Assembly: GCF_009730915.1 (NCBI RefSeq)
Contig: NC_052481.1
Coordinates: 186,001-250,000, forward strand
DNA length: 64,000 bases
Origin: Dioscorea cayenensis subsp. rotundata
Taxonomy: Eukaryota > Streptophyta > Magnoliopsida > Dioscoreales > Dioscoreaceae
Reading direction: 5' to 3'
Shown: in pieces, positions 1 to 64,000 of the stretch
Position numbering within the stretch: the stretch's first letter is position 1
How the letters are laid out: the number at the start of each line of letters is the position of its first letter
Position numbers and translations under genes: made by a program
The notes under the pieces: generated by a model
Databases searched by the model: none
What the model was told of the DNA's origin: nothing
Seen by the model: the letters and a program-made list of their open reading frames with translations, nothing else

Positions 1-2846
1 ACATTAAGTATTCCTTGTGTTTCCAGTACAAGATGGCAGCTAATTGCATTCAACCACATGGATATGTATAACAAGAGACAAAAAATAAAAATAAAAATAA
101 TTTAAGTGTCAGACTAGCAGTAATATCATCATCGAGCCATCATATCTAATTTAATATTAAAGGACAATTTCACCAATCTATATGTTTACAACAGCAATAA
201 AATGTCATTGAGACCAATAACAGCTAGAGATAATGAGCAATGCTGAATGATTAGCATTTACAGAGAAATGGGCCATTAACCTATAAAAATTTCACATCTA
301 AGAAGATGGGCATGGCTGATAATATCTAAATGATGTAACAGCATGTTAAAGTAAAGAGGAAAAAGAGCAGCAGGAGGCCATGTTCCAAGCGTGATAAGGA
401 ATAAGCCCAAGCTTACTACATCAATACCCAATCTGAAAGAGTGTCAGAAGCAGACATTGAATAGAGCATGTTACAGGAACAAGTAACCAAAAAACAATTC
501 CCCCCTCCCCCCAAAAAAAAAAAGCACATGATACACGAGTGAAAAAGAATGTTTCAAGATTGCTACATCAATGCTAGGATCTAAAAGAATGTCAGATGCA
601 AAATAAGAATCGAAATGGCAGGTTAGACAATACCAGGAACTAATTTTGCCCAAGAAGTTCAAATTTTAAAATTATTGATAATATTAATAAGACAAACATA
701 ACTAGGGTATAACTTCTAAGAGATGAAAGAGCACCGGATACACGTTTAGACAACTTTGCAAGTTCCACTGCATTAAGTTTAGCCATTTTTCCAGCCAGTT
801 CCCTTTTTTCAACTGATTCTGAACTCCACTGAAATGTTGAATATCACAGAATCAAAAACTACAAGTTGTCATTCTAACACAATTCATTAGGATTTTCAAG
901 TGAACGTTTTAAAAAAAACTAATTGGATTTATGTTTATCAAGGCATACCTCATGATCCTCTCTTTGACAAGCACAAATGACGACATCCTCCAATACAATA
1001 ATGATAGGGTCCCAACCTAGCTTCTTCCAAGGAATTCTGATGCTTAGTTTCCCGACATGTCCTATAAAACCAAATCAAAAATTTTTCTCTTTCACAATGA
1101 AACAAAACACTTTGAGAGGAAAAATTAGGAGTACAAATAATTAAAATACATAAAAAAATAAATAAAAAAATAAAAAACAGCATAAATTATTTTAGTTCTG
1201 GACTTAAAGCACCAATAAGCACAATGGGTCAAACAGTAGTGATAGTAAATAACAATTAACGTTGATCCACGAGTATGACCAATCAGATAGATCAATGGAA
1301 TTTCTGGTCAAAAAACACAAATTTGCTCATCAATTATTTTATTTGGTCTACACCCCATTCATAGAAAGTAATCCCCTCTCATCTCTACAAGAAAATAACA
1401 ATTTACCATCATCCATTTTGAACTCTACACTAGCCATTTTGACCTGGAACAGTTTAAATTGGTGTAAGCCATAACAAAGTTGCATAAGCAACATATAGCA
1501 ATCAATACATGATCAAAAACCTAAAGAACATAGAGCTCAGAAATTATTTTTTAAAAGTTAATTGACTCAATTTTGAAAAGTTGCTAAAAATGGAAAGGAA
1601 GCATCTGAAAAGTATCTTGTAAAACATTAAAACATATTATTGACTAAAACCTTGTTAGGCATTCATACATCAACCAACTGCAAAAAGGAATCTTAGGAAA
1701 CATACCATTTTTTAATGTGAAGGGCAATTGTAGATAGTCAAAAGCTTCAAGAATAAGCTCCACTTTCTCAAGTAATACTTCTTCTGCAACACAAAACAAA
1801 AAGCATATTCTCCAAATATTTAGATAATATGGCAAAAATTAGAGCCAAGCCGCCTCTCTTTTACAAATGTGTTCCATGCAAGATGAGTGCTATATTCCAC
1901 ATGAATATGTTGTACAGAAATAAACAAGTATTCATCAATATTGCTAGATACATATGAAAGGTATTTACAACTATGAACCAATGCTTACGCAGCTAATGTA
2001 TAATCTTAATATTAGATTAACTTGATCCCAACACTGAGGAAGGCACAAGGCCACTTATTGAAAATGGCAAAAATGCACTGAAAATAACATGACCAGATTA
2101 TTTCAAGAAACTTTAAGATTTAAAATCGTGTTCACTGAACTAAAGAAATAAAAAAAAAAAAAACCAAAGGACTGGTGCTCATCACTTTCAAGAAAACAGA
2201 GGTCTCAAAAACTAATGCAAAGATCATATAAAAGATGTCAAATACTCCACAAGGTAAAGAAGGAAAGTTACAAGGGAAGGACCAACTCAACATTCACAGC
2301 AAAATCAAACACAAGATAAGGTCATTCTTCAAGATTACAAGAAGTTCAAAAACACAAGCAAGAACCCAAGTGATCCTGATTCCTCAATATTACCCTCAAG
2401 TTCAGGGAGAAGTTTTAAACTGATGCAAAGACCCAAGAAAATACCAAATACTAGCAAAATAATAAAAAGAGGGCCACATTCAGTGCAAACAAATAAGAAC
2501 TAAAATCATTGACACGATTGCAAGAATTTCAAAAAGCAAAAACACACACGCATAAAAATAAAAGACAATTCGATGGAAATATGCAAGAAAATAAATTCCA
2601 AACACCGCAAAGGTCTAAAAGAACTGGATTCGCTTACACACTGCCCAAATATTCTCAGCCGAAATCAATCACTAACAAAGATCATTCTTCAACATAACCA
2701 AGAAAATAAGAATCAAAGAATCAAATACTAAATACTCAGAGAGAACAACCGTTCCATATGCCGATCTTGAGCTGCTCCTTCTGGATGCCCTTGATGTAGC
2801 GACCGAGGTAGCCGGCGATCACTTGGCTCACCACCCCCTCGAACAT
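1..2846 (-). CDS. VPS13: VPS13-type (SHRUBBY-like) bridge lipid-transfer protein, N-terminal exons only
   Basis: VPS13 proteins are very large rod-shaped lipid-transfer proteins at membrane contact sites. Four exons chain in frame with GT/AG borders: 2750-2846 (ATG at 2846), 1706-1783, 949-1061 and 735-828. The first residues, MFEGVVSQVIAGYLGRYIKG, followed by IQKEQLKIGIW, are the Chorein-N start of the family. Later exons give VELILEAFDYLQLPF, KLSIRIPWKKLGWDP and the Lys/Glu-rich segment ending ELAKLSKRVS. Exon lengths 97, 78, 113 and 94 keep phase. The match resembles the Arabidopsis SHRUBBY (VPS13S) branch more than the VPS13M branch; that is from memory of the family. Exons left of 735 could not be placed, and most of the roughly 3,000-residue protein must lie outside the window. 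The C-terminal half of the same kind of protein appears at 49.8-60.95 kb on the other strand. Confidence 0.88.
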
Positions 2847-3625
2847 TGCGAGAGACCAAAACTCCAAACCCTAGCCTCCCCTTCGATTCTTGAAGATCAA
2901 AGGCACCAAGCTCTCATGACGACTAGCGAGCGAACGAGAGAGAGAGAGAGAGAGAAACAGCAAAGCAGAGAATGAAAGGGTCTATATATATACAGGTCTG
3001 GCTTCGGGGACAAGTTAAGCATTTTTCACCAGAGACACGTTGAGCTAAGATACGGTTCAGGATCTCGGTTTACTTCGGTTTAGATGTATTTCAAATGAAC
3101 CGGTTTGATCCAACGGTTGACATCCTTTTCAGTGATCTTTCACCATGATGAGAATTGATTTTGGTTTCCTTAATTAATATATGAATTCAAAATTATGCAA
3201 CTTTTAAATTTCAAAGTTCTTATACACTTGCTCCCAATATACTATTCCGTTTGTTTGTTCACTAAAACAAAAAACTTTTAAATTTCAAATAAGAGTTTTT
3301 AGTTTTATGCCACGAGAAATTATAAAAAAATATATATAGCTTTTTTTAAAAAAAGTAAAAATTCCATCAAAATAGAGTTTACACAAGACAGTCCTTAAAT
3401 GATATTGATTAATATGTAAATTTTAAATAATTTAGTCATTAACATGCAATAATGAAAGTTCAAAACAAGAAAACTCATAGTAAAATTAATGGTTCAGAAG
3501 TTAATCTACAAAAATTCTTGGTAGAAGGATACAAAGATTTAACTAACTAAAGCTTCTACACTACTAATATACATAAATACATCACAATAACAAAACAACT
3601 ACTATTAATGATAAATTTTGGATAT
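2847..3625. promoter_or_regulatory. Intergenic: VPS13 5' leader/promoter and galactosyltransferase 3' flank
   Basis: The VPS13 gene reads left from 2846 and the galactosyltransferase ends at 3626, so this space holds the VPS13 promoter and leader and the 3' flank of the other gene. A GA-dinucleotide run at about 2936-2956 lies in the presumed leader, as is common in plant 5' UTRs. The rest is AT-rich with no supported gene. Confidence 0.5.
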
Positions 3626-6600
3626 TTAGAAAGAAGAGTGCCAAACAGCTCCATCACCCTCTCCACAGCGCTGGTGAACCTCCTCCATTCTCTCTACTGA
3701 CTTGCAAATGCCACTGCAACTCCAATCAAAGGATGCTGCACAGGGATTACCAGCTTGTGCTTTCCATTCACAGTCTGTCCATCAACACAAACATCTTCAG
3801 ATAAATAAACCCGATAAAAAAAATTTCTTTTTTTCTTATTAAGCTACTACATATAATTGCCAAAGGAGTTCAAAAATGTCAGAAATCATGCAGTTGTGAC
3901 TTTAATGTAGTTCATCTTCAATCCAATTTTTCCCAAGTTTTGATGTATATATAAACAATGCAAAATGACATAGTATTGAAATGATATCTAAATAACAAGT
4001 AGAATTATGGAGAAAAGAAATTACCTGGTGGAGTCCCACAACAGAGGCTCCTTTCATCTATATGCTCGACGTCGAGGCCAATGAACCAGGAACCCAAAGA
4101 AACATCTTCATTCGCGAACTTGTGCAATATATGCCTGCAAAATGATTGTTACAAGCATTAGACTGGTGTTTTGTTGTTATACAAGCTTGATGTGAAAACA
4201 TACCGATTGACTGATATGAAGGTAGCCAAGTCTTTCGATATGGCATACAATTGTCCGGTGGCATGTCGGAAGTATTTGTTGCCTTCCTCTCCAAACTTCC
4301 AGTATTCTGGTTCATGATACTTGACTCCTCTGCACAAATAGACCAACTATTATTAGTATGCTGAGGATATATAGAGATTAACCATCTGCAAAAAATGGAA
4401 GAGGATGCAGGCTTTACTGCTTCGAAAGAACGGGTCCAGACTTCATACAGCCAATATAAACACGAGGTTTGGACCTGTATCGACTTAGAATAGAACCAAT
4501 TGTACCTGTTAACAAGCACCATTGTTGTCAACTTGATTTTCTATATCATTGATGCCATATATCAGCAATTAAAGAAACAAACAAATAACTTCATTGAGTA
4601 GCTAACCGAGATTGACATGAACATCATCGTCCACCTTCACATAAAACTCAGCATCCCAATTTGCCACTGCAGTTGAGAAATATATCTGAGTTTTTGAAGA
4701 TAACTCGTGATACCCTTCAACATGATCCTGCCAGAAAACGATTTCATTTATGGATGAATGAAGAACATGGTTTATTGCATTAATAATGCGAAATGGTTCT
4801 ATATGAAACTGTAGAAAAGTTATTTGCTCCAGGGCCCTGCAGGAATCAAGGAGTTCAGAGATATACCAGCCTGAGGAAGTCCTGATGCTGTTCTTCTTCT
4901 GCATCTATGGCACGGTCCAAAACACCACCAGCGGTCGCACTACAAGAAGCAAAGGTCTCTCCATGGATTAAAACAGTGGAAAAATTCCAAGCAAAAATAC
5001 ATTATTTGTTTATTTTGATACCTATGGCCAATAACAAACCGCATGACAATTCCCTTATCTTCCTCAAGCTTTCTTAACTTTTCTCCTGGCAATGGAAGTA
5101 TACATTAGCAATGGGATGCACACCGAATAAGAGAAAAAAAAATCGAAGAACACAAGTGATACCTCGAGGCATCCAAGTCTCCCTTATCGAATCTCTACGT
5201 TTCCTGCTACTAAAAGCAGTTATAATTCCCATGACAAAGAAAACTTTTGGACGCTCATTGGACATATCTCCACCAGTTTTTGTTGGCATTGGAGATTTGT
5301 TTGCCTGTGAAGCTCTAGCTGCTGCTAGTTGCATCTCAAGATTAGATATAGTACGATCTAGTGACCTGGAATACAAGAACCATGCAAAATTGTTTACACT
5401 GCCTGGGCAACTTTGATCTCAGTGCTCACACTCAATAAAGTAACCAACCCCCCAAAAAAGGAGGTTTAACAAAATTTACAAAACTTAAAATTATTATAGT
5501 ATAGAAGAAAAGAACCACTTTCAATGGGGAGACATGCTTACATAATCACATCATGCGTTTGAGAAACTTGATCAAGAATATCATCATTTTGGAAAGAAGC
5601 CTCCTGAAAGACCAAACACATGGTTAAGACACATTTATAAACCTAATGCAACAACTTAGATATATCACATGCTACTTATGTCTCACATAAACATTCAATA
5701 ACTCTTGGAGGCATCTGCAATTAACTTACCTTCTTCTCACAGTTTATGTGAACTTCAGAGTTTCCCCTCTGATACCTGTCCGCCTTCTCACTTGCTTTAA
5801 CCAGATCAGGCACACTCCAAACTCTGCAAAGAGAAATTAATAAACAGAGATATTATACTGTAGACCTTTTCCTGTGTGCGTGGGAGCGTGTGTGTGTGTG
5901 TATGGGTAAGTTTACATATGCATATTTAATGGAGCTGCTATAAACCAGGCTTTCCAGAAATTGAGTTTATAGTCTCCACTTTGATATGTGGTAGCAAAAC
6001 TACAACAATTATTTGAAAAAGTAGCATAACATTACTGAGGAACTTGAACAGCAAAATTCCTGCTGGGCAGAAAACAGCAAAACATTGAAAGATAGACTCT
6101 ATTATTGCATACATGATTGTTTATCCAATCCTCACCCACAGTAAATGTTTGCCTTTTAGAGAGGGAACATACTCACTTTGTTTTGAATATAAGAATCTAT
6201 TATCAAGATGCCACATTCAAAACATCCTTTCTTCTATAATTTCCTCTTAATCATCAGGAATTTTAAGCATTCAAAGCTTATCACATAGAGAGCTTCAAAC
6301 TAACCTAAAAACACAAACAATTGCAAAACTCATCAGCGGAAATGCTTGAGAAACAAATTCTAAATTTCAATAATCAGCATTGTTTTCCACTTCAGATATC
6401 CTCAAAGAGGCTATTGAAAAGCGTTTACTGAGCACTCCGAAATGAATATTTTTTGTCTCAAGAATACAGGTAATGTGCCACCAAAGCTTCAAGGAACAAA
6501 CATAAATGTCCATAAGCAATTGCATGAGTAGTCATCAGCATCAACTTCATGAAGTCCAGGTTCATATAACTTCTTCACTGAAGAATGAAAACTTGAACAT

Positions 6601-7263
6601 ATGCATGGTTAAATTCTACGACTTGCCAACTCCACCCAAGCAACATCTATATCCTCCAAACCACTCAATTTGTCTATCCAAGCTTGAAGAAAAAACAAGC
6701 TTCTCACTCAATTCACAGTTAAAAAAAAAAACTATCTTAAACAAAATCTTAGTTGCCCAGCAAACTGCCCCAATATTAAGTTTTGCATTTCCAACAATTA
6801 AAACGCGCCTATATACCACCATTGCACGTTGCATATAAGATTATAGGGCATAAAAGGTCCTTTCAGAGAGAGAGAAGCCAACAACTAGAACACTCCAGTC
6901 ACAGGAACAACCTTGAACCCCCAACACTTCCTCGAATGCCAATAAAATGCACCATCAAAAGCAACAACTATATACCCAGAAAACACAAACTTTTTGAAGA
7001 AAAAACCAACCACAATCCAAGGAAAAAAGGATCCCAACGCCTAAAATCCAAACGAATCAAGAGCCAGAAGACAACAGCATTAACATCCCAATCGAGGAGA
7101 TTGCAGCATAAAAACCCAGAAAATAACACAAAAACAAAGAAATGCGCAACCTATTGACAACGAGGACGCCCAGAGAGAAGCAGGACACACAGAGAAAGAA
7201 CACCCATCTCGCCGAGACCCCTCCTGCAACCTTCTGGTGCCTCCCAGCCCACACCGCCCCCAT
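3626..7263 (-). CDS. B3GALT: Beta-1,3-galactosyltransferase (GT31 family, DUF4094 plus Galactosyl_T), complete
   Basis: A Golgi type II membrane enzyme that transfers galactose from UDP-Gal in beta-1,3 linkage; plant members act on arabinogalactan proteins or N-glycans. Eleven exons join without a break: 7151-7263, 5730-5823, 5542-5603, 5163-5365, 5022-5085, 4867-4939, 4607-4727, 4418-4505, 4204-4329, 4025-4134 and 3626-3774. They total 1,203 nt and encode 400 residues. Residues 20-37 form the signal anchor. A DUF4094-type stem follows, then [20 protein letters not shown] near 129 opens the catalytic domain. The metal-binding motif KVDDDVHVN is near 234-242, and [18 protein letters not shown] marks the C-terminal part. 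The Cys-rich tail ends WHSSF. The start is the ATG at 7263; the frame is open further upstream but has no ATG there. Substrate cannot be told from sequence. Confidence 0.96.
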
Positions 7264-7308
7264 CGAACCAAAAGAACACCAAAAAACCAAACTTTTTAGC
7301 CAGCTAAA

Positions 7309-7341
7309 CTAAGCAAACGCATCGATCACATCGTCCGCCAT
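7309..7341 (-). promoter_or_regulatory. Short upstream ORF in the galactosyltransferase leader
   Basis: An ATG at 7341 opens a 10-codon ORF (MADDVIDAFA, stop TAG) that ends 45 nt before the main ATG at 7263. If the transcript starts upstream of 7341, scanning ribosomes would meet this uORF first. Its use is inferred, since no transcript start is visible in the sequence. Confidence 0.4.
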
Positions 7342-7548
7342 TGGAGAAGATCGAAAAGCTTCGAACTTTGGAATTCGACGTATAAATTTACGGGATTTTG
7401 GTGCTCTTCTTCTGCTCGCTTTGGTTGAAAAGCAGGCCTTGGGAATGGCGGAGTTGCGTTTAATTTGGGAATTAATAGAAATTTGGAAGTATTTGTACGG
7501 TGGGACCGTGAAATGACTAAAATGCCCCTATAGTATAGAGAGTGCTTT

Positions 7549-7591
<43 letters not shown>

Positions 7592-9545
7592 TTTTGGCTT
7601 GTGCTTTTTGGGAAAGTGGGATCCAACTTAGAATATACATCCATATTTGCTATTTATTTATTTATTTCTATTATCTAGTATGTAGGGTTTTATACTTTAT
7701 AATTTGAAGAAAAAGGGTTTAAGGCATAATGACTAAAAAGCCCTTGCTTTAAGATGCATTATTCCACTTTAGTCACCGGTCAAGCTTAAGATATTTAACT
7801 GAATTGACAGAAACGTCCTTTAATTGTACCATATATGTTTTGAATAGTTTTATTTATGAAACTTGAAACTGACTAATTATTAAAAACGATTAATTCAAAT
7901 ATCTGTTTTTATAAGAAATGCTTTTTACCAATTAAAATTAAATATTTTAAAAAAAAATGTTTAGTTAATAGATATTTGTTAACATTAATATTAATCCCAA
8001 TAAAATGATTAATTAAATTATTAAATCTTATAAAAAATAAAATTAGCGGAGTAAATAAGAGGTGTTTGGTAGGAAGAAGTGAGTAACTCCACCAACCAAA
8101 TAGTTTGAGCTCTAATAAATTCTGAGATTTGTTTTTTTAAAGATTTGAGCATATATATATATATATATAAACATATATATATATATATTATTAATAGATG
8201 ACAAGCAAAATTTTATTTAAGAGAATAGTGGTGCAGTGACTCCATATATGTTAATTACTCAAAAATAGTTTATTAATAACTTGTATTTAAAAAAAACCAA
8301 TAATAATGATAAAAAATAATAATGAATGAGTGTTCAAAATGACAAAAATAACCTCTAAAAACAATCTCATTGTATGTATGATCAGTGTTTTTGGGTTGTG
8401 TAGAGAATAGTGGTGCAGTGATCACTGTTCATCATTTTGTTTACTTTTGCGTGTTTTCGTTGCATCTGCATGCGCTTATTTGGAAGCTTTTTAAAGCTTC
8501 ATAAGATCCACTGAACTTTTAATTTTATTTTCAACTGTTATTATTATTTATTATTATCATTATTTATTACTATTATTATTTATTAGTGGGAAGAGCCTTA
8601 AAATGCAAGGCATCTCCAAAGAGAACTACTTTTTTATATTCATTATTATGTTGTTTGGGTTCAACCTTTTTTTTCACATATACATATATATATTATAAAG
8701 GATCCCAAATTTTTAATATTTTTTATTTTAATTATTATGCAGGGATTCGAAAATATTTTTACTGCAGTGCATAAACAGTACATAAACAGATATTCATTGA
8801 AGGAAGAATTTAAACTTTTGTCTTCTCTTTTGCACTCAAGTGTTTTATCATTGTGCTATTCCATGATTGACTGGATTTATTCATTGCAAACACAATAATT
8901 AAAAATAACCTTGTTTTTATTTATTATCTCATAAAAAAATTTATAAAACATAATGTGCATAAAACTCATTTTATCCATATATTTTTTATTATCACGGTTT
9001 AATCATGCATTAGTAAGAATAGAAAAGTTGAACACTTAACATATCATATATGACAGTCAAATGTTTTATCTTTTTTTTTCATTATTGCGTAACGATGACT
9101 ACTTGATAAGAGTTAGTGATTCATTGAGAAGTGTTTCCTTATAAAAAAATATATTTTTAATTTTTTTTTTTTAAAATTTTGATTACAAACAAAGAGAAGA
9201 AGAAGAAGAAGAAGGAATGATTGATGGGGATGATGATTTAGGAAAGCATTGATGGAAGCTAATGTTTGTAAATGGTTTTTGAAGCCGTGCAGACAAAATA
9301 CTGGGAATTTTGGTGCCATGTTGGTGTCGTCGTATCAACAAAAGACCTGCTGCTCCTGCTCCTGCTCCTGCTCATTAAAACACACACACTCACTCACTCT
9401 CAGTCACTCTCTCTGTGTGTTTCTCTGTTTCTGTGGCTCATCAGTCACGAGATCTTTTGTCCGTGACTTAACAAAATGGTTTGCAAATTAAGTCACAGTA
9501 ATGTGAGTGTGGGGGTGTCTCTCTTTATTCGGTGAATATATATAA
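7342..9545. other. AT-rich intergenic DNA with microsatellites
   Basis: The right-hand upstream region of the galactosyltransferase holds a (TTTA)n run at about 7547-7593, AT-dinucleotide runs near 8153-8188, a (GAA)n stretch near 9196-9214 and a short CTGCTC repeat near 9348-9373. No ORF has coding features or recognisable homology. I see no gene. Confidence 0.6.
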
Positions 9546-9559
9546 ACATATATATATAT

Positions 9560-9790
9560 ATATATGAGGACCAATTCTCTATGAACGTTCATAGATAAAA
9601 AATCTATGGATGTCCATTATCAACCGTTGGATCGAGATCCAACGGCTAACATTAATGAACAGTAGATATTACAGTAAAACGAACAGTAATTACTGTTCAG
9701 AACAGTTATACTGTTTATCAATGTCGGCTGATAATTGGACGTCCATAGATTTCTTATCTATGGACGTCCATAGGAGATGTAAATTCTATA
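9560..9790. mobile_element. Foldback MITE embedded in a TA microsatellite
   Basis: The two ends are inverted copies. The left arm, starting about 9571 (CTATGAACGTTCATAGAT, then AATCTATGGATGTCC), pairs with the right arm ending about 9775, whose complement reads CTATGGACGTCCATAGAT followed by AATCTATGGACGTCC. The centre carries further short palindromes, including CCGTTGGATC/GATCCAACGG. Perfect TATATA runs abut both ends, so the exact borders and target duplication cannot be assigned; insertion into TA is likely. No ORF, so it is non-autonomous. Confidence 0.65.
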
Positions 9791-9799
9791 TATATATAT

Positions 9800-11190
9800 A
9801 TATGAAAAATGCTGAATAGTTGAGTGATTGAGTCACCCGGAGCTAGAGATTAGCATTCCTCAATAACATTGCTCAATATATATTTTACTGTAAAATCTTA
9901 ATTGAATTTACATTAGAGCCAAAGTTGTTTAAGCGAGTAGTTTTGAGTTTAAATTATTATGTATATAAAATAGCTATTTAAGCAAGTAATTTTGAGTTTA
10001 AATTATTATTATTATTATATATATAAATTAAACAAAAACTGAGAGAAATTTAACTTGTAAAATCTAAAATGAAGTTACCCAATAAAATTAGAGGCTTGAA
10101 TAGGTTAATTGAATTTACAAATTGAAATTTTGCATGGGAGAAGTTTTAATCTTTTTAAGAGATTCTCAATATTTTACTTGGAATAATTTAAAATCTATGG
10201 CTTCTAAATAACTAGTGAGTCAAAAGAAAAATGTTTAATATCATTAAATTATTTTTTTTAATGGCTTTTGGGTTTTCATATTTTAAAATAATTTGAAAAC
10301 TCAATTTTAAAATAATTACCTATTATTTATTATATAGTTTTTGCTGTTTAAGATAAGAAATTAAAATGAACATCACCATTACTTTCTGACCAAGACAAAT
10401 TCCCTGGCAAAACATAAATCAACATGAAACATTAGCTTGAGAAAAATTTTGACCAAGTCTTTTTCTTTTTGCATATTAACAATTAAAGAGCTTAAAGTTT
10501 AGTTAACAGAAATAAAATTGATATGCTTGCATATTGAGATAAAAAAATACAGGACAAATTAAAAATAATATAACGCTTAAGAAAGAAAAACAAGAAAAGG
10601 TTAATTATTGCGCTAAAAAAGTTAAATTTAGTCACACGGAGATATTAAATAACAATTGCTCATAAATAAAATAAAAACCAACTTTACTCCTCTTTAACTA
10701 TATAAATGTATTAGTTACACAAAAAAAAAAGTTTCCATAATTTTAAAATTATTTTTTTAAAAAAGGAAGTAGAAGATAAATCAAAGCCATTTGATTTAAG
10801 TGTATGACTATGAAATGGTGAGAGTTTGAATCATCTTATTAAAAAAATTAATTCACAAATAATATCACAGCCCACATTCTTGTGCCATTACAGACGGACT
10901 CCTCCTTTAAAAAGTATGAACCATGACCACAAGAAAAGCATGAAAATATATTTGACACGTTCTCTTGGAACATCTCCAGAAGCATAACCTTTTTCCCTGT
11001 GTTTCTTGTAGTCCAAGCAAAGAAATCCCAAACTTGTTCTCAAATGATAACATATTCTACATTTCCTGAAGACCTGATCAATTATAGGTATAAAAACACC
11101 AGCAATTCAATTCATTAATCTCAATAACAAGAATTCTCACCCTTCTGCTTCTTCTGTCCTGCAAAATAAAGAAAAACTGAAAGCATACAT
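9800..11190. other. AT-rich intergenic DNA, no gene seen
   Basis: Mostly A/T-rich sequence with short direct repeats, such as two copies of AAGYRAGTARTTTTGAGTTT near 9931 and 9971. No ORF with protein-like composition and no structured RNA was recognised. Confidence 0.55.
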
Positions 11191-11198
11191 TGATAAAC

Positions 11199-11396
11199 AT
11201 GGATTTGCTACTGTTAATGTCTATCCTTAGTGCTACTTCTGAAGAAATATCCAGCGGGCACCGGAATTTGATCATGAATAACTGGAAAGATGTCAAGAAG
11301 ACAAAGAATGCAAAGGATGATGACGGGAAGACCAGCACGAACATTTCACCATGCAGGAAAGCAACAGCAGAAGCCGAAGTTTGCGCCAGAGTTTGA
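11199..11396 (+). CDS. Possible small secreted peptide, 65 aa, unrecognised
   Basis: An ATG at 11199 opens 65 codons to a TGA. Residues 1-14 (MDLLLLMSILSATS) look like a short signal peptide. The mature part is basic and hydrophilic with two cysteines near the C-terminus (ISPCRK and EVCARV). A C/T-rich leader-like stretch precedes it. I do not recognise any known peptide hormone family (no CLE, PSK, RGF or CIF signature). It could equally be a chance ORF in a non-coding transcript. Confidence 0.25.
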   Translation: MDLLLLMSILSATSEEISSGHRNLIMNNWKDVKKTKNAKDDDGKTSTNISPCRKATAEAEVCARV

Positions 11397-11399
11397 TGG

Positions 11400-13479
11400 G
11401 CTCAATTGCTTCGAGACTCTTGTCTTTCACTAATGAAGTCCTGCTTGACACCTTTGTTGTTGTTCTCTGATGCTAATTATAATTGTTCATGTTTTCGACT
11501 TGTGATCAAAATTTAAAGACAAGATATGCATGAAATTCTTTGCAGTACCTGACAAAAACAGTTTATTGCAACAACTGTTGGTAGGTGTTCAAACCATATA
11601 ACATGATGTGTTGAGCGAAACACACACACACACAAACAAGTAACAAAAGACCTAGATAGGGTAGAGATAATATTGAGACATGAGTGAGATAAAACTAGTA
11701 AAGCCATCAAGATTGAAAACATAAACTTTGTGGAATATTTGATCAGAAAAAAACCTGCAAATTATGTTACAAGAATAAACATCATGGATCAAGGAACCAG
11801 AGGAGAGGGACATGGTAACTTCAGCAAGGTCCTGCAGAAGAAATCAAGTTGATATGAAAAAGGTCTTTCTCTTAGTCAATAAAACAATTGCAGAAAAAGA
11901 TAATGAAATAGTTATTATTTTGCCTTTTTCCTTTGAAGGCAATCAGAAAGGACTTTGAAACTAGTATCACTAAAAACAGATCAAATGCTATTCCTAAAGT
12001 GATACTTTTCCCATATACAAGTTTCTGCCATTAAAGAAGTTCCAAGACAGGTGGTTTTTCATATTTGAGGCATGAAGTGGCTGGACAACGACTATTCATT
12101 TTTGGTCCATAAAGTTGTTGAAAATGAATGTGCATTATCATCACAAGTTTTAAGTGACATTTTAAGTGTAGCACTTGTTCATGGTTTGGCTTTTAGCAAA
12201 ACTACTAAGTGACTAAGAAGATTGAATAAAAAGTAAAGCTTCCATATCTATCCAATTGATGTGCCCGTTTAGTTAAACAGCCCTATGATTTAAGAAACCT
12301 ATGTGTTTGTATTATAGTTTCCACTCTATTAAAGAGTTATACCTGTATTCTACATGCATCTGTCCCCAGAATACAAGAAGTCCTGCATGGTGAAACAATC
12401 CACAAACCTTTTAAGATGAACAATGTTAATGACACAACATGTCATTCAAATTCAATCATAACTATAAAGGGATTGTACAGTGCAGGTGGGCTCCCTCCAG
12501 TGGACTATTCTATGCTCCATGGTTAGTTGAGACAAGATTCCTGCCATACTTCACTATACGGGAACAACATATCCTAAAATATTTCATGTGCTACCCTTGC
12601 ACTTAAAAAGATGTGAAGGGAAAGTGGAAATATAAACAAAGACAATCTTTAAGCTCTCATTATCTGCATAGTCAAAGGAATGGTTGCAATGCAACTATGA
12701 AATCACAAGCAGTGCTTTCATTTGCTGCACATCATAAGGTGTGGTATGGTAGATGCAAATCACACATACTAAAACAGTCTATACAGCGATTTGTTTATGA
12801 CTAGAGTAATACTTATTCAACCATCCGGAGCCTAAGAAATACTGCATGTTAGTGGCGTGGGTTTTTAGGTTCCTAAATCTGACGCCTATAGGAAGCAAGG
12901 AAAAAAAAGATTGGTAGCTAGCAAGCTAAAATGACACCATCAATCAATATCGTTAAGCCAGAACAATTTCCAAACATTGTAGTTTAAAAATCAATGACTC
13001 TTTTGCATTTTATGACGCTATAACATTACGCTCTGGCGAATAATATAAATCAATAGCACTTTTATATTATGTGTATATACTCTGCCCTCTATTAAACATC
13101 AGGGAATAATATAAAGAGCAGTGATAAAAAAGTTGATGTTATTGAGACAGAAACCAAAACTTGCACCATTTGCAATGCATTGGACTACTATATATACAGC
13201 ATGGGTACATTGAAAATTAACTAGTGCAAAACTAAGGAATATTGCCTTCACATTTACAAAAGATTTGTGCACATGAGCATGAGAGTACCTAATTAATGTA
13301 AGTCTTCAATAATGGCTAAAAATTGAAGAATGATAATTTTAGTTACCTTCTATGCAATACCTCTGTTTGTCTCTTGTCCAAATGGATGCTGTAAGTACAA
13401 AATTCTCCCTATAAAATAGAAACAATGTCCCGCTGAAGTCTGAACATAAGATCCATAAATACTTCATCAAATGGTGTTG
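11400..13479. other. Intergenic region and 3' flank of the RNA-binding protein gene
   Basis: Unique-looking, moderately AT-rich sequence. The right part must include the 3' UTR of the minus-strand gene ending at 13480. No convincing ORF or repeat was found. Confidence 0.5.
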
Positions 13480-15505
13480 TCACGATTCACTCCTGTTAAG
13501 AACTTCCCTCACCAATAATGTACGTCCACGGAACTCCTGTTCAAAATCAATTATAAGAACAAAAATGAATAGGATTAAGAGTTTTAGCTATTATCAATGA
13601 GGCCAATATAATGTATTTTCTAAGAAAAGATTGCGTTATTAACATGGAACCCCTTATTGCTTGAGTAAGCATAATGGTATCCCAAGAAGATTGTCCTATC
13701 TGCAGGCGCTCGTGAAAATTAAATTTAGTGATAGCACAAAGACCAAAAACAAAAATATTTGATAAAGCTTCACTTATAAGTTTTATAAAAAGAATAAGAT
13801 CAGCTTAAACAAAAAATGAAGCAAAGAAAAAAGCGATGTGTTCATAAACAAAATAAAAGGAGGATATACCGATCCATTTTGCTCTAATGCAGATTTCAGT
13901 TCATCAGCAGAAGAGAACGAGAGGAACCCATATACACGATTTTTCCCACCTTTACGATCATAGAGCACCCTCGTACTAACAACTGTCCCAAATTGACTAA
14001 AATGCTCTCGCAAATCTTCAGGCTTTACTGACCATGAAAGGTTGCCAATATAAGCTTTATAGGGGGTTTCAAAGACAATGTCTTTCTTTGGTGCAGTATT
14101 CAAGGCCTCAATGTTCCGTCTGCCAGATGTCATATCAGCTGAATATTGAACACGCATTTCTCGTCCACTCAAATCCTAGAAAAAATGTGAGCCATGTGTC
14201 AAAATAACCTTTATAAGTTCAAAACTAATCAAAGATACTACCAATTAAGGCACAGGAGAATCTTTCTCAACTTACAGAGCCATCCAAGGCAGCTATTGCA
14301 GTTTTAGCTTCTTGAATAGAACTCATTGTAACAAAACCACTTCCTCGACTAAAGCCCGTTGCTGGATCTCGAGATACCTGAACAAGTTAAATTAAAATGC
14401 CATCACACATATAGGATGAAAACTTCATTAGGAAACTAACTAGGAAGAACACTAATAATATATTTCCAACAGAATATTTACCAAGTCCATTTCATATGAA
14501 ACAAAATCACCAATCTCATGAAGCTTGAAATCTGCATGTAAAACAACAGAATTCTCTTGCAAGTGGCACAATGAGCTCCAATTGATTACAAGTTAAACCA
14601 CTAACAAAGTTAACCTCTTGTCTATCTCAAAAGCTTGATTGTTTAAGCAATTAATACCAGACTTCAACAGATTTTCCCCACCGTGCTAAAAGCTCTTCCC
14701 ATTTTATTTTACATATCAAACAAATTTTAATGCCACACTACTGCATGCATTGCAGAGTCAGTCACATAACCCCCAAGCATTTGAAAAGGACCCTATTTCA
14801 TACCATTAAATGTAACAAACAGTCCCAATATCAATAATAAGCAAAACTTTTAGTATCTCTATCAGTGATCAGAGAATAAAAATAAAACCACTCAAACTTT
14901 TTATAAATAGCACTGCACAATATTAGACATCAGTATCAAGCTTCACTAGATTTTCTGGAGCATAACCGCAAACAAGATGGTGAGGTATAAATAGTTAATT
15001 ATGAACTAGCACAATATTTCTATAACATTGAATTCTAAAAGATCAAAAGAACAACATTGAAAATCTTCAAGGATAAATATCCATTCAGAACTAAAAGGGA
15101 TTTAAGAAATGAATCATCTTATACCTCAACAGCGTAGACGGTTCCATGGGGTTTGAAGAGCTCCAAAAGCTGGGAGACATCACAGCTCCTGGGGAGATTG
15201 CAGACGTAGAGCTCGCAAGGCCGCACCCAGGGCTTCGGCTCCTCAGAGATGCCTTCTTCTTCGCCATCCCCCTTATTCTCATTCCCTGCCAAGACCTTCT
15301 CTTCTTCCTCAGCAACAGACCGCAATCGGGACCTGGAAGTGAGAGTGGGAGCGACAAGGGAGGTGGTGTATGAAATCGAAATGGATGTAGATGAGGGGGT
15401 GATGGAGGAGAAGCGAAGGAAAGACGAGGATGGCGATGGGATCTGGCGGCGTCGGAGAACGATCTTCGGTGAGGGAGCGGCGGTGACGGCGGCGGCTACG
15501 GCCAT
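13480..15505 (-). CDS. Chloroplast ribonucleoprotein with two RRMs (cp29/cp31-like), complete
   Basis: Plastid RNA-binding proteins of this type stabilise, edit or help process chloroplast mRNAs. Four exons chain exactly: 15125-15505 (ATG at 15505), 14276-14377, 13870-14175 and 13480-13536 (TGA), giving 281 residues. Residues 1-60 are rich in Ser/Thr/Ala/Arg and poor in acid, a typical transit peptide. An acidic linker ([16 protein letters not shown]) follows, as in cpRNPs. RRM1 has RNP2 LYVCNL at 99-104 and RNP1 SRGSGFVTM at 137-145. RRM2 has RNP2 YIGNLS at 203-208 and RNP1 NRVYGFLSF at 240-248. The protein ends shortly after RRM2. It may be the 28/31-kDa class or a diverged relative; the RNA targets are unknown. 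Confidence 0.94.
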
Positions 15506-16583
15506 GGGAGCGGCGCCGGCAGCGAGAGGGGATAAGGGAGGGAAGCGAGAGAGAAAGTGTTCCGTGGTATTGACACGAAGTTTTGGATATTATGAGCCAT
15601 TAGATTTTCTCTTTCTTTTTTTTTTAAATTATTTTTTAAATTCCTTTTATTGTATGTGTATTAATTAATATTAAATAATAATATTCGATTTAGTGTATAT
15701 TAATTATTTTTTACATAAATTTTAAAATAGTTAAATATTAATATTATTCGGTTTTTAAAATTCATTGGAGAGATCTAATGATCACACGGCACCAGACCCC
15801 TGTAACTTTTCATAGAATGATTTACTCTATTTGTTAACTCGAGGATGTCTATGTTATTAGGAGGGTGCTAACCCGACTAAGTTTTGTTTTATTTTTTTCT
15901 TTATTCTTTGTGTGGGTATTATTGCGAAGTGCATTATTTCTGGTGATTACGCATTATTCTGGTGATTGCCTTCACTTTGGTTTAGTCTTGTTTTGATTTT
16001 ATATTTTTTTAACCATTTATTTGTTTTTTATTATATGTTATTTTTTTAATAAATTCATAATTTATATATTTAAAAAAATATATATTAAAGTTTATTAATA
16101 ATCATTTGTCTGTTTTTTATCATGTTTTTTATCATCTATGTTTTTTTTTAATAAATTTTTAATAAATATATGATTTATTAATATTTTTTTAAAAAAATAT
16201 TAGAGTTTATTACTAAAAAATGCTTATTTTGATTATTTTAATTTTGATTTTTTTAAATATATTTGTAAATAATTATATCAGAAGATAATTTCGCAATAAA
16301 AGTATAAAACTGATAATAAGGCAGTATAATTTATAAAAAAAATTAAATCAGCATTTAAATTTTAATAATATAAAATTTCAAAACTTTTACTAAAAATATA
16401 AATCAAAATTTTGGCCACCAGTGACCAATAGAGTTTAGCCACGTAAGCAATCACACCGGGTTATTATATCTAACCAGAACCAAACAGCTGATCCCTGGTA
16501 TTCAGATCGACGACCTTCAAAACACTCGAAATTCGAAGAACTCCAACGCTGCACCGCCGCCGGCCACCGCGAGATCGAGAGCC
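15506..16583. promoter_or_regulatory. Shared divergent promoter region between the RNA-binding protein and EMC8/9 genes
   Basis: The two genes point away from each other across 1.08 kb. The outer parts near each ATG are GC-richer; the centre (about 15600-16430) is very AT-rich with poly-T tracts and no ORF. It must carry both promoters, but I cannot assign core elements with confidence. Confidence 0.45.
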
Positions 16584-19282
16584 ATGGCCGCCGATTGCCG
16601 CTATGAGCTCTCCCAAGCCGCGTACATCAAGCTCGTCCTTCACTCCCTCAAGCACCGGACCTACTCCGTCAATGGCCTCCTCCTCGGCCGCGTCCGTGAG
16701 GATTCCCCCACTGCCGTCGTCCAGATCGATGATGCCGTCCCCCTTTCCCACTCCCACATCGGCCTCCTCCCGACCCTCGAGCTCGCCCTTATTCAGGTAC
16801 TCCTCTCCTCGCTTCGATCCAGTGACCGGGTATCGAAGCTAGGGCTTCGACCATTTGATCTCTTTGATGTGTTTAGGTGGAGGAACACTTCGGGGCTGTG
16901 GGCATGAGTATCGTTGGGTATTACCACGCCAACGAGCGGCACGATGATGCGGAGCTCAGCAACGCCGCGAAGAAGATCGGCGATCACATCTTCCGGTACT
17001 TCCCACGCGCTGCCGTCCTATTGGTAAACATCTGTCTTCCTGTTTTGGATCTATTGTGGATGAAGCCATTGATAAATTTGAACCTTTTCCGTGGTTTTTG
17101 ATGCCGCAGTTGGACAATAAGAAGCTCGCGGGGTTGCCCAAATCGAAGGCACGAGATCCTGCTCTTCTGGTATTGCTGCTTTTATTTGTTAAAGATTATT
17201 TTTCATGCTAATTTTTTTTATTCAATTGAATTAGTTCAATCAATGAGCTTCTTGTCTAATTGATATATAAACTTGGGTGCCATTGTGATTCATATCAAGT
17301 CCTCCCTCTGTTCTGTATTCTTTAATTCTTTGTAGTACTTTGGTATCTGAGTGACTACTAAAGTATGTGGTGTTCATTTCAGTCAACTCGCCATTATCTT
17401 TCTTTGGCTGAGGGGCATGTTTGGCTTTCCACTATTTAGTTATCAACTGATTTTGTTTGTTATCAATCTATTGATTCTTTTACATCGCAAATCAGCTGTG
17501 GATTGTTTTCTTCACTTCTGTTATGCTTTGCCTTTTCTTTCCGGGTTATCCGATAAGGTTAAGAAGCATGTAGCTTGCTGAAGGCTATTAATTTGTCAGT
17601 TATCCTCTGTCACCAGTTTCCATGGTCTCCTATTATTTTTGTTTACTACGATTACAACTTATTTTCTCATAAGTTAGTTTTTGTTTTGATTTGTGTCGTA
17701 AAATGTGACTCTGAAAGTAGTTTATTTTGCAATGTAGGACTCAACACCTCTGTTCTTTATGTTGATTATTGTGACAAAAGGCATTCGACATTTATGGCCT
17801 TATTGTTATTTGAGCTTCACTTGTTTCAGTGTGTCCATGTATGTCTCCCTTGTCCATATTTCTTGGAGGGTTGATATTTAATTTGACAGAATTTTTTTTT
17901 TCTTTTGGGTGGCTTTGCACCTAGAGTGTCCATATATGATCATGTATAGTTTGATAAGCTTATTTTAGACTTGATGATTTAAAGCCATATCAAATTCGAA
18001 TGTATCAGTATTGTTGTTGTTTGAATATAGGTTTAGTGTAGGATTTTTTTTGTTTTTAACAAAAAATTTGATGACGGCAATTATATAACAGCAAGGAAAA
18101 AATAAACAATTGATAAGACTTAATCTTGAATTGGTAATGTTATTATGGTTTATAATAATGTATGGATGTGGAACTCTGTTTTTTTAGTGTTGGATGGCAT
18201 GCTGCTTTAACTATATAGCTTTGCATCAATAGATCAAATATCATATGCTAAATGAAAATGCCGCAAGAAATGAAGGAGAGATAATTTTGAGAGCTCAGGA
18301 GTATATTGTATGGCATATGTGATGCAACCTGAATGAACACTACATCAACCAAACTCATTTGATATTGATAAAGAATATTTATACTCTTAATGCACCTTGG
18401 TCTGCTATTCTAACAAATCTGAATGAATGCTACTTCCACCAAGCTCATTAGATATTGAGAACAAGATGCAAATTTGCAATTGAGGAATTTCCTTCTTTTT
18501 AGAGTGCAATGCACACACACAAACTCAGTAGATACCGAGAACAAGATATGAGTTTGCAATTGAGAACTTTCCTTTTTTTAGATTGCAACACCCACACACA
18601 AAATCACACACTCGTTTCTTCTTTTTGGAGTGCAATATATAGATACATTCACAAACACCCACTTTTCTTCTTTTTAAAATGCAATATAGATGTAGTCACA
18701 CATGCACGCATGTATAATCTCTCAATGCATCTTGCTTTTATATTCATACAAAAATCAATTGACTCTGAGATCTTGATATGGCGCATTGTTACAAGTAGGC
18801 AAATATAATCATCATGACTTTGATGTTCAATTTGAGATGTTTTAGCTGCAGTGATTATTCTACACTAGTGGAACTTGATGTCCATTATCATAATTGAATT
18901 TTAATTTTGAAATGGTTTTACATGTTTCTACCTTTGTAACTGTTTTGATATATATATAAAATTTGTCTCCTTCAAAAGCTGTACACAAGGGATTCCTCCA
19001 AAAGTTGGCGTCAAGCTGGATCTGATGGAAACAATCAGTTAATCTTGAAAGAGCCCACAGCCAACATAGTCTTACTGGACTATATTACCTCTGAGAAATG
19101 GCAAGCAATTGTGGATTTTGATGAACATCTTGATGACATTAGCAAGTAAGCTCATGTTGCTGGAACTTTTCCTGAATTGCCCTTTGAATATCCATTTATT
19201 GTTAGAGCCACATGTACATTTTACTGACACGCTGTTGAATAATTTTTGCAGGGACTGGTTGAATCCGAATCTTTTTAAGTAG
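16584..19282 (+). CDS. EMC8/9: ER membrane protein complex subunit 8/9 homolog, complete
   Basis: EMC8/9 is a cytosolic MPN-fold subunit of the ER membrane protein complex, which inserts tail-anchored and multi-pass proteins. Five exons fit: 16584-16796, 16877-17023, 17110-17169, 18979-19145 and 19252-19282, giving 205 residues, the usual family length. The start is MAADCRYELSQAAYIKLVLH. Family hallmarks include VNGLLLGR near 32-39, VGYYHANERH near 83-92 and VLLDYITSEKW followed by FDEHLDDISKDWLNPNL at the end. The MPN domain lacks a full metalloprotease zinc site, as in the family. Exon 1 is strongly GC-rich and later exons are AT-richer. All introns have GT/AG borders. Intron 3 is about 1.8 kb and contains a degenerate repeat. 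Confidence 0.96.
18455..18680. repeat. Degenerate tandem repeat inside EMC8/9 intron 3
   Basis: A roughly 80-100 bp motif recurs with drift. Each copy has a GAGAACAAGAT...TTTGCAATTGAG segment, then CTTTTT-AGAKTGCAA and a CACACAC tail (near 18458, 18536 and a partial copy near 18612). It has no coding capacity. Confidence 0.5.
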
Positions 19283-22188
19283 ATCATTTGTATTCATAGT
19301 TAAATATTTTTGCAGGTATGATTAGGTCATCATAATCTTTAATTTCTGCAAATAAATTTACTTTGGCTTGAATTTGTTCAACTCACCCGGCTTTTTTATA
19401 TTGTTTGACAATGGGATGCCATGAATATCTATTGTTTGCTTCCAACTTAATGTTTTATTCACTCCTTTTAGAATGTCTTTGTTATTAATTACTGCAAGAC
19501 ATGTTTGTGTTCAAATTATTGATCGCTGATGGTATTGAATTGCATTAGAACCTAGACCATGTTACCAGACCATTACTGAATTTTTAACTCCTTGTCTGAC
19601 GTAATGCTTTGGATGTGATTATTTACAATTCCCAAGTTTATGCTGATTGGTGGTCTAGAAGACTGGTTCATCTCCAAAGATCTTAACCTGACCTGTATGT
19701 CATATTGTATCAATGCTAAGATACCTACTGATTGGGTTTACGAAATCATGAGAAACTGTCCAAACCACCTTCTGATATCAATATTGATGATCCCAAGGAC
19801 AAGTTGATGGTTATCACTGATTTTTGTACTAGCATTTAGGTAGTGTTTCATGTTAAAACAGAGCATCCTTTTGTTTAAAATGGTGCGTATGTTCTTTAGA
19901 TTTAGACGACTCAGATGACGGAGTTGTCTTCCTGGTCCATTTATCTTTTTGATTGTTCAGTAGCACTTACTAAAACTAAAAGCCAAGGCAAAATCAAATA
20001 TGAGCGCTGGTGATACTTCAGTGTCACATATCATATAGGTATTAACTTTAGTTTTGGTCGCTTAACCATATTGATATGTTCATCTTGGTCATTCAAACAA
20101 AAAAATGTTTGTTATGGTTGAAAGATTAATAATTATTCTTAATAGTGAGTAACATGATTCTTTTTCATTCATTTTTTTCTTTTTTTGGGTTCAGTGAATA
20201 ATTTCTTAGATTCAAATACCAAAATGAATATAAAGGAATAACTAGAGAGCAAAAATGCACTTTCGCTTTATCAAATATGTATGCTGATATAGCTGTCAAA
20301 CTGCAATGTGTCTATCCATGTGCATATTGGTGTCACCATTAACCTCTGAAACTTATGTTTTGATAATTAATAAATTTTCATGGAACAATACAATAATAGC
20401 TAGGGATACTAAAATGCATGTAAATGTAGCATGCAGACCATAAGAAACTTGTGGGCAAAGTGGGCTGACTTCTCTCATTTTACGTGTTCATTTGTCCTGA
20501 AGTGGGGGAGTGCGGGTGATGTGGGCGAAGTGGGCGGACTTCTCTCATTTTATGTGTTCATTTGTCACTTTCCCCACTTCCGTCTCAAGTGAATTTTGAA
20601 TTAACTTCACTTTGCCAGTTTTTTTTACTGAAGTGGGGGGAAGTGAGCCAATCTATAAAAACTTACTTCCTCTCACTTCCAAAGTGTTTTTTTGGATTCA
20701 TAGAACTTTACATAACACCTAAATTCTCTATTTATATTTTCATTTTATGACAAATAGACACCAAAAGTGCTGGAAGTGATATCACTTCCTCCCATTTCAG
20801 GGAAGTGGTATTTCCTTCACTTTCCCACTTCAGATCACTTTTTCCCAAATGAACATGAAAGCTCAATTTCTTTTAAGGAAAAAAGCAGCTTACTATACAA
20901 TAAGGCTAAAACATTGGTCATTTTATTAAGGGGTTTTTGGTTCATGATAATGTGTTATTGTGCATTACATGTTAATCCGAAAAAATTACTATGTTTGACA
21001 TTCTAGTAGCGGTAATATTGATGGTAATATATGATTACCAACAATAAAATTTTATTACCAAGAAATTTGGTAATTATATTACTAAAAAAGTGCTTATTTG
21101 GATTATCGAGTGGTAGTCATGTGAAAATATTATTTTAGACAAATATATATTTTTCTTTTACAAATTGATTTTTAATATTTATATATATTCATGTATATGT
21201 ATGTATACATATATGCATATACATAAAGCTACATATTAATGTGGGGAGGAACCCTGCCTCTGATCTCTTGCACCCCCATAACTCAATTTTTTTTTAAGTT
21301 ATATTTAAAATTTTTATATATTATTATTTTATCTAAATAACAATATTACTAATAATTCTAACTATTTTAAAATATAAAATTATCTTATTTGATTGATATA
21401 TAATAATATAAAATTATATTTATTTTATTTTATCATCAACTTAAGGGCCCATAATTCGTGATTTTTTTACAATAGTCTTTTCATTAATAAATAAACTTTT
21501 TTTTTATAAATTGTTATAAAACATGAAATACTTATGTAAATTTCCTATTTTTATATATTACATTAAAACTGCACTTGTTTGTGTTTTCCAAAATTCCAGA
21601 GATTGCAGAGACTTCTCCATGCTAAAAGAAAATTATATTATATAAATGTTATAAAAAAAAACCCTATTTATCCATGAAAACTATTTTATCTCCACATTAA
21701 ATCTTGAAAGTATAGAATCTTTATCATAAAAAGATTTATTTTAAAATTATTAATTTCAATAATTAATTAATGAAAACATTTGGTTTTAGCTTAAACAGAA
21801 AACTTTTGTTATATTAAAAATAAATAAGATATTTAAAAACTTTAAACTTATATTAATTTAAAAAATTAATTATTGAAAAATGTAAAGAAATTGAATTTAT
21901 TATTTATTATTAGATAAAATAACTTGTATATGAAAGGTTAATTATAAATAATATATAATTTAATATATCATGTTAAAAATATTTTAATATTATTATAATA
22001 TTGGAGAGTTTTGGCAGAAAAGTTTTTTACTAGAACTTGACACTGCCAATGATGTCTTCTATTTTAATATATATTAGGGTTGTGGTTATATTTTTATATA
22101 TATTAATGTTGCAGATGCAGTAAGTTTGATGTAATGGGTCTTCAGTTATAGTTGTAATGAATCCTTAGTTATACGTGCCCAAACTCCA
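19283..22188. other. Intergenic region with a degenerate foldback at 20452-20860
   Basis: No gene is seen. At 20452-20566 a 46-bp segment (GTGGGCRAAGTGGGC..., ending TGTTCATTTGTC) occurs twice, 69 bp apart. It is followed by several inverted CACTTTCCCCACTTC/GAAGTGGGGGAAGTG segments up to about 20860, where CCAAATGAACATG mirrors the left TGTTCATTTG. This looks like an old inverted-repeat element. From 21000 to 22140 the DNA is extremely AT-rich. Confidence 0.45.
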
Positions 22189-23234
22189 TAACCCCATAGA
22201 GTGGTGATCCCACGGACTCGGTTCCGTGGGATTTACAATGGAACCGAGACGTGGGATCATCTGGTCCACACATCTGTTTATCTACAGTAAAAGTTAACTT
22301 TATATTAAAATATAGTTAATGGTAGATTAGACATTTTACTTTCAAATTTTTTATTTCACATCTTTCCCACAAACTCTTTCCCCTCTCTATTCCGTTCTCC
22401 TCATCTGTTCATGCCTTCCAATCATGAGCCAACCCCCCTCTCGCAAACTAGAGCATAGTTTTGAAAATGGTAACTGCTGGGAAAACAACTCAACAATTAA
22501 AAAGCTTGCTATATTATCGTTTTGGCAAAGAAAAATTAAAAAAAAAATAATTGGACGAAGTGTCCAAATTCCATCATTAAACAAAAACAAAATTCATTCA
22601 TAAACGACAATACCACCATATTATCTCATCTCTCATCTTATTTCTCAACAAACATCCTTTGACTTAGCATCCATGATGAAATAATGCATACACTGCTACT
22701 TCTTCAACACTGATCTAACTCAATCAGAAAAAAAGAAAAAAAAAATAAAAAGGATCATCACATCCGCATACGCTACACAAAGTAAGCACCATCTGTTGGT
22801 CGGGTCACCAAATGTGGGAAATTATTAAACCCAAACAACACACCATTCAAGATCGGAGATCTATATTAAAACTTCAAAGAACGGTGATAATTAGTCACCA
22901 AGATCTGAACCCATTCAGGCGTCCACCCATTCCAATTATCGCGACGCACATACAAGTAGCACACGCCTTACCCGCATTGCCCTTGCATCTTGAACATGTT
23001 TGTCAAACATCTTTCGAACGCCCTGACGATGGGTTGTCCACCCGAAGAGATTGCGGGGAAGATGAGGAATAAAATATTTGACGGTAAAATACTGATCTAC
23101 CCTTAACTATATTTTAATATAAAATTAATTGTTACTGTAGATCAAAAGATCATATGGATGAGATGATCCCACGTCTCGGTTCCATTGTAAATCCCACGGA
23201 ACCGAGTCCGTGGGATCACCACTCTAACCGCATA
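22189..23234. mobile_element. Mutator-like non-autonomous TIR transposon with 10-bp target duplication
   Basis: The element body is 22199-23224 (1,026 bp). Its ends are inverted: GAGTGGTGATCCCACGGACT on the left, the exact complement on the right, and near-perfect for about 62 bp. Weaker pairing extends to roughly 150 bp through a shared TACAGTAA...TATTAAAATATAGTTAA stretch. It is flanked by TAACCCCATA (22189-22198) and TAACCGCATA (23225-23234), a 10-bp duplication with one mismatch. Long TIRs and 9-10 bp duplications fit Mutator-like elements. Each TIR also contains its own palindrome (ATCCCACGG...CCGTGGGAT). There is no transposase. On the minus strand near 22945-23000 an ORF segment reads CSRCKGNAGKACATC, a possible captured zinc-ribbon fragment. 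Confidence 0.8.
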
Positions 23235-24389
23235 TCACCACCACCTGTACCCAAACCCCATAACCCCATGTCACCACCACCTATACCCAAACCCCATGTC
23301 ACCGTTAATAGTAGTAAGTATGTGAATTGAAAAATCATAGTAGTAACGGATCTGGTATGTGAACTGAAAAATCGTAATAAATGATTTTTATAATAATATT
23401 AACACCTAATAAAAGTCTTTTATAATAATATTCACATCTATGATATAAATCATGACATAATAGTTATTAATTTTTAACTAATTTCAGATATCTTCCAAAA
23501 TCCTCGTTGAGCTTTCAATATAATGTTTATTTAATTGATAAAATTAAAAAAAAAAAATCTGTATTTTAAAAATATTTAAAAGATAATAATCTCACAAATT
23601 AAATCACTAAAATGTTATAAAAATTTGAGAAAATACTTATTAATAGATAAACTTCTTTTATAAATAATTTGTGAATGGATATAAATATACTTTAATATAT
23701 TATAAGATAAAAGAACTTACTTTAATAATTTGAAAAGTTATTAAATTTGAAATAATAATAATGATAGATATACTATGAGATAACTTAACTATCTCCATAT
23801 TTTAAAAAGTTAATTTTAAAATAAAATCTTAGATCAACATTCGCAAAATCAACTTTAATAATTATTACATTATAAGCAGATATAATATATTACTATCCGA
23901 AATTGAAGAAATGTTATAAAAGAAAATTTGTAAATAAATTAATTTTAATATATATAATGAGATAAGATAGCTTATATATTAAATAACTTTAGTAGATTAT
24001 ATAAAAGCTACAAATAAATAATTTATACAAATTTTTTTTTATAAATAATTAATGTTAAAACATGTAATAACATATTATAAAAAAAAAACCTCCATCCCAA
24101 CCTGAAAGCATGGAATCTCTGCCATTTTTCCCAAGTTATTTTAAAAATGTTAATCTCAATTCATTGGTGAAAAACTTTTAACTTTCTATTTATGGAAAAA
24201 AAATTGTTTTTTAAAATAAAATAAGATAAAATAATATATTTATTAACTTTTTAAAAAAAGTACATTATCTTAAAAAGATAAAATTGTTGAGAATACCCAA
24301 ACCTGGCGGGACAATCAGTGAAAAACTGAAATTTAGAGAGATTTTTTTAAGGCATTTCCAGTATAAATTTATATCTCAATGAGAAACTT
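23235..24389. other. Short minisatellite then very AT-rich DNA
   Basis: 23228-23310 has repeated ACCCCAT / TCACCACCACCTRTACCCAAACC units, the sequence into which the TIR element at 22199 inserted. A pair of about 35-bp direct repeats (TAGTAGTAAS...GTGAAYTGAAAAATCRTA) follows to 23370. From there to about 24290 is A/T-rich with no gene. At 24285-24320 TTGTTGAGAATACCC resembles an LTR terminus, but no partner was found. Confidence 0.4.
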
Positions 24390-27300
24390 ACCTGACTGAC
24401 TGATGAACTAAAACTGATAGATGAACTTTATTACACTGTTATTTCAGTTATTTCAGAACAAGTGTGGGCTTTCAAAAAGTACCCTTGGATTAACATTTCC
24501 AACCTCTACACTCACATCACCCTGGATCAGATTTACCATAAATCAGACGAGATCCTCAAGAACATCCAGTAGTCATTGGGTTATACCCCATCTGTTTGAG
24601 ATGATCATACATCACATCATCACATGCACTTCAAAAATACAATATGTGTGTGGTCTATGTGATGCATAAACAACATAAAGGTAGCCCCTCGCATCACAAA
24701 AGAACCTTAAATCTTTCAAAAAGTGTTGGTTGCAAATTTGGCGCCATGATATCAAACGAATAACTAGTACAACAACAATATCTATGGCTTGACCGAAATT
24801 GAGAAAGCATACCGTGTTTAATAGCTCATGGTTTCCTCCCCTACACAATACTGCTCCGAAGACAAATGTCTTCCATCTATTATCCTTCCCCATCCGTAGA
24901 TAGTTTACCTTATTATCATTTTTAACATGCGGGGCTGGATGCAAGAGAAGAACCTGACCATAAAGTCTAACAACATGACCAAGGAATAGGTTTAGGAGAA
25001 TTATCCTTTGCCTTTGACAATGACCTCTACCTCCGATCCCACGAAAGTTGACTATCTTTGATATAAATATCCATCCAAAAGCATAGCCACAATAAAAAGA
25101 TTGATTAAGATCACAAAAACAACCTAGTGGGATAATGTGTTTGCGAATGGGTACGGCTAAACTAGTTGAGGACAAGTATAATTTGGCAAAGAGCAAGGCA
25201 CTCTCGCCACCAGTTAATAGAGCTCCACTGTCATCACTTCAACAGGCTGACTGACTGACTAACCGACAGACTGATGAAGGACGGACTGATGAACTGCATT
25301 CCACGGTTATTCTAGAACAATTGTAGCCTTTCAAAAAGTCTACGTTGGATTAACATTTTCAACCTTTGCACTCACATCACCCTAGATCAGATGTACCATC
25401 AAATCGGGCGAGATCCTTAAGATCATCCATGTAGTCGTAGGGTTCATATTCCATATGTTTGAGATTATCATACATTACATACACTTCAAAAATACAATAT
25501 GTGTGTGGTGTATGTGAAGCACAAACAACATTAAGGTAACCACTCGCATCATAGAATAACCTCAAATCTTTCAAAAGTGTTGGCTATAAATTTTCCGTCA
25601 TGACATTAAATGAGTAACCAGAAAAGCGATAATATGTATGGTTTAAACGAAACTGAAAAAGCGTGCTCAATAGCATAGAAGTACCCATCAAATACTATTA
25701 GGTCATAAGGGTGGCTTCCTCCCCCCACATAAAAGGGCTCCTCTGAAGACAAATGTCTTCCATCTATTATCCTTCCCCATCCGTAGATAGTTTACCTTAT
25801 TATCATTTTTAACATGCGGGGCTGGATGCAAGAGAAGAACCTGACCATAAAGTCTAACAACATGACCAAGGAATAGGTTTAGGAGAATTATCCTTTGCCT
25901 TTGACAATGACCTCTACCTCCGGTCCCACGAAAGTTGACTATCTTTGATATAAATATCCATCCAAAAGCATAGCCACAATAAAAAGATTGATTAAGATCA
26001 CAAAAAAACAACCTAGTGGGATAATGTGTTTGCGAATGGGATGCACGGCTAAACTAGTTGAGGACAAGTATAATTTGGCAAAAGAGCAAGGCACTCTCGC
26101 CACCAGTTAATAGAGCTCCACTGTCATCACTTCAACAGGCTGACTGACTGACTAACCGACAGACTGATGAAGGACGGACTGATGAACTGCATTCCACGGT
26201 TATTCTAGAACAATTGTAGCCTTTCAAAAAGTCTACGTTGGATTAACATTTTCAACCTTTGCACTCACATCACCCTAGATCAGATGTACCATCAAATCGG
26301 GCGAGATCCTTAAGATCATCCATGTAGTCGTAGGGTTCATATTCCATATGTTTGAGATTATCATACATTACATACACTTCAAAAAAATACAATATGTGTG
26401 TGGTGTATGTGAAGCACAAACAACATTAAGGTAACCACTCGCATCATAGAATAACCTCAAATCTTTCAAAAGTGTTGGCTATAAATTTTCCGTCATGACA
26501 TTAAATGAGTAACCAGAAAAGCGATAATATGTATGGTTTAAACGAAACTGAAAAAGCGTGCTCAATAGCATAGAAGTACCCATCAAATACTATTAGGTCA
26601 TAAGGGTGGCTTCCTCCCCCCACATAAAAGGGCTCCTCTGAAGACAAATGTCTTCCATCTATTATCCTTCCCCATCCGTAGATAGTTTACCTTATTATCA
26701 TTTTTAACATGCGGGGCTGGATGCAAGAGAAGAACCTGACCATAAAGTCTAACAACATGACCAAGGAATAGGTTTAGGAGAATTATCCTTTGCCTTTGAC
26801 AATGACCTCTACCTCCGGTCCCACGAAAGTTGACTATCTTTGATATAAATATCCATCCAAAAGCATAGCCACAATAAAAAGATTGATTAAGATCACAAAA
26901 ACAACCTAGTGGGATAATGTGTTTGCGAATGGGTACGGCTAAACTAGTTGAGGACAAGTATAATTTGGCAAAGAGCAAGGCACTCTCGCCACCAGTTAAT
27001 AGAGCTCCACTGTCATCACTCAACAGTCGATCGATCGACTCAACCGACTGCATCGATGAAGGACGGACTGATGAACTGCATTCCACGGTTATTCTAGAAC
27101 AATTGTAGCCTTTCAAAAAGTCTACGTTGGATTAACATTTTTCAACCTTTGCACTCACATCACCCCTAGATCGATGTACCATCAAATCGGGCGAGATCCT
27201 TAAGATCATCCATGTAGTCGTAGGGTTCATATTCCATATGTTTGAGATTATCATACATTACATACACTTCAAAAATACAATATGTGTGTGGTGTATGTGA

Positions 27301-30300
27301 AGCACAAACAACATTAAGGTAACCACTGCGATCATAGAATAACCTCAAATCTTTCAAAAAGTGTTGGCTATAAATTTTTCCATCATGACATTAAATGAGT
27401 AACCAGAAAAGCGATAATATGTATGGTTTAAACGAAACTGAAAAAGCGTGCTCAATAGCATAGAAGTACCCATCAAATACTATTAGGTCATAAGGGTGGC
27501 TTCCTCCCCCCACATAAAAGGGCTCCTCTGAAGACAAATGTCTTCCATCTATTATCCTTCCCCATCCGTAGATAGTTTACCTTATTATCATTTTTAACAT
27601 GCGGGGCTGGATGCAAGAGAAGAACCTGACCATAAAGTCTAACAACATGACCAAGGAATAGGTTTAGGAGAATTATCCTTTGCCTTTGACAATGACCTCT
27701 ACCTCCGGTCCCACGAAAGTTGACTATCTTTGATATAAATATCCATCCAAAAGCATAGCCACAATAAAAAGATTGATTAAGATCACAAAAACAACCTAGT
27801 GGGATAATGTGTTTGCGAATGGGTACGGCTAAACTAGTTGAGGACAAGTATAATTTGGCAAAGAGCAAGGCACTCTCGCCACCAGTTAATAGAGCTCCAC
27901 TGTCATCACTTCAACAGGCTGACTGACTGACTAACCGACAGACTGATGAAGGACGGACTGATGAACTGCATTCCACGGTTATTCTAGAACAATTGTAGCC
28001 TTTCAAAAAGTCTACGTTGGATTAACATTTTCAACCTTTGCACTCACATCACCCTAGATCAGATGTACCATCAAATCGGGCGAGATCCTTAAGATCATCC
28101 ATGTAGTCGTAGGGTTCATATTCCATATGTTTGAGATTATCATACATTACATACACTTCAAAAATACAATATGTGTGTGGTGTATGTGAAGCACAAACAA
28201 CATTAAGGTAACCACTCGCATCATAGAATAACCTCAAATCTTTCAAAAGTGTTGGCTATAAATTTTCCGTCATGACATTAAATGAGTAACCAGAAAAGCG
28301 ATAATATGTATGGTTTAAACGAAACTGAAAAAAGCGTGCTCAATAGCATAGAAGTACCCATCAAATACTATTAGGTCATAAGGGTGGCTTCCTCCCCACA
28401 TAAAAAGGGCTCCTCCGAAGACAAATGTCTTCCATCTATTATCCTTCCCCATCCGTAGATAGTTTACCTTATTATCATTTTTTTAACATGCGAGATCGGA
28501 TGCAAGAGAAGAACCCCGACCATAAAGTCTAACAACATGACCAAGGAATAGGTTTAGGAGAATTATCCTTTGCCTTCGACAATGACCCTCTACCTCCCGG
28601 TCCCACGTAAAGTTGACTATCTTTGATATAAATATCCATCCAAAAAGCATAGCCACAATAAAAAGATTGATTAAGATCACAAAAACAACCTAGTGGGATA
28701 ATGTGTTTCGCGAATGGGTACGGCTAAACTAGTCGAGGACAAGTATAATTTGGCAAAAGAGCAAGGCACTCTCGCCACCGGCTCATAGAGCTCCACCGTC
28801 ATCACTTCAACAGTCGATCGATCGACTCAACCGATGGATCGATGAAGGACGGATCGATGAACCGCATTCCACGTGCTATTCTAGAACAATTGCAGCCTTT
28901 CAAAAAGTCTACGCTGGATTAACATTTTCAACCTCTGACTCACATCACCCTAGATCAGATGTACCATCAAATCGGGCGAGATCCTTAAGATCATCCATGT
29001 AGTCGTAGGGTTCATATTCCATATGTTTGAGATTATCATACATTACATACACTTCAAAAAAATACAATATGTGTGTGGTGTATGTGAAGCACAAACAACA
29101 TTAAGGTAACCACTCGCGATCATAGAATAACCTCAAATCTTTCAAAAGTGTTGTTATAAATTTTCCGTCATGACATTAAATGAGTAAACTGTAAAAGCGT
29201 ATAATATGTATGGTTTAAACGAAACTGAAAAAGCGTGCTCAATAGCATAGAAGTACCCATCAAATACTATTAGGTCATAAGGGTGGCTTCCTCCCCCCAC
29301 ATAAAAGGGCTCCTCTGAAGACAAATGTCTTCCATCTATTATCCTTCCCCATCCGTAGATAGTTTACCTTATTATCATTTTTAACATGCGGGGCTGGATG
29401 CAAGAGAAGAACCTGACCATAAAGTCTAACAACATGACCAAGGAATAGGTTTAGGAGAATTATCCTTTGCCTTTGACAATGACCTCTACCTCCGGTCCCA
29501 CGAAAGTTGACTATCTTTGATATAAATATCCATCCAAAAGCATAGCCACAATAAAAAGATTGATTAAGATCACAAAAACAACCTAGTGGGATAATGTGTT
29601 TGCGAATGGGTACGGCTAAACTAGTTGAGGACAAGTATAATTTGGCAAAGAGCAAGGCACTCGCCACCGCTAATAGAGCTCCACCGTCATCACTCAACAG
29701 TCGATCGATCGACTAACCCACGAGATCGATGAAGGACTGGATCGATGAACCGCATTCCACGGTTATTCTAGAACAATTGTAGCCTTTCGAAAAAGTCTAC
29801 GTTGGATTAACATTTTCAACCTTTGCACTCACATCACCCCTAGATCGGATGTACCATCAAATCAAAGCGAGATCCTTAAGATCATCCATGTAGTCGTAGG
29901 GGTTCATATTCCATATGTTTGAGATTATCATACATTACATACACTTCAAAAATACATATATGTGTGTGGTGTATGTGAAGCACAAACAACATTAAGGTAA
30001 CCACTCGCATCATAGAATAACCTCAAATCTTTCAAAAAGTGTTGGCTATAAATTTTCCGTCATGACATTAAATGAGTAACCGTAAAAAGCGATAATATGT
30101 ATGGTTTAAACGAACCGAAAAAGCGTGCTCAATAGCATAGAAGTACCCATCAAATACTATTAGGTCATAAGGGTGGCTTCCTCCCCCCACATAAAAGGGC
30201 TCCTCTCGAAGACAAATGTCTTCCATCTATTATCCTTCCCCATCCGTAGATAGTTTACCTTATTATCATTTTTTAACATGCGAGTGGATGCAAGAGAAGA

Positions 30301-31375
30301 ACCTCGACCATAAAAGTCTAACAACATGACCAAGGAATAGGTTTAGGAGAATTATCCTTTGCCTTTGACAATGACCTCTACCTCCGGTCCCACGAAAGTT
30401 GACTATCTTTGATATAAATATCCATCCAAAAAGCATAGCCACAATAAAAAGATTGATTAAGATCACAAAAACAACCTAGTGGGATAATGTGTTTTGCGAA
30501 TGGGAGTGCGGCTAAACTAGTTGAGGACAAGTATAATTTGGCAAAAGAGCAAGGCACCTCGCCACCGCTAATAGAGCTCCACCGTCATCACTTCAACAGT
30601 CGATCGATCGACTAAACCGGCATGATCGATGAAGGGACGGATCGATGAACCGCATTCCACTCAGTTATTCTAGAACAATTGTAGCCTTTCAAAAAGTCTA
30701 CGCTGGATTAACATTTTTCAACCTTTGCACTCACATCACCCTAGATCGGATGTACCATCAAATCAGGGCGAGATCCTTAAGATCATCCATGTAGTCGTAG
30801 GGTTCATATTCCATATGTTTGAGATTATCATACATTACATACACTTCAAAAAAATACAATATGTGTGTGGTGTATGTGAAGCACAAACAACATTAAGGTA
30901 ACCACTCGCATCATAGAATAACCTCAAATCTTTCAAAAAGTGTTGGCTATAAATTTTTCCGTCATGACATTAAATGAGTAAACCGTAAAAGCGATAATAT
31001 GTATGGTTTAAAGGAAACTGAAAAAGCGTGCTCAATAGCATAGAAGTACCCATCAAATACTATTAGGTCATAAGGGTGGCTTCCTCCCCCCACATAAAAG
31101 GGCTCCTATGAAGACAAATGTCTTCCATCAATTATCCTTCCCCATCCGTAGGTAGTTTACCTCATTAGACACCGATCATTTTTGACAATGTAATACAACA
31201 CCAGGAAAAACATCAACATGTGGGGCTAGATGCGAGAGAAGAACCTGATTACCTGATCCTTGTTCAATAGATGAAGTCTGACAACATGGCCAAGAAATAG
31301 GTTCAGGAGAATTATCCTTTGCCTTTAACAATGACCCCTACCTCCAGTTCCTACAGACTGACGAAGTCATCGGAT
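24390..31375. repeat. Tandem array of about 890-bp units, eight copies
   Basis: The landmark GACAAATGTCTTCCATC occurs at 24861, 25748, 26643, 27533, 28420, 29320, 30211 and 31113, spaced 887, 895, 890, 887, 900, 891 and 902 bp. The copies are otherwise colinear and highly similar. The first copy is diverged at its left end. The last carries two extra segments of about 50 and 25 bp (around 31165 and 31250), so the edge units are diverged and the interior is homogeneous. The sequence past 31375 continues into gypsy pol, and each unit has a weakly similar segment (ACTGATGAACTGCATTCCA) to the pol border. Origin from a retroelement fragment is therefore plausible. Minus-strand ORFs of 100-190 codons recur because the units repeat; I do not recognise them as protein. 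Confidence 0.85.
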
Positions 31376-31918
31376 TGATGAACCATATTCCAGTGCTTCC
31401 AAACATTACCCAAGTGAACTTCAAACCTTATCTTCAAACCGTATTTCACTAATGGAATTATTAGATCCAGTCAAAGCCTATATTCCTCTATGATCCTTTT
31501 CATCAAAAAGAAAGATGGATCATGGAGTTTTTGCATGGACTTCCTTGCTCTCAACACAGTTACCATCAAGGACAGATTTCTAATCCCAACTATTGATGAG
31601 CTTCTTAATGAACGTTTTTGGTAATACCATTCAGATTGTCGAACAGGCCTTCCACTTTTCGTGCCCTAATGACTCAATCTTCAAACCGATCTTGTGCAAC
31701 TTTGTTCTCACATTTTTTGATGATATTTTGATATATGGTCCCTCATGGGAGATACACTTGGAGGGTCACCGGACAGTTTTTTCTATTATCTGTTCCCACA
31801 GTCTGGTAGTGAAGATGACAAAGTGCAAGTTTGGGCCCACCGAGATTGGCTATCTGGATCTCTTGGCAATTGTTATGATAAGATATACCAAAACTTCACT
31901 ATTTCATACTAATCTATA
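31376..31918 (+). pseudogene. Decayed Ty3/gypsy reverse-transcriptase fragment
   Basis: In plus-strand frames the region reads IPVLPNITQVNFKPY (31387-31431), then FIKKKDGSWSFCMDFLALNT and VTIKDRFLIPTIDELLNE (about 31498-31615). After a frameshift come FVLTFFDDILIYGPSWEIHL and KCKFGPTEIGYL (about 31700-31855). These are the pre-RT, fingers/palm and FxDD catalytic blocks of plant Ty3/gypsy pol, with the region between the two blocks shortened and out of frame. No RNase H, integrase, gag or clear LTR pair is present. The element is dead. Confidence 0.85.
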
Positions 31919-31950
31919 GGTCATGAAAACTCTCTCTACCAATATTTAGG

Positions 31951-32048
31951 ATTATGGTGAAATGTGTTGGCATGTATAACAAGTTGCAATACCATAAGAA
32001 TTATGGTGAAATGTGTTGGCATGTATAACAAGTTGCAATACCATAAGA
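31951..32048. repeat. 49-bp perfect tandem duplication
   Basis: ATTATGGTGAAATGTGTTGG begins at 31951 and again at 32000, and both copies run to ACCATAAG. The near identity of the copies indicates a recent duplication. Confidence 0.9.
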
Positions 32049-32254
32049 GGAAGCAGAGTTTTTTGTTTACCATGGCAGCACAATATGATACCAACTCAAT
32101 TAAGAAGTCCATTCAGATATCACTAATGCTTTGGAGTATTAACTCAATGGTTTTTTTAATCGATTCAAGTATGATAATCTACATAACTAAAATTTGGTTA
32201 AACCAATGAATGAGATAGTGTATAAATTAATCTATCAACAAAATACACTAGTTG

Positions 32255-32857
32255 TTGCGTGTGAGGAAGCACGGAACTAGTGTGGCAATTCGTCGAACAC
32301 TTGGTGTGCAATATCACAATACCACACAATGAATGGGCAATGCAAGGATAACATACAACCAATCTCACAAAAATAAAATAAAAGACACCAATTTAATGTG
32401 GTTCTGCTAACAAGCCTACATCAACGGGAGAACAATGCTTAACTATATAATGAGAAAAATAACAAGAGTACAAGAGTATAATAAATAGGCATAAAGCCAC
32501 AAGAGAGTTACCAAACTCTAAGAACTAGCCTTACCTCAAAAACAAGGGTTTTACCTTGCTTTAATGAGATCAAGCAAGAACAACAGCTCCCCTCTACACC
32601 TTCACTCTTTCCACTCTCCAAATACAAGAGAACTCTCCTTGCTATCTCTCTTTTTTCTCTCATTACACAACACCCAACAAACATAACCCTATAAACAATA
32701 GAGCAATCTAGACCGTTGGATTAAAAGAAATCAAGTTTTGGTTTCATCCTAAGGATATCAAGCCAATATTTAACACTAGCAATTGTCAGACAATTGTCAA
32801 ACATGAGCAAATATGATTGTGATGAAAACCTAGTACAAAACTTGCAGGCCTTTTGCA
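32255..32857. mobile_element. Probable LTR-retrotransposon-derived remnant
   Basis: The motif order GACACCAATTTAATGTGGTT...AAGCCTACATCAACGGGAG, then AAACTCT...and pyrimidine-rich CTCTCTTTTTTCTCTCATT, is one I associate with dispersed plant retroelement sequence. A related but different segment is at about 40860-41060. No paired LTR or target duplication was found, so the class is uncertain. Confidence 0.3.
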
Positions 32858-33509
32858 CCTCTGGGCAATGGCGGACCTAGAAATTTAGTTCAGCCCGGGC
32901 TTAAATAAAAGTCAATGTTCTCATGTTCGTTATCTTTTAATTTTCCGGCGTTCTTACCTCAGTCCAATCACGACCAGTGGCAGAATCATAACTCATCGGT
33001 AGGGGGGTTGAAGTCAACTACTATCATTGTGAGGGATGTTTTGAACAATTTTCAAATTTTATTAAAATTTAAAATTTTAATAATTTTTAAATAAAAAAAT
33101 TTTCATTACTAAATTTTTTTACATTTGTTATGCCACATTATCAATTTAATTTTTTCTTAATTATTTAAAAAATTATAAAGTTTAGAACAATTTTTTTATA
33201 ATTATTAAAATTTCCATAATTTTTTGAAAAAAAAATTGTTTTGAATTACTAAAATTATTAAAAATTTAACATTGTAAACTCTTGGATTTGAACCATGGTG
33301 GACTCCCATCATCCAACTCCCACAATCCACTCAAGCACATGCACATTACATATTGGCTAAATACAAACAAAATTTTACTAAACATTACTATTCATATAAA
33401 AAATCTTAGGTTTAACCTTCATCGGACACGGTTCTTCTGAGGTTTTTCGACTGACCAGCCCGGGTTTTAGCCTGGCTGCCACCCATGTGGGTCTGCCCCT
33501 GCCTCTGGG
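32858..33509. mobile_element. hAT-like non-autonomous element with 8-bp target duplication
   Basis: CCTCTGGG occurs at 32858-32865 and again at 33502-33509. Between them the 636-bp body begins CAATGGCGGACCTA and ends with the complement of CAGGGGCAGACCCA, matching at 10 of 14 positions. CA(R)GGGCRGA-type ends plus an 8-bp duplication are characteristic of hAT elements. The interior is AT-rich with no transposase. CAGCCCGGG motifs lie near both ends. Confidence 0.75.
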
Positions 33510-36500
33510 CACATAACCTCCATTGATATAAGTTGTGCCCACAAAGTTCCATTTGAATGTAAAGTTGATCATTTTTCAACCAAGAAGTGTAATATCCAAC
33601 TATGTTTTCATGAGACCCTACAAATGGAAATTTTAATTCTTAGTTGTAGGAATACGAAAGAAAAGAGATAGAAATGACAGTAGAAAATTACAAGCACTTA
33701 ATACTGCTAAAGCGTGAACATCCATTAATTAATGCATGCATCCTGAGAAGATAGGTGACATTTAAATGGATATGTTACAATTGGATACAAGCAATAAAGG
33801 AATTACCTTTCCATGTCACTGCAAAAGGGTTGTGTGTTCTGCTTTACAGCATTCAAGCAGCCATCTATTCTCTTTAAAACTTAATTTGAAGACTAAACTG
33901 AAAGTTTCCTAATCCAAGTTGCTGTGAAAAAAAAAAGTAAATTTTTTTTTTATCATAAACAATAACACCATGTGGCCAATGGTCTGTGACTTGAATGATG
34001 ATATTTCAATTTCATGGAAATCAGCATGATACTGCGAAAGTCCACCTCCACCGATTGTCGGAGAAAAACCTGCTGCATCGTATTTCTTTACTTAACAATG
34101 ACAAGTAAATGATGAATGTCAAACATCCTACTTAGCTAGCCCTGCGAGTTTGATATTTTCAAGAAAAACCAATGGAAAATTCTGTCAAAAATAAAACTTG
34201 TATAATAATACATCAGGATATGAAGTAATATTGAATAACTTATATGAGTTTCTTGTAGAATGGTGTGACCTAGTTAATTCTACATTTCAGCAAATAACCT
34301 AAAAATACATGGCTATGGAACCTTACTTTCTATTGGCATGTAAACCTCACGTACCCACATTTAGGATTTCATTTACGAAAAAAGATATATATATATATAT
34401 AATTTGGCATGATGTGGGATGGGTTAGTGCATCATTGAAGCTGGGTTTTTAACATATAATCTCACTGTAAAATACTTGGTCTGAGAATAAGATACCACAA
34501 ATGTGTTGGTTAACAACTGCTCCATATATATTTTTGTTATGTACATGGACACGTGCAATCTGTAGGATTTTCCATGTACTAGATATACTACCCATAGACT
34601 TCTGGTTATAAATTTATAATTCTAAATTATTAATAAATTTAATAATTGTGTCCATTGAAAAACAAAAGCTAGAAAGAGTGTTATCAAAGTCATTCAAAGC
34701 TTTTATGCATACTTTCTATTCATGCCAACACCGGCAAAAACTTTCAGAAAGGTCCCTAACCTTCTCTTGGCCATTGTTTCCATTTGACCTTTGAATTTCA
34801 TTCATGATTTGGCTTGTGTTTTGCCAATTCTGATTTGTGTTTAGAGCTTGAATTTTGTAACCAACCAATGTTTCCTTGGTAGTGTAAGATAACTCAAAGA
34901 TTTCACCTTGAATTTTGTAACCAACCAATGTTTCATTGGGTAGTGTAAGAGAACTCGAAGATTTCACTTATGATCGATGTTCAGTAAGTCAAAGACATCC
35001 CCTGTTAACCACGTCCGTGGTATACTAAAGGAAAAATTCTTAGCTAAACATTTAAATTTTGCAATAACACGAGAAGCTTCTTATAATACTTCCACTTAAT
35101 TATGAACTTAAAGAGGGCAGTGCAACAAAAAGATTATATATGACATAGATTTGTTATTTGCAAATAAATGAAATCTTTTACTTGCCATTTTGATCTTCTG
35201 TCTCCAAAAAGATCAAGATGATCATTTGCTAAATTAACTTTCAGACAACAGCGCAAAGCACCGGCAGATTGAAAAACATAGTTTGGCTTTTTTTGTTTTT
35301 CATATCTGGATGAATTGGCTTCTTCATTTGTATCTGAACCAAGAACAACATTCTAAAGTTCCATAGTCTGTTGTGGACATAATTAATATTCTGAAGTTCT
35401 CTGCCAGGAAAAAACAAACACATTAAGATATTGCAACTTGTTTTTAGATATTTTAAGTAAAACAACAAAACAAATTAAGATATTAATGTTCCCACAGAAA
35501 ACACTTCAAAACTAAATTCAAATTTTACCTTTTCAGTATTATCTTCAATTACTAGATACAATGTGATTCAGTCCTGATCAAGATGGGGTGAAGGTGGAAT
35601 GAAAGCAGAGCTACAAGCCTACAAGATTGAATTTGGAGATCTACAATTAAATATAACAAAGGAAATGACACAATTAAAATGATAAGAACAGCATGCTATG
35701 CATGAACAACAACAACAACAACAACAACTGGTTCTTTTACTGTTTTACATCCAATACAAACCCACAAGTTCACCCAATCATTTATAAACAAAATATGCAT
35801 TTATAAACAAAATCGAACAGATGATTAAGCTTATCTTTCCTGTGCCCTTTAGTCTTGATCGATTTCTCAGGCGATAGGTCAAGCCTAATTAATGCTCCTG
35901 AATCAACCAAAATGATTAACGTTTGACAGTCATATATATATAAATATATATATAACACAGTAATCAGGGACGTATCTAAATTACGAATCCTCTATGAATA
36001 ATATTATTTAAATGAATTTTGTGGGTTCCATATGAGAAATATTGTATTCTTTACAATTTTTCATGATTTTGGATTGGTTCAAACTGTCCAACCGACTAGT
36101 CAAAACTCTTTAATGTATCCATATCTATCTTCTATCTATCCATGTGTGTGTGCATCCAAACTTGCCATTATACCGCCAGCACCTTCTGGTCCCTAAACCT
36201 GAAAGAACTGTACTATCTTTAGGATGGTACCACTCCGAAGAATCACAAGAACCATATCTCCATTGTCACTCATTGGCCTCCACAAAGCTCAACGTCTTCG
36301 TGATACAATAAAGCTAAAACATTGGCTATTTATTTAAGAGTCATAAAAGCAAACAGTGTTGGAAACTCTTAATTTGACTCCTTTGCCCCCAATGCTATAC
36401 TAGCATTATTATCTTCCTCTTTTTATCAGACAAGCTCTTCTTTCTATTCTCTTGATGTTGTTGTTTCCATAGTCCTTCATGACACTGATTACAAGGCTCT

Positions 36501-36789
36501 GTTATTATCCACCTCTAATTTTAAAAAAATAAAAATAAAAACAAGAAATCTCATAAACAAAAACACTCCATTAAAAATTGAAACACTTCATATGTACAAC
36601 CATACCAAACACCCCTCAAATACAGATCTCAATCTGCAACTTCATGTTTATTATTATCCTTGCACTACCCTCCCCTCCTTACATAAACCATCATAAAACT
36701 CCAAAATTAAAAGAAAAAAAAAACCATTTTCCACTATTTTTCCTAATAATAAAATTATGTAAAAACATATACCTATCACTAATCTCTCT
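33510..36789. other. Intergenic region with a 60-bp tandem duplication; no firm gene
   Basis: At about 34848-34968 a 60-bp segment beginning CTTGAATTTTGTAACCAACC is present twice. On the minus strand it encodes the repeated peptide ETLVGYKIQ inside an 80-residue open frame with no homology I recognise. Short AT and CAA microsatellites occur at 34387, 35706 and 35934. The right part (36340-36789) is the 3' flank of the EXORDIUM-like gene. Non-coding transcription is possible but unsupported. Confidence 0.45.
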
Positions 36790-37943
36790 TTAATCCAAAG
36801 CATTAGGCCCATAACAATAATTAAGCTCCGGGTGCCAAACCCACTGCACCAAGAACCTCCTTCCTCCAACTCCATTCAAATTATACGCTGCGCCGTCGCG
36901 CTCATCGACGGTGAGTTGCCCGGTGTACGAGCCGCCGCCGCCGGTGCCGTAGATGCCCTCACAGAGATCCGCAATCTCCGTCGGAAAACAAGGGTCCGCC
37001 CCGGCGTACCAAGCGTTGACGAGTGGATTCGATGCCAACTCCGCCACCTCGTGCGCGATAACGCTCACCATCGCATCCACTCCCACCTCCCCGTTCGGTG
37101 GCGCTCCGGCACGTGGTCCGCCGTAGCCTTCCGGCACAGCAAATGGCCACGAGCACACGCCGGGGCATTGCCGCTCTGCGTTCCCAACCCACGCGTAGGG
37201 TAGCGTGTATCCCACGATCGATGGGAATGTGAAGTAGTGGAATCCGCAAACCTGGTGAAAAAAAATTAGGGTTTCAAAATTCAAAATCGTTTTTCATGGA
37301 GGAGAATTTGAAATTGAAATTTAGGGGAAAAAATTTGGAAACCTGGCCACAAAAATCCTCGACGGCGACTTCGGCGGAAGTGAGGAGGAGATAAAGCCCT
37401 CCCCTAGGGTTCACCGGCAACGGCCGAGTTTTCGCCGTGACGGCGGACCGAATGACGTGTTGAATGGAGAGGCGGGTAGAGATCGGCCATGGGAGTAATG
37501 GCGATCGTTCTTCTCGGCGCCGAGCCGGACAGTGCGGCTCACATTGTCTCCGGTCTGGTCCGTGTACATTGCCACCGTGCGCCACCATCCCTCCACTGAT
37601 GGCCAACGCACCGTCGTGTCGCCGACGGGCGAGATGGATCTTAGAAAGGCCCCTGATGATCCGCTTCTGCGCCGGAGTCCACTGGCCGTACCAGATTGGG
37701 TGGACGGTGATGTTCGCCGTCAGCACTGGCCCCCATGTGGTACCTCAGCTGCACGAACTCCGATGACCCCTCGTACTTCTTCGATTCGCCCAAACTCGAG
37801 CTAGAGTTTGAGCCGAGGTGCGGCCATGGCCGCCAAGCTTTGGCCGGAGTGACCATAGATAGATAACAGAGGATTAGAAGGAGGAGAAGCGACGGTGAGG
37901 TCACTGGCAACGCCGGGCAGACGCCGGCACTAGCTCCGGCCAT
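36790..37943 (-). CDS. EXL: EXORDIUM-like secreted protein (phosphate-induced protein 1 family), with three frame breaks
   Basis: EXORDIUM-like proteins are secreted to the apoplast and linked to brassinosteroid- and carbon-dependent growth. The ATG at 37943 is followed by a signal peptide ([18 protein letters not shown]). Family landmarks are [38 protein letters not shown] [61 protein letters not shown] and the end [11 protein letters not shown] (TAA at 36790). A 91-bp intron at 37252-37342 splits DFCGQ from VCGFHYF. Exon 1 shifts frame three times: an extra base near 37735, an extra base near 37648, and a missing base near 37476. The net correction is 600 nt, exactly phase 0, so the intact protein would have 353 residues. 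Consensus error is likelier than a pseudogene. Confidence 0.9.
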
Positions 37944-37980
37944 GCTTGGACGGTGACGAAGATGAGACTTCGTTCGAGAA

Positions 37981-37990
37981 GGTATATAAA
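37981..37990 (-). promoter_or_regulatory. TATA-like element of the EXORDIUM-like gene
   Basis: On the minus strand CTTTATATACC lies 38-47 nt upstream of the ATG at 37943, implying a very short leader if used. The assignment rests on position and motif only. Confidence 0.4.
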
Positions 37991-40235
37991 GAAAGAGAGA
38001 GTGAAGAGGTGAAGGTTTTGGGTTTCGGGGCCGAGAATTTTCTCCATTTTTTCAAAATAATAATTATTTTTTAAAAAAAATTTGAAGATAAGCAGCGCGT
38101 CATTGAATGTTATCGAGATTAGGAATATCCTGTCTGGTGAAAAATGGACGGTGGATAGTGATCTTGCATTGTGTTTGGTGTTTGATCTTTTGTATTGAGA
38201 ATGAGATGAGTGTGGGTAATGGAAGACAGGCAGGCTACTTAATGTCCAGCTGTCAACTGGGCCCACCTTCTGTAGCATCCAAAAGGGCCCTGTGTTGTCC
38301 CGTTTCGGCTTTTGCTTTTGGTACCATTTTGATCAGAAAACAGTAAATATTATTATTATTATTATTATTTTCTTGTCTTTAAATGATATTTTGTTTGAAC
38401 TAAACATTTTTAATAAATTGAAAATGGAAATAATTAAGTATTTGAAAAAAAATATTTTTGAATTTTTTTTTTTGAAAAATACTAGCCTTGGTACTAAGCC
38501 CGATCCCACAGGCCCGTCAAGTGAAACAGTGATTTAATTCCGTCCGACTGGTTTAGGGATCGACACGTGTGACATAGGAGTGGGTCCCGCATCGTGTATT
38601 GTTGATGCTGACGGGGGGCAGGGGCAGGGAGGGCGGCAAGGGAATGTACCAAAGTGGGGGGCATCAATTGATTCGGGTGGTGGGCCCTACGTTCGGGACG
38701 AGATCTACGGACGATATTACGGCGTTGGCATTGAAGATGATGGATCGGACGGTCCTCATCTGTTAGGACGGCAGGGTTTCGCTGTTAAGAACCCGCCCGA
38801 GGGCTCTGTCCCACCTCAGTCATTGTGTTTCTTTGTTCGTTGATGCTTGAAGTTACTTTATTGCCCTTTGTCGTTTGAACTCCGGAAACGACAAAAAGAA
38901 ACCCTATTGTGTTTTTTACATTTTAACCCTTTAAATTTCAAAACCTCATACATTTTGAGGATGGATTTAGATTATATTCTGTTGTGTGTGAATCACTTTA
39001 ACCTCTATTTATTTATTTAAACATCATACTATACAATTTTCTTTTTTTGAAAGTTTATTTAATTAATTTAAAAAAACAACTACATAAACAACTACTTCAT
39101 GAAAAATTTACAGTAGAAACAAACTACTTGTAGATTATCACAATAAAGATGATAATATTAAGGGGTATATCACATTATCCACTAGTAATAAGAATGATTG
39201 TTCTAAATTAATATTTTACTTAAGATAATTAATGGCGGTTAAAAAACTATTATAAGGTGGACCATTCATTTTCAATATCACTAGATCAGCTAAAAGGTTA
39301 GCTATTTTAATTAAATTTAGTGTGGTTAATTTGACAGGAAACAACAGTAAATGAGTTAATAAAATAAAAAATATACTTGAATATTAGTACAAAAATCATT
39401 TTGGTACAGTTGGGAGTTTATGAAAAAGCAATTAAATTTAAATATATTTATTAAGTAAAAACTTACAATTTCTTTTTCAATATCAATCAGTATAATATCC
39501 TCAGTTGAAATCATTAATATAAAAATAAAAAATAATAGTCAGCATAATAGTTTGAGAAAGGGAATGTGAGGAGGATTGGGGAACATGGTCCATGGTTTTG
39601 GTTTGGGTGGGGCACAGGGGGGACTCAATCACGGTGCAAGTTGACGAGGGGCCCATGGGCCTTGGATCAATGATTCAATCAAAGTGCTTTTGTTCTGGTC
39701 TTTCATGGACTGACTTAGGGCCCCACCACCATGCTCTTTTAACCTTTTTCAACAATGTTACTAGCTAGTGTGAATTTTATTCCTTATTTGGTCACATTTT
39801 CAAGTGCTTTTTTTCTTTTTTGTTTAAAGCCAATTTTGCCATTCAGATATTTTTTTGTAGGATGAATGAAGTTTAATTTTAGTGTATGAAATAATTTTTT
39901 TTTTTGACAAATTGGTGATAAGTACTTTTTAATTTTTTATGCATCTTGTTTGAAAGGTTTAGAACAAGCTTTTTTTATGTTATATTGTTCATTTAATTTA
40001 AAAATATGTTATTTATTTTTAAATAAAAAAATCAATTTGAATATTTTTATTTTGGAGTGTAATTTTTAAAAATGTTATTTAAGTGTTAATAAATATGGTG
40101 AGCAAGCTACCTCCTGGTATTTACATTAAGAAAGCACTTCAAGTGAATATATTTGAAAAAAAAAAATCTATAAATTTCATTAATTAATTTAATAAATACT
40201 ATCGAATATTAAACTCTTGGCGTTTGGTAATTAGA

Positions 40236-40271
<36 letters not shown>

Positions 40272-41948
40272 ATTTTAATGGTGTTTTAAATTTATTTTTT
40301 AAAAATATTCTTCTTAAAGGTAAATAAATGTGTGTGTAAGATCGTAGTCAATAAAAATGATTTCCTATGTTATAATAAACTTTTCATCTGAACATTTAGA
40401 TGAACCAAAAATTAATATACATATTGAATTTAATGGGACCATGTGAATTATTTCTCCATTAATTGTAGGCGTTTTATTGATTTTGGCATGACTAAGGCAA
40501 ACCGAACTTGCTAGCTAGCTTAGCTAGCAGGATCCAAATAAAAGCAAACATTATTTTTTTTTTTTATGAAATAAATATAATAAAAATAGTAATTTCACAT
40601 TTTGCACGAGTGACAGATATTTTTTGAATGGTCAATGTAATGCTTTTAAACATCTATTAGTTGGCATTCCATTTTTGGCCTTTGGTTTTCTATTTCAAAT
40701 TTTAAATGCAAAATTTGGGAATTTATAAATAAAATTGTAACAGAGACATGGTTTATAAAATTTAAACTTAAAAAAAAACAAAGAAAGAAAGAAATCATGA
40801 GCAATTGGAAAAGAAAAACTAACATTTTAAATTTTAATTGTTATTTAATCTGTTGAGAAATTGAACAACGATCTAAAGAAAAAAATCACAAGTAATCACA
40901 CAAGACATCAAATTTAACGAGGTTCGCGAGTATGCATAGCTTCGAAGTGGAGCGACTATTCTCTTATTATTCAATTAGGGCTACATATTACAAATATTTA
41001 TATTTAAACCTATCAGGTATCGTTTCACTCCTTTCCGTTCTGTTTCACATCTAGTCGTTCACTATGTATATGAGCCATATCCTAACATAATCAAAATTAA
41101 TAAGTAATGATATAGTGTGTCCAAGTCACCACGGCAATAGTTTAACCAGTAAAACACATGAGATTAAAAATTTAATTTTTTTTATACTGTATAGTTGAGA
41201 GTTAATAATTTAAAATATGCGTGTTATAAAAAAATTGATATGTGTTACGGATATAAAAATTTTATATGAGCCTATTATATAAAATGAAGATAAGTATACT
41301 TGCATTTTTATGAAAAATCATATAGAGGTATAGATGTGTGTGTGTGCGCTCAATTTTATAACAATAAAGCATGTAACTGCATGGGCTATCTCTTAAATTT
41401 TTTAGTGTCCTATACTTGTTTAGTACATAAGATTGTTATTTATGATTGATATGTGTTGTTGCTCTTTATTTTCTAAAGACGTCACTGAGTGGTGTCCTTG
41501 TGAGTGTTCGACATATTTAACCAACTCTCATTTTTGTAATTTATGTTATTCTTATCCCTACAAAAGACATTTCATGCAATGTACAATTTGAAAATTCATG
41601 AGATTGGTCATTTCAAAGTAGTTTTATATAAGTTTAAAAAGTCAAGTTTTTAAAAGTGAGAAAGTATTTAAAAGTAATATAAAAGAGTTAAAACTATTTA
41701 AATATAGACGATTAGTATGTTATCGAGAAGAATATATTTCTTATATGAAGCAGAACAATGCATTTTGTTCTTAGGATTTATCACACAATTAACAATAAAC
41801 AACAATGGTTGGGATTAAATAACAAAGGTGTGAGTTGTGCAATTAATAATATATTTCAACAAATTCATTAAATAACAATGAATCTGTTGATATTTCAACC
41901 TGATTTTTTATTGGGCTTACAAATCAACACCTTCATTTGGGTCTATAT
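37991..41948. other. Intergenic: EXL upstream region, GC-rich patch, then AT-rich DNA
   Basis: An (ATT)n run sits at about 38346-38370. 38490-38840 is a GC-rich patch with an open frame that lacks any recognisable domain and is probably promoter DNA. 39570-39720 is another GC-richer patch. (AT)n occurs at about 40235-40269. 40860-41060 (CAAGACATCAAATTTAACGA, GGTTCGCGAG) resembles the retroelement-like remnant at 32.3 kb. No gene is supported. Confidence 0.45.
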
Positions 41949-42053
41949 TGGGCTACATGGGTTGGGCTGGCAGTCTCTGTTTATTTATTTATTTATGTCA
42001 TGGGCTACATGGGTTGGGCTGGCAGTCTCTGTTTATTTATTTATTTATGTCAA
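41949..42053. repeat. 52-bp perfect tandem duplication
   Basis: GGGCTACATGGGTTGGGCTG begins at 41950 and 42002. Both copies end in a TTTATTTATTTATTTATGTC run. Confidence 0.9.
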
Positions 42054-42091
42054 TGCATTACGTTTTTCATATAAAAATAGTTCTTAATCCC

Positions 42092-42316
42092 TAGTCACTC
42101 TACTTTTTCAAACGTGTCTTTTGGGTCCCTATATTTTAAATTGTAACCTTTTAGTCCCACTATTACTTAAATTGAGCCATATTAGTCATTCTAAAACCCT
42201 AAAACCCTAACTCTAATAGGGACTAATATGGCTCAATTTAATCAGTTATGGGACTAAAAAATTACAGTTTAAATAATAGAGATCCAAAGGGCACGTTTGA
42301 AAAAGTAGAGGGACTA
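42092..42316. mobile_element. TA-flanked foldback MITE with a telomere-like centre
   Basis: About 97-bp inverted arms: left TAGTCACTCTACTTTTTCAA, right the complement of TAGTCCCTCTACTTTTTCAA, continuing through GAGCCATATTAGTC in both arms. TA is present at both borders, consistent with a Tc1/mariner (Stowaway-type) insertion. The loop contains AAAACCCTAAAACCCTAAC, two near-telomeric CCCTAAA units. Confidence 0.65.
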
Positions 42317-43188
42317 TTCAGAGAATTAAATCTAAATTTTATAGAATATGATAATTAAAATATTTTTTTTAAAAAAATATTCATTAAGAAAAACCAGTTT
42401 AAATTTGTGTATTAATTCAATTCAAACATTAAACCACTTTTCACAATTGTCTTGCAACTCACCAACCAAAAATGAAGATATAAAGAAATTTAGGTAAAAA
42501 ATAAAGAGCCTCTACCTATAAAAATTTAAAAAAAGTTCACCAAACCCCTTTTTATGCTCCTCTCAATCCAAGTTTAAATAATTGAATTGATTTGTTTTTA
42601 AAATAAAACTCAATTTGATCAGCCACCAACCCATCATGGGTTCTACCTACCAAACTACTGAGTTTTATATTATTAATTTTTTTGTATCTCTTATTTTTAA
42701 AAATAAGTTTTTGAGGAGCTTGTAGTAAAACTTATGATTTATGGTCTAATTATGCAGGCAAAAGATCTCTCTTTTATTTTGCTATATTAGCATATCAAAT
42801 CCTCTCATTTAAAACATGGAAAACATACCACAAATGATTAAAATAATAAATTAAAACATATTTAACACCAAAATGATGAAATATTTGAGGTAAATTAACT
42901 TTTAATTAGTATAAAAAAAAATAATTAATTATTATTATTATTATTTTATTTTTACATTTTGCCCCCTGGGATTCCCAAAAGGTCACAAAAAAAAGCCTCA
43001 ATTAGTCAAACAAATGATGCTATTTCACTTTCAACGGTTCCGATTTGATCATCATAATGATCCAACGGTCACAATCCCACCTACTCCTTCTCGAATTCAC
43101 CGAACCAAACCGCTTCTTTTCTTTGTTTATATTAAAAAAAAAAACCAAAGAACTCGAGATCTCGTGAGAGTGAAAGAGAGAGAGAGAC

Positions 43189-46100
43189 ATGGCCTTCTCG
43201 ACGTCCTTCACCGCCGCCCAATCCCTCGCTGGCCGGGCAATCGTAGCGCCGGCGCCGGCACATCCACTACCACCTCTAACCGCCTTGCCGTCCCCTCTTT
43301 CTTGAGCTTCAACTCCCTCAAGACCTCCGCTCGCCAGCATCTACAGCATCGCGTGGCTCGTTCTCATCGCGTAGGGCTTGTAAGGTCGGCGGCTGTGGAG
43401 GCTCTGGAGGGGACGGCGGGGACTGCTCCGGTGGCTTTGGTTGAGAAATCAATTAACACTATCCGGTTTCTGGCGATTGATGCGGTGGAGAAGGCTAACT
43501 CAGGGCACCCGGGACTTCCGATGGGTTGTGCGCCCATGGGGCATATCTCTATGATGAGGTTATGAGGTATAATCCTAAGAATCCCTACTGGTTCAATCGA
43601 GATAGGTTCGTGCTGTCTGCTGGCCATGGGTGCATGCTCCAGTACGCTCTGCTTCACCTCGCTGGGTACGATAGCGTCAAGGTGAGATTCTCTTTCTCTT
43701 TGGTTTTATCATTTTTGTTGTTTTAATTGATTGATGATCAAGAAAGTTGGGAGTTTGATGGTGAAATTCATGGTACTGTGTTTTTATCTGTTTTGGGTGA
43801 TAGATCTTCTTGGTTTTTTGGGATTGTATTCTGGATGGGTGTATAGACCATGGTTTTGTTTGTTGTTTTATGTAAAAAGCTTCGTCTTTTTTTAGTTATC
43901 TCTTTTCCTTTATCTTGAGAATATAAAAACCGGTATGCTTCTCTCTGTCTTTTTACCTAACTGAAAAAGGAAAAATCTATATATATATATATTTCAATCT
44001 TTTTCTTTGCATGGTCTTTTTTTTCTCCTGAAGTTTGGATCTTGAGTATAATTTGGGGAAAAAGATCAGATAGAAGCTTATATCTGCTAAAAAGTTAATA
44101 TCTTTGAGTTTGTTTTTTTGCATCTTAGTGTTCTTTCTAACTTTTGTCATGGATGGTGCTTTTTCATTTGTTTATCCTTATTGTGATAGAAAAAAATAGT
44201 TCTAGTTGGATGTCCTTATCTTCTAAAAGACTAAGCATTTTAGCTGATTCTTGGACTTTAGAATTTATATTTTTGAAGTCAAGAATCTAGTGGTGCTCTT
44301 CATTTTTTATCCTTATACTCTCTCAATGTTGATGTTTGATAGGAGGATGATTTTGAAAAGTCTTTCAGGCAATGGGGAAGTAGAACTCCGGGCCATCCAG
44401 AGAACTTTGAGACACCAGGAATTGAAGTCACTACTGGTTTGTGTCCTACATAATCTTGGATTTGAATTGTGTAGTGTTTAGGGTGTAGATTGGATTGGAA
44501 TTATGTATACCAAATACATCTTTTTCCCTCTCACTATTTGAAGTAGTTCTAGTTGCTTATATCAATTGTTGATTTTGGATGTGCAACAGGTCCTCTTGGA
44601 CAAGGTATTGCAATGCTGTTGGGTTGGCACTTGCTGAGAAGCACCTATCTGCACGCTTTAACAAGCCTGATAGTGAGATTGTTGACCATTACACGTAAGC
44701 GAAAGTTATCTACTCCCTAAGAGTAATATCTTATATATTCAAAACTAAGGCCATCTGATAATTTGAACTTATTCATGGCTTTAGATATGCGATTCTTGGG
44801 GATGGCTGTCAAATGGAAGGGGTTTCCAATGAAGCTTGTTCTCTTGCTGGGCATTGGGGTCTTGGAAAACTGATTGCGTTCTATGATGATAATCATATAT
44901 CCATTGATGGAGACACAGAGATTGCTTTTACTGAAGATGTCATCACTCGGTTTGAGGCTCTTGGGTGGCACACGATCTGGGTGAAAAATGGTAACCATGG
45001 CTATGATGAGATTCGTGCTGCGATCAAGGAAGCAAAGGCTGTCAAAGATAGACCTACATTAATCAAGGTCACTGACTTGTGCCTTGCCACAGATTCTCAA
45101 GGTTGTGTGATATGTTATTAACTTATTTCCATATTACATACAGGTAACTACCACTATTGGATTTGGATCACCAAACAAGGCAAACTCCTATAGTGTGCAT
45201 GGTAGTGCTTTTGGGTGCTAAGGGAGGTTGATGCAACCAGGCAGAACCTCACATGGCCTTTTGAGCCTTTCCATGTGCCCGAAGATGTAAAAAGGTTTCA
45301 TGAACCTCACATTTTTCATTTGTTTTCCATTGATCTTTATGTGGATTCCATATTAATTGGAATTCTTCCTTCTCAGTCATTGAGCCGACATATCTCGGAA
45401 GGTGCATCGCTTGAGGCTGACTGGAATTCTAAGTTTGCAGAATATGAGAAGAAGTATCCTGGAGGAAGCTGCAGAGCTGAAGAGAATCATGTCAGGAGAA
45501 CTGCCTGCTGGATGGGAGAAGGCTCTGCCAGTCAGTATTTTTATTTTTATTATTTCTTTAAATGTGTTATCTTAAACTCTGGGGTAGAAATATCACGACA
45601 GTTATGAAATTTTCCTCTGGATGTTCTCTGCAGCATACACTACTGAAAGTCCTGCAGATGCTACTAGAAATCTATCACAGCAGTGCCTGAATGCACTCTG
45701 CAAAAGTTCTTCCTGGTTTTCCTCGGGAAGTGCTGATCTTGCATCGTCTAACATGACATTGCTAAAAGACATTTGGTGACTTCCAGAGTACCACACGGAA
45801 GAGCGCGAACCTCCCGATTTGGTGTTCGAGAACATGGTATGGGTGCCATTTGCAATGGCATTGTTTCCTCATAGTCCCGGTCTCATACCCTACTGTGCCA
45901 CTTTTTTGTCTTCACGGACTACATGAGGGTTTCGCCATTAGAATCTCAGCATTGTCCCGAAGGTGGTGTGATCTATGTGATGACTCACGATTCCCATCGG
46001 CTCAGGGAGAAGATGGACCCACTCATCAGCCTGATTGAGCATTTGATTGAGCTTCCGAGCAATGCCTAACATTCTCATGCTCCGGCCCGCTTGATGGGAA

Positions 46101-46604
46101 ATGAGACTGCTGGTGCATATATGGTTGCAATTCTCAACCGGAAGAGGCCATCGATTCTCGCGATTGTCTCGACAAAAAGCTTCCTCATCTCCCAGGAAAC
46201 ATCAATTCGACGGAGTTGCAAAGGGTGGGTATATCATTTCAGATAATTCATCTGGCAACAAGCCTGACCTTTATTCTCATTGGCACTGGTTCTGAGCTCA
46301 GAAATAGCTGCCAAGGCTGCCCACGAGCTGAGGAAGCAGGGGAAAGCAGTGAGGGTTGTCTCACTTGTATCTTGGGAGTTGTTTGATGAACAATCAGATG
46401 AATACAAGGAGAGTGTCCTTCCGGCCGTGTCACTGCTAGAGTTAGTATTGAGGCTGGTGCAACACTTGGATGGGAGAAATTTGTTGGAGGCAAAGGCAAG
46501 GCCATCGGAATTGATCAATTTGGAGCTAGTGCGCCTGCTGGGAAGATATACAAAGAATTCGGGTCCTCACAACAGAAAACGTTATGCAGCAGCAATTCAA
46601 TTAT
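43189..46604 (+). CDS. TKL: Chloroplast transketolase, identity certain, frame repeatedly broken
   Basis: Transketolase moves two-carbon ketol units in the Calvin cycle and pentose phosphate pathway using thiamine diphosphate. Exons are 43189-43681, 44343-44436, 44590-44694, 44785-45066, 45144-45294, 45377-45530 and 45634 to about 46604. Landmarks are [20 protein letters not shown], the diphosphate-binding GDGCQMEG...DDNH in exon 4, SYSVHGSA, and near the end SGNKPD and [20 protein letters not shown] in alternative frames. The N-terminus looks like a transit peptide but changes frame near 43245. Other one-base breaks lie near 43547, 44612, 45210, 45223, 45382 and 45462, with many more in the last exon. 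Residues between breaks are nearly family-perfect and splice sites are intact. I read this as consensus error near a contig end; a young pseudogene is the alternative. Confidence 0.93.
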
Positions 46605-47787
46605 AGGTTGTTGCTTAGAGTATTTACTTTCTGTTTCATCGATAAATCTGGGTGTCTTGCATTCCGGCAGATGCAATGGGATAATTGGCCATCTTTTAGA
46701 TTGAAATAAAGTTTTTGATTCTCAATATCTCTTAGTTTTGTTGTATCATTTTGCAATGGTGTAATTTGTTGGACTTAAATTGGGAGCTGCACTGTTCTTT
46801 TGAAAGTTTCATTTGTAAAACTTGTTTTGGACTTTGAGAAGTTTTCATTTGCGGCTTTTTGAGAAGTTTGTTTGTTGTTTCAAAGTCCATTAAGACTTGG
46901 TTGTGAATGTGTTGGTTGGTGAACCATTCAAAAGGGCAATTCTTATGGTATTATCAATTGGTTTTTCTATAATTATATATTGATGTTGTCATTAAAAAGG
47001 CTTTTATTTGATTTTACATTAATATACGGGACACATGTTCAAAGAACAAGCCAAGTATGCTATTTTTCAATTAAAAATCATGTAATTAAATAATAATAAA
47101 ACTTCTAATAATATTGATTTTAGATGAATAGGTAATCCATGTGGTATATGGATTATGTTCAATTAAAATCGCTGGTTAAGTAAAACAAATGGAGTTAGTT
47201 ACAGATATGAGAGATATCTAACAACTAAATAAATAGTTTTAATTAAATAAATAAATCCAATCAACACCTACCAACCAAGCTTGGCCCAAACAACATCAAC
47301 AGACGAGATTCCTCCACGTGGACTATCGCATCTCCACACCCACCTACCCAACAACCTGGGTTAGGTAAAGAGCCTGGTTTGACTTCGAGTCCAAAACCCA
47401 CGTTTGGCACATGATCATATAATCAACATTCACCGCACGATTGCATCGGGATGATATCAACAAATAAACCAATCTCAAAGCGTTAGCCGGTTGGTCGAGG
47501 TCCGTCCGGAACTGGTACAGCAACTTGTTTTATCCATTCATGTTATACCACGTGTCCACAAATCCCTGGTTAACTCGGGTTCATGATACGACAAAAAATC
47601 ATTTCACACGAACTCTCTAAATCCACCACATGATTGCATCGTGATAAGAATTTTGCCTAGGTCTAGTGTGCCTCCATTTCAAACCGTAGTCCATTCATGT
47701 GACACCACGTGGCCCGTTCACAACTATCTCAGCTGGCTGCTTTTAAGATCTGTCCAAGGGCTATCACCCAAGCCGAGGTCCGCCTGA
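46605..47787. other. Transketolase 3' flank and contig end
   Basis: 46605-46900 is likely 3' UTR. 47280-47787 is GC-richer with two imperfect copies of a segment containing GATTGCATCGKGATRA (near 47440 and 47632) and CCACGTGKMC motifs. No gene is seen. The sequence stops at the N run. Confidence 0.45.
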
Positions 47788-48787
47788 NNNNNNNNNNNNN
47801 NNNNNNNNNNNNNNNNNNNNNNNNNNNNNNNNNNNNNNNNNNNNNNNNNNNNNNNNNNNNNNNNNNNNNNNNNNNNNNNNNNNNNNNNNNNNNNNNNNNN
47901 NNNNNNNNNNNNNNNNNNNNNNNNNNNNNNNNNNNNNNNNNNNNNNNNNNNNNNNNNNNNNNNNNNNNNNNNNNNNNNNNNNNNNNNNNNNNNNNNNNNN
48001 NNNNNNNNNNNNNNNNNNNNNNNNNNNNNNNNNNNNNNNNNNNNNNNNNNNNNNNNNNNNNNNNNNNNNNNNNNNNNNNNNNNNNNNNNNNNNNNNNNNN
48101 NNNNNNNNNNNNNNNNNNNNNNNNNNNNNNNNNNNNNNNNNNNNNNNNNNNNNNNNNNNNNNNNNNNNNNNNNNNNNNNNNNNNNNNNNNNNNNNNNNNN
48201 NNNNNNNNNNNNNNNNNNNNNNNNNNNNNNNNNNNNNNNNNNNNNNNNNNNNNNNNNNNNNNNNNNNNNNNNNNNNNNNNNNNNNNNNNNNNNNNNNNNN
48301 NNNNNNNNNNNNNNNNNNNNNNNNNNNNNNNNNNNNNNNNNNNNNNNNNNNNNNNNNNNNNNNNNNNNNNNNNNNNNNNNNNNNNNNNNNNNNNNNNNNN
48401 NNNNNNNNNNNNNNNNNNNNNNNNNNNNNNNNNNNNNNNNNNNNNNNNNNNNNNNNNNNNNNNNNNNNNNNNNNNNNNNNNNNNNNNNNNNNNNNNNNNN
48501 NNNNNNNNNNNNNNNNNNNNNNNNNNNNNNNNNNNNNNNNNNNNNNNNNNNNNNNNNNNNNNNNNNNNNNNNNNNNNNNNNNNNNNNNNNNNNNNNNNNN
48601 NNNNNNNNNNNNNNNNNNNNNNNNNNNNNNNNNNNNNNNNNNNNNNNNNNNNNNNNNNNNNNNNNNNNNNNNNNNNNNNNNNNNNNNNNNNNNNNNNNNN
48701 NNNNNNNNNNNNNNNNNNNNNNNNNNNNNNNNNNNNNNNNNNNNNNNNNNNNNNNNNNNNNNNNNNNNNNNNNNNNNNNNNNNNNNN
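47788..48787. other. Assembly gap of exactly 1,000 N
   Basis: One thousand consecutive N. The round length indicates a scaffolding placeholder, so true distance, and possibly orientation, of the two flanking contigs is not established by sequence. Confidence 0.99.
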
Positions 48788-51700
48788 GCTCGATCCAACC
48801 TGAAACTTAAGCTTTTTTAGGATCCATACTTTCACATTCATATCCACATTTAGCATCTTGACCAATACGGAACAATCAGTTACTCAGATATTGTTCCTTA
48901 TGTTTGGCTCCATGTTTTTTTAGAAAAAAATGGGAACATAAGATGATAAACTTTAGATATCTTGGTAGATTGATATCTCTTGAAGTTATTTGCATCTTAA
49001 AAGACTGCAGTTCTGTTCTGTCCTGTCAAATTTAGACAACTGGGTTCTCTGTCCAATGCTGGGATGAGTATACTGTTGACCCAATATCAGGTTACATTGA
49101 TCAGCATTAACTGTGAACCACCAGATACACCTGATGAGGCTGGTTCTGAGATACAAGGTGGTGTTTGGTTGAAGGTGAAACTACAACCTCCAACCAAACA
49201 CTCAACGGTAACCTAGGTTGGCAAATAAATTTTTTTTTACAAGATTTAAATAAATAAAAATAAGAAATTGCTTAATTGGTATTAAAAAATAATTATATTA
49301 ATGGGTACCCATCATTAATTTGATATAAATATAATTTTAAACTTAAAATGTTTGTGTTGGTAGTATCAAATCAAAGTTTGGAATGATTTTTTCCAAACAA
49401 CCAAACCTGAAGCCCAGTTTAACCCAGCTTGTCATACCCCTGACCAAACAAAACTTGAAAAATAAGCTAATTGGCTGTCTGCTATATACATACGCCCAAA
49501 TTTTGGCTATTTCATCATGCTTTCTATTTTAGCAGCAGTTCAGACAAAAATTCTGTGAAGGCTCCAGTAGGGTCCTTTTCTGACTTCCTTGAACTAGGAT
49601 ATGGACGCTGAAAGGAAGGGAACAGATTCTGTTATAGTAATTCTAGGATTTTGTCAGTTTCTAACCTTACGATCATTACTTAGCTATGCAGATTATTTCT
49701 AGAAATTTAGAGCTCTTACAAAACAAGCATGATTTTCTTCTTATATTTCATTGTCGGAGACGATTTTAATTTACTTTTCTTTCACAATTTTCTGCAGATA
49801 TGTAATCTGTAATGCTTGCAAGAAAGACATTTGTTACAAACAGAAGGGCACCGATTTTTTTTATGGTTTACGTTCTGGACAACATTCTCATCTCCATTGG
49901 TCTGACACAACAAGGTGCTTGGCAAATTTTTTTTTTCCTAGAGTACATTGCATTCATCTGTCAAATTATTTGTTTTACAATATTTCGAAGGTTGTTATTG
50001 CATTTGATATTGAACTATCATCTGCATTTAATTAGATTGTGAAGTCAAAACTACATAGATGGCAATTTGTGTGCTGCTGTTGGAGTGTGGTGAAAATGTA
50101 TATTCAATGGGGCTTGGAAGTCAAAATTTTGCTTAGGTATGTCTTTTTAGAAACATGTGGCATGGGATGCCATTAATTTCTTATTTACAATACTTATCAA
50201 AATCCTTAACAGGAAGAGGATCCTTTGGAACAATGACTTAAAACTAAAGTACGTACCCAAGTCATACTATGCTCACAATTTAATCTAAAAATATAATAAG
50301 TGAAAAGATTTATCCTTTTAGTTGCACAATCTCATCAAATGAGTGAAATGCAACAGATTTTAGTAGTGGCTTCACTTCGTCTTTTGTGAGCAAGAAAAGA
50401 GTGAAGAACCCTCAACTAGGAATTTGTCGAGATTTTTCTGTTCAAACTTTTGCATGGATCTTATGATTTGAGATCACTTCAATTTCAGCCTTTCTAACAT
50501 CCTCTCTCCATAGAGATCACTCTTCTGAAATGAGTTTTTTTTCATGCGTAGAATCTTATTGGAATCATTCATATGAAAGAAAATTTTACTAACATTGAGT
50601 TTGACATTTCCTATTATGTGATCAAGACCAAGTAATGACCTATAGAAATTAGGATTTTAACGAAAATGAAAAACAATCTCATTAACATTGAAGACTCTAT
50701 ACAAACAAAATCTAGCTTTTAAGGATTCATGAAGTATCGAATTTTTAAATGTGAGTTGACTTTTTTTTTAGTATACACTTGTTATGTTTATTATTGAGCT
50801 AGCTTTACTATTGTTCTCTAACCACCTTGAAGTAGTTTGCGACCCTCTGTTTTGCCTTTGGCCTTGTAAATAGAATGTGATGTTGAAAAGAATCAATCTT
50901 GAGAAGAGCTGATTCCCCATATTTAACAGAACTTTTCATGCTATATGTTTCTATTGTATAGTAAACGAGGGAATATAATGCAATGAGCTGACCAACTGTC
51001 TGCTGAGTGATACACCCACACAAATCATATCGTTATTATCCTGATATTTAGCTGGCCTTTTAAAGGCTACAAAATTTCCGATGTAGTCAAACTGCGAAAG
51101 ATTGGAAAAATTAACCATTGCTCTGCTCAAGTATAAGATGATAACATGATATTTTAGAAGAAGATTCAATTGCACTAGGAAAAAAAAATCGATAACACAC
51201 TATTACTAGAGGATGATGTGGTTCTAGTTGATGGGAATCTGAAGGGTTAATAGGAGATTATTAATAAATGTCTGAGCAAGACTAACGGAAAATAGTGTGT
51301 GGCATGAAGTCAAAAAGAGGCTGTACAATAGAGATGAGTATAAAAGGCACCATTTTCTTGTCCATAATTTTTTTCCAGAGAATTTGTATAGCCAGCCGTA
51401 TGCATGTTTGGTTCCTTCATTGCTGACAGCTGGGCAAATCAAGATGTAACTACCTCTGGATATATCCAGGGGCCACATCTATTGTAGCCAGACTGGACCA
51501 AACTAATATCAGAAGACCATAAATACCACAAATACCACATTAGAATTTCCTTAAAGGGTGACCTGATGAAAAATGAATACAAAAGAAGGAAGTGATATGA
51601 AAGAATTCAACGGAAACAAGCTTGAGAATGGTGGTTTGATATGGATATGCCTGATCATCCAAACTGTGTAGATGCTGCAATTCTTTCAACTGATACTAAA

Positions 51701-54700
51701 TTTTATTTCTTAGGGTTAATTTTTCAGTTAGTCACCCAACTATAACTAATTATCACTTCGGTCACCCAACTTCAAAATGTATCAAAACAGTCACCCAACT
51801 AATAATGTCTTTCACTGGTCAGTCACCAGAGAGATTCCGGCAAATAAAATCTTGCGTGGCAGTCGGAATAGCTGAGTCAGCATTATTTAACCATGTCAGC
51901 AGTCTAACTTGGCTTGTCCACGTCAGAGAAACTTGCTGACTAGAGTTAAGAACATCCACATCATCATCTTTCTTCTTCGTTCTTCATCCTCAATTCAGAA
52001 GGAGCGAGGCGACGATGTCTTGTGCGGAATATAGCGTAGTTTTCGGTGATGGCGAAGTCGTGGAGGAAGGATGGCTCACGAACGGAGAAGATGGGAACGT
52101 CAGTGAGCTTGTTGCCGTCCTTGTCAAACCGAAAGTAGGTGACAAATGGAGGGATTGGGCCGTAAAGGAAGGCAAAGAGCTCGCTGGTGGTAGGATCTTT
52201 CTTGGGATGAGCGGTCATGCCCATGAAGAGTTCGCCGGAGAAGTCTTCACGGCCGAGAATGGAGATGTCGCCATCGGTGGTGGAAAGGTGGAGGGAGTAA
52301 GGTGTTGGAGAATGATTTGATCTGGAAATTAGCAACAGTTTCAGAGACATAAAGCTGAATACAGTGAAGCATGGGAAATGCAAAAGTTTGATCAGTCTTT
52401 ATTTTGCCTGTCTTTGGGACTAGTTAATCGATGTTTTTGTTGTTTATGTTTGATGTTTAAGTATGTCTAAATGATGCTGTATGAACTCTATATATTCTAA
52501 ATTATGTTATGGTATGAAGCATCAAGTAATTAATATCAGTGTGTTCTTCATTCACTGAAACATCTGAGTTCTTGTACCTTGTTCTTCTTCTGATATTTCT
52601 CTTGAGTGTGTTTCAGATCCTATCATAAGGGAGGTCTGACTCGCCGAGAGCATAGAGACGGCCGGCGAAGAAACTTAGACTGGTGTTAGCTAAGCCAGTT
52701 CCCTGAGTCACGCTCATTTGATCAGTGAGGAAGCTGGCGGCAGTGACGGCACCGCGCGCAACTTCGGCATAGCCGTGGAAGCCGGAGAAGACGTTTGGAA
52801 GGACGGGAGCGTAGGTGCGGACAAAGCGGGAGAAAAGAAGAGATGGCGAAGAGGAGGAGGGAGTGGAGCATGCCGTCGCCGTCGAAGAGATGGTGAGCAC
52901 TGCGAGGGAGATATTGAGGGTTGGGGGACGCTTTTGCGGATGTAGACGCCGTCAGGCGAGACAAGGTGGTATCTGGCCGTGAATGATGGGGCATGGGGTC
53001 GGGGGAGCTCTGGAGACCCGGGCGAAGTTGTCGAAAAAGGATGTTGCAGGGATCGAGCGGAGGGCTGGAGGAGAGGTGGGTCAATGAAGTTGTTTATGAT
53101 ATCATCCAAAGCGTTGCGAGTAGGTGGCGGCCGATGAGAAGGGATGTGGGACGTTCTTAACCCCTAGTCGACAAGTTTTTCTGACGTGGACAAGCCAAGT
53201 TAGATCTGCCGACATGGTTAAATAATCTTGACTCAGCTATTCAGTGCACGCAAGATTTTATTTGCGGAATCTCTACGGTGATCTGACCGGTGAAAGACAT
53301 TATTAGTTGGGTGACTGTTTTGATACATTTTGAAGTTGGGTGATCGAAGTGATAATTAGTTAAAGTTGGGTGACTAAGCGAAAAATTAACCCCTCAAAAT
53401 TTATAACACTGATAATGCATATTTAAAGTTTTGCATCATTTCCATTACCATACTAATTATTTTTTAACATAAAAGAACTTTGTCTTATTTTTTTTATTTT
53501 TTACGTTTCTAACCCTTTAATATTTGCTTTTCACATCAATATTTCCATCTATATATTACAAGTTTGTCATGTATATTAATTTTTTTGCTTTCTCGTTACT
53601 CGGCAAAATTCTGTTTCAGAGAGTTGCTTGTTTCCATTCGTTTCAATGAGCCTGGATGGCAGTGGTCAGGTAGCTTCCTTCCTGATTTCCTAGGAGATAC
53701 ACAAGTCAAAATGCTCAATTATGCCTCTGGTGCACTAAACATGGTTCGAGCTGAAGTACAGAATGCTGATTTAGCCATTCATGATAACATGACAAGGAGC
53801 TCTGATGGAAATTCCATGACACAATTAATTCTTCTATCTGATGACGAAACTGGGTTTATGCCATACAGGATAGACAATTTTTCAATGGAGGTAACTGATA
53901 TGATTTTTTCTCTTCCAAATTGTTGTTTGTTCTTTTGTTCAGGGAGGCACATTTATTCTTCTAAGTCTGTATCTTTTGTTAAGTGATCCAAACTTAAGAT
54001 TTAGATGATCACTCAGTCTAACATTCTAAAAGCTGCATGTAATATTTACCCACCACAAAAGAAGAAGAAAAAACAGGGAAAAAATGGCTTATTATTACTA
54101 TTAAGAGGAATTTAAACCTCAAGATCCACAATTCTTTGTTGTTGTTGTTGTTTTTTTTTTGGTAATTTCCTTTTCATGGGGCCATTTTTCTTATGGTAAA
54201 GATGTGTTCCATATGGTCATTCTTGCAGAGGCTGCGAATTTACCAGCAACGATGTGAAAACTTTGAAACCTCTGTGAATCCTTACACTTCTTGCCAATAT
54301 GCATGGGATGAACCTTGCTATCCTCATCGTCTTGTTGTTGAGGTTGATATTTGTTTCCTTTTCCTGCTTCCTATGTTGCATTTTTGACATAATGCCAATG
54401 GTTTCATATTATCACTTGTAGGTGCCTGGTGAGCGCATTTTGGGTACATACTGTCTTGATGATACCAGAGAATATATGCCCATTTTCCTTCCCTCAACAT
54501 CTGATGTATGTACTGGATTTATTTCATCTTGATGACATTTTTTTTTTCTGCAGTTTGATTTATTTGGGTACCATTGTTTGGTGGTAACATTGGGAAGTAT
54601 ATTTTTGGTGTGCTTGCCAAGAATTCAACTTTAAATGTACTTTATATTTAATCATCATGGGTTGTAGTATTGATTATGATGATCATGCTAAATGCGTAGT

Positions 54701-56777
54701 TTGGTAGTTGTTTTCACTATTTTGTACCGTAGATTATTATTTGTACCATAGAAATGCACCAAATTAGCGCACATCGTTCCTGCAATCATCTTAATTTAAC
54801 ATAAGAGTATGATTTGCTCAACAAATGTAGGTGTAGTAGCAATAACATAGGAGTATGATTTGCTCAACAAATGCAGGTGTAGTAGCATTTAGCATACCTC
54901 AACTCATTGTATGCTCCTAACACATTATTGTGGTCTAATGGCAAGGCTGATTTATCTTATAAACATGTTGTTTTCATATGTTGTTTTATTGCAATGAATC
55001 AACAGCTTTTGTTAAACTCTGTTAGTACATATGTATGGCGATGAGGAAAAGGTTGTTAATTACTTGATAGACAAAATCAAGTGATGCCTGTTTCAGTGGG
55101 CCTTGTGACTTTTCAATCCCAAAAATATCCTGGTGTACAGTAAAAATAAAATGTTATTTCCGATCAAAATGCCCAATATATTAATGTGCATGGCAAGTCA
55201 GCTAACCTTTCAATAGTTCATTTAATGAAACTAGACTTTCAAGGCAGGTGTTCTCATGATTGAAAAAACGCCAGGTCCTTAAACTAGACCTATCATGATT
55301 AATACAATTTTTTTTGCCTGGTAGTTGACATCTTAGGTGCATGGATATCCTAGAAATGAGATTAGAAATAAGATGCTAATTATCTGCCATGTTTGATGAT
55401 GTTATTTGGTGTTTAATGTGTGATCCACGTCTATACTGGAGTCCATTGCTTTTAATTTTCTAAATTGCTAACTAGCAATAGATAATTAATCAAAACTGCC
55501 AACCTGATACTCTGGTTTATCTTAAAATATATATATATATATAAACTTTTTGCACTTCAATGTGAGAAATTCGACATATTGTATAGGTGATTGTGGATCT
55601 GGCCTTGCCTGGCCAGATATCATAGAGATCATAAATATCTCCTCTGTAGGGCCTTTCTACCATAAATATCTTTATCTTGCATAAGTTCCTGTGGATTATG
55701 AATCATTTTTATGATTGTTATTATTATTTTGAATTTTGGATATCATGTGTTTTTTAGCATCACTTACCAGTGTTTAACTCATGTTGATGCCACTTACATT
55801 TTTATGCTCCTTAGAAGGCATGCCTGCTTTTTGTTGACAAATTTGACAAAGTTTGTCTTACTATTACCTAGTTCTACTCTTTGCTTGGGTGGTTAGTTTA
55901 TTGTTTGATATATCCATTGCTTGTCTTTGATATAGCTTTTTCACTGAAATGATTGCTTTTCTGGGATTAATATCACTTCCCTGATTCTCTGACATCTTAA
56001 TGGAATATTCAGAAACCTGATAGAAGATTTCATATCTCGATAACTGCTGAAGGAGCAATTAAGGTTCACCTCTTACATAACTCCCCTCGACAAAACTCTT
56101 CATTCATGGGATTTAATTTGGCTCTTGCATCATGCATTGCAGGTCTTCAGCATTGTTGATTTAAATTGCCATGTAGTGAAAGATGTGAAGGAGACTGGGC
56201 TTTTTGGATTGAAGGAAAAGAAGGAAGTTAATCAGAAGCGACGGTGTAATGATGATTTCAGTGAGATGATTACATTGCATCTGCCTTTTGTTGGAGTTTC
56301 TTTGATGAACTCATCCCCACAGGTGTGAATAATGGAACTGCTTTGTGATAATGTTTATGACCTCAAATTTTTTTTGCCCTTGAGCTATGTTACAACTCAT
56401 GGGTTTCACTCAATAAAATTGCTTATGACGGAAATATACTCTTGTCCACGCAGGAATTGGTTTTTGCATCTATGAAGGATACAACCATTCTTTTGTTCCA
56501 GAGTTTGGATCAGCAGAAGTTTTTGTTCCAGATATTATCCCTGCAAATCGATAATCAGTTGCCTGATACCCCATACCCTATCACATTATCCTTTGATAAT
56601 GAACTTAGGGGAAGATCTTCCAGCTATTTAAAAAGTAAAGAACATTTGGTTAGAGTCCAGAATGCCAATATATCATGTGATAGTGCATTGGAGTCTGTCT
56701 TTCATTTGGCAGCTGCAAGATGGAGGAAGCCAGATCCTTCTTTGATTTCCTTTGAATATGTGAATTTATGGTATGTA

Positions 56778-56822
<45 letters not shown>

Positions 56823-59800
56823 TTTATTTTTATTTTTATTTTTATTTTTATTTTTATTATTATTGTTTTCATCATCGTCATCTTTGTTCATGATTCATTT
56901 CAATTTACTCATCACTTAGTTTACACAATGTACTGCAGGTTGGCTCCCCTATGCATTGAGTTTGATGAGCAAATTCTTTCAAGCTTACTTGAATTCTTCA
57001 GGACAATATCATCTAGATTGCTGAGTCAGACCATTCAAAATGATTTTCAACTGCACACTCTAGAATATGGCACATCATCCATAAAACAATTCCTTCCAAC
57101 TGTCCTTGATTATCAGAATGGGCAATATAGCTTGTCAGGAATTTCAAAGTGCTTGGAAACTAAGAGTACTATATCATTACCTTCAGTAGCTCCAATTGGA
57201 GCTCCATGGCAACAAATTTATCTGTTTGCTAGGAAGCAGAAGAAGATATATGTTGAGTTTTTTGAGTTGGCTCCTATCAAGTTGTCTATAAGGTGAAGCT
57301 CTTAAATATTGAAGATGCTATTCCATTTGCGGTTAGAAACTATTAGAGTACAATGTGTGTTTCCCTGAGGAAGGAAGTAAATTCCTGTTACAATCTCTTC
57401 TTTCTTCAATTATTCTACTCGATCTAACTTAAGGTTTTCCATGTTAAAGCTTTTCAAGCACTCCATGGATGGTGAGGAATGACACTCGTGCAGAAACAGA
57501 AACTTTTATCCGCATAAGTGGTGCAAGTTTTCAGGTACAACTGAAAAATCTATTGCAAAAGTTATTGTTTCTTTTATTATATAACTCACTTAGGTGATTG
57601 TTATTTTGGCTGATAGTTTGAATTTAACTGGCATCAAAATTACTGAATGTTATCATCTGTGGGCACTCTAAAATAGATAGAAGTTATTTTTTTTCTTTTT
57701 TTTTATTAGATAGCTTGGTGCAGTTGTTGAATCATAAGGCCAGGTTTGCTTCCATATTGGTTAATATAACTTTTCTTTTCATGCACTACTCATTCAAAAT
57801 ATATTTAATGGCAGAGAGGTCTCATGGCACTCATTGATGTCGAGGGTGTACCAGTTCATCTTAGACAACTGACTCTGGAGCATCTTATGGCTAGCAAGGA
57901 GTCAATCCAGGAAATTCTTACAAGGCATTACACTAGACAGCTGCTTCATGAAATTTACAAGGTGAAGTTTCGCTGCGAGATGAATGCAGTAGTTTGCAAC
58001 TAAAATGTGATTATAATCAGATTCCACAAAAGATTAACAGATTGTGAAGGGTTTATCCTGTGTGCAGTCCACTTGTATCATTGGACTTTCTATATTTAGA
58101 TTATGCTGAGAGAAAAAGGTTTATAAATTTAAGATCATTGATGAATCCTATCTTTCACATTCTCAAAAGTATATAGTGTAGTGTTGCATCAAACATCTTT
58201 AAATTTGAATGCCATAATTTTTTAAATTGAAGAGTTGGCTACTACGTATGAAGAAATTATGTGAAAAGATACTTAATTACCTTCTAGTTTGCGCTTTAGA
58301 AATACCTTTCTCATGATGGTTTGGTCTGTTTCTTTATCTGTCAATTGCAAAGAAGCTTGCTAACTGTAAGCATTTCCTTTTGCTTGCATGATTATTCGTG
58401 CTTTGCTTTCAGGTATTTGGCTCTGCTGGTGTTATTGGAAATCCAATGGGTTTTGCAAGAAATGTTGGAGTTGGTATCAAGGATTTTCTCTCAGTTTCTA
58501 GCAAAGGAATTGTGCAGGTATGTGATATTAATCTCATATTCTCATAAGTGCCGTATTTTAACTTATAACTGATTTTTTCAGAGCCCTAGTGGTCTCTTTA
58601 CTGGCATAGCACAAGGATCAAAAAGCCTCCTTAGTAATACAGTTTACGCTATTAGTAGTGCTACTACTCAGTTCAGTAAAGCTGCTCACAAGGTATAACT
58701 GCCACTCTTTTAATGAGTGATTTCTGCAGAGTTCAGGAGCTTTTTACTTTTTTTAAATTATACTTTATGCAGGGTATTGTTGCCTTCACATTTGATGAAC
58801 ATACAACCAACATGGATGGGCAGCGGAAGGGTTCAGATTCTGGCAACAAAGGTCTAGTAAATGAATTCTTGGAGGTAAATGTTTATATTTGCTGTAGATT
58901 ATCCTAGAATAGTTTAGAAATCCTCATCATTTTTGTTATTATTCATTTTTGTTTTTTATGCTTTCATTCTTTTACCACATTGTACAAGATTTGGCAGCTG
59001 ACCATGCCATGAGTTCCAGGTAGGCAGACCATGCCATGAGTCCCAGGTAGGCACCATTGTAGTGAAATGATGTCAACTGAATTGCCCAATTGGGGAACCC
59101 TTACAATTTACAGTGTCCTGTTATTCTACAATCAATAAACTACTCATCATCTTTGCAGTAATCAAATAAGGCCTATTAGTATTTAGCACAACTGCTTCTT
59201 CACGTACTACTGCTCCAAAAAATTAGAAAATGAGTACCTAGCATAACTGCTTCTACTCTTGATTGCTGCACACTTTTTAAAACCTCCCATGACTTGCTGG
59301 GGTGCTTGAAATATTTTCTTCTGATCAAACCCTCAGGAGGTGTTTGGTTGGCCTTTTATTTATAGCCTATTTTTGTTTTGTCTTATTATCAATTTCTTGA
59401 TTATTATGTCTATTTTTCATCTATTATGCTAGTCCTCTTTACCATTTTAACTAAATTGTTTGAGTTTGGAAAGTAGATTGTTTTCAATGGATAATATGTT
59501 ATCTAGAAGACAAAAGCGGAAACTGAACTGAAACTAATAACTTTTTTCCAAAGCTATTTTACAGTATGCTATACTTCCATTTCAATGCAATACTCGTAAC
59601 TCGTAAGCGATTGAGCAGTGTATGATTTACTAGTGGAGAAAATAATCTTGTGGAACTCATTATTTTCACAACTAATCTTCAAAGGAGTAAAAGTTCATGC
59701 TGTTGTGTTACGGACATGCAAGCTTTTTTCCTTTGTGTGTGGGGGTGGGTGTGGGTGTGTGTTCTGACTAAATCATTGTGGTAGCAGTGTTCCCTTACTT

Positions 59801-60954
59801 TTCTCTACTGGCCCTGACCCTTACTAGATGCATTTTCATGGTCTTCTTTGTTTGTGAAGACATGTTTATGCTGTTGTACAACTGGTGTGTGTGTGTTGTG
59901 TTTTCTAACTAAATCATTGTGGATGCAGTGTTCCGTTAATTTTGGCTACTTACCCTTATTAGATGAATGTCCATGATTTTCTTTGTCTGTGAAGAGTTCA
60001 AACAGATTGCTTGGCTTGTTTGGTGTATTGTTGATGACAGCTCATTTACATTTTTGGAATCTGTGATGGATTGACCGTGTGCCTCTTTCTTACCTTCATC
60101 TCCTTCAGGGCCTCACAGGATTACTCCAATCCCCAATCAAAGGCGCTGAAAAGCATGGGCTTCCTGGTGTTCTTTCAGGTAGCTCTAGGAAGCAACTATC
60201 ACTATCGTTATTAGTTTGTATATGAAACTACATGTTGTAATGTTTCCAGCAATGTGTTTATTTATTCATTCCTTCAGGAATTGCAATGGGTACTGCTGGA
60301 CTCGTGGCAAGACCGATGGCTAGCATTTTTGAAGCCATGGGCAAAGCAGCGCAGAGCATCAGAAACCGAAGCAGCCCCCACCAAGCTAACCGCTTCCGAG
60401 TCCGGCTTGCAAGGCCTCTATCGAGGGAACTTCCTTTATCGCCGTATTCCTGGGAAGAAGCTATTGGAGTATCAGCTCTATTACAAGCAGATGAATCAAG
60501 GCTTAAGGATGAGAGATTCATAATGTGCAAGGAACTCAAACAGGAAGGGAAATTCATTGTCATCACTGATCGACTATTCGTGGTTGTATGGTGCGCCCAG
60601 TTGGTTGGTTTTCGTTCTCCAGAGTTTGTTGGTGTCGCCACTGACCCAGGGTGGGTGATCGAAACTGAGATGAACCTGGAGAGTGTTGTTCATATAGATA
60701 GGGAAGAGAACACAGTGAATATTGTGGGAAGCAATCTGTCGTCTAAACAGACCAAAGGCAGCGCGAATAAGAATCGAAGATGGAGCCCTCCTCCATCCTC
60801 ACCCCTTTTCCAAGTTAGTGTGGATCTTCCAAATGAGGAAGAAGCAATGGGAGTTCTACAGCTTTTAGTATCTGCCATCGAACAAGGCCGGGAGCTGAGG
60901 CGGGGTGTGCACATCTTAGAGCGAAGCAATCTAAGATGGAAGGATCTAGTGTGA
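48788..60954 (+). CDS. VPS13: VPS13-type (SHRUBBY-like) lipid-transfer protein, C-terminal exons
   Basis: Fifteen exons chain in phase: 49798-49914, 53620-53890, 54229-54342, 54422-54505, 56013-56063, 56143-56322, 56454-56770, 56939-57292, 57450-57534, 57815-57961, 58413-58517, 58582-58692, 58773-58874, 60109-60178 and 60278-60954 (TGA). The gene's 5' part is missing: 48788-49797 shows no clear exon and is probably intron. Features include YVICNACKKDICYKQKGTD (exon 1 seen), the VAB/SHR-BD-like region with PGERILGTYCLDDTREY, the VPS13 C-terminal block VFGSAGVIGNPMGFARNVGV and GLTGLLQSPIKGAEKHGLPG, and a PH-like end (LKDERFIMCKELKQEGKFIV). The protein bridges membranes and carries lipid; the C-terminus typically targets the organelle. 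It is frame-perfect, unlike transketolase. The 3.7-kb first intron carries a TIR element. Confidence 0.93.
51713..53392. mobile_element. 1.68-kb TIR element (Pack-MULE-like) inside a VPS13 intron
   Basis: About 245-bp terminal inverted repeats, 51713-51960 and 53145-53392, start GGGTTAATTTTTC and share GTCACCCAACT, CTTCAAAATGTATCAAAACA and GGCTTGTCCACGTCAGA. They are highly similar, so insertion is not ancient. Between them lies CCD4-derived sequence. Long GGG-starting TIRs that enclose a host gene fragment fit a Pack-MULE. However, I could not find a clean 9-bp target duplication next to the ends, so superfamily assignment is tentative. There is no transposase. Confidence 0.8.
51990..53115 (-). 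pseudogene. CCD4: Captured carotenoid cleavage dioxygenase 4 fragment, frameshifted
   Basis: CCD4 enzymes cleave carotenoids in plastids with a four-histidine iron site. Reading the minus strand from 53115, one frame gives NFIDPPL and DGVYIRKS. A second gives PNPQYLPRSAHHLFDGDGML, and a third gives RFVRTYAPVLPNVFSGFHG and GLANTSLSFFAGRLYALGES. After a likely intron (about 52370-52615) come DGDISILGREDFSGELFMGM, TAHPKKDP, YFRFDKDGNKLTDVPIF and SFLHDFAIT, ending near YAIF. The TAHPK and LHDFAIT histidine motifs are present, but the first 90 or so residues and the C-terminal third (last iron histidine) are missing. Frame changes within exon 1 rule out an intact product. Retention of an intron-like segment indicates DNA-level capture. 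Confidence 0.85.
54797..54888 (+). repeat. 46-bp tandem duplication in a VPS13 intron
   Basis: TAACATARGAGTATGATTTG begins at 54797 and 54843, with both copies running to GTGTAGTAGCA and differing at only two positions. Confidence 0.85.
56771..56938 (+). repeat. Compound microsatellite intron, in frame and stop-free
   Basis: The intron between the exons ending 56770 and starting 56939 is 168 bp, a multiple of three. It is built of (ATT)n followed by (TTTTTA)n. Read in the flanking exon frame it has no stop and would add 56 residues, mostly Ile and Phe. Splice borders are G|GTATGT and CTGCAG|G. Confidence 0.85.
59735..59990 (+). repeat. About 140-bp diverged direct duplication in a VPS13 intron
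   Basis: A GTGTGTG run followed by CTRACTAAATCATTGTGG, GCAGTGTTCC and a CCCTTAYTAGATG tail occurs at about 59735-59830 and again at 59885-59965. A shorter pair (GACCATGCCATGAGTYCCAG, 27 bp apart) lies at 59001-59050. Confidence 0.65.
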
Positions 60955-61780
60955 ATGATTCATTTTTATTGACGGAAATGCCAGTGTTTTTCAATTCAGT
61001 ATGCAGCACTATCTTTCACTGTGATAGACCACACACCCACACAAAGGGATCTTTCTTTCAACCTGCATATTTGTGTAGATATATAGCCTAAAGGAAAGTA
61101 GCCGTAAAACATTAACTCGTAGTTTGTTGTAAGCGAGAGGAAGACTATGTTTTTCCATACATGATTTATCACTGTAAAGCTTTTGTTCTCTTCTTCTTTT
61201 CTTATATGATGAGCAATATCACATTTATTCGGTCTCCTACAACCAGTAATATTTTTTAATAATATAAAATTTTTCAAGATTTAAACTTAAAAAAAAAAAC
61301 AAATTTATACTAGATAAGCATATCTTTATTTAAGGTTTATATAGTTAGGGATATATATGATGTAAAGCGCATTTTAAAGCTCAATAATATAGTATTCTCA
61401 TTTTAAGTAGGTTTTAATTTTGAATCTCTCTAAAAAAAAATTATTCATTAGGTTAAAAAATATATATATTCATTTATAAATAAAAAAAAACAAAAAAACA
61501 AAACAAAACAATGCGATTAGATACGACGAGATGTTGCTGACGTGGAGCAAGGAGGGAGGTCCATTGCGGAGGAGAGAATCTAATTCGGCAAGGCAAGGCC
61601 TCTACTATAAGACTACCCTTATCCGCACCCTTTCTTGTCTCCTTGCGATCCATGTAATCATAATAACCTCTCACGAGAACCCTATCCTTCTCTATTCTTC
61701 ATCCTCCTCCTCCTCCCTCCTCCTCTTCCCTCTATCACCTCTTCGACCTCTCTCTCTCTCTCTCTCTCTCGTTTCTTCTC
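60955..61780. promoter_or_regulatory. VPS13 3' flank and START-gene promoter/leader
   Basis: 60955-61200 is probably VPS13 3' UTR. 61240-61510 is AT-rich. 61690-61770 is a pyrimidine-rich leader with (TCC)n and (CT)n runs, common in plant 5' UTRs. An in-frame ATG at 61531 would extend the START protein by 102 low-complexity residues but is judged non-coding. Confidence 0.45.
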
Positions 61781-61807
61781 ATGGACCCCCATCTCTCCAT
61801 TCTCTGA
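61781..61807 (+). promoter_or_regulatory. Eight-residue upstream ORF before the START-domain gene
   Basis: ATG at 61781 encodes MDPHLSIL and stops at TGA 61805-61807, 29 nt before the main ATG at 61837. It lies directly after the CT-rich leader, so it is likely transcribed; a translational effect is inferred. Confidence 0.4.
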
Positions 61808-61836
61808 TTAGGTGGGGGATCCTCGGAATTTTTGCA

Positions 61837-64000
61837 ATGGCAATGACCACGGAGACGAACTTGTTGTTGGAGTTGGCCCTTCTCTCTGGCCCTATCTCCG
61901 TCGCGGTCCTCGTCGGTCTCCTCCTCGGATGGGCTTGGAAACCTAAATGGGCGGTTGATCTTGTGGGTGGCCTTCAACAACCCACGGGTCTTCCGAGATT
62001 GGATTCCGTGAAGCCCCATTTGCCCAGCTTCATTGCTTCCTTCATCCCCGACAAGGTCGAGCCTACGGAGTTTCCTCCTCGGTATGGAATTCCAGATTTA
62101 ACTTTTGGCTGTTTTTGGTGAATGTGTGTTCTGATTCTTTGGAGGTTTGGATTTTTGATGCGCAGTTCGACGGAGATGGGATTGGGGAGTAGGAAGCTGG
62201 CTGTTATGGATGATGATTTGGAGTACCTTCACCGGCTGGTCGAGCTTACGGATGGTGGTCCTGTTTGGCTGCCGATGATGGAGCGATCTCTGCCAAGCTT
62301 TAGCTACCAAGCGTGGCGACGGGATCCTGAGGTTCGATTGCTTGCCTGAGATTCTGAGAAATCATTGTTTTCTTGTTTTCTTTTTTCCCTCCTTTTGTCT
62401 ATCTTTATGATTTTTCGTATATGATCTTCTTTTTGGTCATCAGTTTCAAATTCAATGTTAAAGGCTTTAAACTTCAATTTGTTTTTTAAAACAGAACTAG
62501 GGTTCTATAGAGTTTTGAGCTTTGGTTTGTGTTTATTATGTAGTATAATGTCATCATCTGCCAAGGCATGCCTTTTATACGAGACTCTTGACTCTTGTTT
62601 GGAATTCCAGTCAGGGCCTCCACAGTATCGCAGTAAGACTATTTTTGAAGATGCTACGCCTGAGATAGTTAGGGACCTCTTTTGGGATGATGAGTTCCGG
62701 CTGTCAAATAAGTGGGATGACATGCTTATTTATCATTCTACTTTGGAGGAATGTCCAACAACAGGGACTATGGTAGTTCATTGGGTTAGGAAGGTAGGGT
62801 TTTTTTAATATAGTTTTGTTTTATCATGATGATGCATGACCTAAGATTGCTAAATCTCTTTGGTTGTTGTTGCAGTTTCCTTTCTTCTGCAGTGATAGGG
62901 AATATATCATTGGGCGTCGCATTTGGAAGTTTGGGAATACATACTATTGTGTGACAAAGGTATGAAGGAAAGAAAATTGCTTTCTTAAAGCATTACTCAG
63001 TTTGTTTGAATTTAATCTTGATTCATAACTGCATAATTGGTCCTATATGCTCCCCTGTGCTACACTGTGTGCCCAAATTGTTCATATGCGTATTTCACAT
63101 TTGATATAAATTTTTCCTTTTATTTGTAATGTACTTCTCTTAACCTTCAAGAAACCTATGCCATGCTTGGTTTGAGTACTTCCTTGCACAAATGTAGGTA
63201 TTTTATCTTTTAGCCTTGTATCGGTGTATAAAATGCCATGCAAATATACATTATCTTTCTTGAAGCTGTATAAATATCTTTAGGACTCTGGTAATGTTTT
63301 CCTTTATATATCTATAGAGAAATTCTATGCCAAGAAATTAAAACATGATTAGCAGATTCAAATATTGTTTTTTTACTTGGTGAAATCTTAAGAGTCTACC
63401 TCAATGGATTGTATTAAATCACAGCACGAAGTTGAGCTTCGCTTCTTATTTGAACACATAGCAATCATGTAATCTGTCAAATTCAGGATGCACAAGGTGT
63501 TACGATGACATTCTCCATTTGAGATCAAACAATTGTTGCAAAGTCAATAATCTTGGGTTCAAGCTAATAATGTAGGACTATATTATAGGGCCATATTGTG
63601 CGATAGAAATATGTTGTAAAAGGCATGACATGTGCAAATTCCTCATTTTTGATGTTAGAGGAAATAGATTTACTCCTTGAAAGTCATTCTATCGTCTTCT
63701 TTCCTTGTGTTGGGTAATTGTGATTTGTTAGCTTGCAATTTCTTTTTTCATAGCACGAGAATTGGTTCCAGGCAAGGAAGTACTCTGACATACTTTTCCT
63801 TCCTTTGAGGTCTAGTGAATAGTGCTATATAGTATATACCTTCAATTGTGGCTAACTTCGAATAAAGATTTTGTTGGACATTGACCAATTTTCACCAAGG
63901 TAGATGAAGTAGCAGTCTGGATGGTTTATTAACATTTTAAAAAAACTGGCATTGACTTATAAAACCCAATATTCAAGGTTCTTAATAAATACTATTATAT
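61837..64000 (+). CDS. Membrane-anchored START-domain lipid-transfer protein, N-terminal part
   Basis: START domains bind a single lipid or sterol in a helix-grip fold; this plant class is related to phosphatidylcholine transfer protein. Four exons are visible: 61837-62081, 62166-62331, 62611-62793 and 62876-62959. The gene runs off the right edge in a long intron. The start MAMTTETNLLLELALLSG leads into one transmembrane segment (about residues 9-34, ending LLLGWAW). The START domain begins near residue 98 (LEYLHRLVELTDGGPVWLPM), followed by YRSKTIFEDATPEIVRD, KWDDML, CPTTGTMVVHWVRKFPFFC and YIIGRRIWKFGNTYYCVTK. ATG 61837 was chosen because it lies just before the hydrophobic anchor. The C-terminal half of the domain is outside the window. 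Ligand is unknown. Confidence 0.93.

Follow-up and report, generated by a model that had tools for sequence, protein, structure and literature searches.

A CCD4-Carrying Pack-MULE with a Nested Solo LTR in a VPS13 Intron of Dioscorea cayenensis subsp. rotundata

A Mutator-like element carrying a piece of carotenoid cleavage dioxygenase 4 (CCD4) occupies positions 51713-53392 of the window, the 64,000-nucleotide stretch of Dioscorea cayenensis subsp. rotundata DNA analysed here. Inverted repeats of ~250 bp surround a minus-strand CCD4 piece, which is itself split by a solo long terminal repeat (LTR). The element is one of a CCD4-carrying family of eight copies genome-wide, and it is this copy that lies in an intron of a VPS13 gene. 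It is an element of a known kind, a Pack-MULE, with a trait gene as its cargo. We consider it very probable that the family arose as a Pack-MULE that took up CCD4 and a nested solo LTR, and that later spread by mobilization in trans and decayed. A sequence-only reading of the same DNA had described a Pack-MULE with terminal inverted repeats (TIRs) and a frameshifted CCD4 piece on the minus strand, placed in a VPS13 intron and antisense to that gene. This description holds, except that the “intron” it saw within CCD4 is the solo LTR.

Carotenoid colour in several crops is set by CCD4 activity. Peach flesh colour, for example, is named in connection with CCD4 in an excerpt of PMC6888377. A literature search found no paper joining CCD4 and Pack-MULE.

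Host Gene, Boundaries and Class of the Element

The host VPS13 gene is on the plus strand, so that the CCD4 piece is antisense to it. Direct reading of the splice sites places the end of one VPS13 exon at 49914 (AAG/GT) and the start of the next at 53620 (TTTCAG/A), with an intron of 3,705 bp (49915-53619, plus strand) around the element. The joined exons match Pfam VPS13_VAB across the join (E 1.8e-10), and the downstream exon has a single occurrence in the genome (1/1 candidates). At this locus, the element is probably a passive passenger that is spliced out with the intron.

Upstream, a run of ~1 kb of N (window 47788-48807) lies between a transketolase gene and the VPS13 exons. The transketolase piece, at 44762-45118, is on the same strand as VPS13 (Pfam E 5.1e-41). 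VAB and C-terminal are the only VPS13 domains recognised in the window, and for this reason the 5′ portion of the gene, which is a large one, may be missing from this assembly or wrongly assembled.

The left TIR, which starts GGGTTAATTTTT, spans 51713-51962 on the plus strand and has matches elsewhere in the plant's own genome. The right TIR (53143-53392, minus strand) ends AAAAATTAACCC. The two are 90.6% identical over 254 columns by blastn, and 228/246 columns agree in an ungapped comparison (92.7%; K2P 0.077). Between them, the window copy contains a subterminal sequence, CCD4 and the LTR. The subterminal sequence (51963-52028, plus strand) is of the MULE family and is common to the elements L014, L017, L018, L019 and L020, and it stops at the CCD4 junction. 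Neither an Rfam family nor a tRNA was detected in the window. An open frame of 126 codons at 51940-52317 on the plus strand, antisense to CCD4, has no Pfam match and is most likely a by-product of the GC-rich antisense.

Pack-MULEs are defined in an excerpt of PMC3310237 as non-autonomous elements with TIRs within 100-500 bp, target-site duplications (TSDs) of 9-11 bp, and a gene fragment. The window's own assembly (584,211,761 bases in 2,249 contigs) was searched for other copies sharing the TIR, as the sequence-only reading had suggested. The left end gave at least 40 matches (the best 40 of 177 first-look candidates). Among the TIR matches listed, many stand as inward-facing pairs, and 20 regions were extracted for comparison. 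Seven proved to be further full-length copies with CCD4 (L009, L010, L011, L012, L013, L015, and L016), which are 89.2-92.1% identical to the window element. Three of the eight copies are on small contigs of 31-80 kb, and their differing TSDs argue against duplicate assembly.

Perfect TSDs of 9-10 bp, in seven different sequences, flank 7/7 of the other CCD4 copies. For L011 and L016, a one-base shift of one edge is needed, and with a shift L015 also has a TSD of 11 bp. Twelve pairs besides the window were tested in all. Among the remaining five, the repeat of L014 is perfect (10 bp), those of L019 and L022 each contain a single mismatch, and no TSD is present at L017 or L018. The window copy, with up to two mismatches allowed, has no TSD of 8-11 bp at its TIR edges; slightly further out, an AT-rich pair agreeing at 8 of 9 positions was judged not convincing. 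Among the CCD4 copies, all eight considered, it alone lacks a TSD, which later change in the flanks or recombination between copies could explain.

A longer relative with the same TIRs, L018, carries transposase sequence: MULE (PF10551) in one piece (E 1.8e-8) along with SWIM (E 9.8e-9), and a second PF10551 match below the cut-off in another piece (E 4.3e-4). These stretches are in broken frames. L019 has SWIM only (E 5.2e-4), and no Pfam family was found in five of the ten proteins tested or in the L017 pieces.

By its TIRs of ~250 bp, the TSDs of 9-10 bp at its sister copies, and this transposase-bearing relative, the element is Mutator-like. The left edge reads TTAGGG, for which reason a hAT or PIF class was considered; it was rejected on the length of the sister-copy TSDs (9-10 bp). 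Further, the element is non-autonomous, holds an identifiable host-gene fragment, and was mobile after the capture, since there are eight copies with different TSDs in seven of them. The Pack-MULE class, earlier an inference, therefore now has observed grounds in the sister-copy TSDs, the MULE and SWIM matches of L018, and the CCD4 parent gene described below. Points that speak against the favoured explanation include the missing TSD in the window copy, L017 and L018, and the fact that L018 is broken into pieces.

The element is like the Pack-MULEs of rice, tomato, Arabidopsis, and maize with respect to TIRs, TSDs, gene fragment, non-autonomy, and presence in several copies. It differs from them in that the cargo is CCD4 and a nested solo LTR travels along. 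Pack-TYPE elements that arise when neighbouring insertions fuse, as described in an excerpt of PMC8903248, likewise hold captured DNA inside conserved ends, whereas here both junctions show short microhomology. Loci L017, L020, and L022 have the same or related TIRs with different interiors, and may hold further captured host pieces.

The CCD4 Cargo, Its Parent and the Nested LTR

The captured CCD4 sequence is on the minus strand in two parts. The first (52626-53146) corresponds to positions 242-803 of the parent coding sequence (CDS), at 83.0% identity over 572 columns, 61 of which are gap columns, while the second (52026-52302) corresponds to CDS 799-1075 at 94.6% over 277 columns. Pfam RPE65 is matched by the minus-strand piece 51967-52398 (E 3.7e-20), and weakly by 52616-52951 alone (E 0.0026; 17.3 bits, cut-off 27 bits); for the first piece, 52717-53163, Pfam gave nothing. 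By sequence, 17 solved plant dioxygenase chains were matched for one CCD piece and 1 for the other.

An RPE65 family search of the genome gave 45 matches, with 53/53 candidates scored, and 30 loci were cut out. One of these, L030 (contig C4, 2859879-2861306), has an uninterrupted frame of 610 amino acids from its first Met and matches RPE65 at E 7.8e-110. The majority sequence of the eight element copies aligns to L030 in two blocks, one of 563 columns at 87.9% and one of 277 columns at 96.8%, and for the identity of the captured piece this DNA-level match is the decisive one. The longest matches among the other non-element loci are those of L031, at 69.1% over 362 columns and 69.7% over 195. 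They are followed by L029 (68.0% over 175 columns), and the remainder extend over 45-87 columns at 72-91%. When the first CCD4 part was used as query, the 11/11 candidates scored were the eight elements, L030, and two further CCDs that match over a short length only. An intact parent is present in the genome, and the CCD4 origin and strand claimed by the sequence-only reading are upheld.

The captured pieces amount to 834 bp, approximately parent codons 81-358. At the junctions, microhomologies of 3-4 bp are common to element and parent, with GGA on the left and CATC on the right, where the CCD4 part and the right TIR overlap by a few bases. Of the 30 loci, L030 is the best match to an Arabidopsis CCD4 reference, at 62.8% over 521 columns, as compared to 48.4% over 514 columns for the next long match. 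This is a strong lead for placing L030 in the CCD4 subfamily, as judged from similarity to that one reference. The source could be a lost CCD4 paralogue instead of L030 itself. The copy nearest to the majority (97.0%), L015, also has the fewest frame breaks and lies 1.15 Mb from L030 on the same contig, a closeness that is no more than suggestive.

Between the two CCD4 parts is an interruption of 323 bp (52303-52625, plus strand), and the parent runs through the site without it. In the orientation of the window, the insert reads TGTTGGAG...CCTATCA, that is, it starts TGTTGG and has the form TG...CA. In 8/8 copies it is flanked by a 5-bp duplication, CCTTA in the CCD4 sense, which appears in the window as TAAGG at 52298-52302 on the left and 52626-52630 on the right. 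A search of the genome with the insert returned 22/22 scored candidates, consisting of the eight elements and 14 partial LTR-like matches. Ten of these partial matches fall into five pairs on the same strand, with a spacing of 4.3-4.8 kb in four pairs and 7.9 kb in the remaining one, and four are single. The members of the first four pairs have 293-295 bp in common at 92.9-99.3%, ending at the insert's end; the fifth pair (L080/L074) has shorter blocks at 92.5-96.0% and is a less clean fit. Alignment along the entire insert is seen for L078 alone (71%); with the 13 others it is restricted to the final half to three quarters of the insert (76-84%), and the insert holds ~35 bases that are not in the four LTRs aligned.

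In two of three LTR pairs inspected, 5-bp duplications (CCAGT and GAGGT) are present, and in the third they differ by one base. After the LTR in L068 and L078 is a sequence like a primer binding site (PBS), GTGGTATCAGAG, with a variant in L070. We take GTGGTATCAGAG to be the site at which copia elements are primed by tRNA-Met. From its position after the related LTRs, it follows that the LTR reads on the plus strand of the window, antisense to CCD4. Given its TG...CA ends, its 5-bp duplication and its relatives with paired LTRs, the interruption is a solo LTR. It resembles Ty1/copia-type LTR retrotransposons in the ends, the 5-bp duplications and the PBS-like sequence, but the element keeps the solo LTR only. 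We infer a copia type, to which the solo LTR and its relatives are here presumed to belong.

The other candidate for the interruption, and the one implied when the CCD4 piece was called intron-bearing, is a native CCD4 intron carried along in the capture. An excerpt of PMC5133782 gives no intron or one for most CCD4 genes, another of PMC6888377 gives one intron in the tobacco CCD4 set, and an acceptor-like TTTCCAG is found near the right edge of the insert. Its left edge, however, has no GT, and the uninterrupted parent, the TG...CA form with its duplication, and the closely similar pairs of related LTRs make a native intron scarcely credible.

Spread, Decay and Possible Regulatory Effects

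The LTR is in all eight copies and not in the parent, so the order of events appears to have been capture, then LTR insertion, then spread of the family; alternatively, a since-lost paralogue may have contained the LTR by the time it was captured. The nesting order is unusually readable in this family. Under the favoured explanation, a MULE with these ends would have acquired the 834 bp of intact CCD4 coding sequence that the alignment shows, by a route that may have been gap repair or template switching at the microhomologies. A retrotransposon, putatively of copia type, would then have inserted into the CCD4 piece and been reduced to a solo LTR. The compound element would have been mobilized in trans by a transposase-bearing relative and have spread, with its copies decaying thereafter.

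The copies differ by 3.0-6.6% from their majority (93.4-97.0% identity), and pairwise identities are 89.5-94.2%. Substitution rates in plants are 6.5e-9 to 1.3e-8 per site and year. At these uncalibrated rates, the divergence of the copies corresponds roughly to 2-10 million years. The TIR, first CCD4 part and LTR differ by 4.5-5.5% among copies, and the second CCD4 part and subterminal sequence by 2.4-2.8%. The stretch of low variation covers 1092-1431 of the family majority (window ~51963-52302). This lower variation is not predicted by simple neutral decay and is counted against the favoured explanation.

Could the copies act on CCD4? The window copy has 172 exact 21-mers in common with the parent CDS and the other seven copies have 76-212, as compared to 0 or 1 between the window copy and six other CCD loci. 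In view of the 172 shared 21-mers, silencing of CCD4 by RNA from the element would be possible in principle. That Pack-MULEs regulate the genes they copy is an old proposal. The 21-mers, shared with the only close CCD4 match found, make it testable on a visible trait.

According to one such reading, antisense transcripts, from VPS13 pre-mRNA at this locus or from a solo-LTR promoter at all eight, would pair with sense RNA of CCD4, made either at the parent gene or from the right TIR, and the resulting small RNAs would dampen CCD4. The shared 21-mers are consistent with it, as are the transcription of the host gene antisense to CCD4 and the orientation of the solo LTR, in which a TATA-like motif, CTATATATT (52488-52496, plus strand), is found in 8/8 copies as a putative promoter element. 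Against this, the motif is found in 0/4 of the full-element LTRs aligned and so gives no evidence of a kept promoter, and common descent alone accounts for the 21-mers. Moreover, CCD4 lies in the loop of the TIR hairpin, and the double-stranded RNA of the hairpin would therefore be TIR-derived; the inverted-repeat route alone would make no small RNAs from CCD4. Such RNAs would be expected if transcripts started in the solo LTR and in the right TIR and converged. Lastly, in the second CCD4 part, differences among copies at the three codon positions (18/744, 14/735 and 22/736) give no clear signal of selection or protein constraint. All told, regulation of this kind seems unlikely.

Quite unlikely, too, is a dispersed trans-silencing family, in which antisense promoters of the accidentally acquired LTR and sense promoters of the right TIR would, by convergent transcription, yield CCD4 small RNAs from all eight copies. 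Promoters within TIRs, and small RNAs that cover MULEs, are described in excerpts of PMC3310237 and PMC4858842. If true, trans-silencing would act on the single intact parent, and hence on carotenoid content. The presence of the eight copies may vary among accessions.

It is very improbable that the copies are new coding genes with MULE-derived exons, even though MULE-derived genes have been described in rice (in an excerpt of PMC4858842). The first CCD4 part has frame-breaking indels relative to the parent in 8/8 copies (1 in L015 and 4-18 in the others, with gap placement uncertain within a TCC-rich tract), in agreement with the frameshifts noted from the sequence-only reading. The majority sequence is itself already frame-broken, which makes a protein product unlikely. 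An ordinary pseudogene of CCD4 that is flanked by repeats merely by chance would share the partial gene content and the frameshifts, but it is refuted by CCD4 similarity that stops at the TIR and subterminal edges, rather than running through the TIRs into the flanks, and by eight copies with these same edges. For the Pack-MULE as a whole, the most likely present function is none.

Elsewhere in the window, 24615-29712 is a tandem array of five near-identical open-frame segments on the minus strand, among which a 15-bp motif is tandemly repeated at three sites. A GC-rich minus-strand stretch at 36793-38051 is readable in several frames, is perhaps broken, and resembles what we take to be an EXORDIUM-type gene.
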